From assembly GCF_001310085.1 (NCBI RefSeq), contig NZ_CP012643.1, forward strand, positions 3,207,501-3,271,500: a stretch of DNA of 64,000 nucleotides, read 5' to 3'. The stretch comes from Rufibacter tibetensis. GTDB lineage: Bacteria; Bacteroidota; Bacteroidia; Cytophagales; Hymenobacteraceae. The position numbers were made by a program, and so were the translations under genes. A model generated the notes under the pieces. That model was not told the origin of the DNA, made no database searches, and was given only the letters and a program-made list of their open reading frames with translations. Below, piece after piece: positions 1 to 64,000 of the stretch (position 1 is the first letter of the stretch; each line of letters starts with the position of its first letter).

Positions 1-1576
1 GAAGAATGTACCGTATCGTCCTAAGCACCACCTACCTATTTCCATGAGCCCCGTGAAAGAAGGTGACTTCTCCATGGTGTTCGGGTTCCCGGGCCGCACT
101 ACCCGCTTTATGGCTGGTTCAGGTTTGGGAATGGCCGTAGATCAATCTAATCCCGCCCGAATCAAATTGCGTGAACGCCGCCTGGCGCTGATGAAAGAAG
201 CCATGGATGCCTCACCCGCTGACCGTCTGAAACTGGCTTCCAACTACGCAAGCATCAGCAACTACTACAAATACTTCATCGGGCAGAACGAAGGCATCAA
301 GCGCATGAAAACGCTGGACAAGAAATCCGCTGAAGAGAAAGCTTTCCAGGATTGGGCGAATGCTGAACGTAAGGCGCTTTACGGAAGCGCTCTAGCTGAT
401 ATTAACGCCTCTTACGCCGGGCAACGTACTTATAACCTGTCTTCCATCTACCGCTCTGAGGCCGCTTTGGCACCACAGTTGATTGCGCACGCTTACCAGT
501 ACACCCCGTTGTACAATATGCTCAAGGCGGGTAACGTAGACAAAGCCAAACTGCAGGAACTCACCACAGCGTACAAAGACATGAACAAGGAGTTCTACGC
601 CAGCTACGTGCCGTCTTCTGACCAGAAAATCTTTGCTGAGTTGATGCAGATGTACTACAACGATGTACCCAAAGCACAGCACGCCGATATCTTCAAAGAC
701 CTGACTTCTACGTACAAAGGTGATTTCAGGAAGTGGGCCGCTGATGTATACAGCAAATCACTGCTTTCTTCTGAAGCTAAAGCCAACGCGTTTTTGGCCA
801 ATCCTACCCAAAAGGCCCTGGAAACAGACCCGGCATTCAAATTCATGCGTGCGGTGCAAACCAATTACCAGGACAACATCCTGCCCAAGCTGAACGAGTA
901 CAACGCTGCCTTAGGTAGGGCCAACCGCCTGTACGTAGCTGGTCTGCGCGAAATGCACCCGAACAAAGTGTTCTACCCTGATGCTAACTCTACCCTGCGT
1001 CTGAGCTACGGAACCGTAAAAGACTACGAGCCGCGAGATGGCGTGCAGTACAAGTACTACACTACGCTGCAGGGCATTGCCGAAAAAGAAGACCCTACTA
1101 ACCCAGAGTTCATCGTTCCGGCCAAGTTAATGCAACTGTACAACCAAAAAGACTACGGCCGGTACGGACAGAACGGCGAACTACGCGTGGGCTTCATCAC
1201 CAACAATGACATCACAGGTGGTAACTCCGGTTCACCGGTAATCAACGGGCGTGGTGAGTTGATGGGCTTAGCCTTTGACGGAAACTGGGAAGCCATGACC
1301 GGTGACCTGGTGTTTGACCCTGAGTACAAGCGCTGCATCAACGTAGACATCAAGTACGTGCTCTTCGTGATGGACAAACTGGGCGGTGCCGGTCACCTGG
1401 TGAACGAAATGACCTTGGTAGACAACGGCAACCCGAACACCACTTTTAACCCCGCCATCAATGACATAAAAATGCAGGGCAAGATGGAGATTGAGACCCC
1501 AGAGGGACAGATCAAAATCAAAAAGAAAAAGAACGAGACTAAAATCAAGAAAGAAACGAAGAAGCAAAAAAGCTAA
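1..1576 (+). CDS. S46 family dipeptidyl peptidase (DPP7/DPP11 type), 5' end outside window
   Basis: Serine exopeptidase family that removes dipeptides from peptide N-termini in the periplasm, feeding amino-acid catabolism. The frame is open from base 2, so the start lies upstream; a Met codon at 44 is internal. The segment begins with the family's NVPYRPKHHLPIS and KEGDFSMVFGFPGRT motifs. The GNSGSP motif carries the nucleophile Ser (codon 1226-1228), followed by FDGNWEAMTGD. The Gly 18 residues after that Ser is the position that is Arg in Asp/Glu-specific DPP11, so a DPP7-like preference is inferred. The His and Asp of the triad should lie upstream of the window. The last 30 or so residues form an unusual Lys-rich tail. 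Family call firm, specificity tentative. Confidence 0.93.
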   Translation, partial: KNVPYRPKHHLPISMSPVKEGDFSMVFGFPGRTTRFMAGSGLGMAVDQSNPARIKLRERRLALMKEAMDASPADRLKLASNYASISNYYKYFIGQNEGIKRMKTLDKKSAEEKAFQDWANAERKALYGSALADINASYAGQRTYNLSSIYRSEAALAPQLIAHAYQYTPLYNMLKAGNVDKAKLQELTTAYKDMNKEFYASYVPSSDQKIFAELMQMYYNDVPKAQHADIFKDLTSTYKGDFRKWAADVYSKSLLSSEAKANAFLANPTQKALETDPAFKFMRAVQTNYQDNILPKLNEYNAALGRANRLYVAGLREMHPNKVFYPDANSTLRLSYGTVKDYEPRDGVQYKYYTTLQGIAEKEDPTNPEFIVPAKLMQLYNQKDYGRYGQNGELRVGFITNNDITGGNSGSPVINGRGELMGLAFDGNWEAMTGDLVFDPEYKRCINVDIKYVLFVMDKLGGAGHLVNEMTLVDNGNPNTTFNPAINDIKMQGKMEIETPEGQIKIKKKKNETKIKKETKKQKS

Positions 1577-1610
1577 GTCGTTTCAAGCCTCTTTTCTGAT
1601 TAACAGCCAA

Positions 1611-1640
1611 AAACGCCCGGAGACTCTCCGGGCGTTTTTT
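1611..1640 (+). terminator. Rho-independent terminator of the S46 peptidase gene
   Basis: Perfect 12-bp stem (AAACGCCCGGAG at 1611-1622 with its complement at 1626-1637), 3-nt loop ACT, and a T-run ending at 1640. It starts 35 bases after the stop codon. Confidence 0.9.
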
Positions 1641-2049
1641 GTGCTTTATGTCGTTTAGAAAACTGAGCAAAGGATTCAAAGGAGGAGCAAATCTAAAGGG
1701 AGTCGACAACCTTCGTGGAGAAGAAGCCAGAAAATTGTACTTACAATGCACATAGCGTAGTAACTGCTCACATTTTCCCCACTGCCTGTTCTTACATTAC
1801 TTCCCCGTGGATTTGGCAGTTGCCTTACATTGTGGGTTGTAAGAAGTAGTTTCAGTGAAAGGGAGTGAAAAAGTAAGGGTCAGGCAGGCTTAAGCTGGCT
1901 ATTAGAGAGTAGCGAAGTAAGGGTTTTCTTTATATAGTAAGTGTAAGCGGCATATTCAGTTCATTAAATATAGCAAATAACAATATAAAGTAAGAGCTAT
2001 TTTATTAAGTATTCCGTAGAAGGAAGCACCCATTAATTTTCTTCCGCCT
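1641..2049. other. Intergenic region without a recognised gene
   Basis: About 400 bases between the terminator and the next gene. No convincing coding frame. There is a loose inverted repeat, TTCTTACA (around 1790) with TGTAAGAA (around 1838). A TAATTTTC at about 2033-2040, close to the next start, is one base away from the Bacteroidota -7 consensus TAnnTTTG and could be the promoter of the following pair, but this is weak. Confidence 0.5.
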
Positions 2050-2886
2050 ATGCTCCAACTGCTACGCTACAGCTTGTTGCTAACTTGTTTGTGTTTCCCT
2101 TTACACAGTTGGGGACAAATTAATAATTCAGCCGTAGGTGCAAGAGCCGTGAGCCTGGGTGGTGCAGCCGTTACTTCATCAGATGTTTGGGCATTGAGCA
2201 ACAATCCAGCAGGCATTGCGGCCTTAAAACAGCTGGAGTTGGGTGCTTATGCCCATAACCGCTTCTCTCTTAAGGAACTCACTACGGTAGGATTGCTGGC
2301 TGCGTACCCACTTGTAAAATTCGGAACGATAGGCGTAGATGTGCAGCGCTTCGGGGGTGAATTGTATAACGAGCAGCGGTTAGGAATTGGCTTGGCGCAT
2401 CAACTGGGAGTGGTTCGCCTGGGCCTAAAGGCTGATATGCTGCAGGTGCGGGTGAAGGAGTGGGGCAGCCGGAAAGCCGTGGCATTGAGCATGGGAATCC
2501 AGTCTGAGGTAGTGCCCGGTCTTACTTTTGGAGCGCACATCTATAATATCAATCAAGCCAAATTAGCGGAGTTTGAAGACGAGCGTGTGCCCACCGTCAT
2601 GAAGATAGGCTTGGGTTTTCAGGCGGCCACGAAGGTTTTGTTGGTAGTAGAGGCCGAGAAAGAGTTGGAGCATCTGGTAGCGGTGAAAGGTGGAATTGAA
2701 TACCAAATACTACCAGCACTAGGGCTTAGGACTGGATTTAACACCAGCTCTAAATCAGGTACCGCGGGCGTAGACGTCAGGTTCAAACAATTTCAGGTGG
2801 CGTACGCCTTGGGTGCCCAGAGCCAGTTGGGTCTCAGCAACTACTTGTCTCTAGGGTACCAACTGAAAAAGGAGCAGCAGCCATGA
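2050..2886 (+). CDS. PorV/PorQ-like outer-membrane beta-barrel protein
   Basis: 278 residues with an N-terminal signal peptide (hydrophobic LLRYSLLLTCLCFPLHSWGQ, cleavage probably after about residue 22). The mature start, NNSAVGARAVSLGGAAVTSSDVWALSNNPAG, is the hallmark of the PorV/PorQ/FadL-like barrel family: a small-residue N-terminal plug followed by alternating beta-strands. Some members serve type IX secretion, but many paralogs have no known role, so function is not assigned here. The stop overlaps the start of the next gene in an ATGA (2883-2886), so the two are translationally coupled and probably act together at the outer membrane. Confidence 0.75.
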   Translation: MLQLLRYSLLLTCLCFPLHSWGQINNSAVGARAVSLGGAAVTSSDVWALSNNPAGIAALKQLELGAYAHNRFSLKELTTVGLLAAYPLVKFGTIGVDVQRFGGELYNEQRLGIGLAHQLGVVRLGLKADMLQVRVKEWGSRKAVALSMGIQSEVVPGLTFGAHIYNINQAKLAEFEDERVPTVMKIGLGFQAATKVLLVVEAEKELEHLVAVKGGIEYQILPALGLRTGFNTSSKSGTAGVDVRFKQFQVAYALGAQSQLGLSNYLSLGYQLKKEQQP

Positions 2887-4964
2887 AGTACTGTTTCTGG
2901 CTTGCTTTCCTGATTATAGGTCTGAAGCAAAATGCCATTGGGCAAGAAGTGCCGCATCCTGCAGTAGATGTGGAGTTGCTGGTACAGGAGCTTTTCGCAC
3001 AGCAGGATGATGAGAACACCGTCGCCTACGAGGATCTATACGAAACCCTGCTTCAGTATTACCGCCAACCTTTGGACCTGAACCGAGCTTCCCGCGAGGA
3101 ACTCCGCAGTCTCTTCCTCCTCTCCGAAGGGCAAATCTCGGCGCTCCTGCAGCACATTCAGGACAATGGCCGTTTGATTAGCCTGTATGAACTGCAAGCC
3201 ATTCCCGGGTTTGATCTTATCACCGTTCGGCGGCTGTTGCCATTTGTGACGGTACAATCGCTAGGGCAGATTGGGCAGCGCTCTTGGCGGGAACGCCTCA
3301 AAAACGCCGACAACCATTCTTTGCTTTTAAGGTATGATCGTACTCTGCAGGAGCGCCGTGGCTACACGGCGCCCGAGGGCCGTTCCACAACCCGTTACCT
3401 GGGGTCGCCGGATAAATACCTGCTCCGTTACCGCCTCAGCCATCCGCGCCATTTTAGTTTTGGCCTCACCGCTGAGAAGGATGCCGGTGAGCCCTTCACC
3501 TGGAACACCAGGCAACGGCTCTACGGATTTGATTTCCTCTCGGCGCACGCCCAGTTATATAACCGAGGAGCCTTCAAAACCATTGCGGTAGGTGATTACC
3601 AGTTGCAGTTTGGACAGGGACTGTTGCTTTCCAGTGGTTTTAGCATAGGCAAGGGCAGCGAGACCATTACCACCGTTCGGCGCAGCCAATTAGGAATACG
3701 ACCCCACACGTCCAGCTTGGAAACAAACTTCTTTAGAGGCGTTGCGGCCACCCACCGTTGGCGCAGGCTGGAGTCCACCCTTTTCTACTCTACCCGCAGA
3801 GTAGATGCGTCAGCTGGCGATGCTTTAATGGAAAATACCACTTTGCTGACCTTAGGTGGACTGCAAACCTCAGGCCTGCACCGTACCCCAACTGAATTGG
3901 CCAATCGTCAGCGGGCGCGGGAACAAGTATATGGAGGTAATATGACGTACCGGAATCCGCAGCAAACCTTCAGCGTGGGGATAACCGCTGTGCACACCTT
4001 CTTTGATGTAGCCTTGCAACAGAAAACGCAACCCTATAATCTATACACCTTTAGGGGTAGCCAGAATACAGCCGTAGGCCTGCATTACAGCTATCTCTGG
4101 CAGAATTTCAACTTCTTCGGAGAAACGGCGCGTTCTGGCAATGGTGGGTTGGGTACGGTGAACGGAGTACTGGCGAGTTTGTCAGAGAAAGTGGAGCTGG
4201 CCATTTTGTATCGCTACTACGCCAAAGATTTCCAAACCCATTATGGGGCAGCTTTCGGCGAAGGAAGCCGAAACCAGAATGAGAGTGGGCTCTACACAGG
4301 GCTTAAACTGAAATTGAGCAACCGCTGGCAATTGACTGGCTACTATGACCGCTTTGCTTTTCCCTGGCTCCGCTACCGCGTAGATGCTCCCTCCACCGGC
4401 GAAGAATACCTGCTGCGTCTGCAATTCATGCCTTCTAAAACTACGCTGCTTTACGGCCAGTACCAGTATGAGCGCAAAGCCCGTAATGAAATCATAGCAG
4501 GCGAAGCATTACGACACGTCACCGATACCCACGCGCATCGTTACCTGCTGTTGCTGGACGTTAGCCCACTGCCTTCTCTGCGGTTGCGCTCCAGAATTCA
4601 GTCAAGCCAGTTCCGGCAAACCGGGCCTCGCCACACCGGCTATTTCACGGCACAAGATGTAAGTTGGGAGCACAGCAACACACGCCTTAGCGCCCGTTAC
4701 GCCCTCTTTGATACCGATGATTACGATACCCGCCTCTATGTGCCGGAGCAGGATGTGCTGTATGGGTTTTCCATTCCGGTTTTCACCGGCCGGGGCACCC
4801 ACCTGTACTTGTTGGCCCAGCAACGCCTGACCCGTCACCTGGATTTCTGGTTCAAGCTCGGCCATACCCACTATCGGAGACAAAACACCATCAGTTCGGG
4901 CTTGGAGCAGATTCAAGGTTCCAAACGCACCGATGTGCGGGTGCAGGCACGTTACCGTTTTTAA
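2883..4964 (+). CDS. Exported helix-hairpin-helix plus beta-barrel protein
   Basis: 693 residues. A signal peptide (MKYCFWLAFLIIGLKQNAIG) is followed by an N-terminal region with ComEA-like helix-hairpin-helix repeats (LNRASREELRSLFLLSEGQI and LYELQAIPGFDLITVRRLLP, about residues 60-120). The rest, about 150-693, is rich in alternating aromatic/polar beta-strands (for example QYQYERKARN) and ends RTDVRVQARYRF, a C-terminal aromatic typical of outer-membrane barrels. Bacteroidota encode such proteins widely and they are often annotated as ComEA-like, but a DNA-uptake role is unproven. Its start overlaps the upstream PorV/Q-like gene by 4 nt, suggesting a two-gene outer-membrane unit. Confidence 0.7.
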   Translation: MKYCFWLAFLIIGLKQNAIGQEVPHPAVDVELLVQELFAQQDDENTVAYEDLYETLLQYYRQPLDLNRASREELRSLFLLSEGQISALLQHIQDNGRLISLYELQAIPGFDLITVRRLLPFVTVQSLGQIGQRSWRERLKNADNHSLLLRYDRTLQERRGYTAPEGRSTTRYLGSPDKYLLRYRLSHPRHFSFGLTAEKDAGEPFTWNTRQRLYGFDFLSAHAQLYNRGAFKTIAVGDYQLQFGQGLLLSSGFSIGKGSETITTVRRSQLGIRPHTSSLETNFFRGVAATHRWRRLESTLFYSTRRVDASAGDALMENTTLLTLGGLQTSGLHRTPTELANRQRAREQVYGGNMTYRNPQQTFSVGITAVHTFFDVALQQKTQPYNLYTFRGSQNTAVGLHYSYLWQNFNFFGETARSGNGGLGTVNGVLASLSEKVELAILYRYYAKDFQTHYGAAFGEGSRNQNESGLYTGLKLKLSNRWQLTGYYDRFAFPWLRYRVDAPSTGEEYLLRLQFMPSKTTLLYGQYQYERKARNEIIAGEALRHVTDTHAHRYLLLLDVSPLPSLRLRSRIQSSQFRQTGPRHTGYFTAQDVSWEHSNTRLSARYALFDTDDYDTRLYVPEQDVLYGFSIPVFTGRGTHLYLLAQQRLTRHLDFWFKLGHTHYRRQNTISSGLEQIQGSKRTDVRVQARYRF

Positions 4965-5000
4965 GGGGTTTTTCAGAAATCGGGCTAAGACACAAATGCA

Positions 5001-6561
5001 CTAGTTAGAAGAAGTAGTTTTGATTTCGCTGGGTTCACCGCCCATAAAATGGTTAGGTGCAAAAGCAGATGGCTCAATCAAATAGACATAGGAATTCAAC
5101 CTATAAGGTAAAATGTAGTTCCTGTCAAAACCCTTAAGCAATTTAGCCGGATACGGGAGCCATTCTACTGCAATCTTAAATTGCGAGATCAGAAGGACTG
5201 GCTTTTTCTGTCGTTTAGATAAAACCATTGCCCAACTGATAAATTGAGAGGGCGTAAGGCGGTGATCAAGGGAAGGGTTCACTTCAAAATACGTGCTGTA
5301 CCTTCCCAAAGACAAGAAATAAATGGGCTGGTCTAAATAGGCTACAACGGTAGAGGCGTGCGCATCATTGGTAGAGGCTAATAGGTAACTGCCGGGTAGT
5401 TCCCTAATAAAGGAGGCTACATCTTTCGCATTGAAGAATTTATACCGGTAATCCATATAATTGGCAAAAAGCCCAACAAAGAATTGAATAAAAATGCCTC
5501 CTGTAAGAAGAGCAAGAAGCGGTCTTTGCCATAACGCTCCTGTTTTTAGGCTAATCCTTTTTGGTGACGCAGCACCTTTGGAGTTGTAGTAACTGCTAAT
5601 CCAGATGAGGGCTAAGGTGAAGATGAAAAAGTGAGCGTGGTGCCGGAGGTAGGATTCGTATTTGAAACCAAAAAAGTAAAATAGAGCAGAGAACAGGAGA
5701 AGGAGGCAGATTAAAAGCCGCTTCTGCTGAAAAAAGAATAACGAGGCAATACCAACCAAGCATTGACAGAGGGATTTCAAAAGCTGTCCTTAAGAGGGAA
5801 GTATTCCAGAAATGAAAAGTAAACTCAGGAATAGGAATGAAGGCCTGCCATACTCTTGTGCCCGCCTGTTGAATCATGTAAGGATCAATAAAGGGAGTTC
5901 CTATTTTTAAATAATAAGTAATACTCCAGAAAGAGAAAGCGCAGCATAGTGCCCAAACCGCAAAGCCAATGGCAACATCCCTGGTGGATGGTTTAAGAAC
6001 ATCAGAGGTGGTTTTGAACAAGCCTGTGGCTTCAGCAAAAAGCAAAAGTCCCAGCACCCCGGAAAAGAACAACCCAAAGAGATGGGTTTGGGCGTTTACT
6101 CCCAATAGAAAGATGTACCAATACCAGTTTCTAAACCTTGTGGGGTAAAGAGTACAGAGCAAAAATGTGGTAAAGAGCTCCAAAGCATACAAACGACTGA
6201 TGACCCCGTATTCAAACAAACCATAATACCCAAAGCAGAATAGTAGGCGAATGAACCAGTGAAAAGGAGCATACCTTAAAAACACATAGACAAAGCCGAT
6301 GGCAAAGGAAAACTGGGCGGCTTGCAGTGTCCACAGCTCACGAGTGAACCTTGTAATCACAAACAGGAGGCTATACCACAGGTTAGGATGCCCCTCAAAC
6401 CCTTTATTGTATAGTAACTCACTGTAGGAGTCACTGTAAAGAGCTAAAAGCCAAGGTTCGGTTTCATCAAACCACAGCTCATGATGCCGCATTAAGAAAG
6501 CTAAAACTAGCCCATACAGTAAAGTGAACAACAGGGCAAAAGAAGGCCTGCTCAAATGCAT
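5001..6561 (-). pseudogene. Multi-pass membrane glycosyltransferase-like (GT39-type) gene, frameshifted
   Basis: Two overlapping minus-strand frames (6588-5596 and 5780-5001) together make one protein of about 518 residues. The first carries RHHELWFDETEPWLLAL (a GT-C style first-loop acidic motif) and several hydrophobic segments; the second continues with more membrane segments and a soluble C-terminal domain. The switch falls in SMLG/IASLFFFQQK, exactly at a tandem TTGGTTGG (plus strand CCAACCAA, 5752-5759); removing one TTGG restores the frame. The start is best placed at 6561, 1 nt after the stop of the upstream FAD gene with an AGAGG just before it. It probably transfers a lipid-linked sugar in the envelope; the substrate is unknown. 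Confidence 0.7.
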
Positions 6562-6562
6562 G

Positions 6563-8146
6563 CTACCTCTCATTGGCAGAATGTTCATGATACTCCTGTT
6601 CTGTGTTCACCTCCCAGAGGTTAGCCTTATCCGTTCTTCCCGCTGCAATATTTTCTACCGCCAGCATAGCAGTAAGCATTGAATGATCCTGGTTATTGTA
6701 TTTGTGCATACCGTTACGGCCTACCAAGAATAGGTTTTCAATACCATCAAGGAAAGCCTGTACTTTCGGAAAATCGTTGTAAGAACCAAAGTGAGCTGGG
6801 TACGCTTTCGGCATTTTAACCACTGTGCCGTCCAATACCTGGTCAGCGGATATAATGCCTAGTTTTTGTAGTTCATCTATCGCCAATTGCTGCAAATCAG
6901 CCTCGGTCATACGCCAGAGCTCGTCTTCTTCCTGGCAGAAATATTCCACGCCTAACCAAACTTTATCAGGATCAGTGACCAGATAGGGGCTCCAGTTATT
7001 AAACAGCTGAAGGCGGCCGGCCTGTACATCTGGTTCCTGAATGTAAATCCAGTTGTCCTGGATGAGACGGTCATTCTCTTGCTGTATGGCCAGTTTGTTT
7101 AACAATAACCCCACTGAGATGAAGTTGCGGTACGGAAGATGCTTCGCAATTTCTTGGACTTCAGAAGGAACTACTTCTCCCAAGGCCTGTATCAGGCTGC
7201 GGATGGGCATGGTGGAAACCACGTACTCAGGTTGAATTTGGTAGGTAGCACCAGTCAATGTTTCCTGAATGGTGGCAGAGGCAATTCGGTGTTCCTTCAA
7301 TTCCAACCTTACTACTTTTTGCTGCATGTGTACTTCGCCGCCCTGGTCTTGGATCTGCCGTGTAACTACTTCCCACAGGTGCCCTGGCCCTAACTTGGGG
7401 TAAAGGAACTGCTCAATCAAAGAAGTTTCTGTTTTCTTATGAGTGAAATCTGCTGATGGGGAGAAAAACTGCTGCCGCAGAAAGTGTCTTACAGCTTGGG
7501 TGATAGAGAGCGCCTTGATCCGCTGAGCACCCCACTCGGCACTTATTTCCTGGCAGGGCACACCCCACACTTTTTCTGTGTAGGCTTTGAAAAACGTCTG
7601 GTACAGGTGCTTGCCAAATCGATTGATGAAGAATTCTTCCAAGTTCTTCTCTTCCTTGATAAGCCGCACCACTTGCTTTAAGTAGCTGAAGACCGCTTTG
7701 GTAGACCACCCAATTCCTAATTGGGAAAGAGTGCCAACTGAAAAGGATAGCGGATAGTCAAAGAACTGACGCCGGAAGAAAATACGTAACTTGCGCTGAC
7801 GCAGCAGCATGACATTGTCTCCTGCAGATTTATCATAAGCAGAAACCGTGGGGATGGAACGGCTTTTTCCACGGTAGTTAAGGGCACCAATGGTTTGCCC
7901 CGGTTCCAGTTGCAGCGGCAGAATAGAAAGCCACCAATCCATCACGCGATCTGATTTGGAGAAGAAGCGATGCCATCCAATGTCCATCCGGTTGCCTTTG
8001 TAATTGATAGTGGCAGAGATTCCCCCAATCCGGTCTGTGGCTTCCACCACGTAAGGGTGCACTTGGGAATGTTGTAAAAATTCATGGGCAGGGGTTAAAC
8101 CGGCCGGACCAGCCCCGATAATAAGAGCTGTAGTGGGAGACGACAT
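6563..8146 (-). CDS. NAD(P)/FAD-dependent oxidoreductase (UDP-galactopyranose mutase/amine oxidase-like fold)
   Basis: 527 residues. The N-terminal dinucleotide-binding motif [14 protein letters not shown] (residues 7-20) and [15 protein letters not shown] identify the FAD-binding domain. The C-terminal [18 protein letters not shown] matches the second FAD-contact region of protoporphyrinogen-oxidase/Glf-like proteins. Relatives are often encoded with glycosyltransferases and polysaccharide genes, but the reaction is unknown. It heads a minus-strand pair with the frameshifted GT-C-like gene (1-nt gap) and has a strong promoter upstream. The TPA after the glycine motif is slightly unusual (TAA is typical). 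Confidence 0.8.
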
Positions 8147-8165
8147 AAGAGCAGTATAAGCTCTT

Positions 8166-8196
8166 CAAAGATAGTAGGGAAAAGGGGTATGCCAAA
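8166..8196 (-). promoter_or_regulatory. Bacteroidota-type promoter of the FAD oxidoreductase gene
   Basis: On the minus strand TTTG (8196-8193), a 19-base spacer and TATCTTTG (8173-8166) match the Bacteroidota sigma consensus. Transcription would start near 8160, about 13 nt before the ATG at 8146. Confidence 0.75.
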
Positions 8197-8350
8197 GACT
8201 TCAGGTGAAGCAACAGGGGAGGAGGTAGCTTTTGTAAAAAGGTGCTGGATAAAGTTGATATATATACTCCAGGGTTGATGGCGAAACCTGGTTCATGCTG
8301 TTGTAGAAGGAGGGAATAGGATTGCTTTCTGAAAGGAGATAGAAGAAGAA

Positions 8351-8390
8351 CCGTTTAGAGCTCGTTTTTTAAAGAATGGGCTCTAAACGG
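8351..8390 (-). terminator. Hairpin downstream of sigZ
   Basis: An 11-bp perfect stem (CCGTTTAGAGC at 8351-8361 with 8380-8390), 18-nt loop. It lies 20 bases past the sigZ stop. No strong T-run follows on the minus strand, so termination is likely rather than certain. Confidence 0.55.
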
Positions 8391-8410
8391 AGGTGAAAAG
8401 AAATTACGGA

Positions 8411-9040
8411 TTAACTTTTACACTGCTGTAAGGCTTGGCAATCTGATCTGATCTCAGCGCTAATAAGGCGACCCTGCCGATCCAGTTCTAAGTGGCAACA
8501 CTCCAGGAATACAGCTTTTAGTTTCTCGCGCCCCCGTTGCACACGGGACTTAGCGCCAGAAAGAGAAAGTCCTAACCGGTTTGCAATCTCCTGCTGCGGC
8601 ACACCTTCCAGGTCACTCAGGCGCAAAGGTTCGGCATATTCAGGAGGCAATAGTTGAAGCAGCGGCAGTACGCAATCTGCTAATTCCTGAACCGGACTGG
8701 TTATGGAAGCAGGAGCGGGTAAATCAATTTCTTCTTCCAGGGAAGTTTCCCGCTGACGGGCACGATAGAAGTCATGGACCGTATGCCGGGTAATTTCGTA
8801 AAGCCATGCCCGTACGTTTCGCACCTTCGGCAAGGACTCACAATGGGCGTGCACCTTTAGTAAGACTTGCTGGGAAAGGTCCTCCGCATCGGCTTGGTTT
8901 GGAACACGTTTACGGATGAAGCCTTGTAGGGCCTCCTGGTAGGTTAGGAATACGGGTGCCACAGCCGCGCAAGGGTCTTGTGCCGTTATAGAATTACAAG
9001 CGGTATTGGTAGTCATGCAGGAATCAGAAGCAGGACACAT
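8411..9040 (-). CDS. sigZ: RNA polymerase sigma factor, SigZ-like (ECF type)
   Basis: 209 residues. The sigma region 2 helix (ADAEDLSQQVLLKVHAHCESLP, then VRNVRAWLYEITRHTVHDFYR) and the region 4 helix-turn-helix (LEGVPQQEIANRLGLSLSGAKSRVQRGREKLK) are clear. The short C-terminal extension with ECC, a DRQGR segment and a further two Cys (SDCQALQQC) is typical of the SigZ subgroup and might sense metal or redox, which is inference. Neighbouring GNAT and ArsI/CadI-like genes point the same way. An upstream Met-rich start (MCPASDSCMTT) leaves two choices; residue 9 (Met) is equally possible. Confidence 0.85.
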   Translation of the reverse strand: MCPASDSCMTTNTACNSITAQDPCAAVAPVFLTYQEALQGFIRKRVPNQADAEDLSQQVLLKVHAHCESLPKVRNVRAWLYEITRHTVHDFYRARQRETSLEEEIDLPAPASITSPVQELADCVLPLLQLLPPEYAEPLRLSDLEGVPQQEIANRLGLSLSGAKSRVQRGREKLKAVFLECCHLELDRQGRLISAEIRSDCQALQQCKS

Positions 9041-9065
9041 ATAGTTTAGTGATTAGTAGGGTTCG

Positions 9066-9100
9066 TTCTGAGCCTATTTTCTAAAAGATGGGCTTAGAAC
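9066..9100 (-). terminator. Hairpin downstream of the GNAT gene
   Basis: GTTCTGAGCC pairs with GGCTTAGAAC across a loop containing TTTTCTAAAA, giving a 10-bp stem with one G-T pair. It lies just past the stop of the GNAT gene (9110) on the minus strand and resembles the hairpin after sigZ. Confidence 0.5.
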
Positions 9101-9109
9101 AAAAATTAG

Positions 9110-9619
9110 TTAAACTCCCACAATAGCGCTTCGGCGCTCTAAAAGAAAAGTGTCCCGCCACTGGCCTCTTAGTTGCCCTAGTCGCTCACGCAAGCCCACT
9201 ATTCTGAATCCGCATTTCTGGTGCAGCGCCACACTTCCCTCATTTTCTTTCAAGATGCCAGCTTGCAAAGTCCATATACCATGGGTTTCTGAGGAAGTGA
9301 TCAGCTCTTGGAGCAGAACCTTTCCTAGCCCCTTGCCCCTTTGTTCCTCATCTATATAGACACTTACTTCAGCTACGCCCCCGTACACGCATCTTCCTGA
9401 TACCGGACTGAGAGCAGCCCAGCCAGCCACCTCCTCGTCAGGGGTTGAAATGATCAAGCGGCTATGAGAAAGGTGCCCGGTATTCCATTTTTCCCAATCC
9501 GGAGCCGAGGTTTCTAAGGTAGCATTCTGGGTAAGTATTCCCTGTTCGTAAATAGCCTTCACGCGGGAATAGTGGGCTTCCAACAAAGGCTGTATAGAGA
9601 CGGAGGTAAGTGTTTCCAT
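9110..9619 (-). CDS. GNAT family N-acetyltransferase (phosphinothricin/methionine-sulfoximine acetyltransferase-like)
   Basis: 169 residues, the usual size of the Pat/MnaT group. The acetyl-CoA binding motif A is visible as AEVSVYIDEEQRGKGLGKVLLQELI, followed by the motif-B-like SVALHQKCGFRIVGLRERLGQ and WRDTFLLER. Opening residues (VKAIYEQGILTQNATLET) match the family's substrate region. Such enzymes N-acetylate toxic or unusual amino acids, including phosphinothricin, and organoarsenicals in some subfamilies. The ArsI-like neighbour makes an organoarsenical link possible but unproven. Confidence 0.85.
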   Translation of the reverse strand: METLTSVSIQPLLEAHYSRVKAIYEQGILTQNATLETSAPDWEKWNTGHLSHSRLIISTPDEEVAGWAALSPVSGRCVYGGVAEVSVYIDEEQRGKGLGKVLLQELITSSETHGIWTLQAGILKENEGSVALHQKCGFRIVGLRERLGQLRGQWRDTFLLERRSAIVGV

Positions 9620-9719
9620 GGCGTTTTTGTTTTATATACCCCTAAATTGCTGTGGTTTTTGCTGGTTCCTGGGTGCAGCAAGTTGGGGCGCAGTAGGCAG
9701 TTTCCTGAGCCGCGCCGCA

Positions 9720-10088
9720 TTAGGTAGTGGCCTCTCCAAAAGTATAAAAAGTTTCCCACTCCACTCCCTGCGGATCTTGAATCCAGGATTTCTCTGATTG
9801 CGCGTAGCAGCAGGTGGTGGCGCCTTCCTGTCGGATGGTTCCTTTGGCTTTCTCCAGCCTAGTATACACTTCCTGCAACTCTTCAGGAGATTCGGCCTGA
9901 ATGCCCAAATGCTCAATACCGGCTTGGGCTCCGTGCGCCGAGATCGCAAAGTTTACCCTCTGGTCCTCCAGCATCCATTTAGCGTAATCTGGTTTCAGCA
10001 CGGTTGGCTCCGTAGCAAAAAGGGCGGAGTAGAAGGCGACTGATTCTTGTAGGTTGTGCACGCCGATGTTTACATGTAGTCTTTTCAT
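9720..10088 (-). CDS. arsI: ArsI/CadI family glyoxalase-fold (VOC) protein, putative C-As lyase
   Basis: 122 residues from the ATG at 10088 (MKRLHVNIGVHNL). The open frame runs on to 10241, but the extension has no family resemblance. Vicinal-oxygen-chelate fold protein with the metal ligand His in HVNIGV, HLGI, and the vicinal-thiol signature ATTCCYA followed by SWIQDPQGVEWETFY, the diagnostic features of ArsI C-As lyases and the related CadI proteins. ArsI degrades methylarsenite with Fe(II) and O2. ArsI versus CadI-like metal-induced protein cannot be decided here. No arsR is seen in the window. Confidence 0.8.
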   Translation of the reverse strand: MKRLHVNIGVHNLQESVAFYSALFATEPTVLKPDYAKWMLEDQRVNFAISAHGAQAGIEHLGIQAESPEELQEVYTRLEKAKGTIRQEGATTCCYAQSEKSWIQDPQGVEWETFYTFGEATT

Positions 10089-10349
10089 GGCTTTAGGTTT
10101 TAGTTTCTGTCCCGATGACGGAGAGATGACCGAAAAGACGCAAGGTTTTTTAAAATAAAATTTCATTCTCCTTTTTACTACTTCTGTAATGCTCTTTCGC
10201 AATAATAAAACTAGCCTTATTAGCGTGTAATCGTTCAGCATCCTTCTTTTTAGTACCTTGCTACATTATACATTAAAAGGGTTTAAAAGAAAGTAGGCTA
10301 TTTACAGCAGCGGTATCAACTCGGTGCCATATTAAACAAAATCTAACAC
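10089..10349. other. Divergent intergenic region before the polysaccharide locus
   Basis: 261 bases between the ArsI-like gene (minus) and the ketoisomerase gene (plus). TACCTTGC at 10253-10260 is a near match to the -7 element for the plus-strand operon. Nothing else recognised. Confidence 0.4.
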
Positions 10350-10751
10350 GTGAATAAGCCATACATAATTGAATTCCCTGCCATAGGGAGTTCAGAAATA
10401 GGATATATCTCCGTTGCTGAGAACAGTGACCTATTGCCATTTGAGGTAAAAAGAGTCTTCTGGACCTATGGCACACCAGAAAGCATTGTAAGGGGGCGGC
10501 ATGCCCATTACCAGACTCAGCAAGTTATCTTGGCAGTAAACGGCCGAATACTGGTTACGACTGAGCAGGCAGACGGACCAGTAGAAGTCTTTGTTTTAGA
10601 GAGACCCAATCTGGGCCTATACGTGCCGCCCAATGTCTGGCACACCATGCAATACTCTAATGCCGCTGTCCAGATGGTATTAGCCTCTACCTCTTACAGC
10701 GAAGAAGACTACATAAGGGATCACTCAGAATTTAGAAGTGTATGGAAATAA
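10350..10751 (+). CDS. Nucleotide-sugar 3,4-ketoisomerase (FdtA/QdtA-like cupin)
   Basis: 133 residues, starting at a GTG. A single cupin domain with the WxcM/FdtA signature RGRHAHYQTQQV (catalytic His pair) and a second part, LYVPPNVWHTMQY. FdtA and QdtA convert dTDP-4-keto-6-deoxyglucose to 3-keto isomers on the way to 3-acylamino-3,6-dideoxyhexoses. It overlaps the next GNAT gene by 10 nt, fitting the usual ketoisomerase/acyltransferase pairing. The PLP aminotransferase that normally acts between these steps, and rmlA/rmlB for the precursor, are not in this window. Confidence 0.85.
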   Translation: MNKPYIIEFPAIGSSEIGYISVAENSDLLPFEVKRVFWTYGTPESIVRGRHAHYQTQQVILAVNGRILVTTEQADGPVEVFVLERPNLGLYVPPNVWHTMQYSNAAVQMVLASTSYSEEDYIRDHSEFRSVWK

Positions 10752-11689
10752 GTTTGGAAGAATTGATTCAGAGCCGGAAAGATGCTTTGGAGAATTACAG
10801 TCCCTACAGTTTCATAAGAGAGATAAAGCCATCTAATCAATTTTATCTTTTTGTGAAAGATAAGATCAAAAGGTTTGGAGCTGTTGACACTTGTTATCAG
10901 TTGAGTATTACTATTGATGACAGCAATTTTGTTTTCCTCTATGAAGACCTGCCATGGGATAGTAAGTACTTCAATAGAAACTGCTATAAATTATTTACTG
11001 TACTGTACGCGCAGCAGAATGCTTCTGCTCTAATAAAAGCCATCATCACTTTTAGGACCAAGTTGCAGGAAGCGGGAAAATGCTATTGCTTTGCTGAGAT
11101 CCCTGCAGAAGATATTTTTTTGATTCAGTGTCTGAATGAAGCAGGAGTTAAACTTGTGGAAACAAGGCTTCATTTTTATTTAAATTTAAGTGATTTGAAA
11201 AAATATCAGGGAGAGCGGTATCACGTTAGGAAAGCCACTGTAGCCGATATTCCTGTTCTAACCAATGTGGCGTCACTTTGCCGAAATAGTTTTGATAGAT
11301 TGCATGCAGATTATACTTTTTCAAACGAAGAGGCTGATCAGTATCTAGCTACTTATGCAGAGGCTGCAGTAAACGGCTTCTGTGATACAGTTTTTGTACC
11401 TAATGAAGCTACTTTGCCTACAGCATCCTTTTTATCTTTTAACTTGGTTAGAGACATAGGCGCGTTTTCAGGAATAAGTTTATTGCGTGTTAGTTTAGCA
11501 GCTGTTGCTCCAGAGAACAAAGGTTGGCTTTCTAAATTATTATCAGAGGCAGTGCAGTATGGTAAAGAGCAAAAGATGTCGCATATAGAGTATCCTACTC
11601 AGGCTTCAAATAGAGCCGCAATCAATGTATGTGAGAAGCTAGGCTTTAATCTAGGATCAACTTCACATATCCTGTCTTTTAGTGATTAA
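10742..11689 (+). CDS. GNAT acyltransferase, probably of an amino-deoxysugar (WecD/FdtC role)
   Basis: 315 residues. The C-terminal half (about 155-315) is a GNAT domain: YHVRKATVADIPVLTNVASL at its start, SLAAVAPENKGWLSKLLSEAV in motif A and NRAAINVCEKLGFNL in motif B. The N-terminal half is a degenerate, possibly duplicated, GNAT-like region. WecD-type enzymes acetylate dTDP-4-amino-4,6-dideoxygalactose. The 10-nt overlap with the FdtA-like gene supports acylation of a dTDP-amino sugar in the same pathway. Exact acyl donor and position are unknown. Confidence 0.7.
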   Translation: MEISLEELIQSRKDALENYSPYSFIREIKPSNQFYLFVKDKIKRFGAVDTCYQLSITIDDSNFVFLYEDLPWDSKYFNRNCYKLFTVLYAQQNASALIKAIITFRTKLQEAGKCYCFAEIPAEDIFLIQCLNEAGVKLVETRLHFYLNLSDLKKYQGERYHVRKATVADIPVLTNVASLCRNSFDRLHADYTFSNEEADQYLATYAEAAVNGFCDTVFVPNEATLPTASFLSFNLVRDIGAFSGISLLRVSLAAVAPENKGWLSKLLSEAVQYGKEQKMSHIEYPTQASNRAAINVCEKLGFNLGSTSHILSFSD

Positions 11690-11880
11690 CCTTTGGATTA
11701 AATAAGCATCTGCTATTTATTTGTTCAAATCAGACTTATCTTATTGCTTCCATGTAAGCTTTAATGAGATGTTTATTTATTAGTCATGTTGTTGCATTTA
11801 GTAGGTTAGCAATGTATTTTCAATAAAGCTTGTTACGAAATTTTTTGAAAAATAAGAATAGGTTTAAACTGAATATGTGA

Positions 11881-12798
11881 ATGGCAAAACTTAGTATAAT
11901 AATACCCTGCTATTTCAATGAGAATAATATTCCGGTAACTGCAAGTGAGTTAATTGCAAATGAGAGCAGATTTCCATTGGATTTATTATTTGAATATGTA
12001 TTTGTGGATGATGGCTCTGAAGATAATACTTATAGAGAATTAATAAAATTAAAAGAGACATACCCTGATAAAGTTAAGGTAGTGAAGTTGGTAAAGAATG
12101 TTGGTTCTTATAATGCTGTTGTGGCAGGAATGGAATATGCAACAGGAGATTGTTTAGTTATTATCTCGGCAGACTTGCAAGATCCACCTGAATTGATGGT
12201 TAAAATGTATGAGTATTGGTTGAAGGGGTTTAAGCTTGTTATTGGCAGTCGTCAGGAAAGGCATGATTCTGTTTTCCAAAAACTGCCTGCTAATTTTTTT
12301 CATTTTATAATGAAAAAAATTGCCTTTAATAAACTGCCTCAAGGAGGCTTTGATTACGTGTTGTTTGATAAGGCTATTGGAGGTAAGGTTGTTGAAATGA
12401 GTGAGCAAAATAGTAATATTATGTACCTGATGGCTTGGATGGGCTATGATTACGTAAACATTCCTTATGTGAGATCGAAAAGGAAAATAGGAAAGACCCG
12501 CTGGACATTTAAAAAGAGATTGAAACTCTTTCTTGATTCAGTTTTTTCATTTTCTAATGCTCCAATCAGGGCTGTCTCAGGTGTAGGGTTATTGTTGGGC
12601 TTTATCTTTTTGTTATATGCGTTATATCTGATGATAAATAGGTTCTTTAATGAAAAAGGTTGGTCAGTTTTTGAAACTATTGTTTTGTTTGCTACTTCAT
12701 TTCATATGATAGCGCTTGGCTTATTAGGTGAATATGTGTGGCGTACATTAGATGCGTCAAAAAAGAGGCCTCTGTATATAGTAGACAAGGTGCTTTAA
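11881..12798 (+). CDS. GT2 glycosyltransferase, polyprenyl-phosphate (DPM1/GtrB-like) type
   Basis: 305 residues. GT-A nucleotide-binding motif VDDGSEDNT and the DXD-like SADLQDPPE lie in the first half; GSRQERHDS is the family's loop. Two C-terminal membrane helices (GVGLLLGFIFLLYALYLM and IVLFATSFHMIALGLLGEYV, about 235-290) place it in the GtrB/DPM1/ArnC group, which loads a sugar from a nucleotide donor onto undecaprenyl phosphate at the inner membrane. The following multi-pass gene could use the product. Confidence 0.88.
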   Translation: MAKLSIIIPCYFNENNIPVTASELIANESRFPLDLLFEYVFVDDGSEDNTYRELIKLKETYPDKVKVVKLVKNVGSYNAVVAGMEYATGDCLVIISADLQDPPELMVKMYEYWLKGFKLVIGSRQERHDSVFQKLPANFFHFIMKKIAFNKLPQGGFDYVLFDKAIGGKVVEMSEQNSNIMYLMAWMGYDYVNIPYVRSKRKIGKTRWTFKKRLKLFLDSVFSFSNAPIRAVSGVGLLLGFIFLLYALYLMINRFFNEKGWSVFETIVLFATSFHMIALGLLGEYVWRTLDASKKRPLYIVDKVL

Positions 12799-12848
12799 TT
12801 ATAATATTAGTATAGACGCCCAAATGTTTTATTGATTGTAAGTAAGGA

Positions 12849-14648
12849 ATGATGCTTTTAGTTCTGGCCCTAGGTGCCTTGTTTTTCGTTATATTTTACT
12901 TAGTTGGTTCTGTATTTCTATTGCACGGCCTGAAAAAGGAAGCAGGGTTTATTCAGCATGTGGTAAACTTCTGGGTAGGCTTGCTGATTATTGTATCCTT
13001 CTATGCAATTATAAAGACAAGGCTTGTTACTATACTATTCTTGATTCCTATTGTACTTCTTTTATTTAAGAAAAGTTTAGTGAGCTTCCTTGAAGTTAAG
13101 CAGGTACTGACATGGAAGGTTGTATTGTATTCAGTTGGTATTTATATAGCTATATTTTTTCTGCAATTTCAATTTAATTTAGATGCTTTACACAACCCTT
13201 TAGATTATGTGGATTTTATTCATCCAGAGGACGGGGAAAGGTATATATATAGTACTGTATTGAGTCTTGTTCATTACAAAGGTGTAGAAACGGTTAGCCC
13301 TGAATCTGTATTAACTGGTGCTTCTGGTGTGTCTTTATACCACTTTTTAGAATTCTGGCTAGGTAGTCTATTTAAAACAGTGTATAATGTGAATAGTGAT
13401 ATTGTTCTGTTTTATTTCGTGTATCCAGTTTTTAAGACCTTTACAGTTATTGCGGTATTTTCTGTCTTTGCCGAAGAGATAGAAAACAGGTACTCCTTGT
13501 GTATTATTATAATTGTTTTGTTTTGTTTTACTACTATGGGCTTTAGGTGGGTTTTTCCTCCTGTATATAAAAACGATCTTCGGAACATTGTTACTTTGCC
13601 TATTGTAGTACTAGTCTGTAAGCTGCTATATCTAAGAAAATTTTATGCTGTTGTTGTTCTATTAATGATTGCATCTGTTGTAAATATTCTCTTTTTGCCT
13701 TTATTAGTTATTTCAGGTTCTTTTTTCTTCAAGAGCCTTAATAAAACTTATTTGGTTAGTATTGTTGTTTTCTTAGTTTTTTATATGGTATTTTTTTATG
13801 TTTTTAAAGAAAGCATACAAGATAAGTATTTTTCATTAAGTCTCTCTGAAACTTTAAAATTTGTTGCGGATTTACCATTAGTAAAGAATATATATAGGAT
13901 CCTCCTGTTGTCTGTTCTGTCTTATCCTTTTAGGTTGTTAGTTGCTTTCTATATCATGGATAAATATCATGATACAAGTACTAAAAAATTAGCGATAGAT
14001 TTTGGGAATTGGATGCTGCTATGTTTTGTAACTTATAACTTACTTTATGGCTTGTTTTTAGGTTTGTCTATTGATGCATATCAATTTCAAAGTATTGCAT
14101 ATTTGATCGCTAAAGTTTCTTTACTGCTTTTGCTTTTCTACTTAGTTCAATTTAGAAAATATATAGTTTGCATTGTTATACTATTATTGATGACCGATTA
14201 TACCTATCCTTTTGGTAAGATCAAGCCAAGTAGGAGTTATGATTTGAATCTAGAAATGAAAATAGCATCTATTGGTAAGGGTAAGTTCTTGAAAGGGCTT
14301 TTTATAGATGAATATGCTAAAGTGGAAAGTCGATGGTATTTATATTATTATCCAACACATGCAACTGATTACGCCCGTGCTAATGATTATAGAATGTACC
14401 TATTTAATTATGATATAACAGGAATAAAAGCTTCCATGACCCAATTGGATGCTTCAGATCAAAAAATTCTAGAAAAAACTTTCAATCCCCTCTTTCCCCT
14501 TGCCTGTAATATTATTGAGAATATTCACAAGTATAAAATTTCAATCGTTTGGATTAGTAAAAAATCTAAATACTTAATTGCTTTTAAAAACAGAAAGCCG
14601 TTGCATGAGTTAGAAGAGTACTTAGTGTATTACATCAATCCTGCGTAA
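12849..14648 (+). CDS. Large multi-pass membrane protein of the polysaccharide locus
   Basis: 599 residues, about twelve hydrophobic segments (LLVLALGALFFVIFYLVGSV at the N-terminus through LLLLLFYLVQF near residue 435) and a soluble C-terminal domain of about 150 residues. The loop VDFIHPEDGERYIYSTVLSLVHYKG could be a periplasmic active-site loop of a GT-C-fold enzyme. It follows the GtrB-like gene by 50 nt, so a lipid-linked-sugar transferase or polymerase is plausible. No family could be named with confidence. Low G+C compared with the housekeeping genes. Confidence 0.65.
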   Translation: MMLLVLALGALFFVIFYLVGSVFLLHGLKKEAGFIQHVVNFWVGLLIIVSFYAIIKTRLVTILFLIPIVLLLFKKSLVSFLEVKQVLTWKVVLYSVGIYIAIFFLQFQFNLDALHNPLDYVDFIHPEDGERYIYSTVLSLVHYKGVETVSPESVLTGASGVSLYHFLEFWLGSLFKTVYNVNSDIVLFYFVYPVFKTFTVIAVFSVFAEEIENRYSLCIIIIVLFCFTTMGFRWVFPPVYKNDLRNIVTLPIVVLVCKLLYLRKFYAVVVLLMIASVVNILFLPLLVISGSFFFKSLNKTYLVSIVVFLVFYMVFFYVFKESIQDKYFSLSLSETLKFVADLPLVKNIYRILLLSVLSYPFRLLVAFYIMDKYHDTSTKKLAIDFGNWMLLCFVTYNLLYGLFLGLSIDAYQFQSIAYLIAKVSLLLLLFYLVQFRKYIVCIVILLLMTDYTYPFGKIKPSRSYDLNLEMKIASIGKGKFLKGLFIDEYAKVESRWYLYYYPTHATDYARANDYRMYLFNYDITGIKASMTQLDASDQKILEKTFNPLFPLACNIIENIHKYKISIVWISKKSKYLIAFKNRKPLHELEEYLVYYINPA

Positions 14649-15364
14649 GGATAGTCTATGTTCTTGTTTATGTTGGTGTCTGAAATAATCTAGAGTAGGC
14701 TAAATTTACTCTAGTATCAGCCAGTTTAATCAATTAAAACTCTAAAGTAGAAGCTTGAGCCATATTTTTTATTAATATGTTAAGACTTGTGCTCAGTTCA
14801 AAGAGTTAGCCACATAACAGAAATGAGTCTATTCAATGCATTTTCTAGTAGAGCATTGCGAAGAATGAAAGCTCTTGGTTGTCTCAATTTTATTTTTCTT
14901 TCCGTGGTAGTAGCCTCAGTGGTGTTCTCCATGTCTTGGGAGTGCAGAAGTTATTTTCGCTGGTTTATCACGCCTTGGTTCTATCTGGTAGTGGTGGACA
15001 GTCGGGGAGATTATAGAAGTTTTCAATAAACCAGATCTTAATCTGGAAATAGGTTCCACTAAAAGGACTGCTCAGGATCATAAGGACAGAGTTCTTTGCG
15101 TTTCTGTCTGTTTTTGTGCAGAAAGTACCAGAACATGGTTTTGGAGAGAAATAGGGTTGTCTTCTTCAAGTAATTAAACTGTTCTTTGTTTTAAGTATGA
15201 AGAAATCTTAAGGGTGTGTGGTTTTAGGCTTGTTTTCCCAAAATGAATACAATTCTACTCAATTTGGGAAATTTATTACTTGAGGTTGCTTGTTTTAACT
15301 TCTTTACTTCATAAGCTTATAAGGAAGCTAAGAAAAAATATGTTAATGGCTATGAATGTTGTAT
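14649..15364. other. Intergenic region, possibly holding gene remnants
   Basis: About 715 bases. CTAGAGTA (14690-14697) and TACTCTAG (14707-14714) form a small hairpin after the membrane-protein gene. TTTCCCAAA (15234-15242) and TTTGGGAAA (15263-15271) form another, placed to follow manC on the minus strand. Frames between 14787 and 15180 are interrupted by stops and matched nothing I recognise; an 80-codon frame at 14787-15029 has no convincing start site. Confidence 0.45.
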
Positions 15365-16450
15365 TTAGACATACATGGCCCCTTTGTTCGCCTTTACATC
15401 AGAGACAAAATCCTTTACCTGCTGCTCATTTTTTCGCTCGCAAATCATCAGAACATTGTCGTGTTCTGCTACTATGTAATTATGAAGGCCTTGTATGAGC
15501 ACCAGCTTATCCTGGGGTGTTTTGATGATACAGTTTTGGGTGTTGTAGAGTAGTGTATTCCCGTCTACTACATTTCCCTCAAGGGTTTTATGTGCAACAC
15601 TATATAGCGAATTCCAGGTGCCTACATCAGACCAGCCCAGGTCCCCTAAGATCACGTACACGTTTTGCGCTTTTTCCATGATGCCATAATCAATGGACAC
15701 GTTGCGGGATTGTTCATAGACAGTGTTAATGAATACCTCTTCGTCTGCTGTATAGTAGACAGCAGACCCAGACTCAAACAGTTCGGCTAAATCTGTCAGG
15801 TGCTCCTTGAACGCACCAATGATAGCTTGTACATTCCAAATGAAGATACCTGCGTTCCAAACAAAGTCGCCACTTTCAAGAAATGCCTGAGCTAGCTCTA
15901 AAGAAGGTTTTTCCCGGAAAGTTTGTACCTTCTGCACCGCTTTTGCACCATCTGGAACATATTGGATATATCCATAGCCGGTGTCAGGTCGGGAAGGTTT
16001 GATGCCAATGGTAACTAAGATGTTTTCCTTGCCGGCGGCGGCTACTCCCTGGCGCACGCATTTTAAGAATGCCTGTTCGCGCAGAATCACATGGTCTGCC
16101 GGTGCTACTATCACAAGGGCGTTAGGATTTTTCTGAGCAATCTTAAAACAGGCATAGGCAATGCACGGAGCGGTATTGCGCCCTACAGGTTCTTTTAAGA
16201 TCTGGTCTGGTGCCAGCTCGGGCAAGTGTGTATTTACTAAGCTTTTATATTCCCTATTCGTGACCACGTATATGTTTTCTGTAGGGCAAACAGTAGAGAA
16301 ACGTTTTACTGTTGACTGTATCAAGCTCTCCCCAATACCAAGCACATCATGGAACTGCTTAGGATGATTATTTCTGCTAAAAGGCCAGAAGCGGCTGCCA
16401 ACTCCACCAGCCATTACTACTACATATATGTTCTCTGATAAGGTATTCAT
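15365..16450 (-). CDS. manC: Mannose-1-phosphate guanylyltransferase
   Basis: 361 residues from ATG 16450 (MNTLSENIYVVVMAGG). The frame is open to 16564, but that extension would lie upstream of the predicted transcription start. The nucleotidyltransferase signature MAGGVGSRFWPFSRNNHPKQF is intact (residues about 14-34), followed by PADHVI and the C-terminal VILGDLGWSDVGTW, typical of GDP-mannose pyrophosphorylases; there is no PMI domain. It makes GDP-mannose from mannose-1-phosphate and GTP for the surface polysaccharide. It is the only minus-strand gene inside the first 32 kb of the locus and has its own promoter. Confidence 0.95.
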   Translation of the reverse strand: MNTLSENIYVVVMAGGVGSRFWPFSRNNHPKQFHDVLGIGESLIQSTVKRFSTVCPTENIYVVTNREYKSLVNTHLPELAPDQILKEPVGRNTAPCIAYACFKIAQKNPNALVIVAPADHVILREQAFLKCVRQGVAAAGKENILVTIGIKPSRPDTGYGYIQYVPDGAKAVQKVQTFREKPSLELAQAFLESGDFVWNAGIFIWNVQAIIGAFKEHLTDLAELFESGSAVYYTADEEVFINTVYEQSRNVSIDYGIMEKAQNVYVILGDLGWSDVGTWNSLYSVAHKTLEGNVVDGNTLLYNTQNCIIKTPQDKLVLIQGLHNYIVAEHDNVLMICERKNEQQVKDFVSDVKANKGAMYV

Positions 16451-16469
16451 ATCTACTATTAGATTTAAC

Positions 16470-16486
16470 GCAACTTCAAAAGTTGC
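16470..16486 (-). repeat. Small perfect hairpin in the manC leader
   Basis: GCAACTT, loop CAA, AAGTTGC lies between the predicted manC transcription start (about 16493) and the ATG at 16450. It could modulate translation or stability; no more than suggestive. Confidence 0.5.
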
Positions 16487-16498
16487 ATGTGGAGGTGG

Positions 16499-16529
16499 CA
16501 AATATAGAGCCTTCTTAAATATTTGCAAA
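16499..16529 (-). promoter_or_regulatory. Bacteroidota-type promoter of manC
   Basis: Minus strand TTTG (16529-16526), exactly 19 bases, then TATATTTG (16506-16499): a full consensus match. Predicted start near 16493, giving a leader of about 43 nt. Confidence 0.8.
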
Positions 16530-16915
16530 TTAATGTAAATTGGTTCCAAATGCGCAAATGCCAACGTTTGTATTTATTAAGAGTTTGCAAAATCTTAAAA
16601 AATAAGACCTACTTATTACTGTTTTTGGAATTAATTGGCATGTTGCCTGTCTTAATAGATTGATTTACAATTTGTAAATGTAAAATCATGTGTTTAAGTT
16701 GGCATGAAAGCTGTAAGATAAGATTCATCAGTTTCTTACTCAGCTAGAGAAAAATGAGTTGTTTTAGGAAAGTTATTCCCTATTTCGCAAAAGAGATAGC
16801 TTTTCATAATTGCTATTGTAATGCTGAAGTAAGATTCTTTAAACAATTTTTATGATTTAACGAATACGTGCTTACATTTAACCGAAATTTCAACATCCAA
16901 TAATAAAATTACATT
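16530..16915. other. Divergent intergenic region manC/ugd
   Basis: AT-rich, no coding frame. For ugd, TACATTTA, within about 50 bases of the ATG, is one mismatch from the -7 consensus. An abrupt change from AT-rich to GC-rich composition occurs at the ugd start. Confidence 0.4.
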
Positions 16916-18268
16916 ATGAAAATCGCTGTAGTAGGAACGGGCTACGTGGGCCTGGTGACGGGCACTTGTTTTGCCGAGGTGGGTATCGACGTGACGTGCA
17001 TTGACGTGAACGTCAAGAAGATTGAGGACCTCAAGCAGGGAATCCTGCCCATCTACGAGCCGGGTCTGGAAGAGATGGTGCTGCGCAACGTGGACAAAGG
17101 CCGTTTGGGCTTCTCCACCGATCTGGCCTCGGCCATCAAGGGCTGCGACGCGGCCTTTATCGCGGTGGGTACCCCACCCGGCGAGGACGGATCTGCCGAC
17201 CTGAAGTACGTTCTAGGTGTGGCCCGGGAGATCGGCCAGCACATGGACGACTACCTGGTGGTGGTAACCAAAAGCACCGTGCCAGTGGGAACCGCGAAGA
17301 AAGTAAAACAAGCTGTGGCCGAGGAACTAGAAAAACGTGGCTCTGAGCTGTCCTTCGACGTGGCCTCCAACCCTGAGTTCCTGAAAGAAGGTGCCGCCAT
17401 TGACGACTTCCTTAAGCCAGACCGTATTGTGGTAGGGGTGGAGAGTGAGCAAGCCGAGGAGGTGATGCGCAAACTCTATAAGCCGTTCCTGATGAACGGT
17501 CACCCAATCATCTTCATGGATGTTCCTAGCGCAGAGATGACCAAGTACGCGGCCAACTCTATGCTGGCCACCAAGATCAGCTTCATGAACGACATCGCCA
17601 ACCTTTGCGAGATCATGGGCGCCGATGTGAACATGGTGCGCCGCGGCATCGGCTCCGATTCCCGCATCGGCAACAAGTTCATCTACCCAGGCATCGGTTA
17701 CGGTGGATCTTGCTTCCCTAAAGATGTGAAGGCGCTCATCAAAACCGCCGAGGAAAACGGCTACTCCATGCAAATCCTGAAGTCTGTGGAGTCAGTGAAC
17801 GAGAACCAGAAGGAGGTACTTTTCAATAAAGTGATGAAACAATTTGAAGGTAACCTGACCGGGAAGACGTTTGCGCTGTGGGGACTTTCCTTCAAGCCAA
17901 AGACCGATGACATGCGCGAGGCACCATCATTGGTGATCATCGAGAAACTTTTGGCCGAGGGTGCCAATGTAGTAGCGTATGACCCAGTGGCTATCAAAGA
18001 AGCTCAGCACATGATCGGGGAGAATGACCGGGTTGCTTACGCAAAAGACGAGTACGAGGCCCTGATTGACGCCGATGCGTTGCTAGTGGTGACTGAGTGG
18101 CCTGAGTTCCGCTCGCCAAACTTTCAGGTAATGGGCAAACTATTAAAGAACAAGGTGATCATTGACGGTCGTAACATCTACGAAGCCAAAGAACTGCAGG
18201 AGATGGGCTTTGCCTACTACGGCATCGGGGTGCAGGAAGTGCTTCCTGTCATAGAAACCACAAACTAA
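16916..18268 (+). CDS. ugd: UDP-glucose 6-dehydrogenase
   Basis: 450 residues. Rossmann motif MKIAVVGTGYVGLVTGTCFA at the N-terminus, central FIYPGIGYGGSCFPKDV with the catalytic Cys, and the C-terminal NAD-domain ALWGLSFKPKTDDMREAPS. Oxidises UDP-glucose to UDP-glucuronate with 2 NAD+. Twenty bases separate it from the UDP-glucuronate decarboxylase gene, so the two form an operon making UDP-GlcA and UDP-xylose. Codons are strikingly GC-rich compared with the glycosyltransferase genes on either side. Confidence 0.96.
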   Translation: MKIAVVGTGYVGLVTGTCFAEVGIDVTCIDVNVKKIEDLKQGILPIYEPGLEEMVLRNVDKGRLGFSTDLASAIKGCDAAFIAVGTPPGEDGSADLKYVLGVAREIGQHMDDYLVVVTKSTVPVGTAKKVKQAVAEELEKRGSELSFDVASNPEFLKEGAAIDDFLKPDRIVVGVESEQAEEVMRKLYKPFLMNGHPIIFMDVPSAEMTKYAANSMLATKISFMNDIANLCEIMGADVNMVRRGIGSDSRIGNKFIYPGIGYGGSCFPKDVKALIKTAEENGYSMQILKSVESVNENQKEVLFNKVMKQFEGNLTGKTFALWGLSFKPKTDDMREAPSLVIIEKLLAEGANVVAYDPVAIKEAQHMIGENDRVAYAKDEYEALIDADALLVVTEWPEFRSPNFQVMGKLLKNKVIIDGRNIYEAKELQEMGFAYYGIGVQEVLPVIETTN

Positions 18269-18288
18269 TTTAGAGAAGAAACACACGA

Positions 18289-19263
18289 ATGGCAAATAAG
18301 AGAAAAAGAGCGTTAATCACCGGGGCGGCTGGGTTTTTGGGCTCGCACCTGTGCGACCGCTTCATAGACGAGGGTTTCCACGTGATCGCGATGGACAACC
18401 TGATCACGGGCGACCTGAAGAACATAGAGCACCTGTTCGGGCTGGAGCAGTTCGAGTTTTACCACCACGACGTGTCCAAGTACGTGCACGTACCGGGCGA
18501 GTTGGACTACATCCTGCACTTCGCCTCACCGGCCTCCCCGATCGACTACCTCAAGATCCCGATCCAGACCTTGAAGGTGGGGTCCTTGGGTACGCACAAC
18601 CTGCTGGGCTTGGCCCGGGCGAAGGGCGCGCGGCTCATCATCGCCTCCACCTCGGAAGTGTACGGCGACCCTGAGGTGCACCCGCAGGTGGAGGAGTACT
18701 GGGGCAACGTGAACCCGGTAGGGCCCCGCGGCTGCTACGACGAGGCCAAGCGCTTCCAGGAGGCCATCACCATGGCCTACCACACCCACCATGGGGTGGA
18801 GACCCGCATCGTGCGGATCTTCAACACCTACGGCCCGCGCATGCGCCTCAACGACGGCCGCGTGCTGCCCGCCTTCATGAGCCAGGCGCTCAGGGGCGAG
18901 GAGCTCTCCATTTTCGGGGATGGTTCGCAGACCCGCTCGTTTTGCTACGTGGATGACCTGATCGAGGGCATCTACCGCCTGCTGATGAGCGACTACGCTC
19001 TACCGGTGAACATCGGGAACCCGTCTGAGGTGACCATCAAAGAGTTCGCTGAGGAGATCTGCAAACTGACGGGCGTTGAGCTAAAACTGGGTTACCAGCC
19101 GCTACCGGAGAATGACCCGCAGAAGCGCCGTCCGGACATCACTAAGGCTCGCGAGATCCTAGGATGGGAGCCGAAAGTGTCCCGCGCCGAAGGACTGAGA
19201 CGCACCCTAGAATATTTCAAGGAGCACGTGGAGACGGCTCCTGTTGAAGCCAGAGCGTTTTAA
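18289..19263 (+). CDS. uxs: UDP-glucuronate decarboxylase (UDP-xylose synthase)
   Basis: 324 residues, extended [21 protein letters not shown] binds NAD; the catalytic region has [16 protein letters not shown] and GCYDEAKRF (Tyr-x3-Lys); [13 protein letters not shown] and the family's [17 protein letters not shown] follow. Converts UDP-glucuronate to UDP-xylose in the cytoplasm. Downstream partner of ugd. It is among the most GC-rich genes in the window. It ends before a strong terminator. Confidence 0.95.
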
Positions 19264-19286
19264 GGTTACTTTTCGAAAACAGGCTT

Positions 19287-19325
19287 AAAGAGCCTGCTGC
19301 CAAGAGGCAGCAGGCTCTTTTCTAT
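19287..19325 (+). terminator. Terminator of the ugd-uxs operon
   Basis: Perfect 15-bp stem (19287-19301 with 19306-19320), loop AAGA, followed by a short T-run. It is 23 bases past the uxs stop and could also work weakly in reverse. Confidence 0.92.
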
Positions 19326-19556
19326 TGTCAGGCAAAATTTTAAAAATTAGCCAGCGTTTGTTGAAAAATTTATAAATTAAATAAATAGTGATTTATGATG
19401 TCTATAATTTTACTTTGATATTGCTAGTTTGTGGGTGATTGATTATAAGGTTGATCTATAAGGAGTTATAAGTAAGAATGGACGCTATATTGGAAGGCCT
19501 GCTTTAGGTGAAGTAGAATATAAACAATATAGTTAAACCGTCTCAGGGATATCTTG
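19326..19556. other. AT-rich intergenic region before asnB
   Basis: No coding frame. Only the asnB promoter element at its 3' edge is recognised. Confidence 0.5.
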
Positions 19557-19564
19557 TACCTTTG
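19557..19564 (+). promoter_or_regulatory. -7 promoter element of asnB, nearly leaderless transcript
   Basis: TACCTTTG matches TAnnTTTG and lies only 7 nt before the ATG at 19572, so the transcript would start within a few bases of the start codon. No good -33 TTG at the usual distance. Confidence 0.6.
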
Positions 19565-19571
19565 CGGCAAT

Positions 19572-21479
19572 ATGTGCGGTATATCAGGAATCTACGCTTT
19601 TACTCAGGAAGGTTATTCAGCTCTTCAACGTTTATCAGACTCAACTGACGCTCTGCAGTTACGTGGTCCAGATTCGGGTGGTCATTTTACCCACGGCTCA
19701 GTGGGGTTAGGACATCGGCGGTTATCCATCATTGACGTAAGTGATGTGGCTTGTCAGCCGATGCATACAGAAAACGAACGCTATACTATTGTGTTCAATG
19801 GCGAGATCTTCAACTACCAAGAACTCAAGAAACAGCTGATAGAGAAAGGCTATTCTTTCTTTTCGCAGTCCGATACCGAAGTTCTACTCAAATATTACAT
19901 AGAAGAAGGGCCAACCTTCCTGAAGAAGTTGAACGGCTTCTTTGCCTTTGCTATTTACGACAAAGAAGAGGAAAGCCTCTTTGTAGCCCGCGACCGGTAT
20001 GGCATAAAGCCCCTCCTGATGTTCCAGGATGAGGACAAACTGGTGTTTGCCTCAGAGATGAAGTCGCTCCTGGCTTTCGGTATTCCCCGCAAATTAGACT
20101 ACGCTTCCCTGTATGAATACCTGCAGCTCAACTATATTCCTGCCCCAGCTTCCATCTTTAAAGGAGTGAAGAAGCTAATGCCTGGCCATTATTTTATGGT
20201 AGGGAAAAAAGGGGAAGTGGAAGTGAAGCGGTGGTATAAGATTCCGTATGACGAGAAGAAGGTCAAGAGCAATGACCTGTCGTATGAGGCACAGCAAAAA
20301 AAGCTTGTAGACTTGATGGATGGGGCCGTGCAACGCCGTCTAATTTCTGATGTTCCGCTAGGTGCTTTCTTAAGCGGAGGAATTGATTCTTCGGCCATTG
20401 TTGCTCTGGCCTCCAGGCATACGCAGCATTTAAATACCTTCTCCATTGGCTACAAAGACGAGCCTTTTTTTGATGAGACCAAGTATGCTAAAATGGTAGC
20501 AGACAAGTACAAGACCAATCATACCGTCTTTTCGCTTACCAACAATGATTTATATGAGCACCTGTTTCGGGCGCTAGATTACATAGATGAGCCTTTCGCA
20601 GACTCTTCAGCCCTGGCCGTGAACATTCTCAGCCATTATACCCGCCAGAAAGTAACGGTGGCCTTGTCAGGTGACGGAGCCGATGAACTGTTTGCCGGGT
20701 ATAACAAGCACATGGCCGAATACAAGGTGCGGCAGGGTGGCTTTGCTGCCGAATCTGTAGCAGCTTTGTTGCCGCTTTGGGAAATAATGCCCAAATCCAG
20801 AAATTCTTCTTTTGGAAATAAAATCCGGCAATTTCAGCGCTTTGGCGAGGGGATGAACCTTTCAGCCAAAGACCGGTACTGGCGCTGGGCTTCCTTTGCT
20901 ACGGAAGAAGATGCTAAGTCTTTGCTCAGCGGGAGGTCTAAGAAGATTCTTTCCAAAGATACCTACAAAAAGCGGCGCCAGAAGATTTTGAACCATCTTT
21001 CCCAAAAGGGGGATATAAATGAGGTGCTTCTGACAGATATGCAACTGGTGCTACCCAATGACATGCTCACCAAGGTAGATTTGATGTCTATGGCCAATAG
21101 TCTGGAGGTGCGTACTCCTTTCCTGGATTACAAAGTGGTGAACTTTGCCTTCTCCTTGCCTCAATCTTCCAAGATTGACGGTGCTATGAAAAAGAAGATC
21201 GTGCAGGATGCGTTTAGGGAGATGTTACCGGCGGAACTGTACAAGCGCCCTAAGCATGGTTTTGAGGTTCCTTTGCTAAAATGGTTCCAAAACGAACTTC
21301 GGCCCATGATTATGGATGATTTGCTGTCCGATGCTTTCATTGAGGCTCAGGGAATATTTAGCCTGAAAGAAATTCAGCGGTTGAAAGCACAACTTTTCTC
21401 TAAAAACCCGGGTGACATTCACGCACGCATTTGGGCACTGGTCGTTTTCCAACACTGGTGGAAAAAGTGGATGGCGTAA
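19572..21479 (+). CDS. asnB: Asparagine synthase (glutamine-hydrolysing), possibly a sugar amidotransferase
   Basis: 635 residues from ATG 19572, which puts Cys at position 2 (MCGISGIYAF) as the glutaminase nucleophile; a TTG 18 bases upstream is rejected for that reason. Glutaminase part: LRGPDSGG, GHRRLSI, FNGEIFNYQEL. Synthetase part: PLGAFLSGGIDSSAIVALAS (PP-loop ATP binding) and VALSGDGADELFAGY. Makes asparagine from aspartate and glutamine. AsnB-like enzymes in O-antigen loci (WbpS type) instead amidate uronic acids, which would suit the neighbouring ugd; the role here is undecided. Confidence 0.9.
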   Translation: MCGISGIYAFTQEGYSALQRLSDSTDALQLRGPDSGGHFTHGSVGLGHRRLSIIDVSDVACQPMHTENERYTIVFNGEIFNYQELKKQLIEKGYSFFSQSDTEVLLKYYIEEGPTFLKKLNGFFAFAIYDKEEESLFVARDRYGIKPLLMFQDEDKLVFASEMKSLLAFGIPRKLDYASLYEYLQLNYIPAPASIFKGVKKLMPGHYFMVGKKGEVEVKRWYKIPYDEKKVKSNDLSYEAQQKKLVDLMDGAVQRRLISDVPLGAFLSGGIDSSAIVALASRHTQHLNTFSIGYKDEPFFDETKYAKMVADKYKTNHTVFSLTNNDLYEHLFRALDYIDEPFADSSALAVNILSHYTRQKVTVALSGDGADELFAGYNKHMAEYKVRQGGFAAESVAALLPLWEIMPKSRNSSFGNKIRQFQRFGEGMNLSAKDRYWRWASFATEEDAKSLLSGRSKKILSKDTYKKRRQKILNHLSQKGDINEVLLTDMQLVLPNDMLTKVDLMSMANSLEVRTPFLDYKVVNFAFSLPQSSKIDGAMKKKIVQDAFREMLPAELYKRPKHGFEVPLLKWFQNELRPMIMDDLLSDAFIEAQGIFSLKEIQRLKAQLFSKNPGDIHARIWALVVFQHWWKKWMA

Positions 21480-21797
21480 TGATAGGTGGAGGTAAGTGGA
21501 AATTTTATGAAGTTTCGATGTAGTCATCGCGCAACTGGAGAACGAATAGCAGGGTTGCAACTCATGTCTTCAAGGAGATGCAGATCTGGATTTGCAAGTT
21601 TTAAATTCAGCGACGTATCTGGAGTACTTTGAATATTACGTGGAAGCCTCAACCAGCAGGCGCTGATCTTCTAAGTCAATTTTGTTGAGATATCATGGTC
21701 AAAAAGATCATGGAGTATTGTTGATTAAAAGAAGTTCTTATTGGGTAATAGCCTTTTATATAGGAATTCAGTAAAGCACTTCTTTATTAAATAATTT
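21480..21797. other. Intergenic region
   Basis: 318 bases without a convincing gene. The composition shifts from the mixed asnB to the AT-rich glycosyltransferase block here. No terminator or promoter consensus seen. Confidence 0.4.
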
Positions 21798-23567
21798 ATG
21801 AATAAAGGAATTGTACTACAAGCCTTACAGAGCATATCATTTTATCTTTCAAGCAAGGAGAAAAGAAGTGCTATTGGTAACTTTTTTTTATTACTTATTG
21901 CTTCTGTTTTAGATGTTTTTGGCTTAGCATCACTTGTACCTGTTATTATGGCAGCATCTAACCCAGACGTAATAAGAACTAACAAATATATAGCCGAAGT
22001 TTACGGTTTCTTTGGGTTTGAAAATTATAAGACGTTCTTAGTAGTCTTGATTATTGGGGTTTTTTTCTTTTTTTTAATTAAGAATCTTTTTTCTATTTGG
22101 GTTAACTATAAACAAGTAGTATTTACAGCTAAATTGGCGATAAAGATTATAAGAAAACAATTTGATAAATACACTAATCTGCCGTATTGGCATTTTAACA
22201 ACGAGGGGTCTGCAAAATTAATTAACGGGATTATAACGGTTCCTCAGTGGTATATAGCCGGAATAATAAGAGCAATATTTGTTTTGTTTTCTGAAATTGC
22301 GATTATGTCTGTCATCGTGATTGGTATTTTTGTTTATCAACCAGTGTTATTTATAATTCTTATTGTCGTTTTAACACCTTCTGCTGTATTAACCTATCAA
22401 GCACTTAAAAACAGATCTCAAAAATTAGGTGACCAAATAAATCATTTAAGGCCCATCTCCCACGCCCTCCTGACAAACACTTTTAATGGGTATGTTGAGT
22501 TGAAGTTGGCAAACAAAATAGAAGAGTTTAGAAATAAGTTTATTCAAAATCAAAGAGATGTGCAAGCTCTGGATGAGAAGTCTTATCTCTTTTCTATGAT
22601 TCCGTTAAAGGTGATTGAAATGGTGGCCATATTGGGTATAGTAACAATATTCTTGTATAGTATACTTTTTACAGATTCTTCTAGTAACCTTATAACACTT
22701 ATTGGCCTTTTTGCAGCAGCAGCCTATAGGTTAATGCCCTCTTTGAATAGAATGTTAACTTCATTAGTGACCCTGAAGCAGAGTTCGTATACAATTACGG
22801 AGTTAGATAGGTTTAATGAATTTGAGAAAGAGTACCATGAGGAGTCTGTAAAAAAGCCAGTGCATTTTGAGAAAAACATAGAGTTTCAGAATGTGTCATT
22901 TAGTTTTCCAGGAAGTGATAAGAAAACTATTGATACTATAAATTTAAATATTAGAAAAGGAGAGAAGGTAGGCTTTATAGGGTCATCTGGTTCAGGTAAA
23001 ACCACCCTTATGAATTTGTTATTGCGGTTTTATGAAGAAAATAGTGGGGCTATTTTGGTAGATAACGTTCCCTTAAAAGAGGAAAATAAAAGATCATGGT
23101 ATGATATTATTGGTTATGTAAAGCAAGATACATTCTTGATGGAATCGTCTATAAAAGACAATATAACTTTAGCTGATGTGTTTGTAGATGAAGAAAAGCT
23201 GAATTATGCCCTGGAAAAAGCTTCTTTAAAAGGTTTTGTTGATTCTTTGCCGGAAGGAGTTAATACGTTGATTGGGGAAAGAGGTTCAAGGTTATCAGGA
23301 GGGCAAAAGCAGAGAATTGGGATTGCAAGGGCTTTATATAAGAACACTCAAGTGTTGGTGTTAGATGAAGCCACCAGTGCATTAGATACCACCACAGAGC
23401 GGGAGGTGAGTGAAGCTATTAATAGGTTGTCAGATACTGACATTACTATTCTGATTATAGCTCACCGAATTACTACCCTGAAAGATTGTGATAAAATATT
23501 TGAAATGGGTGAGGGTAAGATAGTTGCTGAACGTACATATGAAGAAGTACTAAAAGAAGTTTCATAG
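21798..23567 (+). CDS. ABC transporter with fused membrane and ATPase domains (MsbA/PglK flippase type)
   Basis: 589 residues. Six-helix exporter domain (about 1-320: FFLLLIASVLDVFGLASLVPVI, LIIGVFFFFLIKNLFSIW and others), then a nucleotide-binding domain with Walker A GSSGSGKTT (about 395-402), signature LSGGQKQR, Walker B VLVLDEATSALD and H-loop IAHR. Length and setting match PglK-like flippases for lipid-linked oligosaccharides. No Wzx flippase or Wzm/Wzt pair is seen in the window, so this is the best candidate exporter of the locus product. The substrate is inferred from context. Confidence 0.88.
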   Translation: MNKGIVLQALQSISFYLSSKEKRSAIGNFFLLLIASVLDVFGLASLVPVIMAASNPDVIRTNKYIAEVYGFFGFENYKTFLVVLIIGVFFFFLIKNLFSIWVNYKQVVFTAKLAIKIIRKQFDKYTNLPYWHFNNEGSAKLINGIITVPQWYIAGIIRAIFVLFSEIAIMSVIVIGIFVYQPVLFIILIVVLTPSAVLTYQALKNRSQKLGDQINHLRPISHALLTNTFNGYVELKLANKIEEFRNKFIQNQRDVQALDEKSYLFSMIPLKVIEMVAILGIVTIFLYSILFTDSSSNLITLIGLFAAAAYRLMPSLNRMLTSLVTLKQSSYTITELDRFNEFEKEYHEESVKKPVHFEKNIEFQNVSFSFPGSDKKTIDTINLNIRKGEKVGFIGSSGSGKTTLMNLLLRFYEENSGAILVDNVPLKEENKRSWYDIIGYVKQDTFLMESSIKDNITLADVFVDEEKLNYALEKASLKGFVDSLPEGVNTLIGERGSRLSGGQKQRIGIARALYKNTQVLVLDEATSALDTTTEREVSEAINRLSDTDITILIIAHRITTLKDCDKIFEMGEGKIVAERTYEEVLKEVS

Positions 23568-23612
23568 AAGTGAAGCTGTAGTTTCAAACTAATATTGTAT
23601 ATCTTAATTTAT

Positions 23613-24515
23613 ATGAATAAAAAAGATAACATAGTTATTCTTTTTCTAGCATACGGTGCCAGTAATCTTTATTATCAGGTTGTATTCTGTATCCTTACTA
23701 TGTTTTATCACCTTAATGGTAAGTTCAATAATATTGAAATAGTAATCTATACAGATAAGTTAAAAGTGTTTAGAAAGTTTTTGAAAGGTATACCTGTATC
23801 TATTGAGTTGCTTTCTAAAGAAGATATAAAAGAATATAAAGGCCCTATGAACTTTGTGCATAGGGTAAAAACATGCGTGCTGCAAGATTGCTTTATAAAG
23901 TATAAGAAAGATATCTTTTACATGGATGGTGATACTTTCTTTTGGAAGAACCCAATACCACTCTTTGCCAGGATTTCAAAAGAAGTAAGTATTATGAATA
24001 CGAACGAATTTGATTTGAATGAAGGTGGAGGCTTTGAAGACATAAATTGGGTTACTCTTAGAAGGGTACTTAAAGAAAATCAATTTAGTCTTAAGGGTAA
24101 AAATTTTAAAATACCATTAACAGCAAGAATGTGGAATGCAGGAGTAACAGGTATTAGCTATGATAATGCGCACTTGGTAGAAGATGTATTAAATCTTACA
24201 GATCAGATATTTTCAAAAAGCTCCTTGTTTTCTGCAGAACAATTTTCCCTGTCTTATATTTTGCAACAAGAAACTCAGCTTACCACTTCTGAAGATTATG
24301 TTGAGCATTATTGGCCGAATAATGGTAAAAGAAAATGGGATTTTGCATTTCATAGTTTTTTCAAAGAAAACGGGAATGCTCCAATAGATGTACTTGCAAA
24401 GAAGGCGTTTGAACTAACCAATAAAAGCGGAGAGTTAATAGTGCCTGAAGTAAGCTTAAGTGAGAAGACTTTAAGTAAATTAAAGTTAATTGCCCGAATT
24501 ATTATCAAAGGTTAG
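23613..24515 (+). CDS. Putative glycosyltransferase with DXD motif
   Basis: 300 residues from ATG 23613; a TTG at 23595 in frame is less likely. The sequence DIFYMDGDTFFWKNP (DGD at 105-107) and the following VSIMNTNEFD look like a GT-A nucleotide-sugar site. TARMWNAGVTGIS resembles the FNAG motif of GT8-like enzymes, and EQFSLSYIL a conserved acidic segment. It is not close enough to a family to name. It lies between the ABC flippase gene and rfbF. Confidence 0.6.
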   Translation: MNKKDNIVILFLAYGASNLYYQVVFCILTMFYHLNGKFNNIEIVIYTDKLKVFRKFLKGIPVSIELLSKEDIKEYKGPMNFVHRVKTCVLQDCFIKYKKDIFYMDGDTFFWKNPIPLFARISKEVSIMNTNEFDLNEGGGFEDINWVTLRRVLKENQFSLKGKNFKIPLTARMWNAGVTGISYDNAHLVEDVLNLTDQIFSKSSLFSAEQFSLSYILQQETQLTTSEDYVEHYWPNNGKRKWDFAFHSFFKENGNAPIDVLAKKAFELTNKSGELIVPEVSLSEKTLSKLKLIARIIIKG

Positions 24516-24559
24516 GCTTTTTTTATAACAAACATAAATCAAGAGTTAATTTCAATAAA

Positions 24560-25330
24560 ATGAAAGTAGTAATTTTAGCAGGAGGCCTTGGGACGCGTTT
24601 ATCTGAAGAAACAAGTTTAAAGCCGAAACCCATGGTTGAAATAGGTGATAAACCTATGTTGTGGCATATCATGAAAATATATTCAAGCTATGGATTTAAT
24701 GACTTTGTCATCTGCTTGGGGTATAAAGGGTATTTGATAAAAGAATATTTTGCCAATTATTACCGCCACTTATCAGACATCACCATTGATCTAAAAGACA
24801 ACTCAGTAGAAGTTCATGATTCACAGGCAGAGCCCTGGAAGATTACACTGGTAGATACAGGAGTGAACTCTATGACTGGTGGCCGAATAAAACGTGTTCA
24901 GAAGTACATAGGCAATGAGCCTTTTCTATTAACCTATGGTGATGGCGTAGGGAATGTAGACATCAAAGCCCTTGTGAAGTATCATCAGCAGCATCGTAAA
25001 CTAGTAACAGTAACCGCAGTACAGCCCTCAGGTCGATTTGGAGCATTAAATCTGGATGCGCAGGAGCAGGTAAACTCTTTCATGGAGAAACCAAAAGGGG
25101 ACGGGGCCTGGATCAATGGAGGTTTCTTTGTCTGTGAACCAGGTGTTTTTGATTACATACCTGGTGACAGCACCATATGGGAAAAAGAGCCCATGGAGAA
25201 TATTGCAGCAGATGACCAAATGGTTGCTTTCAAGCATTCAGGTTTTTGGAAGCCCATGGACACCTTACGTGATAAGATTGAGTTAGAGCAGGAGTGGACG
25301 CTAAATAAAGCTCTCTGGAAAACTTGGTAA
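24560..25330 (+). CDS. rfbF: Glucose-1-phosphate cytidylyltransferase
   Basis: 256 residues. Nucleotidyltransferase opening MKVVILAGGLGTRLSEET and KPKPMVEIGDKPMLWHIMK, with GYKGYLIKEYF and the YGDGVGNVDI metal site. Makes CDP-glucose from CTP and glucose-1-phosphate, the first step of CDP-3,6-dideoxyhexose synthesis. It is 31 bases before rfbG. Confidence 0.95.
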   Translation: MKVVILAGGLGTRLSEETSLKPKPMVEIGDKPMLWHIMKIYSSYGFNDFVICLGYKGYLIKEYFANYYRHLSDITIDLKDNSVEVHDSQAEPWKITLVDTGVNSMTGGRIKRVQKYIGNEPFLLTYGDGVGNVDIKALVKYHQQHRKLVTVTAVQPSGRFGALNLDAQEQVNSFMEKPKGDGAWINGGFFVCEPGVFDYIPGDSTIWEKEPMENIAADDQMVAFKHSGFWKPMDTLRDKIELEQEWTLNKALWKTW

Positions 25331-25361
25331 GAATTTAGTCTGGCGGTTATAATCAAGTACC

Positions 25362-26447
25362 ATGCGTTTAGATCAACTTCAAAACACCTATCAAGGAAAA
25401 AAAGTTTTTTTAACAGGACATACCGGCTTTAAAGGTGCCTGGCTTTTGCAATGGCTCCACATGCTAGGAGCTGAAGTAAAGGGCTACTCTTTAGCTCCGG
25501 AAAACCCTGAAGATTTATATCATCTGATAGAAGGAGATACCCTGTGCCAATCTGTCATTGCAGATTTGCGCCAAAAAGAGTTACTGGAAGAGGCTATCTT
25601 GTCTTTTGAGCCTGATTTTATCTTCCACTTGGCTGCGCAACCACTAGTTAGACTTTCTTATGAAATTCCATCTGAAACCTTCTTTGTAAACGCCATTGGG
25701 ACAGCCTATGTGCTAGATGCACTAAAGAAGTTACAAAAGCCATGTTCTGTTGTTCTTATTACAACTGATAAAGTGTATGAAAACAAGGAATGGGTTTATC
25801 CTTACAGAGAAACAGACCGGTTAGGTGGCTATGACCCTTATAGTGCAAGTAAAGCTTGTGCTGAATTGGTGATCAACTCATATACACAGTCCTTTTTTAA
25901 TCCAGCAGCTTATGAACAGCATCAGAAAGCTATTGCCAGTGCCCGAGCAGGTAACGTGATAGGTGGAGGAGATTGGGCGAAAGACCGTATCATTCCAGAT
26001 ATTGTTAGAGCCTTGCGAAATAGTATTCCCATTTCTGTTCGTAATCCCAATGCTGTACGGCCGTGGCAACATGTGTTAGAGCCTTTGGGAGGATATTTAT
26101 TATTAGGCGCTAAGTTAGCTCAAGATCCTATCTCTTTTGGTGGTGCCTGGAACTTCGGGCCTTATGCAGAAGATAATAAGGTGGTAGAAGAGTTAGTAAA
26201 TACAGCTATTACTATATGGGGTAATGGGAAGTATGAAAAACCAGAACTTGAAAATCAACCGCATGAAGCAGGCTTGTTAAAGCTTGATATTAGTAAGGCA
26301 GTTTCTGAATTAGGATGGAGACCTAAATGGAGTTCTTTTCAAGCAATCAAAGAAACAATATCATGGTATCTAGCTTATGAAAGAAACAGTAAGGAAATAA
26401 AAAACTTTACCATAAACTCGATTAAAGCTTACTCGGAAGATTCATGA
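25362..26447 (+). CDS. rfbG: CDP-glucose 4,6-dehydratase
   Basis: 361 residues, extended SDR. FLTGHTGFKGAWLLQWL is the NAD-binding signature of RfbG; LAAQPLVRLSYEIPSETF, the catalytic YDPYSASKACAELVI (Tyr-x3-Lys) and ARAGNVIGGGDWAKDRIIPD are all diagnostic. Converts CDP-glucose to CDP-4-keto-6-deoxyglucose, the substrate of RfbH. It overlaps the next gene by 4 nt (ATGA), so the order is rfbF, rfbG, then a reductase/epimerase. Confidence 0.96.
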   Translation: MRLDQLQNTYQGKKVFLTGHTGFKGAWLLQWLHMLGAEVKGYSLAPENPEDLYHLIEGDTLCQSVIADLRQKELLEEAILSFEPDFIFHLAAQPLVRLSYEIPSETFFVNAIGTAYVLDALKKLQKPCSVVLITTDKVYENKEWVYPYRETDRLGGYDPYSASKACAELVINSYTQSFFNPAAYEQHQKAIASARAGNVIGGGDWAKDRIIPDIVRALRNSIPISVRNPNAVRPWQHVLEPLGGYLLLGAKLAQDPISFGGAWNFGPYAEDNKVVEELVNTAITIWGNGKYEKPELENQPHEAGLLKLDISKAVSELGWRPKWSSFQAIKETISWYLAYERNSKEIKNFTINSIKAYSEDS

Positions 26448-27340
26448 TAAGAAGTAAGTTATCCATTATTGGGGCAAATTCTTTCCTAGGAAGGAATGTA
26501 ATAGAAGAAGTGAATAATAATGATTGGGAACTTACATTATATGCAAGGGAAAAACCATTATTGCAAAAAGAGTTCGAGTTTATATTATTTGACTACCCGA
26601 ATTATTCTCTCGATATAGATCGATTATTAAGCTCGGATATAATTATATATGCTGCAGGCGCGGGAATACAATCAGGTCTGAAAGAATCAGTTGATTTGGT
26701 CTATCAACTAAATGCATTTATTCCTATATCTCTATTGAATTTGCTTAATGAAAAGAATTATAAGGGTAAAATTATAACATTTGGTTCTTATTTTGAGATA
26801 GGAGAAGTGCCTACTAAGTATGCTTATAATGAAGAAGAACTAGTGTCTATTAATTCTCCTGTTCCAAATCATTATTGTAGTTCAAAGCGCCTATTAACTC
26901 GTTTTGTAATTAGTGGTTTGTTAGATATAAAATATTATCATTTGATACTACCAACAATTTATGGTCCGGGAGAAAATGGTAATAGATTAATTCCCTATGT
27001 TATAAATTGTCTAAAAAACAATAAGAAATTAGTTCTAACAAGTGGGGAACAAGAAAGATCATATTTATATGTAAAGGATCTTGTTTGTCTATTGCTTCAA
27101 TTATGTGAAAGTGAAATGTTAAGCGGAACTTATAATGTATGTTCTAATACGCAAATAAGAATAAAAGATTTAGTTAAGGAGGTAGCAAGGATATATAATG
27201 TTCAGTTAAAGAACATAACATTAGGCACTGTTAGAAATGATATAAAAATGCAGTTTCTGGAGTTAAACTGTTTGAAACTAAGTAATTCAACTTCTTGGTG
27301 CCCGTCTCATACGTTAAAAGATGTAATTCCAAAGTACTAA
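26444..27340 (+). CDS. NAD(P)-dependent CDP-sugar reductase/epimerase, CDP-abequose synthase (RfbJ)-like
   Basis: 298 residues, SDR fold: IIGANSFLGRNVIEEV near the N-terminus, TFGSYFEIGE, the catalytic NHYCSSKRLL (Tyr-x3-Lys), LPTIYGPGENGNRLIPY and a C-terminal DIKMQFLELNC. Translationally coupled to rfbG (ATGA). RfbJ or RfbS reduces CDP-3,6-dideoxy-4-ketohexose to CDP-abequose or CDP-paratose, and the position after rfbFG supports that. Which sugar results cannot be told from sequence alone. Noticeably more AT-rich than rfbG. Confidence 0.75.
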   Translation: MIRSKLSIIGANSFLGRNVIEEVNNNDWELTLYAREKPLLQKEFEFILFDYPNYSLDIDRLLSSDIIIYAAGAGIQSGLKESVDLVYQLNAFIPISLLNLLNEKNYKGKIITFGSYFEIGEVPTKYAYNEEELVSINSPVPNHYCSSKRLLTRFVISGLLDIKYYHLILPTIYGPGENGNRLIPYVINCLKNNKKLVLTSGEQERSYLYVKDLVCLLLQLCESEMLSGTYNVCSNTQIRIKDLVKEVARIYNVQLKNITLGTVRNDIKMQFLELNCLKLSNSTSWCPSHTLKDVIPKY

Positions 27341-27486
27341 TTTTTTTAATGTATATGTTTAACTGAATAGTTATTTAATAATAATGTAGTAATTTACCCA
27401 TTAATGGGAATTATGTAGTGGGTAATCTATTTATAACCTATAGAAGTTCGTCTAATAAAGTTTAAGATACATTAAAATTGTGCATT

Positions 27487-28473
27487 ATGGCTGTTACAAT
27501 AGCAATACCTACATACAATAGAAACATTAAGTTGAAAAGAACAGTTGAGTTGCTTTTGCCTCAATTAAACCCTCAAATAAAATTGAAAATATTTGATAAT
27601 TGTTCAGATATTCCTGTTTCAGAAACTTTAAAAGATATCCTAGATTCAGGGATAGAAATAGAAAGGAATAAAATTAACATTGGCATGTCAGGCAACTTTA
27701 TAAAATGCTTTGAAAGTTGTGATACAGAATGGCTTTGGATGTTAGGAGATGATGATCCGCCTTGTGCAAATGCCATTCAAATTATTGAAGATGTAATTAA
27801 TAGTAATGCTAATTGCAGTTTTATTAATTTTAAAACAATTACAATGGCGAAAGATAGAAATCAAAGTTTTTTTGTAAATGATTGTGATGAATTAATTGAT
27901 AGAATAGATAGTTTTGGTAACCTTTTGTATATATCAGTGGGTTTGTATAATCTAAAAAAACTAAGTAGTGGGTATAAAACTATGTATCAATATTCTTATA
28001 CATTAGCACCACATATGGCATTGCTGCTTTCAGCTTTAAGTAATAGTAGTAATCATAAAGTTTTATTTAGTGATAAGGTAATTATAAATTCTATGGCTCA
28101 TGATACAAACCATGATGAGAGTTGGAATTGGATTGTAGTAAGTATGGCTATTTTTTTGCTATATGAAACTGTTTTTAATGTTTCGCATAAAAGTAAAGTG
28201 AAATTAAAAAAACATTTAAAAACACATGTTGTTGGCCCAAAGGAAATGTATTCTGAAATAGCTAGATTTGACCCATTCTTAAAAAATTATGAACAGGATA
28301 AGTATTGGTATGATCAAGTATTTATGAGAGCCAAGATTGCCATGACAGCTAAAGACTGGTTTTATTTTTTATTTTATAAATTGAAACTTGCTTTTAAATA
28401 TTACATTATGAAGTTGAGAGGTAAAAATAAGCATAATCAAGAATTAATTACAACTGTTTATAAAAGAATTTAA
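27487..28473 (+). CDS. GT2 family glycosyltransferase
   Basis: 328 residues from ATG 27487 (MAVTIAIPTYNRNIKLKRTV); the in-frame TTG at 27478 is not preferred. GT-A features: IPTYNRN, LKIFDNCSD, and the acidic WLWMLGDDDPP site (nucleotide-sugar/metal). The C-terminal 80 residues are basic and Lys-rich. It begins a run of cytoplasmic glycosyltransferases. Acceptor and donor unknown. Confidence 0.82.
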   Translation: MAVTIAIPTYNRNIKLKRTVELLLPQLNPQIKLKIFDNCSDIPVSETLKDILDSGIEIERNKINIGMSGNFIKCFESCDTEWLWMLGDDDPPCANAIQIIEDVINSNANCSFINFKTITMAKDRNQSFFVNDCDELIDRIDSFGNLLYISVGLYNLKKLSSGYKTMYQYSYTLAPHMALLLSALSNSSNHKVLFSDKVIINSMAHDTNHDESWNWIVVSMAIFLLYETVFNVSHKSKVKLKKHLKTHVVGPKEMYSEIARFDPFLKNYEQDKYWYDQVFMRAKIAMTAKDWFYFLFYKLKLAFKYYIMKLRGKNKHNQELITTVYKRI

Positions 28474-28566
28474 TTATCAGTTTCAATAAGTAATAAGTGG
28501 TATTTTGTTGCTTGATTATAGTTGTAAATACTAACTTGAAGTAAACTGTTATTTAATATTATGTAA

Positions 28567-28574
28567 TATATTTG
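28567..28574 (+). promoter_or_regulatory. Possible -7 element upstream of the GT2 gene at 28714
   Basis: TATATTTG fits TAnnTTTG in an AT-rich gap of 240 bases. There is no TTG at -33, and in AT-rich DNA such matches can be chance. Confidence 0.3.
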
Positions 28575-28713
28575 GATGAGTATCATGATTGTCAATTTAT
28601 GGTGCATGAGAACACTTTTAGATATTTAGGAATTATGTTAGGCTTAATCAAAAGGCTTTATGTATAAGAGGATATTATAAATAAAATTTCTAAAAAGTTA
28701 ATTATTACGGTAT

Positions 28714-29652
28714 ATGTTTGTAAGTGTAATCATTCCTAACTTTAATCATGCACGTTTTTTAGAACAACGTATTGAATCAGTTTTAAATCAAACATATAAC
28801 AATTTTGAGGTAATCATTCTAGATGATTGTTCATTAGATAATAGCATAGAAGTAATAGAACGGTATAGAGGGCATCCTAAGGTTTCCCATATTGTTTATA
28901 ATAAAAATAACAGCGGTTCAACATTTAAGCAATGGAATAAAGGTGTAAGTTTGGCTATTGGGGAATGGATTTGGTTTGCAGAAAGCGATGATTTCTGTGA
29001 ATTAAATTTTCTAGAAATAGTTATAAATAATATAAAAAATAATTGTGTTATTTCATTTAGCCAGTCTAATCAGGTTGATGAATCAGGAACAGTTTTAAGG
29101 GATATGTTGTGGCATACTGATAGCGTAAGTACGACACACTGGTTGGCAGATTATTATAATAGTGGTAAGGATGAAACTTTAAGGTATCTATTGCACAAGA
29201 ATACTATTCCGAATGCAAGTGGTGTAATATTTAAAAAAGATGCCTATTTGCAAGTAGATAGAGATTTTGAAAAAATGAAACAATGTGGTGATTGGCTTTT
29301 ATGGGTAAAATTGTTAAACCTTGGTGATATTTCGTTTACTACAAATAAATTAAATTATTTCCGTAGCCATAGTGCTACAACTAGGACTTGGGATAACTAT
29401 AGTAAGCGAAAAAGAAGATTTGAAGAAGAGTTAGATGTTATCGTTACAATAGGGCGCTTTTACCCTGATGAATATCTTAAAATAGATGAAAGAAAAAAAA
29501 GCCATTTCATGACCTATGCTGCAGCCTTTACAAAAAAAGAGTTAATTGAGGCTGTATTTAATTATGAAAGTTACATAGGTAAAACATCTTTTTTTGAAGT
29601 CTTGTATTATTACTTTTATTTTTACTTCACTTCAAAGAAAAAACATATTTGA
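28714..29652 (+). CDS. GT2 family glycosyltransferase
   Basis: 312 residues. Classical opening MFVSVIIPNFNHARFLEQRI, then SVLNQTYNNFEVIILDDCS and the metal-binding WIWFAESDDFCE. The substrate-side residues GDWLLWVKLL follow the usual GT2 layout. Cytoplasmic or membrane-associated transfer of one sugar of the repeat unit is inferred. Confidence 0.88.
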   Translation: MFVSVIIPNFNHARFLEQRIESVLNQTYNNFEVIILDDCSLDNSIEVIERYRGHPKVSHIVYNKNNSGSTFKQWNKGVSLAIGEWIWFAESDDFCELNFLEIVINNIKNNCVISFSQSNQVDESGTVLRDMLWHTDSVSTTHWLADYYNSGKDETLRYLLHKNTIPNASGVIFKKDAYLQVDRDFEKMKQCGDWLLWVKLLNLGDISFTTNKLNYFRSHSATTRTWDNYSKRKRRFEEELDVIVTIGRFYPDEYLKIDERKKSHFMTYAAAFTKKELIEAVFNYESYIGKTSFFEVLYYYFYFYFTSKKKHI

Positions 29653-29876
29653 TATTATTCTTTTACTTTTTTACCTTTATATACGTATTCAATCAGTTGA
29701 GCGATATCAAAAATGTGCAGAAGCTAATCTTGTTGTCAGAACAATGGTTTAAATGTATACGGAACAACATAAAAGCATATTTATAAAGAACTCCTGAAAT
29801 GAAATATACTTTTTGTGTTCAATATAATCAGTTTAATCTAAATCAGACAATAGATTACATTTATTAAATATAGATA

Positions 29877-30818
29877 ATGAATTCAGTGTTAATTAGTCCT
29901 ATAAATATTGCTTTAGCGTTTGATAAAAATTTTGTTACTCCTGCTTATGTGTTTTTAACATCAATTTTTTATAATAATAAAGAAAGCAACTTTGTTTTTC
30001 ATATAATAGCTACTGGTCTAGAAAAAAGTGAAATAAAAGAACTTGAAGATTTTATTAAGCAAAATAAATCAAAAGTTTTTTTTTATAATATAGATGAAAA
30101 TCTGGCCCAAGAATTTGTAATTCCCTCAAATTCCCATTTTACTATAGCAACTTACTATCGGTTATTCTTCCCGGCATTAGTGCCTAGAGATATTGATAAA
30201 CTTCTTTATGTGGATGTAGATACAATAGTAGTAGGCAAAATGAGACAGTTTTTAGAAAAAGATTTAGGCTCTTTTCCTGTGGCTGCGGTGGCCGATAATG
30301 TTTTTACGACCAGACCCGAATTAGGCATATTTGAAACGGGTAAATATTTTAATGCTGGCGTTTTGCTCATGAACTTGCCAGTTTGGAAAAACCAGCAGAT
30401 TTCTGAAAAAGCGATAAGTTTTCTACAGGAGTTCCCAGAAAAGATTCAGTTTGTAGACCAAGATGCTTTAAATGCAGTTTTAAATAATAATTGGCTGCCG
30501 CTTGAGTCTAAATTTAACTTAATGTATGTAGACTTCCCCCAAGAAATGCCCCAATCTCAATTCAATTATTTTCTTTCTGATAAAATAATTATACATTTTT
30601 CATCTAGGTTTAAACCATGGCATGTTTATTCGCCTAATAGATTAAATTATTTATATCATTATTACAAAAGTTTATCTCCTAAGGCAAAAGATAAAAAGTA
30701 TTCTGATTACAAATTTTCTCATAAGGTATTTTTTGATTTAACAAAAAATAAATTAGTTAATTTTTATTATAATCATCCATGGATAGTTAGGTTTTGGAGG
30801 AGATTAAAATCTAATTAG
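29877..30818 (+). CDS. GT8 family glycosyltransferase
   Basis: 313 residues. KLLYVDVDTIVVG holds the DXD metal site (residues 113-115); GKYFNAGVLLMNLPVWK, QFVDQDALNAVLNN and IIHFSSRFKPWH are the remaining GT8 signatures, in order. GT8 enzymes retain the anomeric configuration and often add galactose or glucose to LPS cores. Separated from its neighbours by about 220 bases on each side. Confidence 0.9.
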   Translation: MNSVLISPINIALAFDKNFVTPAYVFLTSIFYNNKESNFVFHIIATGLEKSEIKELEDFIKQNKSKVFFYNIDENLAQEFVIPSNSHFTIATYYRLFFPALVPRDIDKLLYVDVDTIVVGKMRQFLEKDLGSFPVAAVADNVFTTRPELGIFETGKYFNAGVLLMNLPVWKNQQISEKAISFLQEFPEKIQFVDQDALNAVLNNNWLPLESKFNLMYVDFPQEMPQSQFNYFLSDKIIIHFSSRFKPWHVYSPNRLNYLYHYYKSLSPKAKDKKYSDYKFSHKVFFDLTKNKLVNFYYNHPWIVRFWRRLKSN

Positions 30819-31033
30819 TGTTATTAGTAAAACCATGTATTTATTGCGAGTAAATTGAACTAGTCGTTATATTTGATTAAGGTATATTGATGGATTTATT
30901 TGTTTATTTTAGTCTAGCAATTATTGAATTTTCTCTGCTTTCTTTTTTGCTAGATAAGAACATCTTCTGCTGCTGAACCACATTAGTTTAACAACTTAAT
31001 ATGTAATTACTTATCAATAGAGTTGGATATACT

Positions 31034-32119
31034 ATGAAGGCAGCTATTTCACAAATAATTAAAATTATCAATACTTTTTTCTTTAAAGTAGTAAAGCTTG
31101 GTGATAATCCGCATCTAAAAGGTAAGGTGCTCAAACATATGCATTCCCAATCTTTTCCTTACAGAGGAGTTTTTATACCCTCTGTCCCAGAAGAAGCTAA
31201 GACATCACTACAGATGTATGCAAACAGGCTTAAGGAAGAATATATCTATACTTACAGTGGTAGGGTGATCATCGAACCCGTGTTTGGATGGTCAATTATA
31301 GCTTACAGAAATTTGGTTAAAGAGTCTGTTTACTCTTTTAATGATGAAGTAAAGGTACCATTCCCTTCCATTGCTCAGTATTTCAAGCCAACAAAGAAAG
31401 TAGTAACAGTAGATTCTGCTGTTGTGGTAAGGTTAGGATGGTTTAATTATTGGCATTTTTTTAATGATATACTTGGTGCCATTCTCCTTTTAAGAAAAGA
31501 AGGATTATTGCAGTCTAATGTAAGCATCCTTATCCCAGAAGGATTGTCTAAAATGTCTTATTTCATTCAAAGCTTAGAGTTATCTGATGAACTTAGGAGT
31601 TACAACTGGGTAGTACAAGATGAGAATACCTATGTTGAATCAAGCTCTACTATTTATTGCCGGGTTCTGGATAACCATAGAAAGCAGTTTGACGAAGTGA
31701 TTAAGTTATTTGAACCGTATTTAGTCAAAAGAGCTACAGCAGCCAAAATCTTTGTAACCAGACGAGGAACAAAGCTTCGCCGCTTAGAAAACTTTTGTGA
31801 AATTGAAGAACTAGTCCAATCCTATGGATATACAGTTATTGCATGTGAAGAGCTTTCTTTGAAAGAACAAATAGAGGTTTTTCATAATGCTAGTCATATC
31901 ATAGGTGTGCATGGCGCTGGGTTAACAAACATCATCTTTAGGAGATCACAACAATTAAATCTCTTAGAGATTTTTCCAGAAAACAATATACCACCAAATT
32001 TCTTCTGGCTTTCAGCGTCTTATGGTTTTTCTTACAATGCTGTTGTTGGTAGTAAGGAAGTAAATGGTTCTTTTTATCTAGATCCTCTTAAACTAGAAAG
32101 CTTATTACTTGGTAAGTAG
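31034..32119 (+). CDS. GT61 family glycosyltransferase (DUF563)
   Basis: 361 residues. GWFNYWHFFNDILGAILLL, KIFVTRRGTKLRRLEN and IIGVHGAGLTNIIFRRSQ, then LLEIFPENN, form the GT61 pattern. A second GT61 gene lies 3 kb downstream (35241) with the same motifs in the same order, so the pair are paralogs. Bacterial GT61 proteins occur in capsule and O-antigen loci; donor unknown. Confidence 0.85.
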   Translation: MKAAISQIIKIINTFFFKVVKLGDNPHLKGKVLKHMHSQSFPYRGVFIPSVPEEAKTSLQMYANRLKEEYIYTYSGRVIIEPVFGWSIIAYRNLVKESVYSFNDEVKVPFPSIAQYFKPTKKVVTVDSAVVVRLGWFNYWHFFNDILGAILLLRKEGLLQSNVSILIPEGLSKMSYFIQSLELSDELRSYNWVVQDENTYVESSSTIYCRVLDNHRKQFDEVIKLFEPYLVKRATAAKIFVTRRGTKLRRLENFCEIEELVQSYGYTVIACEELSLKEQIEVFHNASHIIGVHGAGLTNIIFRRSQQLNLLEIFPENNIPPNFFWLSASYGFSYNAVVGSKEVNGSFYLDPLKLESLLLGK

Positions 32120-32201
32120 GTAACCTCAAGCGATCTTTGTGTTTTTTAAGATTAAATATATTGATCTTAAAGTGATTTGTTAAGCAAATTTAAGTAGGTT
32201 C

Positions 32202-33131
32202 ATGTATTTAGCTTCTGAAAAATATAATAACGTTTTTAATAATGTTGAGAATGAATATTACTACAATCCTGATTTTTGTGAATCATCTTATATAGGCAAT
32301 ATTATTGATGAACTTAAATTATTATTAAAAGATGATTTTGAACAATATGAGTTTGTAATTTATTCTCAGACTCCTCAAAACAGTAAACCAGCTTATCCAT
32401 TTGGAAAGAGTACCAAAAAAGAAGTTGTCATTTATTTATCTGATGAAGCTTCCAGAATACCTCATGAGTTGATGAGAACAGGTGCGTTTGCGGTTTTCAA
32501 AAACTATTTGCTATCAGATGTTCCGTATCCTAATCTTTTTCATTTACCCTTAGGGTATGTAAACTCTACACCAGCGTTACCTGTTGCCCCTGTTCATACT
32601 AGAAAAACCAACGTTTTTTTTTCTGGAGCCCTGCATTTTGCCAGATTATCTCTATATCAGCATTTTACACCTTACAACTTTCTTCCTAATAGGATATGGC
32701 AGAGGTTTCATAGGTTTATTTACTCCAAAACAGAATTTGATACCTATTATCCAGATTCATTTATCAGATTCAATAAGCAAGGTTTCAAATCTGGTTTAAA
32801 TCCCAGAGATTTTGCAGCAATGCTGTATAACAGTAAGATTGTGATCTGCCCTAGGGGAGTGATTAGTTATGAGACTTTCCGGCACTTTGAAGCAATGCGG
32901 GCAGGATGTATTATCATCTCTGAAAAGTTACCTGAAACATTTTTCTATTCCAATTCACCTATGCTCATACTTTCTGAATGGTCTAAATTGGATAATGTAA
33001 TTAAACATCTTCTTGCTAACCCAGAAGAACAGGAAAGATTGCAGGCAGCAACCTTAGATTGGTGGAACAATGTTTGTTCTGAACAGGCAATTGCCCAGTA
33101 TATTTATGATAAACTAAAAGCTTTATCCTAA
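32202..33131 (+). CDS. Exostosin-like glycosyltransferase
   Basis: 309 residues. The C-terminal half has KIVICPRGVISYETFRHFEAMRAG, IIISEKLPETFFYSNSPM and a closing segment EWSKLDNVIKHLLANPEEQERL, the exostosin (GT47)-like donor-binding region. The N-terminal part is unassigned. Inverting or retaining transfer cannot be judged from sequence alone. Sits 24 nt before the next GT2 gene. Confidence 0.7.
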   Translation: MYLASEKYNNVFNNVENEYYYNPDFCESSYIGNIIDELKLLLKDDFEQYEFVIYSQTPQNSKPAYPFGKSTKKEVVIYLSDEASRIPHELMRTGAFAVFKNYLLSDVPYPNLFHLPLGYVNSTPALPVAPVHTRKTNVFFSGALHFARLSLYQHFTPYNFLPNRIWQRFHRFIYSKTEFDTYYPDSFIRFNKQGFKSGLNPRDFAAMLYNSKIVICPRGVISYETFRHFEAMRAGCIIISEKLPETFFYSNSPMLILSEWSKLDNVIKHLLANPEEQERLQAATLDWWNNVCSEQAIAQYIYDKLKALS

Positions 33132-33155
33132 TCTTTTAAATTACCAGAAGTATAG

Positions 33156-34178
33156 ATGCAAATTAGAAAAGGAGTAAGTGTAGTTATTTGTTGTTATAAT
33201 AGCGAGAGGAGGTTGCCTGAAACATTGCAGCATTTATTTCAGCAAAAAATATCTTCTGATATTGAATGGGAAATTATTATTGTAGACAATGCATCTAAAG
33301 ACAATACCAGGAGAGTTGCTTATGATCTGTATAAAGTTAGTGGGGTTGCTGTTCCTTTTAGTGTAATTAGTGAAATAAAGCCCGGATTGAATTATGCCCG
33401 GGAGGCAGGTCTTCACGCTTCACAGTATGAATATCTACTCTGGGTAGATGACGATAACTGGCTGGTGAATGATTATGTGATGAATGCATTCCGTATCATG
33501 GAGTCAAATCTCTCCATTGGAATGTTAGGTGGTGTGGGGGAACCTGTGCTAGAAGTAAAACCTCCTTCCTGGTTTGATTCCTTTAGCATAGTCTATGCTT
33601 TGGGGAAACAAGCGCCGCATTCTGGTGAAATCTTAAATGGTTATGTTTACGGAGCTGGCGCTACTATCCGTAAATCTGCCTGGATTAAATTGATTGAAGC
33701 CGGGTTTAAAAGCATTTTAACTGACCGTAAAGGGGCAAGCCTGGCTTCTGGAGGAGATGTTGAGTTAGGAGATACCATGCGTTTGGCGGGCTATAAGCTT
33801 TGGTTTGATGAGAGATTACTGTTTAAGCACTATCTACCTAAAGACCGACTTAGCTGGAATTATCTAATTCGCTTGGCAAAAGGTACTGGTGAATCCGGGC
33901 TTTCTGCTGCTATTTTTTATTTTATAAACCGGCATCCATATCTGAGTGTTTCAAAGTTCAGGTATTTATATGATAGGAGGGTGTTATGGCTTTTTACCCA
34001 AATTATTAAGAGTCCTATAGCCTTGTTTCGATATTTCTTTTTTCAGGAAGAGGAGAAGTATCCGTCTACATTCTATGTTGCGCGTACTATTGCCTTATTT
34101 ACTTCTTCTCTAAAGCAAAGAAGTTTTGCCGTTCAAGCTTTTAAGGACATATGCCGCTTGAAACAAAGTTTAAGGTAA
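33156..34178 (+). CDS. GT2 family glycosyltransferase (WcaA-like)
   Basis: 340 residues. GT-A core: GVSVVICCYNSERRLPETL, WEIIIVDNASKDNT and the metal site YLLWVDDDNWL (about residues 92-102). SGGDVELGDTMRLAGYKLWFD is the typical catalytic-base region. The C-terminal third has a hydrophobic stretch with basic residues, probably membrane-associated. Confidence 0.88.
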   Translation: MQIRKGVSVVICCYNSERRLPETLQHLFQQKISSDIEWEIIIVDNASKDNTRRVAYDLYKVSGVAVPFSVISEIKPGLNYAREAGLHASQYEYLLWVDDDNWLVNDYVMNAFRIMESNLSIGMLGGVGEPVLEVKPPSWFDSFSIVYALGKQAPHSGEILNGYVYGAGATIRKSAWIKLIEAGFKSILTDRKGASLASGGDVELGDTMRLAGYKLWFDERLLFKHYLPKDRLSWNYLIRLAKGTGESGLSAAIFYFINRHPYLSVSKFRYLYDRRVLWLFTQIIKSPIALFRYFFFQEEEKYPSTFYVARTIALFTSSLKQRSFAVQAFKDICRLKQSLR

Positions 34179-34220
34179 GTTATCCTAATTAGTTAGATAT
34201 AGCGTTCTCCCCTTTTTGAA

Positions 34221-35228
34221 ATGAATCCAAGAGTATCTGTTGTTTTGCCTGTATATAATGATGAGAAGTATATCAAAGAAGCAATTGATAGTATTTTGAA
34301 TCAGACATTTTATGACTTTGAGTTGATTGTTATTGATGATAGATCAACAGATAAAACATCTGAAATAGTTAAATCTTTCAAAGATTCCAGAATTAGGTTC
34401 TATATAAATCAAAAGAATTTAGGTCGTGCAGGGTCAGATAATTTTGCTTTAAATCTAATCAAAGGAACATATGTAGCCAAGATGGACAGTGATGACGTGT
34501 GTCATCCTGAAAGATTGGCGAAACAAGTTGAGTATCTTGAAAAACATCCTGACGTAAATGTAGTTGGTTCTTGGATGCAGAATTTTGGTCATAGTTCTTT
34601 TTTGAATAAGTATCCTGAAACTGCTGCTTTAGCCCAGGCTATGACTCTGTTCACATTGCCGGTTGGTAATCCCTCTATTATGCTAAGGACAGCCTTGTTT
34701 CACCAGCTAGGAATGAAGTATGATGAGCAATTACGGCAAACTGAGGATTTTGACTTTTTTGCGCGGTATGCTGCTGATTTAACTGTTGTTACATTGCCAG
34801 AAGCCTTACTTCAATACCGTACTTACCCCAACACTGCTAAAAAAGATATTTTGACAGAACGTCATCTGATAGCGAATATAGTACGTGAGAATTTCTTAAG
34901 TAAATGGGGGATTGAGGCAAATAGGCGGGAATTAGCTATTCATCATTTGATCTCACATCTGGATAGGCCTTTGCAAACAATATCTTTGACTGAAATCAAT
35001 TTATGGCTTCTAAAATTAGCTGAGTTCAATAGAAAGAAACCTTTCTTTGATCAACAAGCATTGTTAAGGTACTTGGCTTTTCGCTGGTTTCAGGTATGTT
35101 ATACGTATCCGCAGCCTAAGTTTGGGAGTATGAGGCACTATTACCAAAGTGAGTTGTGTGCTTATTGTTCTATTTCAAGTATGTCTAAGCTTAAAATGGT
35201 TTTCAAAGGCTTACAAGGTTATTTCTAA
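34221..35228 (+). CDS. GT2 family glycosyltransferase
   Basis: 335 residues. VSVVLPVYNDEKYIKEAIDS, ILNQTFYDFELIVIDDRS and YVAKMDSDDVCHPERL (DXD-like site, about residues 90-98) are classical GT2; QTEDFDFFARY carries the usual acidic catalytic region. It lies only 12 nt before the second GT61 gene and is probably co-translated with it. Confidence 0.9.
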   Translation: MNPRVSVVLPVYNDEKYIKEAIDSILNQTFYDFELIVIDDRSTDKTSEIVKSFKDSRIRFYINQKNLGRAGSDNFALNLIKGTYVAKMDSDDVCHPERLAKQVEYLEKHPDVNVVGSWMQNFGHSSFLNKYPETAALAQAMTLFTLPVGNPSIMLRTALFHQLGMKYDEQLRQTEDFDFFARYAADLTVVTLPEALLQYRTYPNTAKKDILTERHLIANIVRENFLSKWGIEANRRELAIHHLISHLDRPLQTISLTEINLWLLKLAEFNRKKPFFDQQALLRYLAFRWFQVCYTYPQPKFGSMRHYYQSELCAYCSISSMSKLKMVFKGLQGYF

Positions 35229-35240
35229 TATTACTACTTA

Positions 35241-36386
35241 ATGGCAGTATTGCTCAAGAATCTTATAAAGAAAGTATTTCCAGAAACTATCTTAAAGACC
35301 TTATATACTCAGTATATTACCTTTAAACGCAGTCAAATAGATACAATTTTCTTTCCTGAATATTTTTTACAGGATGAAAGATTTCTGGTAAAACATGATG
35401 AATATCCATTTAGGCTCACTCCGGTAAAGAAAAAACATCTTGATACCCGACTCCAAAAGCAATATACTGAGAATGAAGACTGGACCCAAGATGAATACCT
35501 GTTGGTAATAAACGAGCCATGCCTCATTGAGCCGGAACAAGGATGGGCTTTAACAAAGACAAATAAATTAATTTACCCATCACTGGGTTTTGGCCGTGCA
35601 CCCTATGTGCCCAAGCCTTCTTTCTTCAAGTTGCATAAAAGTAAAGAGGTAAAATACTTCAAAGAAATAATTTCTTTACGAGACACAGGGGAGAAGAACT
35701 ATTTTCATTTCTATAATGACATCATTCCTAAGCTTTTCTTTTTAAGAGAAAAGGTAGGAATTTCAGATCAGGTTCCGGTATTAGTTTCCAGGGTTCTCTA
35801 TGAGTCAAAGTATTTTCAGTATTTTTTTACAAGGTCATTCCTGCAGAAACTTACTTGGGTGATACAAGATGATTTTTATATTGAATCTCAGAAAACCTAT
35901 TTTTGTAAGCCCCTTACCCATACCAAAAAATATTTTAACCGATTTCTGGAATTTGCCCCAGACCTTACAACTGAGCCAGCTGGTAATGATAGAATCTTTA
36001 TTACCCGTAGCAGGACCTCTACCCGTTTTATAGAAAATAAAGAAGAAGTGGAGGCCCTTTGCAAGACTTTTGGCTTTGAAGTGGTTGATTTTGAAGGTAT
36101 GCCGCTGGAAGAACAGATGCGGACCTTTGCCCGTGCAAGGTTTGCGATTGGTGTGCATGGTGCGGGCTTAACTAATATGATTTATCGTAGGTCTAAACCT
36201 ATGTCCCTGCTTGAGATTTTTCCACCTGGTGAATATTTTCCTTTTCATTATATCTTATTAGCAACGCTCTATGGGTACCATTATGATGGCTTTATTGGTG
36301 AAAAAGGTACTACTAAGTTCTTGCCTGGATTCTATCTGAATTTAGAAAAATTTGAAAATAAATTAAAATCGTTTGTCGCTTCTTAG
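35241..36386 (+). CDS. GT61 family glycosyltransferase (second copy)
   Basis: 381 residues. Same motif order as the gene at 31034: KNYFHFYNDIIPKLFFL, RIFITRSRTSTRFIEN, FAIGVHGAGLTNMIYRRSK and LLEIFPPGEYFPFHY. The N-terminal region differs more than the C-terminal half. The paralogous pair may add the same or related sugars at different points. Followed after 18 nt by the DUF6625 gene. Confidence 0.85.
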   Translation: MAVLLKNLIKKVFPETILKTLYTQYITFKRSQIDTIFFPEYFLQDERFLVKHDEYPFRLTPVKKKHLDTRLQKQYTENEDWTQDEYLLVINEPCLIEPEQGWALTKTNKLIYPSLGFGRAPYVPKPSFFKLHKSKEVKYFKEIISLRDTGEKNYFHFYNDIIPKLFFLREKVGISDQVPVLVSRVLYESKYFQYFFTRSFLQKLTWVIQDDFYIESQKTYFCKPLTHTKKYFNRFLEFAPDLTTEPAGNDRIFITRSRTSTRFIENKEEVEALCKTFGFEVVDFEGMPLEEQMRTFARARFAIGVHGAGLTNMIYRRSKPMSLLEIFPPGEYFPFHYILLATLYGYHYDGFIGEKGTTKFLPGFYLNLEKFENKLKSFVAS

Positions 36387-36404
36387 AGAGTATAAATTTC
36401 TGGT

Positions 36405-37316
36405 ATGAGAAATAAAGTCGCGTTAGTTGTTCCTTACTTCGGAAATTTCCCTTCCTACTTTGATTATTTTCTAGAAACCTGTTTACATAATCCGGACTTT
36501 CAGTTCTTGATCTTCTCAGATAACCACTTACCACGTGGAAGAGAGTTCAAAAATGTAACTTATATACCATTTACTCTGGCGCAGTTCAATGAGTTAGCAA
36601 GTAAGCAGTTACATATACCTGTAAACCTTAAAACAGGCTATAAATTATGCGATATCAAGCCCATGTATGGGAAAATCTTTGAAACTTATTTGTATCAGTT
36701 TGATTTCTGGGGTTATTGTGATATTGATATCATTTTTGGTGATCTTAGAAAAATAATAACTGATGAACTTTTGGATTCTTATGATATAATTTCTACTAAT
36801 TTTAGATTCATGGCTGGCCCGTTTTCTTTGTATAGGAATGAGAATCCTATCAATACAAGTTTTATGGCTAGTAAAGATTATAAACGTATTCTGCAAGAAG
36901 ATAAAGTTTTCTTGTTTGATGAAGCAAGTAATGTAATAAGTAAGTTGTGGGAAGGTTATAGTATCTTTGATTTTCCAAGTGAGGTAGAAAGTATTACCCA
37001 CGTTTTTAAAAAAGAAAATAATCCGTTCAAGGTTTTGTTTGCTCCATTAATAAGCGAACGACTTTTAAATAGAAAAAGGTTGGTATGGGAAAAAGGGGTA
37101 TTAATGGATTTAAATGGAGTGGAGTTCCATATATTTCATTTTCTAGTTTATAAAAGTAAGGTAACGTTTAGTACTCCTCCACTGGTGATAGGTGAAAAAT
37201 TTTATTTTACCGAGCATGGTATATTTCAACCAAATCTAAGATCTTTTTCTATTGATTGGTTTAATTCTATTTTAACAAATACATTATCAAAAATAAAAAG
37301 GAAGCTAAAGTTTTGA
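36405..37316 (+). CDS. DUF6625 family protein, putative glycosyltransferase
   Basis: 303 residues. VALVVPYFGNFPSYFDYFLE at the N-terminus and WGYCDIDIIFGDLRKI (DXD at 106-108) give a GT-A-like nucleotide-sugar site. The family (DUF6625) is known mainly from polysaccharide loci and its reaction is undescribed as far as I know. The TGA stop overlaps a TTG start of the following GT4 gene (TTGA at 37313-37316). Confidence 0.7.
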   Translation: MRNKVALVVPYFGNFPSYFDYFLETCLHNPDFQFLIFSDNHLPRGREFKNVTYIPFTLAQFNELASKQLHIPVNLKTGYKLCDIKPMYGKIFETYLYQFDFWGYCDIDIIFGDLRKIITDELLDSYDIISTNFRFMAGPFSLYRNENPINTSFMASKDYKRILQEDKVFLFDEASNVISKLWEGYSIFDFPSEVESITHVFKKENNPFKVLFAPLISERLLNRKRLVWEKGVLMDLNGVEFHIFHFLVYKSKVTFSTPPLVIGEKFYFTEHGIFQPNLRSFSIDWFNSILTNTLSKIKRKLKF

Positions 37317-38539
37317 AGACAATTCTACTATTGATTCCTAATCTTGGATACGGAGGGGCACAGCGGGTCTTTCATGATCATAGCACTGAATTAAGCAAGA
37401 AATACAAAGTATACGACTGTGTATTCAACAAAGATGATGGGGTTGCTTATCCAACTTCAAATGAGTTGATAGACATGCAAGTGCCCGGAGGGGGAAATAT
37501 CTTTTTAAAGATTTATTACTTCTGGTTAAGAATTCACCGGCTTAAGAAAATTAAGAAGCACTATAAGATAGATGTTTGTATCAGTCACCTTGAAGGAGCA
37601 GACTATGTAAACGTATTAAGCAAGGTAGGAGAGAAGAATGTTATCTGTGTACACGGTTCTAAGTTACACGATAAAGACATTTCTGGGCCTGTTGGCTGGA
37701 TCAGGAAAAAAATTTTTATGCCTATTCTGTATAAGATCCCAGATAAAATTGTAACGGTAAGCAGAGATATCAATCAGGAGTTGATAATGGGTTTTGGTGT
37801 TGATGCTGGTAAGGTTATCACTATCAATAACTTTTTTGATCTGGAAAAGATTCATGCTTCTGCTTCAATGCCTTTGGAAGACGCCTATCTGCCCATCTTC
37901 AAGGAGGGGAAAGTTTTGATCAATTCAGGACGCTTGGTAGCGCAAAAAAATCAATTACCCTTGTTGCCTGTCATGGCTAGTTTGAGAAAAAAAGGGTTCA
38001 ACTGTAAGTTAGTCATAGTGGGCGATGGCGATTTGCGGGAAACACTAATACAAAAAGGAAGGGAAATGGGCTTGCGCATATATGATACTTGTAGCGGAGT
38101 TGCTTTGAGTGAGGATTACGATGTGTACTTCTTGGGCTTTCATGATAACCCCTTTAAATTTATTAGTAAAGCAAATGTGTTTGTTTTTCCAAGCTCATGG
38201 GAAGGTTTTCCCATGGCATTGGGTGAAGCAATGATTTGTGGGTTGCCCGTAATTTCAACGGACTGTCCCACTGGGCCACGTGAAATGTTAGCTCCTTCTA
38301 CTGCAATTCCTGCTCAAGCAATGACAAACCCAGAATTTGCAGAGTTTGGAGTTTTAATGCCAATGTTTCAAGACCATAACTTTGACTTTAATGTTGAGAA
38401 TTGGTCCAATACTATTGGTGCATTATTAGATAATGAAGTGTTAGCACAAAAGTATAGTTCTCAGTCTAAAATACGGATGAATGACTTCAGTAAAGAAAAT
38501 GTATTTAAGAAATGGGAAGCAATAATTGATGATTTTTGA
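37313..38539 (+). CDS. GT4 family glycosyltransferase
   Basis: 408 residues, GT-B fold. A TTG start overlaps the previous stop by 4 nt, so it is translationally coupled. N-terminal LLLIPNLGYGGAQRVFHDHS; C-terminal FPSSWEGFPMALGEAMICG with Glu-x7-Glu and the donor loop DCPTGPREML. GT4 enzymes are retaining transferases using nucleotide sugars. Confidence 0.9.
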   Translation: MKTILLLIPNLGYGGAQRVFHDHSTELSKKYKVYDCVFNKDDGVAYPTSNELIDMQVPGGGNIFLKIYYFWLRIHRLKKIKKHYKIDVCISHLEGADYVNVLSKVGEKNVICVHGSKLHDKDISGPVGWIRKKIFMPILYKIPDKIVTVSRDINQELIMGFGVDAGKVITINNFFDLEKIHASASMPLEDAYLPIFKEGKVLINSGRLVAQKNQLPLLPVMASLRKKGFNCKLVIVGDGDLRETLIQKGREMGLRIYDTCSGVALSEDYDVYFLGFHDNPFKFISKANVFVFPSSWEGFPMALGEAMICGLPVISTDCPTGPREMLAPSTAIPAQAMTNPEFAEFGVLMPMFQDHNFDFNVENWSNTIGALLDNEVLAQKYSSQSKIRMNDFSKENVFKKWEAIIDDF

Positions 38540-38647
38540 TAAAACATTTCTGATTTAACTATCATGTAGAGTACGTTTTTCTTATAGGCTAGGTAACCTT
38601 GAAGAAAACGCTGAGTCTATAAAATTTGCTATGGGTTTATTGATTTC

Positions 38648-39772
38648 ATGAAAAAGATTTTCTTTCCCCATCTAGATGGGTTGCGATTTATTGCATTCTT
38701 TTTTGTATTCCTTTTTCATAGTTTTTACACTACCAGTTTAGAGATTAAGAATGATTCTGTCTTTAAGGTAATTTATGATGTAACTAGAGAAGGATATTTG
38801 GGAGTAAATTTGTTTTTTGTTTTAAGTGGGTTTTTGATAACGTATTTACTTATAGAAGAGATAAGGTTAAAAGGAACTATTGATATTAAAGCGTTCTATT
38901 ATAGAAGAATATTACGGATTTGGCCTTTGTACTTCGTTTGCGTAGCCATTGGTTTTTTTGTTTTCCCTTGGGTAAAAAATAGATTAGGAGATAACCCTTA
39001 TGAAGAAACAGCACAGCTTTCCTATTATCTTTTCTTTTTAGCTAATTACAGCAATATGTTATATGGAGTAAGTACTCCTGTCTTAGCTGTGCTATGGTCA
39101 GTATGTATAGAAGAACAGTTTTATTTAATCTGGCCTGTGCTGGTAAAGTACACACCCGTAACACGAATGCCTTTATTGCTTTACTCAATCATTGGCCTAA
39201 GTACTTTGGTTAGAATTGGAACGCTTCATTTTGGGCATGGACTTACAGAAGATACTTTTAGTGTGATATCAGATATGGCCATTGGTGGTTTAGCAGCTTG
39301 GCTTGTATTAGAGAATAAACAATTCCTTTGTGCAATTGAAAACTTGCCAAAATATATCATTGTAGCTATTTACCTGGTATTAGTTTGGTTTATCTACAAC
39401 CGGGAGATCTTCTCTGACTTAAACATGTATTGGTTGGCCATTGACAGATTGGTCTTGGCTGTTTTGTTTGCTTTCGTTATTCTGGAACAGAATTTTTCTC
39501 GAAATTCTTTCTATAAGTTAGGTGATTTCAAACGGATTTCCTCATTGGGGAAATATACTTACGGCTTGTACTGCCTTCATTTTTTGGCATTACTAGTGGC
39601 CTATAAAATCTCTTTCAAATTAGGAGCAAATAACAGTGTGGCAGGAGTTGTCTTCTTTGATAACGTTTTAGGCTTGCTTATTGCTTTTGCCATGAGTTAT
39701 GTGAGTTATCATTTCTTTGAAATGTATTTTCTTAAACTTAAAAGTAGATTTTCTTATATCTCCAAAGATTAA
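38648..39772 (+). CDS. Acyltransferase 3 family (OafA-like) O-acyltransferase
   Basis: 374 residues, about ten membrane helices. FPHLDGLRFIAFFFVFLFHSF has the conserved His, YRRILRIWPLYFVCVAIGF the conserved Arg region, and WSVCIEEQFYLIWPVLVK the family's third motif. Transfers acetyl groups to the polysaccharide at the inner membrane. A second, frameshifted OafA-like gene lies at 42.1-43.2 kb. Confidence 0.9.
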   Translation: MKKIFFPHLDGLRFIAFFFVFLFHSFYTTSLEIKNDSVFKVIYDVTREGYLGVNLFFVLSGFLITYLLIEEIRLKGTIDIKAFYYRRILRIWPLYFVCVAIGFFVFPWVKNRLGDNPYEETAQLSYYLFFLANYSNMLYGVSTPVLAVLWSVCIEEQFYLIWPVLVKYTPVTRMPLLLYSIIGLSTLVRIGTLHFGHGLTEDTFSVISDMAIGGLAAWLVLENKQFLCAIENLPKYIIVAIYLVLVWFIYNREIFSDLNMYWLAIDRLVLAVLFAFVILEQNFSRNSFYKLGDFKRISSLGKYTYGLYCLHFLALLVAYKISFKLGANNSVAGVVFFDNVLGLLIAFAMSYVSYHFFEMYFLKLKSRFSYISKD

Positions 39773-39788
39773 AGGAATATAGCCTTAG

Positions 39789-40928
39789 ATGAGAAATAAA
39801 ATAAATGTATTAGTTATTGATAATAGTCTTGACATAACCGGTGCTTTCAATGCAATTTGGTATTGTGTTCTGGATTTGAAGGAAGAGGTTGATTTTACAT
39901 TCCTGATTCCTGAAGAAAGTAAAAACGATATATTCTTATCTGAGCAGGGTTTTAGCGCTTATAAATTTCCTATGAAAGAAATTAGTAAGAACATGGGGAG
40001 CAATGCTCTCTATTTTCCTTTGCTTTTTTCAAATGCCCTGCGGCTAAGAAAAATATTGGAAAAACACAGTATTGATATTGTGCATGCAAATGATTTGTAC
40101 AATATGGTAGGGCTGGTAGGTAGGTTTGGCGCCTCTTATAAACTTTTAACCCACATCAGGAGGTTGCCTAATTCATTTCCATCTCTGTTTTTCAACAGCT
40201 GGATGGCACTGCATGAGAAGTTTGCTGATGCTATTGTGGGTGTTTCAACAGCTTGTTTTGTTAAATCGCCTACGGGTAAATCGCAAGTGATCTATGACAG
40301 GCTTCCTTTACAGGAAAAATATCCTCTTTATGAAGTCCAAGAGCTAAGGGAAGGAGTAGTGAAACTTATCTATTTGGCAAACTTTACTTTTGGGAAAGGA
40401 CAGAATCATGCCGTGGAAGCTTTAGCACGAGTAGTAAAAAAGTGCAACTTAAAAAATGTACATCTAACCTTTGCCGGAGGTGATTTTGGACTTGAAAAGA
40501 ACAGGCAGTTCAAACAGGCTTTGATAGATAGAGCTGGCGTACTTGAGATCAATAGGTATGTATCTTTTGAAGATAAAGTTGTTGATGTAGAGCGTAAGTT
40601 GAAAGAGTATGACATAGCCCTTAATTTTTCAGATTCTGAATCTTTCTCTTATACCTGCTTGGAAGCCTTGCATTATGGCGTTCCATTAATTGCCACAGAC
40701 TCAGGAGGGCCGCGAGAGCTATTTGAAGATCAAGAAAGCGGGATATTAGTACCTGTGCAGGATATAGATAAAATGGCTCAAGCAATTGTACAGCTTGCTA
40801 CAAATGTGAATTTAAGAAAGAAGTTTAGTGAAAACAGCCGTGAATTCGTGCGTTCCAAGTTTTCAAAAGAACAAACTTCTGAAAAGCTAGGAAGCCTTTA
40901 CAAAGAGTTGAAAGAGCAGCAGAATTGA
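39789..40928 (+). CDS. GT4 family glycosyltransferase
   Basis: 379 residues, GT-B. N-terminal acceptor domain with VDFTFLIPEESK and SIDIVHANDLYNMVGLVGRF; C-terminal donor domain with LIYLANFTFGKGQNHAVEAL, SDSESFSYTCLEALHYGVPL (Glu-x7-Glu) and DSGGPRELF. Starts 17 nt after the acyltransferase stop. Confidence 0.9.
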   Translation: MRNKINVLVIDNSLDITGAFNAIWYCVLDLKEEVDFTFLIPEESKNDIFLSEQGFSAYKFPMKEISKNMGSNALYFPLLFSNALRLRKILEKHSIDIVHANDLYNMVGLVGRFGASYKLLTHIRRLPNSFPSLFFNSWMALHEKFADAIVGVSTACFVKSPTGKSQVIYDRLPLQEKYPLYEVQELREGVVKLIYLANFTFGKGQNHAVEALARVVKKCNLKNVHLTFAGGDFGLEKNRQFKQALIDRAGVLEINRYVSFEDKVVDVERKLKEYDIALNFSDSESFSYTCLEALHYGVPLIATDSGGPRELFEDQESGILVPVQDIDKMAQAIVQLATNVNLRKKFSENSREFVRSKFSKEQTSEKLGSLYKELKEQQN

Positions 40929-40944
40929 GAGAAGTTTAGAGCGA

Positions 40945-42024
40945 ATGAAAGGCAAAATATTATTTGTATCACCTTACCCGGTTGATAAAGCTCCTAGCCA
41001 ACGGTTAAAATTCGAGCAGTATTATTCCTATTTTAAGGAAAACGGCTATGAATTGACTACCAATAGCTTTATTGATGAAGATTTCTGGAAGATTGTTTAT
41101 AAGCCTCGGAATTATGTAAAAAAAATTTGTTACACGCTGCTTGGCTATCTTAGAAGGTTCCTTTTGCTTTTTACGCTGCGAAAATATGATGTTGTATACA
41201 TTCATTTATGGGTGACTCCTATAGGTCCTCCTTTTTTTGAGTATTTGTACAGGGCGTTCGCCAAAAAGGTAGTGTATGACATAGATGATCTTATTTTTCT
41301 AAAGCCCAAGAGTAAAGCAAACCCTATTATTAATATGCTTAAATCTGGGAATAAGCCTATCTACTTGATGAAGCATGCGGATCATGTGATTACATGTACT
41401 CCCCATCTAGATACCTTTGTAAGGCAGTATAATCAGAGCACTACGGATATCTCTTCCACAATTAATACTGATGTTTATCAGCAACGATCAGATTATTCTA
41501 TTCAAGGCAGACCTATTGTTTTAGGTTGGAGTGGCAGCCATAGCACCTCTAAATATGTTTATTTACTCAAAGATGTTTTGCGAAGGCTGTCAAAAGAAAT
41601 GCCGCTAAAACTATTGGTTATCGGTGATCCGGCATTTAATATTTCCGGAGTAGAAGTTGAAGCTATCAAATGGAATGAAGCAACCGAGGTAAAAGATTTA
41701 GGCCGGATAGATATTGGTTTATATCCTTTGCCAGATGAGGAGTGGGTATTAGGAAAAAGTGGTTTAAAGGCTCTTCAATATATGGCCCTTGGGATACCTA
41801 CTGTTGCAACTGCTATTGGAGCTAACTTTAGAGTAATTGAAAGTGGTATTTCTGGTTTCTTGGTTACATCAGAAGAAGAGTGGTATAAAAGAATAAAGCA
41901 ATTGACTCTAGATCAATCTCTAAGACACCAAATTGGGGTAGCAGCTGCAAAAAGGGTGAGACAATATTATTCTATTAAAGCAAATGCTCCAGTTTATCTA
42001 TCTATTATCAATTCTTTAAACTAA
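40945..42024 (+). CDS. GT4-type glycosyltransferase, last gene of the plus-strand block
   Basis: 359 residues, GT-B. KVVYDIDDLIFLKPKSKAN and ADHVITCTPHLDTFV belong to the N-terminal domain; VLGWSGSHSTSKYVYLL, DIGLYPLPDEEWVLGKSGLK and QYMALGIPTVATAIGAN belong to the donor site. The stop (42022-42024) is immediately followed by the 80-bp palindrome. Confidence 0.87.
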   Translation: MKGKILFVSPYPVDKAPSQRLKFEQYYSYFKENGYELTTNSFIDEDFWKIVYKPRNYVKKICYTLLGYLRRFLLLFTLRKYDVVYIHLWVTPIGPPFFEYLYRAFAKKVVYDIDDLIFLKPKSKANPIINMLKSGNKPIYLMKHADHVITCTPHLDTFVRQYNQSTTDISSTINTDVYQQRSDYSIQGRPIVLGWSGSHSTSKYVYLLKDVLRRLSKEMPLKLLVIGDPAFNISGVEVEAIKWNEATEVKDLGRIDIGLYPLPDEEWVLGKSGLKALQYMALGIPTVATAIGANFRVIESGISGFLVTSEEEWYKRIKQLTLDQSLRHQIGVAAAKRVRQYYSIKANAPVYLSIINSLN

Positions 42025-42103
42025 TAAGAAGGAGATAAACTAAAACAAAAACGGTGCACGAGATCTCGTGCACCGTTTTTGTTTTAGTTTATCTCCTTCT
42101 TAT
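42024..42103. terminator. Perfect 80-bp palindrome, bidirectional terminator-like
   Basis: Arms 42024-42063 and 42064-42103 are exact reverse complements with no spacer (centre AGATCT). The GC-rich core ACGGTGCACGAGA/TCTCGTGCACCGT is followed on both strands by TTTTGTTTT, so it works as a bidirectional terminator between convergent genes. The left end is the last base of one gene's stop; the right arm covers the end of the other gene (stop at 42089-42091). Confidence 0.85.
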
Positions 42104-43247
42104 GAATGGTTTTTCAGCAACTAAAAAGAAAAGATATGCAAAACCAATAATCATGGGAGTTCCCACAAGAAGGTAGAATAAAACACCATGCAGGGGTGAT
42201 AAATTTAATGGGTTTACTATATACTGATATTGTATTTGCAGTAACGGAGCATGAATTAGATAAATGCTATAGGCAAAAGATCCCATAAAGGCAATTGGTT
42301 TCCATGATAGGCACTTGGTTACATATTTTAAGCCACCTGTAGATAGACTTACCAAAAGACCCATGCATGAAATTCCAATCAAGATGTCAGTGTATGGGTA
42401 TGGAGCCTCATAAATTCTCAGGTGTTCCAATATCATTATTAACAAAACTGTTACTGTACTTAGAATGTAGATAGCCTTTTCACTAAAGGCTGAAATCAAT
42501 CTTTTTTTATGGTTTCTGTCTACTAAAGTTTCATTAGCAGCCAGCATGCCAAAGGTGAAGAGTGCCAGGTAGTGAGGTGAAATAACAGTTTCTCCGTTAT
42601 CAAAATTCGTTTGCTCCAGTATTAGCCATAAAGCTGAAGAAATTATCACTGTGAATAATGTAGATCTATAAGGGCCAAATTTTCTGTAGCTTATTACTAA
42701 TAAGGGAAACAGAAAATAGATTCTCCATTCTACTGAAATAGACCATAAAGAATAATTTATTTTAGGATCTGGTTCATGCAGAATGTCTTGTAATAAGAAG
42801 ATGTGAAAATAAATGTCTTTCGTAGATACTGGTATGGCAAAATCCCAGACAGTACCTGTCTTTTGACCAAGCAAAAGTGAAATAAGTAAGAGAGTGAAGG
42901 CTAACGTGAAATAGTAAGGAGGTAAAATTCTTTTAGCCTTTTTTTGAAAAATTCATTAGCACTTAACTTTAGAACCCCGTTATTTTTGACAACTGGTAAC
43001 ATCAGGCTAAATTCAGATAGTACAATAAATAAATTTACTGCGAAATGGCCATATCTGAACGGAAGAGTGATGAAACTGGCAAGGGTTCTGGCGGGATAAT
43101 CTATGTGCATGAAGGCATGATAGATGACCACGTAAATTGCCGCCAGTGCTCTTAGTCCATCTAAATAGGCGAGATGATTTAATGGCGTTTTTTTGTAATT
43201 GCAGGTGTGCTTACTCTTTGGGCAGCTTGTTTATACGTGTGTGTCAA
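42089..43247 (-). pseudogene. Acyltransferase 3 (OafA-like) gene with one or two frameshifts
   Basis: Frames at 43131-42901 and 42874-42089 are two halves of one acyltransferase. The first ends FFKKRLKEFYLLTISR-stop, while the same DNA shifted by one reads KRILPPYYFTL as expected; an A8 instead of A7 (plus strand T7, 42939-42945) restores it. Upstream DNA encodes LAYLDGLRALAAIYVVIYHAFMH, the family's first motif, but the frame has no start. A second A7 (T7 at 43188-43194), if A8, would join it to a TTG-started N-terminus at 43247. WSISVEWRIYFLFPLLV is the third motif. True mutation or sequencing error cannot be told apart. Confidence 0.7.
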
Positions 43248-43274
43248 TAGTATACAGATTTGTGTTACTGTTCC

Positions 43275-44633
43275 TTATACTGTGGCGGGTCTTCTGGTGC
43301 CAGGTAAGGATGTTTTGGGCTTTATATTTTGCTTTTTTGTAACAAAGTAATATCTCATGATATATAGGGCCGAAAGGTAGAATGGCATTAAGGGGATTTT
43401 ATATCTTACTAAGGTTCCAAAATTACCGCTGTTAGTGCCTACTGCGAAAGCTAAGACCAAAGAAAATATAAAACTGAAAGTTAGGATTGGAGTAGTAGAA
43501 ATCAACTTAAAGCTTTTGCCAAATCCTGTTTTGTAGAATAGAAAAACAGTTAAATAGATGAAAATCATTGCCTCAACGGCAGAAAGGAGCATGATGGGAT
43601 TTCTTACTTCCCAAAGAAACGGTCGGAACAAAGAAACAACCACAGCTTGTGGGGCAACAGCTAACATACTGCCAATGCTGCCGTCAAAAGTACCAATGTT
43701 ATAGGCAGAGCCCGTGGCCACCATACTACTTGTCAAATATTCACTATTGATTTTTGTTCTTTCCCCAATCTTATCTACATCATATTTATCATCTCCTTCG
43801 GTAAGTTTTGTTGCTCCAAAGTAGGCAAACACTAAGCCTAAACCAATGAATACGGGTTTAAGTAGATTTCTTACCGCTGCATTTTTGATTCTTTTGTTGT
43901 TCTCAGAAAATATCCAGAAAAGGGCCGGTGGTAAGAATGATAATAAAACGTATACCTTCACATTATAGACAAGCCAAGCTGCTAGTAGGGTTATAATTAG
44001 TGATTTGATGAAGCTTTTCTTTTCTATGAAAGCTGCATAGAAGCCATAGAAAAGCCAACCTAGTGCCCCCATGGTAATGGAGTCTTTCATAAAGCCAGAC
44101 CCCCAAAAAAAAACGGAAGGCATAAAGAAGCAAGCTATTGCGAAATGTTTGTGCAGGTGGGGGTAGAGCTTATTGAACGTCAGATACATAGCCCACATGC
44201 CAGTGAAGCTCACCAATGCAAAAAAAATAGCAATAATGGTGTAAGAATTAAAACCTATCACCCCAAATAGAGCTCCTATCTTGACAATGATAAACTCCGT
44301 AGGAGAATGGTACCAATACATAGGAGATGTATATTTAATTGTTGCAGGATTAAATTCTCCATTAGACAAAAAAAGCTGTAGCCCTACTGTGGGATCATCG
44401 TAAAAAGCCTGCGTAACCAGCTTGCTATGAAAATAGTAGTTAAAGGTATCTCCACCGCCATAGTAGAATTGATAGATTAAACCTAAAGCAATTGCACCGC
44501 CCAATTTCAAGGTAAGTGCCGGAATAAAGTATTTTCTTGTGAGCTTGTTTGTAGCCTTAGGCCTAACTTGGTATGCTATCATATAAAACAAGAGCAAGTA
44601 GATAGGAGTGAGCAATAAATCTTTTAATTCCAT
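43275..44633 (-). CDS. Multi-pass membrane protein of unknown function, possible polymerase/GT-C type
   Basis: 452 residues with about ten or eleven membrane segments (LLLTPIYLLLFYMIAYQV to LMPFYLSALYIMRYYF). A long loop YYGGGDTFNYYFHSKLV with Gly-Asp residues and a second loop around 285-340 (GDDKYDVDKIGERTK) could be periplasmic. Bacteroidota have many such proteins in envelope loci; Wzy-like polymerisation is conceivable but unsupported by motif. It is 10 nt from the upstream TPR gene, so one operon. Confidence 0.65.
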   Translation of the reverse strand: MELKDLLLTPIYLLLFYMIAYQVRPKATNKLTRKYFIPALTLKLGGAIALGLIYQFYYGGGDTFNYYFHSKLVTQAFYDDPTVGLQLFLSNGEFNPATIKYTSPMYWYHSPTEFIIVKIGALFGVIGFNSYTIIAIFFALVSFTGMWAMYLTFNKLYPHLHKHFAIACFFMPSVFFWGSGFMKDSITMGALGWLFYGFYAAFIEKKSFIKSLIITLLAAWLVYNVKVYVLLSFLPPALFWIFSENNKRIKNAAVRNLLKPVFIGLGLVFAYFGATKLTEGDDKYDVDKIGERTKINSEYLTSSMVATGSAYNIGTFDGSIGSMLAVAPQAVVVSLFRPFLWEVRNPIMLLSAVEAMIFIYLTVFLFYKTGFGKSFKLISTTPILTFSFIFSLVLAFAVGTNSGNFGTLVRYKIPLMPFYLSALYIMRYYFVTKKQNIKPKTSLPGTRRPATV

Positions 44634-44643
44634 CGTTTCTATC

Positions 44644-45912
44644 TTACTTCACTTTCCTGTTCTTCCTCAAATAAGCTTTCGCCTCTTTCTCTGCATCTGA
44701 CTTTGAATTAGCTAACCGCATGACGGTTTCATAGTACTGCTTTGCTTGGCGCACATTCTTTTCTTTGTCACTCATTCTTGCTAAGTTCACGAAGGAAGAA
44801 ATATAATAACCAGATTCCTGTTCATTAATCTGCTCTGCGAAGGTAATGCATTGCTGATAGTAACTTCTTGCCTTGGCGTAATCCTTGTTTCGGTACTGGT
44901 TGATGTAAGCTAGATAAAAACTGGCATATCGGCCACTGATGGCTTCGTAGCCAAATACCTTCCGGTTAATCTTATCTAGAATCTGAGTGGAGAGCTGCTC
45001 AGCCACAGGAAAATTTCCTTCGGTGAAGGCCATGCGGGCGTAGAAGCGCTGGAAATACGGGTTGTCTGGGTACGTACTGGCTAAGTATTGGGCAAGCGAC
45101 ATGGCTGAAGCGCCATTCTTAGCATCATTGGCGTAAATTTTCATTAACCAGTACTTTGCCTCGGTGCCGGTGTAGAATCCATTGAAAGCAACTTGCTGCA
45201 GCTGTTTTAGTCCTAAGTTCTTGTTCCCTTTGGGAAAGAAGTACAACACGGGGCGAAGCAAGGGATAGTTTTCATGAATCCAGATGGAGTAATAGTTGAA
45301 AAGCGCCTCCCCGAACAGGAACTCATCGCTTAGACCATTAGCTTTTTTGCTTTTCTGCAGGTAATCTAAGGCCCGGTTACTCATAATGGCGGCTTTGCGC
45401 CAATTTTTCCGCTCAGCGTGAAGACGGGCCCCAAACCCATTGGCTGCGGAGAGGAAGAAAGCAGCTTCTAAATTCTTGTTATCCTTGTCATACAGGTTCC
45501 CGGCCAGGGTGATGGTGGTGTCCATGTAAGCCAGGAAGTAATTGTCGTAACGAGTGTCAGTGATGTTAGAGGGCACCATTTTCCACCATTGGCTCAGACC
45601 TATGAGGAAATAGGGCATGGGGTGTTTAGGATACCGGCGACGCAAGGATCTGAACTGCTTTTCAGCGGTCTCAAACTTGAAGTTGTACATGTTGTCTACC
45701 GCCCCCCCCAACTCGTTCATGATGCTTTCATTCAACAGCAGCCACCCTTTTATGTCAAGCGCCTGGGGCAACACGTCAATAGAATCCAGAATGATGATGG
45801 CCTGTAAGGAATCCAGGAGTTTTTGGTCGATCTGTTTGGTAGAATCAGGTACCTGCGCCTGAACCTGCAAAAAGGGAAAGAGGAAAAAAAAGAAGAAAAG
45901 TACCTTTTTCAT
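44644..45912 (-). CDS. Exported TPR-repeat protein
   Basis: 422 residues from ATG 45912 (MKKVLFFFFFLFPFLQVQAQ), which gives a clean signal peptide; the frame is open to 45948 with a less likely extension. Helical repeats fit tetratricopeptide repeats: YPKHPMPYFLIGLSQWWK, YPDNPYFQRFYARMAFTEGN and NVRQAKQYYETVMRLA. Probably periplasmic scaffolding. Upstream member of the minus-strand operon with the membrane protein and the broken acyltransferase. Confidence 0.78.
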   Translation of the reverse strand: MKKVLFFFFFLFPFLQVQAQVPDSTKQIDQKLLDSLQAIIILDSIDVLPQALDIKGWLLLNESIMNELGGAVDNMYNFKFETAEKQFRSLRRRYPKHPMPYFLIGLSQWWKMVPSNITDTRYDNYFLAYMDTTITLAGNLYDKDNKNLEAAFFLSAANGFGARLHAERKNWRKAAIMSNRALDYLQKSKKANGLSDEFLFGEALFNYYSIWIHENYPLLRPVLYFFPKGNKNLGLKQLQQVAFNGFYTGTEAKYWLMKIYANDAKNGASAMSLAQYLASTYPDNPYFQRFYARMAFTEGNFPVAEQLSTQILDKINRKVFGYEAISGRYASFYLAYINQYRNKDYAKARSYYQQCITFAEQINEQESGYYISSFVNLARMSDKEKNVRQAKQYYETVMRLANSKSDAEKEAKAYLRKNRKVK

Positions 45913-46103
45913 TAATTTTCTAAACTGCCAAAATACTCCTATGTGCACAAAGGCCTAAGGCAATGGGGTGTATACTAAAACCGATCCCACAACAAGTGCT
46001 TAACTCAGTAGGTTTCAAGTTCCGTTATAATACTGAGTCTGCTTTTGCCTTGATTTCTCAAAAGTAAGGCCAAAACCCATGTATTCACTACAGAGAAAAC
46101 CAT

Positions 46104-46111
46104 TACTTTTG
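46104..46111 (+). promoter_or_regulatory. -7 promoter element of the M42 peptidase gene
   Basis: TACTTTTG (TAnnTTTG) lies 15 nt before the ATG at 46127, implying a leader of about 10 nt. No clear -33 element. This position rules out the more upstream ATG at 46079. Confidence 0.55.
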
Positions 46112-46126
46112 AAAAAACGCACAACT

Positions 46127-47041
46127 ATGGAATTATTGCGCCAACTCTGCCAGATTCATGCTCCTTCGGGAAATGAAGTACTAATGAAAGAGTTCTTGTT
46201 GAGCTATGTGCAGGAGCATCAAGATACCTGGAAGACAAAACCTCAGATCATTCATGGCGAAGGGTTCCAGGATTGTCTGCTGCTGGTTTTTGGCAAGCCC
46301 CGTACAGTCATTTTTGCCCACATGGATTCTATTGGGTTTATGGTGCGGTATGGCAGGCAACTCATCCGGATTGGTGGTCCTGAGCTCATGACGGGGTATG
46401 AGTTAGTAGGAGAAGACAGCCAGGGGAAGATTTCCTGCACGCTGGTCGTGGACGAAGAAGAAAGGGACTTGCACTACGACTTTGAACGAGAGATAGATCG
46501 TGGCACAGAGTTGGTTTTTAAGCCTGATTTCAGGGAAACAGACGAAACGGTGCAGTGTTGCTACTTGGACAATCGATTGGGCGTCTGGAACGTGCTGCAG
46601 GTGGCCGAGACGTTGGAGGACGGCATCATTGCCTTCGGCTGTTGGGAGGAGACCGGCGGCGGATCTGTGGGTTATCTGGCCAAGTACATGCATGAAACCT
46701 ACGGCGTCACCCAGGCCTTGATCTCAGATATCACCTGGGTCACCGAGGGCGTGCATGCCGGGCAAGGGGTGGTCATTTCTTTGCGTGATTCCCTCATTCC
46801 TCGGAGGAGCTTTGTGCAGAAAATCATCAGGTTGGCGCAGGAGGCCGGCATCCCGCACCAGGTGGAGGTGGAGAGCGCCGGCGGCTCAGACGGGAAGGAA
46901 CTGCATTACGGCAACATCCCCTGGGACTGGTGCTTTGTGGGGGCGCCCGAGGACAATGTACATTCCCCCGAAGAGATCGTGCACAAGAGTGATATTTACG
47001 CCATGGTAGAGTTGTATAACCTCTTGATGGTGGAATTATGA
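46127..47041 (+). CDS. M42 family metallopeptidase (glutamyl aminopeptidase-like)
   Basis: 304 residues from ATG 46127 (MELLRQLCQIHAPSGNE). Two-metal ligands in order: VIFAHMDSIGF, CYLDNRLGVW, FGCWEETGGGSVGY, ALISDITWV and DNVHSPEEIVH. Cytoplasmic aminopeptidases of this family act on N-terminal acidic or other residues. The 5' half is less GC-rich than the 3' half. The last 81 bases recur, diverged, at 49879-49959 just before hppA. The stop abuts the near-perfect inverted repeat at 47041. Confidence 0.9.
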   Translation: MELLRQLCQIHAPSGNEVLMKEFLLSYVQEHQDTWKTKPQIIHGEGFQDCLLLVFGKPRTVIFAHMDSIGFMVRYGRQLIRIGGPELMTGYELVGEDSQGKISCTLVVDEEERDLHYDFEREIDRGTELVFKPDFRETDETVQCCYLDNRLGVWNVLQVAETLEDGIIAFGCWEETGGGSVGYLAKYMHETYGVTQALISDITWVTEGVHAGQGVVISLRDSLIPRRSFVQKIIRLAQEAGIPHQVEVESAGGSDGKELHYGNIPWDWCFVGAPEDNVHSPEEIVHKSDIYAMVELYNLLMVEL

Positions 47042-47112
47042 GTAAACGTTGATGCAACAAAAAAGCCAGGCCTTGAACAAGGCCTGGCTTTTTTGTTGCA
47101 CTAACGTTTACT
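47041..47112. terminator. Near-perfect 72-bp inverted repeat, bidirectional terminator
   Basis: Arms 47041-47075 and 47078-47112 are reverse complements apart from two adjacent mismatches; loop AA. GC core GCCAGGCCTTG flanked by A6/T6 runs. It spans exactly from the last base of the M42 stop to the first base of the rfbH stop. Confidence 0.88.
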
Positions 47113-48383
47113 TAAGAGTTGATATAGTTGCGAATTGTATCAGTGATATAGTCATAGTGCGATTCTTCAATCCCTGGCCAAACACCCAGCCAGAAAGACT
47201 GATTCATGATAATATCAGTATTCTTAAGATCCCCAACTACCCGATGATTAATGTTTGTATAAGCAGGTTGACGGAGTAAATTACCTGCAAATAACAATCT
47301 TGTTCCAATTTTCTGAGCTTCCAAATGTTGTACAAGCATATGTCTGTCATTGGAGTCGCCTTCCCTAAAAGTTAATAAAAACCCGAACCAGGATGGATCA
47401 CTTTTAGGAGTTGGTTCAGGTAAGATAAACAACTCTTCAAATTCTTTCATACGCTCATACAAAGCCGTGTAGTTTTCACGACGCCGCTGTACAAAACGAT
47501 CAACCTTTCTTAGTTGAGACAGGCCAATTGCAGCCTGCATATCGGTTACTTTCAAATTGAAACCAATATGTGAATAAGTGTACTTGTGATCGTAGCCATA
47601 AGGTAGAGTGCCTAGTTGCTGTGAAAAACGACAGCCGCAAGTGTTGTCTTTGCCAGGCTCACAGTAACAATCCCTTCCCCAATCTCTGAAGCTTTCAGCA
47701 ATTTTTGCTAAAATTGGATTGTTAATTAACACTGCACCGCCCTCACCCATGGTAATGTGGTGTGCAGGGTAGAAAGAAAAGGTAGAGATATCACCGAATG
47801 TGCCTGTTTTCTGGCCGTTGTATGTAGCGCCTAGAGAGTCGCAGTCATCTTCCACTACCCACAGGTTGTACTTTTTTGCCACCCTCATTACTTCATCCAA
47901 GTCAAATGGATTTCCTAGAGAGTGTGCGATCATGATGGCTTTTGTTTTAGGAGAAACAGCTGCCTCTATTTGCTCTGCAAGTACATTGTGTGTGGCAATG
48001 TCCACATCAATGAATACGGGAACTGCCCCAAATTGTATGATAGGATTAACAGTGGTTGGGAAACCTGCGGCAACTGTTATTACTTCGTCTCCTGGTTTAA
48101 CAGCTCTTTCTCCTAGTTTAGGTGAAGTTAATGCATAAAACGCTACTAAGTTTGCAGAGGAACCAGAGTTAACCAAAAGTGCTTTGAAGCTGCCAAAGTA
48201 GGCCGCAAACTCAGTTTCAAATTCTCTGGAAAACCGACCAGCTGTTAACCAGCCGTCCGCTACAGCTTCAATGCCTAACAATAAATCATCTTCTTCAATT
48301 ACTTTTCCGGTAACAGGAATATAATCTTGCCCTGCTGTAAAGGATTTAAAGGTTTTGAGCTGTAAGCTTTCTAAATTCTTCAT
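47112..48383 (-). CDS. rfbH: CDP-4-keto-6-deoxyglucose-3-dehydrase (E1)
   Basis: 423 residues of the PLP aminotransferase fold. In place of the PLP lysine it has His ([13 protein letters not shown], His208), the E1 hallmark. The [2Fe-2S] cysteines are present with exact E1 spacing C-x57-C-x1-C-x7-C (Cys181, 239, 241, 249). With the E3 reductase it removes the C3 hydroxyl to give CDP-3,6-dideoxy-4-ketohexose. Its substrate comes from rfbF and rfbG, 22 kb away on the other strand. A reductase gene follows on its 5' side (48547). Confidence 0.96.
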
Positions 48384-48524
48384 TCGTGTAAATTGAGTTT
48401 CCTAAAGTATTTTCATGTTTATTTTTTATGACAAGCCTTATTGTAAAGCAAATTTTTATCACAAAATCAAACTTGAATTGGGATTGTTGGTTTCTGATGC
48501 AGAGTTTGCCTGTTTTGTTTATGC

Positions 48525-48532
48525 CAAAGTTA
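48525..48532 (-). promoter_or_regulatory. Possible -7 element for rfbH
   Basis: TAACTTTG on the minus strand in the gap between the reductase stop and the rfbH ATG (48383). No -33 TTG at 19 bases; leader would be about 135 nt. Confidence 0.35.
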
Positions 48533-48546
48533 CGACTGTAGAGTGA

Positions 48547-49590
48547 TTAGGGAGTAACTTCTATTTTTACATTTTCCGTCAAAGGATAACTGCAACATAA
48601 CAGATATTCATCAAGAGCTAAATCTTCAGGTAGCTTTTCTGGGCCGATTGTTTTTACTTCTCCGCTAACTACTTTTCCCTTACACACAGTGCAATTGCCC
48701 GTTTGACAAGAGTAATTAAGTTCTACAGAAGCATCCAAGCCAGCTTCTAGAATACTTTTTCCTTTTATAACCTCAACTTTTGTAGTTACCTGATTAAGGG
48801 AAATTTCTACATGTTGTGTTTTGATGCCCTCAAAATCTTTTGGATTCTTTACCAGTTCAAAGTCCTCAGAAAAAATTTGCGGGGCTGTTGTTCCTATGTT
48901 TGATAAAGCCTCTTTAACTGATTCTTTAAGTCCTGCCGGGCCGCAAATGTAATGCACTACGCTTTGAATGTGATTTTCATCCTCCATAACTGCCAATACC
49001 TTGCTTGGATTGATGCGACCTTGTATTAAGTAAGGATTGTCATTTTCTGATACCTTCAATTTAGTATGAAAGTGCCAAATTTTTAATTGTTGGGGATAGT
49101 TTTGCTCTAACTCAAGAATCTTATTGTGGAAGATGGCAGACTCATGGCTGCGATTTCCATAAACTAGTGTAAGGCTAAGATGAGGATGGTTCACCAAGAT
49201 ATGCTTGGTTATTGAAAATAAAGGAGTGATACCGCTACCGGCTCCCCATAAATAGATATGTTTTAATTCGGGATACAGCGTTGGTTCAAAAATGAAGTCA
49301 CCCATAGGAGGAAGTACCTCTATGCTGTCCCCAATTTTTACTTCATCAATAATATGGTTGGATACAATTCCTCCTATCACTCTTTTGACTGTTACGTCTA
49401 AGGAGGAGTCTACTCCTGGAGCGGAGGAAAAGGAGTAAGGTCTTATGTAGCGTCTGCCATTAATCCTAAAAATTAAAGTTAAATATTGTCCTGCCTTATA
49501 AGTTACTTTCCTGAGTAAAGGTTGTTTGAAGCAAAGTGTTACAGTGTCTTCCGTTTCTTGCCGAACATCTACAACTTTGAGGGTATACAT
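48547..49590 (-). CDS. E3-type CDP-glucoseen reductase with C-terminal ferredoxin domain
   Basis: 347 residues. FAD site RRYIRPYSFSSAPG, then NAD-binding YLWGAGSGITPLFSITKHI and ICGPAGLKESV, then a C-terminal plant-type [2Fe-2S] domain ELNYSCQTGNCTVCKGK, ending with DEYLLCCSYP. It would pass electrons from NADH through FAD and Fe-S to RfbH. In the known E3 proteins (AscD, RfbI) the ferredoxin domain is N-terminal, while this order is that of PaaE/HmpX-like reductases. The role with RfbH rests on neighbourhood (163-bp gap). Confidence 0.82.
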   Translation of the reverse strand: MYTLKVVDVRQETEDTVTLCFKQPLLRKVTYKAGQYLTLIFRINGRRYIRPYSFSSAPGVDSSLDVTVKRVIGGIVSNHIIDEVKIGDSIEVLPPMGDFIFEPTLYPELKHIYLWGAGSGITPLFSITKHILVNHPHLSLTLVYGNRSHESAIFHNKILELEQNYPQQLKIWHFHTKLKVSENDNPYLIQGRINPSKVLAVMEDENHIQSVVHYICGPAGLKESVKEALSNIGTTAPQIFSEDFELVKNPKDFEGIKTQHVEISLNQVTTKVEVIKGKSILEAGLDASVELNYSCQTGNCTVCKGKVVSGEVKTIGPEKLPEDLALDEYLLCCSYPLTENVKIEVTP

Positions 49591-49878
49591 ATTTATGAAA
49601 ATGCTGAGATCATCATTTATGTAAGTATAAAGTTTTAAGCTTACATAAATATTACTTATTTGATTTGCAGTCCGTGAATGCTTGCTTTTTTAACTATTCA
49701 GGTTTGAATCAGGGGCAAAAGTAAGGAATTGTCAGTTAGTATTACATGGCAAATAAAACCATTTTCAAATAGTAGAGTGGGCTATGACATTAAAAATGTA
49801 ATATGTAGGACATTATAGAGTAGTGTAATGCTGCTTATTAAACTAATGACAAAATAGACACAGGTTTACTATTGCTTC

Positions 49879-49959
49879 CATTCCCCCGACGAGATCGTGC
49901 ACAAGAGTGACATTTACGCCATGGTGGAGCTGTATAACATTCTGATGCAGAAACTGTAA
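49879..49959 (+). pseudogene. Remnant of an M42 peptidase gene 3' end
   Basis: Encodes HSPDEIVHKSDIYAMVELYN followed by ILMQKL and a stop, which matches the last 26 residues of the intact gene at 46127-47041 (SPEEIVHKSDIYAMVELYN and LLMVEL). DNA is clearly similar over 46961-47041, with synonymous and a few coding differences. Similarity begins abruptly at CATTCCCCCGA; upstream bases are unrelated. There is no start and no active-site residue beyond the final His. Confidence 0.85.
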
Positions 49960-49982
49960 AATAAGCAGCATAGAGTATACCG

Positions 49983-49990
49983 TATATTTG
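49983..49990 (+). promoter_or_regulatory. -7 promoter element of hppA
   Basis: TATATTTG matches TAnnTTTG; predicted start near 49996, leader of about 75 nt before the ATG at 50069. No -33 TTG at the usual spacing. Confidence 0.5.
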
Positions 49991-50068
49991 TTTTTTAGGG
50001 GAGAAAGCTTAGCTTGCAGAGAGCTTCTAAGCCGAAAATCCAAACCTAACCAAACAAAGCCTTACTTT

Positions 50069-52297
50069 ATGCAGACAATTCTCTACGCTATTCCCGCCCT
50101 CGGGCTGGTTGCCTTGTTGTACACTGCCATTAAATCGGCGTGGGTTACGAAGCAGGACGCCGGTGACGAAAAGATGAGCACCATTGCCCGCTACATTGCC
50201 GAAGGGGCAATGGCTTTCCTGAAGGCCGAGTACAAGGTGCTCACCTACTTCGCGATCATCGCCTCGATTTTCCTTTTCTACCTGGGCTACGTAGGCGAGA
50301 ACTCGTCTCCCATAATCGTATTAGCATTTTTAATTGGGGCTATTTTCTCGGCCCTGGCAGGTTTCATAGGCATGCGGATCGCCACCAAAGCCAACGTGCG
50401 CACCGCGCAAGCCGCTAAAACCAGTTTGTCAAAAGCGCTGGACGTATCCTTTTCCGGCGGTGCCGTGATGGGCATGGGCGTAGCCGGTTTAGCGGTGCTA
50501 GGCTTAGGTTCACTTTTTATCGCGTTCTACTACTGGTTTGTACAACGTACGGGCGCCTCTGCGAGCAGTGAAGAAATGGAAGTGGCGCTGGAAGTATTAA
50601 CCGGCTTCTCTCTAGGGGCTGAAAGCATTGCTTTATTTGCCCGAGTAGGCGGAGGCATTTACACCAAGGCGGCCGACGTAGGAGCAGATTTAGTAGGAAA
50701 AGTAGAAGCCGGTATTCCGGAAGATGACCCTAGAAACCCTGCCACCATTGCTGATAATGTGGGAGACAACGTAGGTGACGTGGCCGGTATGGGCGCTGAC
50801 TTATTCGGCTCTTACGTAGCCACCATTCTGGCCACTATGGTGCTGGGCCGAGAAATCACCGTCACCGACAACTTCGGCGGCTTGTCGCCTATCATCCTCC
50901 CCATGCTCATTGCGGGTTTGGGAATTATCTTCTCTATGATCGGGACCTTGTTTGTGCGCGTGAAGGAAGGTGGAAGCGTGCAGGCCGCGTTGAACATGGG
51001 CAACTGGTCTTCCGTGGCGCTTACAGCCATTGCTTCTTATTTCATCATTGACTGGCTTATGCCCGAGACTTTAAGCTTACGGGGGTATGAGTTCACGTCT
51101 ATGGGTATCTTTTGGGCCGTGATTATAGGCTTGGTAGTAGGAACCCTCATCTCCATCATCACCGAGTACTATACCGCCATGGGCAAAAAGCCTGTGAATT
51201 CTATTGTACAGCAATCTTCCACCGGAGCCGCAACCAACATTATTGCGGGTTTAAGCGTGGGCATGATGAGCACGGCCATGCCGATCATCGTGCTAGCTGC
51301 CGGTATCGTGTTCTCCTACGCAGTAGCGGGTTTGTACGGAGTAGCCATTGCCGCCGCCGGAATGATGGCCACCACTGCTATGCAGTTAGCCATTGACGCT
51401 TTCGGACCCATTGCCGACAATGCCGGAGGTATTGCTGAGATGAGCGAATTACCCAAAGAGGTTCGGGAGCGCACCGATATTCTGGATGCTGTAGGAAACA
51501 CCACCGCCGCTACTGGAAAGGGTTTTGCCATCGCTTCGGCGGCGTTAACTTCACTGGCGTTGTTTGCGGCCTTTGTGGGAATCTCCGGCATCAGCACCAT
51601 TGACTTGTACAAAGCACCTGTTTTAGCAGGTTTGTTTATAGGAGGCATGATCCCGTTCGTGTTCTCCGCACTAGCCATCAGTGCCGTGGGAAGAGCCGCC
51701 ATGGCCATGGTGCAGGAGGTACGGCGCCAGTTTCGTGAGATACCAGGCATCATGGAGGGCACGGGCAAACCTGAGTATGATAAGTGCGTGGCCATTTCTA
51801 CCAAAGCCGCCATCCGGGAGATGATGTTGCCGGGCGCTATTGCTTTGATTGTGCCTATCATCATCGGGTTTGGCTTGCGGGGTGTGTTTGAAGAAGTGTC
51901 CAGTGCTGAGATTTTGGGTGGCGTTCTAGCAGGGGTAACAGTGGCAGGTGTTTTGATGGCGATTTTTCAATCCAATGCTGGAGGCGCCTGGGACAACGCA
52001 AAGAAGTCCTTCGAAAAAGGAGTGATGATCAACGGGGTCATGGAATACAAAGGCTCAGATCCACACAAAGCCTCGGTGACGGGTGATACGGTAGGGGATC
52101 CGTTCAAAGATACTTCCGGGCCGTCTATGAACATCCTCATCAAGCTGATGTCTATTGTGTCATTGGTGATTGCTCCCCATATCGCGGTACGCGAAACCAC
52201 GCCTGATGCCCCTGAGAACCGACTTGACGTAGAAACCACTACCTTGAAAACTGACAAAGCAGGGCCAGATACCACGGTATCTTACCTGAAGAAATAA
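50069..52297 (+). CDS. hppA: Membrane-bound pyrophosphatase, K+-dependent Na+/H+ pump
   Basis: 742 residues from ATG 50069 ([18 protein letters not shown]); the frame extends to 49988, but the extension overlaps the promoter. About 16 helices. Substrate site [20 protein letters not shown]; the pump signature [12 protein letters not shown]. In [10 protein letters not shown] the residue after NTT is Ala, the K+-dependent type (Lys in K+-independent pumps). Hydrolyses PPi to move Na+ or H+ across the membrane; which ion is not decided from sequence. A hairpin terminator follows. Confidence 0.95.
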
Positions 52298-52340
52298 AGC
52301 AGCAGGGAGGACATGCAAATAATCTAGCATCTTGCAACCA

Positions 52341-52378
52341 GAAAGCCCTTTTATACAGAATAGGGCTTTCCTCTTTTA
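52341..52378 (+). terminator. Terminator of hppA
   Basis: GAAAGCCCT (52341-52349) pairs with AGGGCTTTC (52362-52370), 12-nt loop, then a T-rich tail. Confidence 0.75.
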
Positions 52379-52426
52379 TTTTAGGGCAGTTTTCACCAAA
52401 TTTGATGCTTTCCAGAACCCAAAAAG

Positions 52427-52966
52427 ATGCATCATCCGCCGGTAACAATCCAAGACAAGCAGTTCAGTATTTACATTCCAGAGCGGAAAATCCTTCATAG
52501 TGTGGAGATTGTGGCGGCCCGCATCAGCCATGACTTCCGCGGGAAAGACCCTCTATTTTTAACCGTACTGAACGGGGCCTTCATGTTTGCCTCAGATTTG
52601 ATGAAAGAAGTGAGCACGCCGTGCGAGATTTCCTTCATCCGGCTTTCTTCGTATGAAGACATGCAAAGCACCGGCAAGGTGAAAGAGATCATCGGGTTGA
52701 AGGAAGAAGTGAAAGGCCGGCACGTGGTCATTGTGGAAGACATTGTGGACACCGGGCATACTATTGCCGGGCTGTTACCGCAACTGCACGCCAAAGGTCC
52801 GGCCTCGGTAGAAGTAGCTACGCTGCTCATCAAACCAGAGAGCCTGCAGCATAACTTGAGCATTAAATACCCAGCCTTGTCCATTGCCAATGACTTTGTG
52901 GTGGGCTATGGCTTAGACTATAACGGCTTCGGGAGGAACCTGCGAGACATCTACAAAGTCATGTAG
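52427..52966 (+). CDS. hpt: Hypoxanthine phosphoribosyltransferase
   Basis: 179 residues. PRPP-binding motif HVVIVEDIVDTGHTI (residues 99-113) and the flexible loop SFIRLSSYEDMQSTGKV; a C-terminal VVGYGLDYNGFGRNL binds the purine. Converts hypoxanthine or guanine and PRPP to IMP or GMP in purine salvage. Length fits the bacterial family. It lies between hppA and adk in what looks like ordinary housekeeping order. Confidence 0.95.
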   Translation: MHHPPVTIQDKQFSIYIPERKILHSVEIVAARISHDFRGKDPLFLTVLNGAFMFASDLMKEVSTPCEISFIRLSSYEDMQSTGKVKEIIGLKEEVKGRHVVIVEDIVDTGHTIAGLLPQLHAKGPASVEVATLLIKPESLQHNLSIKYPALSIANDFVVGYGLDYNGFGRNLRDIYKVM

Positions 52967-53075
52967 ATTTTGGCTAGGAGCCATTTTAAGCTTACTTTAG
53001 GAAAAACGACCAGAAAGCGAGAGGAGCCAAATTGGACTGCTCCTGTAAATTCTGTCATTTCCAAGATTTTATTCC

Positions 53076-53083
53076 TACTTTTG
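53076..53083 (+). promoter_or_regulatory. -7 promoter element of adk
   Basis: TACTTTTG, 22 nt before the adk ATG; predicted leader under 20 nt. -33 element not clear. Confidence 0.55.
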
Positions 53084-53105
53084 TTTTCTCACAATTTCAA
53101 TACTC

Positions 53106-53696
53106 ATGCTGAACATCGTACTCTTCGGTCCTCCAGGGGCAGGCAAAGGCACGCAGAGCCAGAAATTAATCCAAAAATACGGGCTGATTCACCTTTCTAC
53201 CGGTGATTTACTGCGCTCTGAGATTTCTCAAGGAACTGAATTAGGGCTCACCGCTAAGAAACTCATGGATGAAGGCCTTCTGGTGCCCGATGAAGTGGTG
53301 ATTGGCATGATTGAATCCAAGATCGCAGACAACCGCACTGCTGCCGGGTTTATCTTTGACGGCTTTCCGCGCACTGTGCCCCAAGCCGAGGCGCTGGATC
53401 AATTGCTGGTGAAATATGATCAAGGCATCACTTGCATGATTGCATTGCAGGTGAACGAAGAGGAACTGGTGAAACGCCTGTTGCTCCGTGGGCAGACCTC
53501 GGGTAGACCAGATGACGCAGATGAAACCCTCATCCAGAAGCGGGTGCAGGAGTACAACACCAAGACCACGCCAGTGGCCAACTACTATGCGCAGCAAAAC
53601 AAATTCTTCGCGGTAGACGGTATTGGTGAAATTGAGGAGATTTTCTCAAAAACCTGCGAGATCGTAGATGCTTGCCAGGTAGCCTTAAACAAGTAA
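53106..53696 (+). CDS. adk: Adenylate kinase
   Basis: 196 residues. P-loop GPPGAGKGTQS (residues 8-18), AMP site STGDLLRSEI and FDGFPRTVPQAEALD. The LID region (RGQTSGRPDDADETL) is the short form, shorter than the E. coli enzyme, as usual in Bacteroidota. Interconverts ATP, ADP and AMP; essential. Ends before a good terminator and is followed by obg. Confidence 0.97.
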   Translation: MLNIVLFGPPGAGKGTQSQKLIQKYGLIHLSTGDLLRSEISQGTELGLTAKKLMDEGLLVPDEVVIGMIESKIADNRTAAGFIFDGFPRTVPQAEALDQLLVKYDQGITCMIALQVNEEELVKRLLLRGQTSGRPDDADETLIQKRVQEYNTKTTPVANYYAQQNKFFAVDGIGEIEEIFSKTCEIVDACQVALNK

Positions 53697-53778
53697 AGAG
53701 ACCCGCTGAAGGAAAGAAGGAACGATTCAGGTCTGTTCTTCTGTTCTGCTGAGACGTTTATTTCTGATAGAATATTCT

Positions 53779-53812
53779 GGAAGCATTCTCCTTGTGGGAA
53801 TGCTTCCTTGTT
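53779..53812 (+). terminator. Terminator of adk
   Basis: GGAAGCATTC (53779-53788) pairs with GAATGCTTCC (53798-53807); 9-nt loop and a T-rich end. Confidence 0.75.
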
Positions 53813-53841
53813 AACATAGCATTTACTTTACCAATACAACT

Positions 53842-54837
53842 GTGTCATCATCCAACTTTATTGACTACGTCAAAATCTGCTGCCGATCCGGACACGGAGG
53901 AGGCGGTTCAGCCCACTTGCACCGCGACAAGAAAACTGCCCATGGTGGACCAGACGGCGGTGACGGCGGCCGGGGAGGGCACATTATCCTGAAAGGCAAT
54001 TCCCAGCTCTGGACCCTGCTTCACTTACAGTATCAAAAGCACGTGATCGCCGAGAATGGTGGTTATGGTGGTCCAAGTCACTCTAGCGGGGCTTATGGGA
54101 AAGACATTATTTTAGAGGTGCCCATCGGGACCATTGCCAGAGATGCCGAGACGGGAGAAATCAAAGCAGAAATCACTGAGGAAGGCCAAACAGAAATCAT
54201 CACGCCGGGTGGAAGGGGCGGTTTAGGAAACGCGCATTTCAAATCATCTACAAACCAAACACCTCTGTACGCCCAACCGGGTGAACCTGGGTTAGAGGAG
54301 TGGACCATCCTGGAGCTGAAACTACTTGCCGATGTGGGGTTGGTAGGTTTCCCGAACGCCGGTAAATCTACCCTGCTGTCAGTGGTTTCATCCGCGCGAC
54401 CGAAAATCGCGAACTACCCGTTCACCACGTTGGTGCCGAACCTGGGCGTAGTAGCCTACCGCGACTACAAGTCCTTCGTGATGGCCGATATCCCGGGGAT
54501 TATTGAAGGCGCCTCGGAAGGAAAAGGCCTTGGTATCCGGTTCCTGAAACATATTGAGCGGAACTCCATTCTGCTGTTCATGATCTCGGTGGAGAGCCCC
54601 GACATCAAAGAGGAGTACGAGATTCTGGTGAACGAGCTCAGGACATACAATCCTGAACTGCTGCACAAGCAGCGCCTGCTGGCGATCACCAAAACAGACC
54701 TGATTGACGATGAACTGGAGGCTGAAATGCGGGCCACGCTTCCGCAAGATCTACCTACTGTATTCATCTCCAGCCTTACCCAGAAGAACATCACGCAACT
54801 GAAAGACATGATTTGGAAGGCGCTGAATACCGCCTAG
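53842..54837 (+). CDS. obg: GTPase Obg/CgtA, ribosome assembly
   Basis: 331 residues starting at GTG (53842). Glycine-rich OBG domain ([32 protein letters not shown], about 16-60), then GTPase motifs: G1 GFPNAGKST (about 167-175), G3 DIPGI, G4 TKTD and G5 ISS. No long C-terminal OCT domain, typical of many Bacteroidota. Acts in 50S ribosome assembly and stress control. Followed by the perfect hairpin at 54891 and repeat copy A. Confidence 0.96.
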
Positions 54838-54890
54838 TTCTGTGCTTGTTATCAGAAATCAGCTTGTAGTCTCAAGGCATTTGGCGCTGC

Positions 54891-54938
54891 GGATTTATAG
54901 ACCTCACAGGTTTCAAAACCTGTGAGGTCTATAAATCC
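54891..54938. repeat. Perfect 48-bp hairpin repeat (CCTCACAGGTTT type)
   Basis: 23-bp arms (54891-54913 and 54916-54938) with loop CA. Contains ACCTCACAGGTTT, a motif I recall as recurring in intergenic DNA of several Bacteroidota; a degenerate version lies at 60550-60575. May act as a terminator for obg. It overlaps the left end of repeat copy A. Confidence 0.8.
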
Positions 54939-55160
54939 ATACTACGCATATCCGTTTCCAGCCTTCCGCCTGAGCGCCTAGAGGTCTACGGTGGCGGGCA
55001 GAGCCCGGCAGCCGAGGCTTTAGCCGAAGGCAGTGGAACTCACAGCGCGAGGGCGGAAGGCGGGGCCCCGCGGCCGTGAGCGCTTACCGGTAGAGATGAA
55101 ACAACACAGTTCATGAACCCACGCAAAAGGCAGCACTCCAAAGCATCAGCAGAAACCAAG
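54906..55160. repeat. Dispersed GC-rich structured repeat, copy A
   Basis: About 255 bases alignable to copy B at 60550-60800. The best block, 55041-55089, agrees at 46 of 49 positions. Internal pairing GCCTTCCGCC (54961-54970) with GGCGGAAGGC (55052-55061) is preserved in copy B through G-T pairs. No coding frame shared by both copies. No transposase nearby. Probably a noncoding repeat family. Confidence 0.8.
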
Positions 55161-55279
55161 TGTTTTTACAAAGCCTTCCCAAAATCACACTACCACTTAC
55201 CTGTCATACCCCTGACACAAACAGAACCAAACCAATTCGTGTTTTCGCCTAAAAATGCCAGAATGGCATAAAAACAAGA
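55161..55279. other. Upstream region of grpE
   Basis: Rest of the 512-base gap between obg and grpE. Contains a small palindromic TGCCAGAATGGCA near 55257-55269 that could be an operator. No gene seen. Confidence 0.4.
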
Positions 55280-55296
55280 TTGGCAAAATAGTTGCC
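55280..55296 (+). promoter_or_regulatory. Sigma-54-like -24/-12 promoter of grpE-dnaJ
   Basis: TTGGCA (55280-55285) and TTGC (55292-55295) give GG and GC separated by exactly 10 bases, the sigma-54 spacing (TGGCA, 6 bases, TTGC). Predicted start near 55307, 43 nt before the ATG. No TAnnTTTG was found here. Confidence 0.5.
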
Positions 55297-55349
55297 CAAT
55301 GTCAGGCACCCAGAAAAGAAGAAAGTTAATCTGAAAAGATAAAGCATAT

Positions 55350-55919
55350 ATGAGTACAGCAGCTGACCAAAATCCTCAAGAACAAGAGAATATACAGCCC
55401 GAAAACACAGAGGCGACAGAATCTACCGCAACGGAGCAGACAGAACAGCAGGCAGCAGAAACTACTGCTACATCCTCTGAGAACGGTACTTCTGAAGCCG
55501 ATGAGCTCAGAGACAAGTACCTGCGCCTGCACGCTGAGTTTGACAACTTCAGACGCCGTACGTCTAAAGAGCGCCTGGAGCTGTTTAAAACCGCTAACCA
55601 GGAGCTGATGGTGGCTTTGATTCCGGTGCTGGATGACTTGGAGCGGGCCCAGTCTGCCATGAAAGATGCGCAGGATGTGAACGCGGTGCGCGAAGGTGTG
55701 GAGCTGGTGTTCAGTAAGTTCCAGAACCTATTGCAGCAGAAAGGTCTGAAAGCCATGGATGCCGTAGGCCAGCCGTTTGACGCTGATGTGCACGAAGCCA
55801 TCACGCAGATTCCGGCCCCTTCTGAAGAAATGAAGGGCAAAGTGATTGACCAAGTAGAGAAAGGATATTACCTCAATGACAAAGTGGTTCGCTTTGCCAA
55901 GGTGGTAATTGGAGCATAA
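55350..55919 (+). CDS. grpE: GrpE, nucleotide exchange factor of DnaK
   Basis: 189 residues. Acidic, Gln/Glu/Thr-rich N-terminus (about 1-50), coiled-coil LRDKYLRLHAEFDNFRRRTS, then the C-terminal core GQPFDADVHEAITQIPAPSEE and GYYLNDKVVRFAKVVIGA. Releases ADP from DnaK. Lies 6 bases before dnaJ in one operon, as in most Bacteroidota; dnaK is not in this window. Confidence 0.96.
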   Translation: MSTAADQNPQEQENIQPENTEATESTATEQTEQQAAETTATSSENGTSEADELRDKYLRLHAEFDNFRRRTSKERLELFKTANQELMVALIPVLDDLERAQSAMKDAQDVNAVREGVELVFSKFQNLLQQKGLKAMDAVGQPFDADVHEAITQIPAPSEEMKGKVIDQVEKGYYLNDKVVRFAKVVIGA

Positions 55920-55925
55920 GAAGCC

Positions 55926-57083
55926 ATGGCAACCAAAAGAGATTATTACGAAATACTAGGCGTAGCCAAAGGGGCCACTCAGGAGGAGATTAAGAAAGCG
56001 TACCGCAAGATCGCGATCAAGTTTCACCCTGATAAGAACCCCGATGATCCTACGGCCGAAGATAAATTCAAAGAAGCAGCAGAAGCCTACGAGGTGCTGA
56101 GCGATGAGCAGAAACGCCAGCGTTATGACCAGTTCGGGCACCAGGGCGTGAACGGCGGCGGCTTCGGCGGCGGAGGTGGCATGAACATGGAAGATATTTT
56201 CTCCCAGTTCGGTGACATCTTCGGAGGCGGCGGAGGCGGTGGCTTCGAAAGCTTCTTCGGAGGTGGCGGCCAGCGTGGCGGCAAGCGGATGCGCAAAGGT
56301 AGTAACCTGCGAATCAAGCTTAAGCTAGACCTGGAGGAAGTAGCCAAAGGCGTTGAGAAAAAAATCAAGGTCAAACGCTACGATGCCTGTAATGCCTGCG
56401 AAGGAAACGGTTCTAAAAACGGATCTTCCCTGAATACCTGCGGCACTTGCCAAGGCCAGGGACAGGTAAAGCGCGTGGTGAACACCATGCTGGGTCAAAT
56501 GGTATCGGCTAGTACGTGCCCTTCCTGTAATGGCGAAGGCAAAACGGTAAGCCAGAAATGTGACGTTTGCCACGGTGAAGGTCGTCAGCTCCGTGAAGAG
56601 GTGATTTCCATCAACGTACCAGCAGGTGTGGCCGATGGCATGCAGCTTTCCATGGGAGGAAAAGGAAACGTACCTGAGCGTGGTGGTATTCCCGGTGACT
56701 TGTTAATCCAGATTGAGGAAGAGCAGCACCCAACCTTGCGCCGTGACGGTAACAACGTCATGTTTGAGCAGTACGTGAGTTTCGTGGATGCTACCTTAGG
56801 CGCCAGTGTGGAAGTGCCCACCATTGAGGGCAAGGTGAAGATCAAAATCGACCCAGGAACTCAATCAGGTAAAATCCTGCGCCTGCGCGGCAAAGGTATT
56901 CCAGACATCAACGGGTACACCAAAGGTGATCAGCTTATTCACATCAACGTCTGGACGCCTAAGAACGTGAACCCAGAGGAGCGCCAGATTCTGGAGCGCC
57001 TGCGCGAGTCACAGAACTTCGTGCCGAACCCTGGTAAGAACGAAAAAGGCTTCTTTGAGAAAATGAAAGAGTACTTCCAATAA
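55926..57083 (+). CDS. dnaJ: Chaperone DnaJ (Hsp40)
   Basis: 385 residues. J domain with the HPD triplet ([10 protein letters not shown], about 33-42), a Gly/Phe-rich linker ([11 protein letters not shown] and similar, about 75-125), four CxxCxGxG zinc repeats ([32 protein letters not shown]) and the C-terminal substrate domain. Delivers substrates to DnaK. Ends before a hairpin terminator. Confidence 0.97.
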
Positions 57084-57111
57084 GGAGTACTAAGGTATGA
57101 GATATAGGCAT

Positions 57112-57149
57112 CGCCCGCTTTTCAACTGAAAGGCGGGCGCTGCTATTTT
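57112..57149 (+). terminator. Terminator of grpE-dnaJ
   Basis: CGCCCGC (57112-57118) pairs with GCGGGCG (57133-57139), extended inward by T-rich pairs; followed by a T-rich stretch. Confidence 0.7.
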
Positions 57150-57252
57150 AAAGCTATTTTCCTGAAAACAGAACCCAAACCCAAATGCCCCCTCACTTGC
57201 AAACCGAAGCGCTTTCACTTAGCTTTAGCCTGATTAACTAACCGCTATTCTC

Positions 57253-58167
57253 TTGCAACCCATTCTCCAGATACAGGGCGTGAGCAAGCGCTACGAGGCG
57301 CACCAAGCCCTGAACAAGGTGTCGTTTGATGTACCTAAAGGCAGCATTTTTGGGCTTCTAGGACCTAACGGAGCCGGCAAAACCTCACTCATCCGCATCA
57401 TCACTCAAATTACCGGACCCGACGAAGGACAGGTGCTTTTTGAAGGCCAGCCGCTGCAGCCACGTCATGTGCAGCAGATCGGGTATTTGCCTGAGGAACG
57501 GGGACTTTACAAGAAAATGAAAGTGGGGGAGCAGTTGGTGTACCTGGCGCGGTTAAGAGGACTGGAGAAAGCTGATGCCACCCAACGCATCAAAGTTTGG
57601 GCCGAGCGGTTAGATCTGAAAACCTGGCTCAACAAGAACGTAGAAGACCTTTCCAAAGGCATGCAGCAGAAAGTGCAGTTCATCGCCACGGTGCTGCATG
57701 AGCCTAAGTGTCTCATCCTGGACGAACCTTTCTCTGGTTTTGACCCGGTGAATGCAAACATCATCCGGGACGAGATACTAAAGCTTCGGGATCAGGGGTG
57801 CACCATTATCTTTTCTACGCACCGCATGGAATCTGTGGAGCAGATGTGCGATTACATTGTCATGATTAACCGCTCCCAGAAAGTGATGGAGGGCAGTTTG
57901 AAGGAGGTGAAATCTAGGTACCGCAGCCACACCTACCATGTAGAAGGCATCGGAAAACTGCTGATCATGTCGCCGGATTTCAAGGTGTTGACCCAAGCAC
58001 AAAACGGAAATGAGTTCAAGGCCGAAGTACAACTGGAGCCGCAGGTAGGACCCAATCAATTGTTGCGTTATTTGACAGATCGGGTAGAGGTGCACGGCTT
58101 TCAGGAGAAGGTGCCCAGCATCAATGATATTTTCATTCGAACCGTAACCCAAGAAGCGCATGGATAA
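57253..58167 (+). CDS. ABC transporter ATP-binding protein (NatA-like)
   Basis: 304 residues, starting at a TTG. Walker A GPNGAGKTS, signature LSKGMQQK, Walker B CLILDEPFSGFD, switch His in FSTHRM, then a C-terminal extension of about 90 residues (DUF4162-like) typical of the NatA group. It overlaps the membrane subunit by 8 nt. Na+, drug or signalling-molecule export is possible; substrate unknown. Confidence 0.92.
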   Translation: MQPILQIQGVSKRYEAHQALNKVSFDVPKGSIFGLLGPNGAGKTSLIRIITQITGPDEGQVLFEGQPLQPRHVQQIGYLPEERGLYKKMKVGEQLVYLARLRGLEKADATQRIKVWAERLDLKTWLNKNVEDLSKGMQQKVQFIATVLHEPKCLILDEPFSGFDPVNANIIRDEILKLRDQGCTIIFSTHRMESVEQMCDYIVMINRSQKVMEGSLKEVKSRYRSHTYHVEGIGKLLIMSPDFKVLTQAQNGNEFKAEVQLEPQVGPNQLLRYLTDRVEVHGFQEKVPSINDIFIRTVTQEAHG

Positions 58168-59470
58168 GATTTGGTTAGTGTTTCAGCGCGAGTACCTGGT
58201 GCGCGTGCGTAAGAAAAGCTTTATCATTATGACCATTCTGGGACCGCTTTTAATGGCCTTGGTTATGATCGTGCCCATCTGGCTCGCTACCATGTCTGAT
58301 GACACCAAGGTGGTGCAGGTGCTGGATGAAAGCGGCTACCTCAAAGGAAAACTCACCTCTACCGAGGAACTGAAGTTCGTGAACGTGCCCGGACCGGTAG
58401 AAGTGGCCAAACAGGAATACTTAGCGTCTGAAGATGCCGCTTTGCTGTACATTCCTAAAATAGACCTTGAAAAACCGCAGGGCATTCAGTTGTTCTCCCA
58501 GAAAAGCACTAGTCTATCTATGAAAAGCTCTTTGGAGAAGCAGGTGCGGTCAGAACTGGAAGAAGTGAAGTTTGCCAACTCCGGCATTGACCAACAGGTG
58601 CTGGACAAGATTAAAACTCCGGTGAGTATCCGGACGGTGAACCTGAGCGATGAAGGGGAGAAGAGTAGCGATGTGGGCGTGACTACCGGGGTAGGGTTTT
58701 TAGGGGCGTTTTTGGTATACCTGTTCATTTTTATTTACGGAGCTCAAATAATGCGCGGCGTCATTGAAGAGAAAACCAGCCGAATCTTAGAGGTGATGGT
58801 GTCCTCGGTAAAACCCTTTCAACTCATGGCTGGCAAGATTTTAGGCATTGCAGCGGTGGGGCTAACCCAGTTTGTGCTCTGGATTGTTCTCACCTCCGCC
58901 ATCTCTACCGGCGTAGCCTCCAGGTTTGACATGAACCGTTTTTCTGATGAGCAGATTGGCCAGACTGTACAGGGCATGGAACAAGAGCGTGACGTGCAGC
59001 AAGACCAGGAAATTAATGAGCTGTTCAGTGCCACCCAGAACCTGAACTATCCTTTGCTCATCGGGAGCTTTCTCTTTTACTTCTTAGGAGGCTATCTGCT
59101 GTATGGTGCATTATTTGGAGCTGTGGGTGCCGCTGTAGACTCTGAAACCGATAGCCAGCAGTTCATGCTGCCCATCACGGTACCGCTCATTTTGTCCTTT
59201 ATTGTAGCGCAAACCATCATTATCAAGAACCCCAATGGGCCGGTGGCCTTCTGGATGTCCATGATCCCGTTCACGTCTCCTGTGGTCATGATGCTGCGAA
59301 TGCCGTTTGGGGTGCCCACCTGGGAGTTGCTGTTATCCATGTTCTTTCTAATCGTTGGTTTTATTGGTACTATTTGGGTCGCTGCCCGTATCTACCGAGT
59401 AGGTATTTTGATGTACGGCAAGAAGGTGAACTACCGCGAATTGTCTAAATGGCTGTTCTACAAAGGCTGA
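58160..59470 (+). CDS. ABC-2 type membrane subunit (NatB-like)
   Basis: 436 residues. An N-terminal helix (IMTILGPLLMALVMIVPIWL, about 24-43), a large extracytoplasmic domain (about 45-180), then five or more helices starting with GFLGAFLVYLFIFIYGAQIM; EEKTSRILEVMVSSVKPFQLM is the conserved coupling segment of NatB proteins. Partner of the ATPase above. Confidence 0.9.
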   Translation: MDKIWLVFQREYLVRVRKKSFIIMTILGPLLMALVMIVPIWLATMSDDTKVVQVLDESGYLKGKLTSTEELKFVNVPGPVEVAKQEYLASEDAALLYIPKIDLEKPQGIQLFSQKSTSLSMKSSLEKQVRSELEEVKFANSGIDQQVLDKIKTPVSIRTVNLSDEGEKSSDVGVTTGVGFLGAFLVYLFIFIYGAQIMRGVIEEKTSRILEVMVSSVKPFQLMAGKILGIAAVGLTQFVLWIVLTSAISTGVASRFDMNRFSDEQIGQTVQGMEQERDVQQDQEINELFSATQNLNYPLLIGSFLFYFLGGYLLYGALFGAVGAAVDSETDSQQFMLPITVPLILSFIVAQTIIIKNPNGPVAFWMSMIPFTSPVVMMLRMPFGVPTWELLLSMFFLIVGFIGTIWVAARIYRVGILMYGKKVNYRELSKWLFYKG

Positions 59471-59580
59471 TAGTAAGGCATTAGATTTTAGGCAATGGAC
59501 GTTAGATGTTCGCTGTGTGACCAGAACCTGTCTAACATTTAAATCCTTTTTGCCTGTTTTCTGAAAAACTGCTCTGAAGC

Positions 59581-60453
59581 ATGAATAAGATTGTAGTACT
59601 GTTTTTATCTGTCCTGTTACTTTCTTCTTTCACCATGGATAAACCTGCGTATCGTTTATTCAAAGGCATCGGCAAGTCGGTGAAGTATGAGAAGATGTTG
59701 AAAGAACTGGCTTCCGCCGATGTGGTGTTTTTTGGCGAGCAGCACAACGACCCCATTGCGCACTGGCTTCAGTTGGAACTCGCCAAAGATTTGTTTCAGC
59801 TACATGGGAAGCAATTAGTATTAGGTGCCGAGATGTGGGAAACCGATACCCAGGCCGCAGTTGATTCTTTCCTGTTGGGGCAACTGGAAGAACATAAGTT
59901 TATGGAGGCAAGCCGTACCTGGCCTAACTATCCTACCGACTATAAACCCATCCTAAACTTCGCGAAAGCAAACGGCATCAAGGTCATTGCCACTAATGCT
60001 CCCCGCCGGTCGGCAAGAGTAGTCGCCCGTGAAAGCCTAAAAGGATTGGAGACCTTGCCAGTAGAGGAAAAGCAATGGCTTGCCTTGTTGCCCATCGCCG
60101 TTGATCTGGAGTTGCCCGCCTACAAACGCATGCTCAGCATGCTCGGTGATTCACACGGCACCTCGGCGGCTTCGGCCCAGATTGTAGAGGCGCAGGCGCT
60201 GAAAGACGCGACCATGGCGCACTTCATCAGCAAGAACCTGCAGAAAGGCCAGCGCATGTTTCACCTTAACGGCGCCTACCATTCAGACCATCATGAAGGG
60301 ATCATCTGGTATTTGCATCGCCTTCGGCCAGAGTTGAAAGTTTTCACGATTTCTACTGTACTGCAGTCACAGTTGGAAGATCTGGAGAAGGACAACCTAA
60401 AACGTGCTGATTTTGTCTTGGCCGTTCCGGAAAGCATGACCAGAACTTATTAG
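59581..60453 (+). CDS. ChaN-like exported protein (haem-binding family)
   Basis: 290 residues with a signal peptide (MNKIVVLFLSVLLLSSFT). Conserved DVVFFGEQHNDPIAHWLQLE near residue 50, VLGAEMWETDTQ, LNFAKANGIKVIATNAPR and the histidine-rich FHLNGAYHSDHHEGI. ChaN binds haem in Campylobacter and is a lipoprotein there; no lipobox Cys is visible here. Function in iron metabolism is inferred from family only. Confidence 0.82.
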   Translation: MNKIVVLFLSVLLLSSFTMDKPAYRLFKGIGKSVKYEKMLKELASADVVFFGEQHNDPIAHWLQLELAKDLFQLHGKQLVLGAEMWETDTQAAVDSFLLGQLEEHKFMEASRTWPNYPTDYKPILNFAKANGIKVIATNAPRRSARVVARESLKGLETLPVEEKQWLALLPIAVDLELPAYKRMLSMLGDSHGTSAASAQIVEAQALKDATMAHFISKNLQKGQRMFHLNGAYHSDHHEGIIWYLHRLRPELKVFTISTVLQSQLEDLEKDNLKRADFVLAVPESMTRTY

Positions 60454-60549
60454 AAAATCCGGTGCAAAGTTAGCTTCGGGGTGTTTTCAAAAAGAGACTA
60501 GAAATGCGGTTTACCCCCTGGGGCCCTAAACATTTCAAGAGTTAAAAAG

Positions 60550-60800
60550 ACAGGTTTTAAAAACCTTTGAGATCTTTCTTCCATAATACGCATTCCCCTT
60601 TTCCAGCCTTTCGTCTGAGCGCCTAGGACTCGACCCGGTGCCGCGGGAGCGGCAGCCCTGAGGGGCAGGCGAGAGGCCACAGCGCGAAGGCGGAAGGCGG
60701 GGCCCCGCGGCTGTAAGCGCTTACCGCAAAAGGTGAAACAACAAAGCTTATAAACCCACGCAAGAAGCACTTACTCCAAAAGCATCAGCCAACCAAACAG
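60550..60800. repeat. Dispersed GC-rich structured repeat, copy B
   Basis: About 250 bases aligning end to end with 54906-55160. The core block 60678-60726 matches 46 of 49 bases. Arms GCCTTTCGTC (60606-60615) and GGCGGAAGGC (60689-60698) still pair, two C-to-T changes giving G-T pairs relative to copy A. The middle part is not conserved. The leading CAGGTTT hairpin is degenerate here. Confidence 0.8.
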
Positions 60801-60803
60801 GTA

Positions 60804-60834
60804 CAAAAAAAGACCTGCTACACAGCAGGTCTTT
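60804..60834 (-). terminator. Terminator of the Fe-S carrier gene
   Basis: AAAGACCTGCT (60809-60819), loop ACAC and its complement (60824-60834). On the minus strand it ends in a T-run (plus-strand A-run starting at 60804), 24 bases past the stop at 60858. Confidence 0.88.
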
Positions 60835-60857
60835 AAATAAAATCATCTAAGGAATGA

Positions 60858-61208
60858 TTACGCTGAGAAGGAGCTTCCGCAACCACAAGTGCTTTTAGCT
60901 TGCGGGTTGTTGAAGACGAATCCGCGGGCATTCAGACCATCCTGGAAATCTACTTCCATTCCCATTACATACATTCCGTGTTTCTTGTCCATGATCAGTT
61001 GAACGCCGTCTAACTCATAGATCTCATCTGAGTCCTTGGCTTTATCAAAGCCAAGCAAATAAGACATGCCAGAGCATCCACCGCCTTGTACACCAATCCG
61101 AAGGCCATATTCCTCAGGAACATTTTTATCTTTCATAATCACCTTCACCTCTTGCAGGGCAAGGGGAGTAAGAGATATAGGAGCTTTTTTTAGAGTTGTG
61201 CTTTCCAT
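60858..61208 (-). CDS. A-type iron-sulfur carrier (IscA/SufA/ErpA)
   Basis: 116 residues, the usual size. The three cluster cysteines are present: GGCSGMSY and the C-terminal STCGCGSSFS. Carries or delivers Fe-S clusters to apoproteins. Promoter and terminator both recognisable, so it is a single-gene unit. IscA, SufA and ErpA cannot be separated without neighbours; no suf or isc genes are near. Confidence 0.93.
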   Translation of the reverse strand: MESTTLKKAPISLTPLALQEVKVIMKDKNVPEEYGLRIGVQGGGCSGMSYLLGFDKAKDSDEIYELDGVQLIMDKKHGMYVMGMEVDFQDGLNARGFVFNNPQAKSTCGCGSSFSA

Positions 61209-61228
61209 AGTAAGTGGTTTTTGCGTGG

Positions 61229-61236
61229 CAAAGATA
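61229..61236 (-). promoter_or_regulatory. -7 promoter element of the Fe-S carrier gene
   Basis: Minus-strand TATCTTTG, 21 bases before the ATG at 61208. About 19 bases further, TTTAC is a partial -33 match. Leader of about 15 nt. Confidence 0.6.
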
Positions 61237-61360
61237 CTAAAATACAGACTGATTGTAAACTACAGCGCTATACTATAAGAAACCAAAAAACCGAGAAAAT
61301 GATTCAGCGGCAACCTGTTCAAATTTTTCCCGATATTTACTCTGCAGACAAGCGCTTTTA

Positions 61361-61954
61361 ATGGCCTTGCTTTTATTTTACGCAAGTAAAAAAGCAATGG
61401 CTACTTACTTTATCTCTATGACCGCAGACACTTCTTCTATTGTCTTATTAGTTTTATTAAGCTCACTCCCAGCCCTAATCATTGGCGGAGCCATGTACCT
61501 GCTCACCCAAAAGTACCTGGAGCGCGACTACCGTAAACGGGTATTGGAAATCAGGCTGAAAAACAGCGAGACCATCCTGCCTATCAGGCTACAGGCGTAT
61601 GAGCGCATCATTCTGTTCCTGGAACGGGTCACTCCAAGCAACTTATTGATCCGGGTGAGTCCTTCTGGGTTAACTGCTTCTGATTTTCAGGCACAGTTGC
61701 TACAGGAAATAAGGGCAGAGTACACGCATAACCTTTCGCAGCAACTTTATATGAGCGAGGCAGCCTGGCAGCAGGTGAAGAAAGCAAAAGAAGACGTGGT
61801 TTCTATGATCAATCAGAATTACCAGAACCTGCAGGACAAAAGCCGAGGCACCGAACTAGCCAAAAAGGTGCTGGAAAACATCCTGCACAACGAGGTAGAC
61901 CCTACAGCCCAAGCCATTCAGTTCCTGAAGCGCGAATTACACGAGATCTTCTAA
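61361..61954 (+). CDS. Conserved membrane-anchored protein of unknown function
   Basis: 197 residues from the first ATG; starts at 61397 or 61418 (MTADTSS) would leave the same hydrophobic helix VLLVLLSSLPALIIGGAMYLL and a soluble, mostly helical remainder (PIRLQAYERIILFLERVTPS, AEYTHNLSQQLYMSEAAWQQ, VKKAKEDVVSMINQNYQN). It resembles a Bacteroidota family I believe is catalogued as DUF7935; no role known. The stop overlaps the convergent methyltransferase stop (CTAA). Confidence 0.65.
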   Translation: MALLLFYASKKAMATYFISMTADTSSIVLLVLLSSLPALIIGGAMYLLTQKYLERDYRKRVLEIRLKNSETILPIRLQAYERIILFLERVTPSNLLIRVSPSGLTASDFQAQLLQEIRAEYTHNLSQQLYMSEAAWQQVKKAKEDVVSMINQNYQNLQDKSRGTELAKKVLENILHNEVDPTAQAIQFLKRELHEIF

Positions 61955-62757
61955 ACTGGTTTTACCGCTTTAATGCTGTACATCAGGGGCAATTTGTCCT
62001 CCATGCCTTTGATCCGCCAAAAGCCGTCTGGGCCCTGTACCGTGTTGGAAAAGCAGTTGTAGTAGGAGTAGGGCAGTTCTTGGAATTCTGTGATCTGTAA
62101 GTTCTGGTGCAGCAGCGAAGAGAAGACCTCGCTCAGTGCATGGTTCCAGGAGTACTCAGTATAGTGGATGGGGGCGTCAGGATCAGTATAAGTGCCGGAT
62201 GATTCTTCTACAATGGGTCCTCCTGTATTGAAGTAAGGGTATTCCACCTGGGTGAAGCCGTTGCCAAACATCCAGACCATGGGGTGGAACTCCGCCAAAA
62301 AGAAGGTGCCCCTTGGCTTCAGGAAATGCGAAATTACCTGTGCCCATTTCTCCAGATCAGGCAGCCAGCCAACAACCCCGTAGGAGGTAAAGACAATGTC
62401 AAACTGACCCTCTAAGTGCTGAGGCAGGTCATAGACGTTGCAGCAGACAAACTCCGCATCCAATCCAAGCTCTTCGTTTAATTGCTGCGCCAGGGCAATG
62501 GCCTCATCTGATAAATCTACTCCCGTGGCTTTGGCTCCCAACCTGGCCCAGGAAAGTGTATCTTGGCCGAAATGGCATTGCAGGTGCAGGAGCTTTTTAC
62601 CACGTACATCGCCTAGCGCCTCCAACTCTAAAGGGTTTAAACTGCTTTTCCCATTCTTGAACGCCTCTATATCATAAAACGTGGAGTCTTTGTGCACGCC
62701 GGTGCGCAGGTTCCAAGCCTGACGGTTGAGTTCAAAGTAATCTACAGAGGCATCCAT
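61951..62757 (-). CDS. Class I SAM-dependent methyltransferase
   Basis: 268 residues from ATG 62757 (MDASVDYFELNRQAWNLRTG); the frame is open to 62793. SAM-binding motif I is KLLHLQCHFGQDTLSWARLG, then TGVDLSDEAI and FDIVFTSYGVVGWLPDLEKW. Substrate unknown; small-molecule methylation is likely given the fold. Converges with the membrane-anchored gene. Confidence 0.85.
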   Translation of the reverse strand: MDASVDYFELNRQAWNLRTGVHKDSTFYDIEAFKNGKSSLNPLELEALGDVRGKKLLHLQCHFGQDTLSWARLGAKATGVDLSDEAIALAQQLNEELGLDAEFVCCNVYDLPQHLEGQFDIVFTSYGVVGWLPDLEKWAQVISHFLKPRGTFFLAEFHPMVWMFGNGFTQVEYPYFNTGGPIVEESSGTYTDPDAPIHYTEYSWNHALSEVFSSLLHQNLQITEFQELPYSYYNCFSNTVQGPDGFWRIKGMEDKLPLMYSIKAVKPV

Positions 62758-62855
62758 GGTGGGTTTTGAAGCTAGTTTGGGAAAATATAGCAAAAAGGCA
62801 AGCTTGATAGGATGACAGTGAACTCATCGTCAGCCCCTATTACCTCTTCGGCTAT

Positions 62856-63917
62856 TTAGAAAGGAAAAGACAGTTGGCCGCTTTGGTGCTTGCCGTAGTT
62901 GAGATTTGAAACGGTGATACCAAGCAGCCGGACCGGTTTGGTAGGGAAGAAAGGCGTACGCAGCAATTCAACGGCAATGTCTAACAACACTTCCTCGGCC
63001 CGTACTGAAGAAAAGAAGGTCTTGCTGCGGGTATTCAGCGTGAAATCGTGGTACTTGAGTTTGAGCGTGATGGTTTTGCCTGAGGCTTCCAGCCGATGCA
63101 GGTCGTAGGCAACTTCCTCGGCCAGCCGCTGCAGTTCCGGTAGCATCTCTTCCTCCGATTCCAAGTCCTGGCCAAAGGTGCGCTCTGAGCCAATGCTTTT
63201 CCGGATGCGGTTAGGTTCCACGGGACGTTCGTCCTGCGCCCGCGCAATCTGGTAGAAGTAAGAACCTGATTTCCCGAAGTGCCGCCGCAAATCCATTTCA
63301 GACCGGTTCTTTAAATCGGCTCCGGAATGGATGCCCAATTGCTTCATCTTAGCCGCAGTCACATCACCAATGCCGTAGAATTTTTCAATGGGCAGCGCCT
63401 CAACAAATGCTTCGGCCTCATCGGGCAATACCACCGTAAGCCCATCAGGCTTGTTTTTACCAGAAGCCACTTTAGCCAGGAACTTATTGAAAGAAACACC
63501 CGCCGAGGCCGTTAAACGTGTCTCTTGCTGAATCTCGTTCTTGATGCGTTGGGCAATAAGCATCGCTGATTTCAGCCCGAACTTGTTTTCGGTAACGTCC
63601 AGATAAGCCTCGTCCAGGGAGAGAGGTTCCACCAGATCGGTGTAGCGCAGGAAGATTTCCCTTATCTGGCGGGAGACCTGCTGGTACACCTCAAAGCGCG
63701 TGGGCACCATGATGAGGTGCGGACACTTGCGAAGGGCCAATTGGGAGGACATGGCTGAGAAAACCCCGTATTGCCGCGCCTCATAACTGGCCGCTGCCAC
63801 TACTCCCCGCGCTTTGGTACCACCCACTGCTACCGGTTTGCCGCGCAAGGCTGGGTTGTCGCGCTGCTCTACAGAGGCGAAGAAGGCGTCCATGTCTATG
63901 TGGATAATTTTGCGCAC
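62856..63917 (-). CDS. dinB: DNA polymerase IV (Y family)
   Basis: 353 residues from a GTG start at 63917. Catalytic acids: IHIDMDAFFASVEQRDNP and VEPLSLDEAYLDVT. Steric-loop region VAAASYEARQYGVFSAM and the C-terminal little-finger domain are complete. It ends GKHQSGQLSFPF, a good beta-clamp-binding motif. Performs translesion synthesis. A TACTTTTA about 20-25 bases upstream on the minus strand is near the -7 consensus. Confidence 0.96.
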   Translation of the reverse strand: MRKIIHIDMDAFFASVEQRDNPALRGKPVAVGGTKARGVVAAASYEARQYGVFSAMSSQLALRKCPHLIMVPTRFEVYQQVSRQIREIFLRYTDLVEPLSLDEAYLDVTENKFGLKSAMLIAQRIKNEIQQETRLTASAGVSFNKFLAKVASGKNKPDGLTVVLPDEAEAFVEALPIEKFYGIGDVTAAKMKQLGIHSGADLKNRSEMDLRRHFGKSGSYFYQIARAQDERPVEPNRIRKSIGSERTFGQDLESEEEMLPELQRLAEEVAYDLHRLEASGKTITLKLKYHDFTLNTRSKTFFSSVRAEEVLLDIAVELLRTPFFPTKPVRLLGITVSNLNYGKHQSGQLSFPF

Positions 63918-64000
63918 AGCTACTGGCTTTGGGTAGGTAAAAGTAAGGGGTTAAAAGAAGCGTTTGGGGTGCTTAATGTAGTCTGACTGGCTTGGTTCTA

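Follow-up and report, generated by a model that had tools for sequence, protein, structure and literature searches.

The window analysed here, a stretch of 64,000 nucleotides from the genome of Rufibacter tibetensis, carries a main surface-sugar locus and, about 20 kb away, an insert between two conserved genes, an M42-family peptidase gene and hppA (Table 1). The insert holds a palindrome, rfbH and a reductase gene, and a second copy of the M42 3' end follows before hppA. The start of hppA was set at the ATG at 50069, the mechanical list of open reading frames beginning it at 49988.

Table 1. Features of the main sugar locus and of the M42-hppA interval (positions in the window)
Feature	Position	Strand	Evidence
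rfbF, glucose-1-phosphate cytidylyltransferase, main locus, functional partner	24560..25330	+	TIGR02623 above cut-off
rfbG, CDP-glucose 4,6-dehydratase, main locus	25362..26447	+	TIGR02622 above cut-off
NAD-dependent epimerase/reductase, main locus	26444..27340	+	PF01370
M42-family peptidase gene, conserved flank of surface-polysaccharide locus	46079..47041	+	Pfam PF05343 above cut-off
Copy 1 of M42 3' end, inferred imported tail (…LLMVEL and stop)	46961..47041	+	private bases vs congeners
Near-perfect 72-bp palindrome, occupying the whole interval from the M42 stop codon to that of rfbH	47041..47112		inverted repeat
rfbH, ddhC/E1-like dehydrase of CDP-3,6-dideoxyhexose synthesis	47112..48383	-	NCBIfam NF011936
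Iron-sulfur flavin reductase (FAD-NAD-Fer2)	48547..49590	-	PF00970, PF00175, PF00111
Spacer, reductase start to right junction	49591..49878		no M42 match
Remnant (copy 2) of native M42 3' end, 26 codons and stop, right insert boundary	49879..49959	+	repeat, alignment
Native M42-hppA spacer	49960..50068	+	match to congeners' spacer
hppA, membrane pyrophosphatase, right conserved flank	50069..52297	+	NF001955 above cut-off

The last 26 codons and the stop of the M42 gene are encoded a second time, in diverged form, beside hppA, which confirms what a sequence-only reading of the window had claimed. The repeat search of the window paired 46961-47029 with 49879-49947 (62 of 69 nt, 90% identity). 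Over the full 81 nt the two tails match at 68 sites and differ at 13. Their local DNA alignment, which contains an identical block of 20 nt, scored 103 against a shuffle maximum of 30 (n=200). The remnant translates as HSPDEIVHKSDIYAMVELYNILMQKL up to its stop, with neither a frameshift nor an internal stop, and the final four codons diverge most (GTGGAATTATGA in the gene, CAGAAACTGTAA in the remnant). When the M42 tail (46900-47045) was used as query in a DNA search at E 0.001, it matched these two places in the whole genome and no other. The same search found no M42 match upstream of 49879, in agreement with the earlier statement that the duplicate lacks an upstream part. The remnant begins mid-gene behind sequence without M42 homology, indicating a right end joined without homology. 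A perfect 12-bp inverted repeat brackets the remnant (arms 49828-49839 and 49960-49971); perfect inverted repeats of at least 12 bp appeared in 5 of 300 shuffles.

The M42 gene was matched in all 16 genomes of the genus and in 202 of 204 genomes of the family, and hppA likewise in every genus genome (16 of 16). In 14 of the 15 congeners hppA directly follows M42, at a distance of 112 to 336 nt, which supports the proposal that the two genes formerly abutted in this lineage. The first 70 nt after the remnant also resemble the spacer of 14 congeners (49-64 of 66-70 aligned positions identical), each match exceeding the best of 50 shuffles. True rfbH is confined to this genome among the 16. No RfbH-grade match was found in the 15 congeners (best 38% identity), nor was rfbG at E 1e-60. 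Within its genus, the insert is limited to this genome.

Aligning the two 3' ends addressed the question of which one is native. The M42 gene has an unbroken reading frame and a divergent tail; its present end is the odd one, and the remnant carries the C-terminus typical of the genus. At seven of the 13 differing sites the remnant has the base of 11-15 of the 15 congeners, and at the other six the base of the gene is absent from all of them. Over 81 nt, the remnant is nearer to six congeners (69-72 matches) than to the tail of its own M42 gene. Private substitutions, counted against the 15 congeners with the first 60 nt left out, numbered nine in the last 123 nt of the gene versus ten in the preceding 780. 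The excess weakens once the last 12 nt are removed (five in 111 nt against ten in 780 nt, p 0.03), and despite it the private-change scan revealed no sharp mosaic breakpoint in the window's M42 gene. In spacing to hppA, sequence and C-terminus the remnant is native in type. This comparison argues firmly that the remnant is the native M42 end and marks the native right junction, and suggests that the tail of the working gene (…MVEL) is the newcomer. It had been left open whether the cargo entered at the 3' end of M42 or came with a second M42 allele. The latter option fits better, since it is the remnant that ends in the genus-type way and adjoins the native spacer, the odd end being that of the gene.

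As for the insert itself, the palindrome has arms of 35 nt that are 94% complementary; the region 47039-47114 has a folding energy of -54 kcal/mol (z -12.5), and the 30-nt core is found at a single place in the genome. It is probably a bidirectional terminator. RfbH scores 696 bits with NF011936 (curated cut-off 423). The best NCBIfam model of the reductase is PaaE, at 201.7 bits, under its cut-off of 420.8; the protein is presumed to act as electron donor to RfbH (E3 role). A relative of this reductase stands just before rfbF in 40 of the 80 rfbH loci compared (the best 80 of at least 581 relatives), and in all 40 of them rfbF and rfbG separate it from rfbH. By gene order, the rfbH-reductase block of the window looks like a trimmed version of such loci.

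The same interval was followed through the family. Both genes were present in at least 126 of the 204 genomes (the hppA of G011 being taken from the genus search), on one contig and strand in 125 and on different contigs in one. The gap measures less than 400 nt in 87 of the 125, and 24 hold 0.8-8.3 kb. The cargo was examined in 22 of these large-gap genomes, and 13 hold sugar or acyl-transfer genes. Hence, the M42-hppA gap is a recurrent slot that takes different surface-sugar genes in related bacteria. M42-tail remnants before hppA were detected in three of the 125 genomes, all among the 24 with gaps of at least 800 nt, and in none of the other 122. The DNA version of the scan left out three gaps under 100 nt. 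The window's remnant has the top score (80.1); weak remnant-like peptides elsewhere (up to 19.2) were not counted, the reverse-strand control reaching 18.2. The two further remnants, in G027 and G033, go beyond the sequence-only reading, and both genomes hold different cargo, so the case in which all relatives share this remnant and rfb genes was not seen. In G027, a piece of M42 tail (21 of 22 nt) lies 126 nt before hppA. The flank behind it is shared with G042 and G081 (scores 173 and 160) and is missing behind G027's own M42 gene (best score 25). G027 thereby repeats the pattern of the window, with no mosaic breakpoint in its M42 gene against G081, G042 and G032. The tail in G033 is decayed, with an internal stop and 46 of 60 aligned columns matching. 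With three remnants among 24 large gaps, most insertions must either have formed without a scar of this kind or have shed it since.

The insert is probably a recombinational addition in the slot between M42 and hppA. The likely mechanism, for which we infer both the direction and the nature of the joins, is recombination that used M42 as its anchor and joined illegitimately on the right. The incoming DNA would have carried an M42 3' end, the hairpin terminator, rfbH and the reductase gene. On the left, recombination within or very close to the M42 3' end would have kept the gene intact while giving it a new tail. The right join would have been illegitimate and would have fallen inside the old M42 gene, 26 codons ahead of the stop; the native tail would thereby have been cut off in front of hppA, and the region upstream of hppA spared. 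Some points stand against this reading: the searches yielded no donor, remnants are rare, the tail excess shrinks without the last 12 nt, G027 shows no mosaic breakpoint in its M42 gene, and the two copies share a change and a mutual closeness that local duplication would also give.

Such a duplication, in which the M42 tail was copied in tandem in this lineage and rfbH and the reductase gene were inserted separately between the copies, is quite unlikely. In its favour, 62 of the first 69 nt are identical between the copies, while the gene tail matches any of the 15 congeners at no more than 59 and the remnant at no more than 60; moreover, both copies read YN for YK, a change absent from all congeners. 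Nevertheless, two events at one site would be required, the copy without use has retained the genus bases and the working gene has changed, which is the reverse of decay, and over 81 nt the remnant lies closer to six congeners than to its partner. It is also unlikely, though conceivable, that a small mobile element brought a replacement 3' end by site-specific integration, with the M42 3' end as attachment site and a recombinase lost later, as happens with elements that sit at the 3' ends of tRNA genes and of other genes. The same layout of restored gene end, cargo and native gene end would result, the copies have an identical 20-nt block in common, and a remnant recurs in G027 and G033. However, the open reading frames of at least 80 aa in 47112-49590 are rfbH, the reductase gene and one unscanned antisense frame inside rfbH, and neither of the two with family matches is a recombinase. 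Among the 22 large-gap genomes whose cargo was examined, no remnant was detected in the remaining 19, and the visible remnants differ in length (81, about 60 and 22 nt for the window, G033 and G027), though two may be decayed. An assembly artefact is extremely improbable given a genome in three contigs rated 100% complete, copies that differ at 13 sites and the same layout found independently in G027.

More tentatively, and with a chance somewhat short of even, the M42-hppA interval may be a standing acquisition slot for surface-sugar genes across the family, with cargo linked to an M42 3' end as homology anchor. The M42 3' end would then repair the flank gene at each arrival, so that the locus would gain single modifying genes without a whole swap. 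If so, stranded M42 tails record successive acquisitions and could date them. The base-level scars suggest that a surface-sugar locus can change through the addition of individual pathway genes away from its main cluster. Genomes can be searched for the signature, the tail of one flank gene left behind at the other flank, to count such events in the family.

Polysaccharide loci exchange cassettes by recombination in conserved flanking genes. M42 and hppA are likewise conserved neighbours of a variable sugar locus, but here the genes were added beyond the flank, in an annex slot, with two genes and M42 lying between it and the main locus. Another process to compare is homology-facilitated illegitimate recombination. 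One report describes gains of non-homologous genes through one homologous and one illegitimate end, and mentions three naturally competent species and E. coli conjugation (PMC3240628). In comparison, the present case is read from genome scars alone, with putative DNA uptake. A study on the Vibrio cholerae T6SS describes new effector modules that, anchored in conserved upstream sequence, displace the old one and push old immunity genes or gene ends downstream; its authors suggest a process akin to homology-facilitated illegitimate recombination (PMC5361080). Here, by comparison, sugar genes form the cargo, a peptidase gene serves as the anchor, and what was stranded is that anchor gene's own tail. 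No literature on rfbH in Hymenobacter or on polysaccharide-locus recombination in Hymenobacteraceae was found; judged by the titles listed, that on dideoxyhexoses and on flank or serotype switching held nothing on this case.

The ancestry of the cargo was traced by tree and donor searches. RfbH falls in a set of 41 rows with 99/99 support, mostly Sphingobacteriaceae and Flavobacteriaceae, that leaves out all five Hymenobacter rows of the tree; among the matches listed it is closest to Pedobacter, apart from Hymenobacter. This placement argues firmly that RfbH is foreign to the family. No donor with M42, hairpin, rfbH and reductase in a row was found in the contig database or the 204 family genomes, nor by an RfbH search of the latter, and none of the 80 rfbH loci (best 80 of at least 581 relatives) had M42 or hppA nearby at E 1e-10. 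Among the matches listed for the M42 tail with its hairpin in the 204 genomes, only the window spans the hairpin. For rfbG, the best identity among the same 80 loci was 77%, to two Hymenobacter loci. rfbF was uninformative on ancestry, its identities to Pedobacter puniceum (78%) and to Hymenobacter (up to 77%) being about equal.

The cytidylyltransferase, 4,6-dehydratase and 3-dehydrase of the CDP-3,6-dideoxyhexose pathway are all present above curated cut-offs, as in rfbF-rfbG-rfbH (ddhABC) operons. Unlike in those operons, the pathway genes here are spread across 20 kb and both strands, and RfbH is of other ancestry. The main locus lacks the dehydrase and electron-donor steps, which the two cargo genes would supply; its epimerase/reductase may, by gene position, be the last step, of abequose/paratose synthase type. 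The split pathway of mixed ancestry is predicted to make a 3,6-dideoxy sugar. Classic DdhD/AscD proteins have the ferredoxin domain at the N-terminus, whereas that of the window's reductase is C-terminal. The suggestion that a polysaccharide cassette was swapped through its conserved flanks fails for the cassette as a whole: the main locus lies to the left, beyond M42, and two genes intervene (43275-45948). In the eight congeners examined, one of these, a TPR gene, is conserved (78-95%) and the other, a membrane gene, is variable (34-71%); the main locus begins near ugd, uxs or asnB homologues in six of the eight.

The 3' end of the M42 peptidase gene is repeated before hppA, as the sequence-only reading had noticed. 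Its working end (copy 1) and the remnant (copy 2) differ at 13 of 81 positions, and the score of their DNA alignment far exceeds those of shuffled sequences. The frame of the remnant is open, with no M42 sequence upstream of it. The reductase has the domain order FAD-NAD-Fer2, by which its architecture for the E3 role possibly differs from that of the classic enzyme.

Features of the M42-hppA block and of a gene to its left (window positions)
Feature	Position	Strand	Remark
Membrane protein gene	43275-44633		
M42 peptidase gene	46079-47041	+	copy 1 at 46961-47041
72-bp palindrome	47041-47112		exact fit between the convergent M42 and rfbH stop codons
rfbH	47112-48383	-	
Iron-sulfur flavin reductase gene	48547-49590	-	spacer, then M42 tail on its right
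12-bp inverted repeat	49828-49839 / 49960-49971		perfect; encloses the remnant
M42 tail remnant (copy 2)	49879-49959		repeats 46961-47041
hppA	ATG at 50069	+	

The palindrome folds with -54 kcal/mol (z -12.5), and its 30-nt core occurs only once genome-wide.

Comparison with the 15 other genomes of the genus (congeners) indicates which tail is native. Over the first 69 nt, the copies are identical at 62 sites, and the nearest congeners reach 59 with copy 1 and 60 with copy 2. Over the full 81 nt, the copies share 68 sites; six congeners are closer to copy 2 than copy 1 is (69-72), and none is closer to copy 1 than copy 2 is (at most 66). Copy 2 thus behaves like the allele native to the species, copy 1 like a diverged one. 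At the 13 differing sites, the base is absent from all congeners at 6 for copy 1 and at 1 for copy 2. Both copies share YN, and all 15 congeners have YK. The protein C-terminus reads LM(Q/H/K)(K/R)L in congeners, LMQKL in the remnant and LMVEL in the working gene. Furthermore, leaving out the first 60 nt of the gene, the last 123 nt of the working M42 hold 9 substitutions that no congener has, versus 10 in the preceding 780 nt (p 0.0003); without the last 12 nt, 5 remain in 111 nt (p 0.03). The same test in 15 control genomes gave no p <= 0.05 (lowest 0.054).

The flanks were compared as well. From gene coordinates, hppA follows the M42 end by 112-336 nt in 14 of 15 congeners and, measured likewise, the remnant by 115 nt. 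The 70 nt behind the remnant resemble the M42-hppA spacer in 14 of 15 congeners (49-64 identities over 66-70 aligned positions, each match exceeding the best of 50 shuffles, a control covering this side only). The 70 nt behind the working gene match congener spacers at no more than 33 of 50 positions. The fifteenth congener, G013, has a gap of 1,284 nt with its own insert at the site, and shows no outstanding match to the remnant-side spacer.

An RfbH-grade match was found in 1 of 16 genus genomes, that of the window (the others reach 38% identity), as was rfbG at E 1e-60. At E 1e-100, rfbH occurs in 18 of 204 family genomes, the 17 besides the window at 69-77% identity. Among the best 80 named loci of at least 581 relatives, the nearest RfbH is that of Pedobacter westerhofensis (87%). 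In the tree, whose bootstrap was not fully converged, the window sequence falls inside a 41-row set (support 99/99), mostly of Sphingobacteriaceae and Flavobacteriaceae, and five Hymenobacter rows form a separate clade. The ancestry of RfbH thus lies outside the family. In 40 of these 80 loci, a reductase relative directly precedes rfbF, with rfbG and rfbH further on; in none does it adjoin rfbH without rfbF and rfbG between. The five Hymenobacter loci carry rfbF, rfbG and rfbH, with an epimerase match in three and no reductase seen within the stretch compared. The surface-sugar cluster left of M42 holds rfbF, rfbG and an epimerase gene without rfbH. Among the 80 loci, its rfbG comes nearest to that of two Hymenobacter loci, at 77%; the remaining three Hymenobacter loci reach 66-73% and other genera <= 71%. 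rfbF does not separate Hymenobacter from other ancestry. The rfbG result points, less firmly than for the outside origin of RfbH, to an origin within the family.

M42 and hppA were both found, among the matches listed, in at least 126 of 204 family genomes, and on one contig and strand in 125 of these. The gap is below 400 nt in 87, 400-800 nt in 14 and at least 800 nt in 24, the longest being 8.3 kb. Of these 24 genomes, 22 were inspected for cargo (G013, the window and 20 others), which is counted as gene contents per genome, not as independent events; some cargoes were likely inherited together. Family-supported sugar or acyl-transfer genes occur in 13 of the 22, window included: a NeuD-type acetyltransferase above cut-off (G013), a glycosyltransferase, epimerase and DegT aminotransferase (G070), an epimerase and/or glycosyltransferase (G143, G046, G033), an MBOAT acyltransferase (G092) and an Acyl_transf_3 gene (six further genomes). 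Three genomes hold a protein with only sub-threshold fucosyltransferase similarity, one a transposase and one a PDDEXK_3 protein; four show no ORF > 96 aa. In G013, another species of the genus, the sugar acetyltransferase gene (L018:2516-3148) directly follows the M42 stop, i.e., other cargo at the same site. The related 307-312 aa proteins of G185, G157 and G186 (L232, L233 and L234), with sub-threshold FUT8 similarity, are possibly an unlabelled glycosyltransferase family.

The 125 gaps were also scanned for remnants with a profile built from these genomes' own M42 tails. Three scores stand out, those of the window (80.1), G033 (28.9) and G027 (25.8), with the remnants 109, 77 and 126 nt away from hppA. 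The fourth-best score was 19.2 and the best reverse-strand control 18.2. A DNA scan of the 122 gaps of at least 100 nt ranked the same three on top (103, 45 and 39; next 25, best reverse-strand control 29). No M42-tail remnant was found in 122 of the 125 genomes. The G033 remnant carries an internal stop. In G027, the final 23 nt of the remnant are identical to the native M42 end in its relative G042, with 2 differences from the M42 gene of G027 itself. Behind the remnant, the flank matches those of G042 and G081; behind G027's own M42 it does not. G027 repeats the logic of the window.

The insertion history proposed from sequence proves essentially right. A single event explains the arrangement if the left join was homologous, at or close to the end of M42, and the right one illegitimate, inside the old M42 gene. 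Judged by the similarity of the copies alone, copy 1 may stem from a donor that was fairly close or may have arisen locally. A local duplication of the M42 tail is disfavoured, since conservation is seen in the useless copy. An integrase-based element inserted at the M42 end is less likely, since the two ORFs of at least 80 aa with family matches in the block, rfbH and the reductase gene, encode no recombinase and the remnants are unequal in length. The direction of the event, its donor and the product sugar are inferred. One study proposes a parallel model for Vibrio effector arrays (PMC5361080). The locus is a new case of an already known kind of process; given the wider slot and the two additional remnants, it is more than one isolated accident.

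The right arm of the inverted repeat is native spacer. A repeat of this kind arose in 5 of 300 shuffles; the repeat may reflect template switching when the right junction formed, or chance.

The 20 kb to the left of M42 were inspected in eight congeners and three Hymenobacter genomes; they contain variable glycosyltransferase genes, a variable membrane gene and a TPR gene. The membrane protein matches no Pfam or NCBIfam family and shows 34-71% identity in the eight congeners, the adjoining TPR gene 78-95%. Homologues of ugd, uxs or asnB (82-94%) lie near the left end of this stretch in six of the eight.
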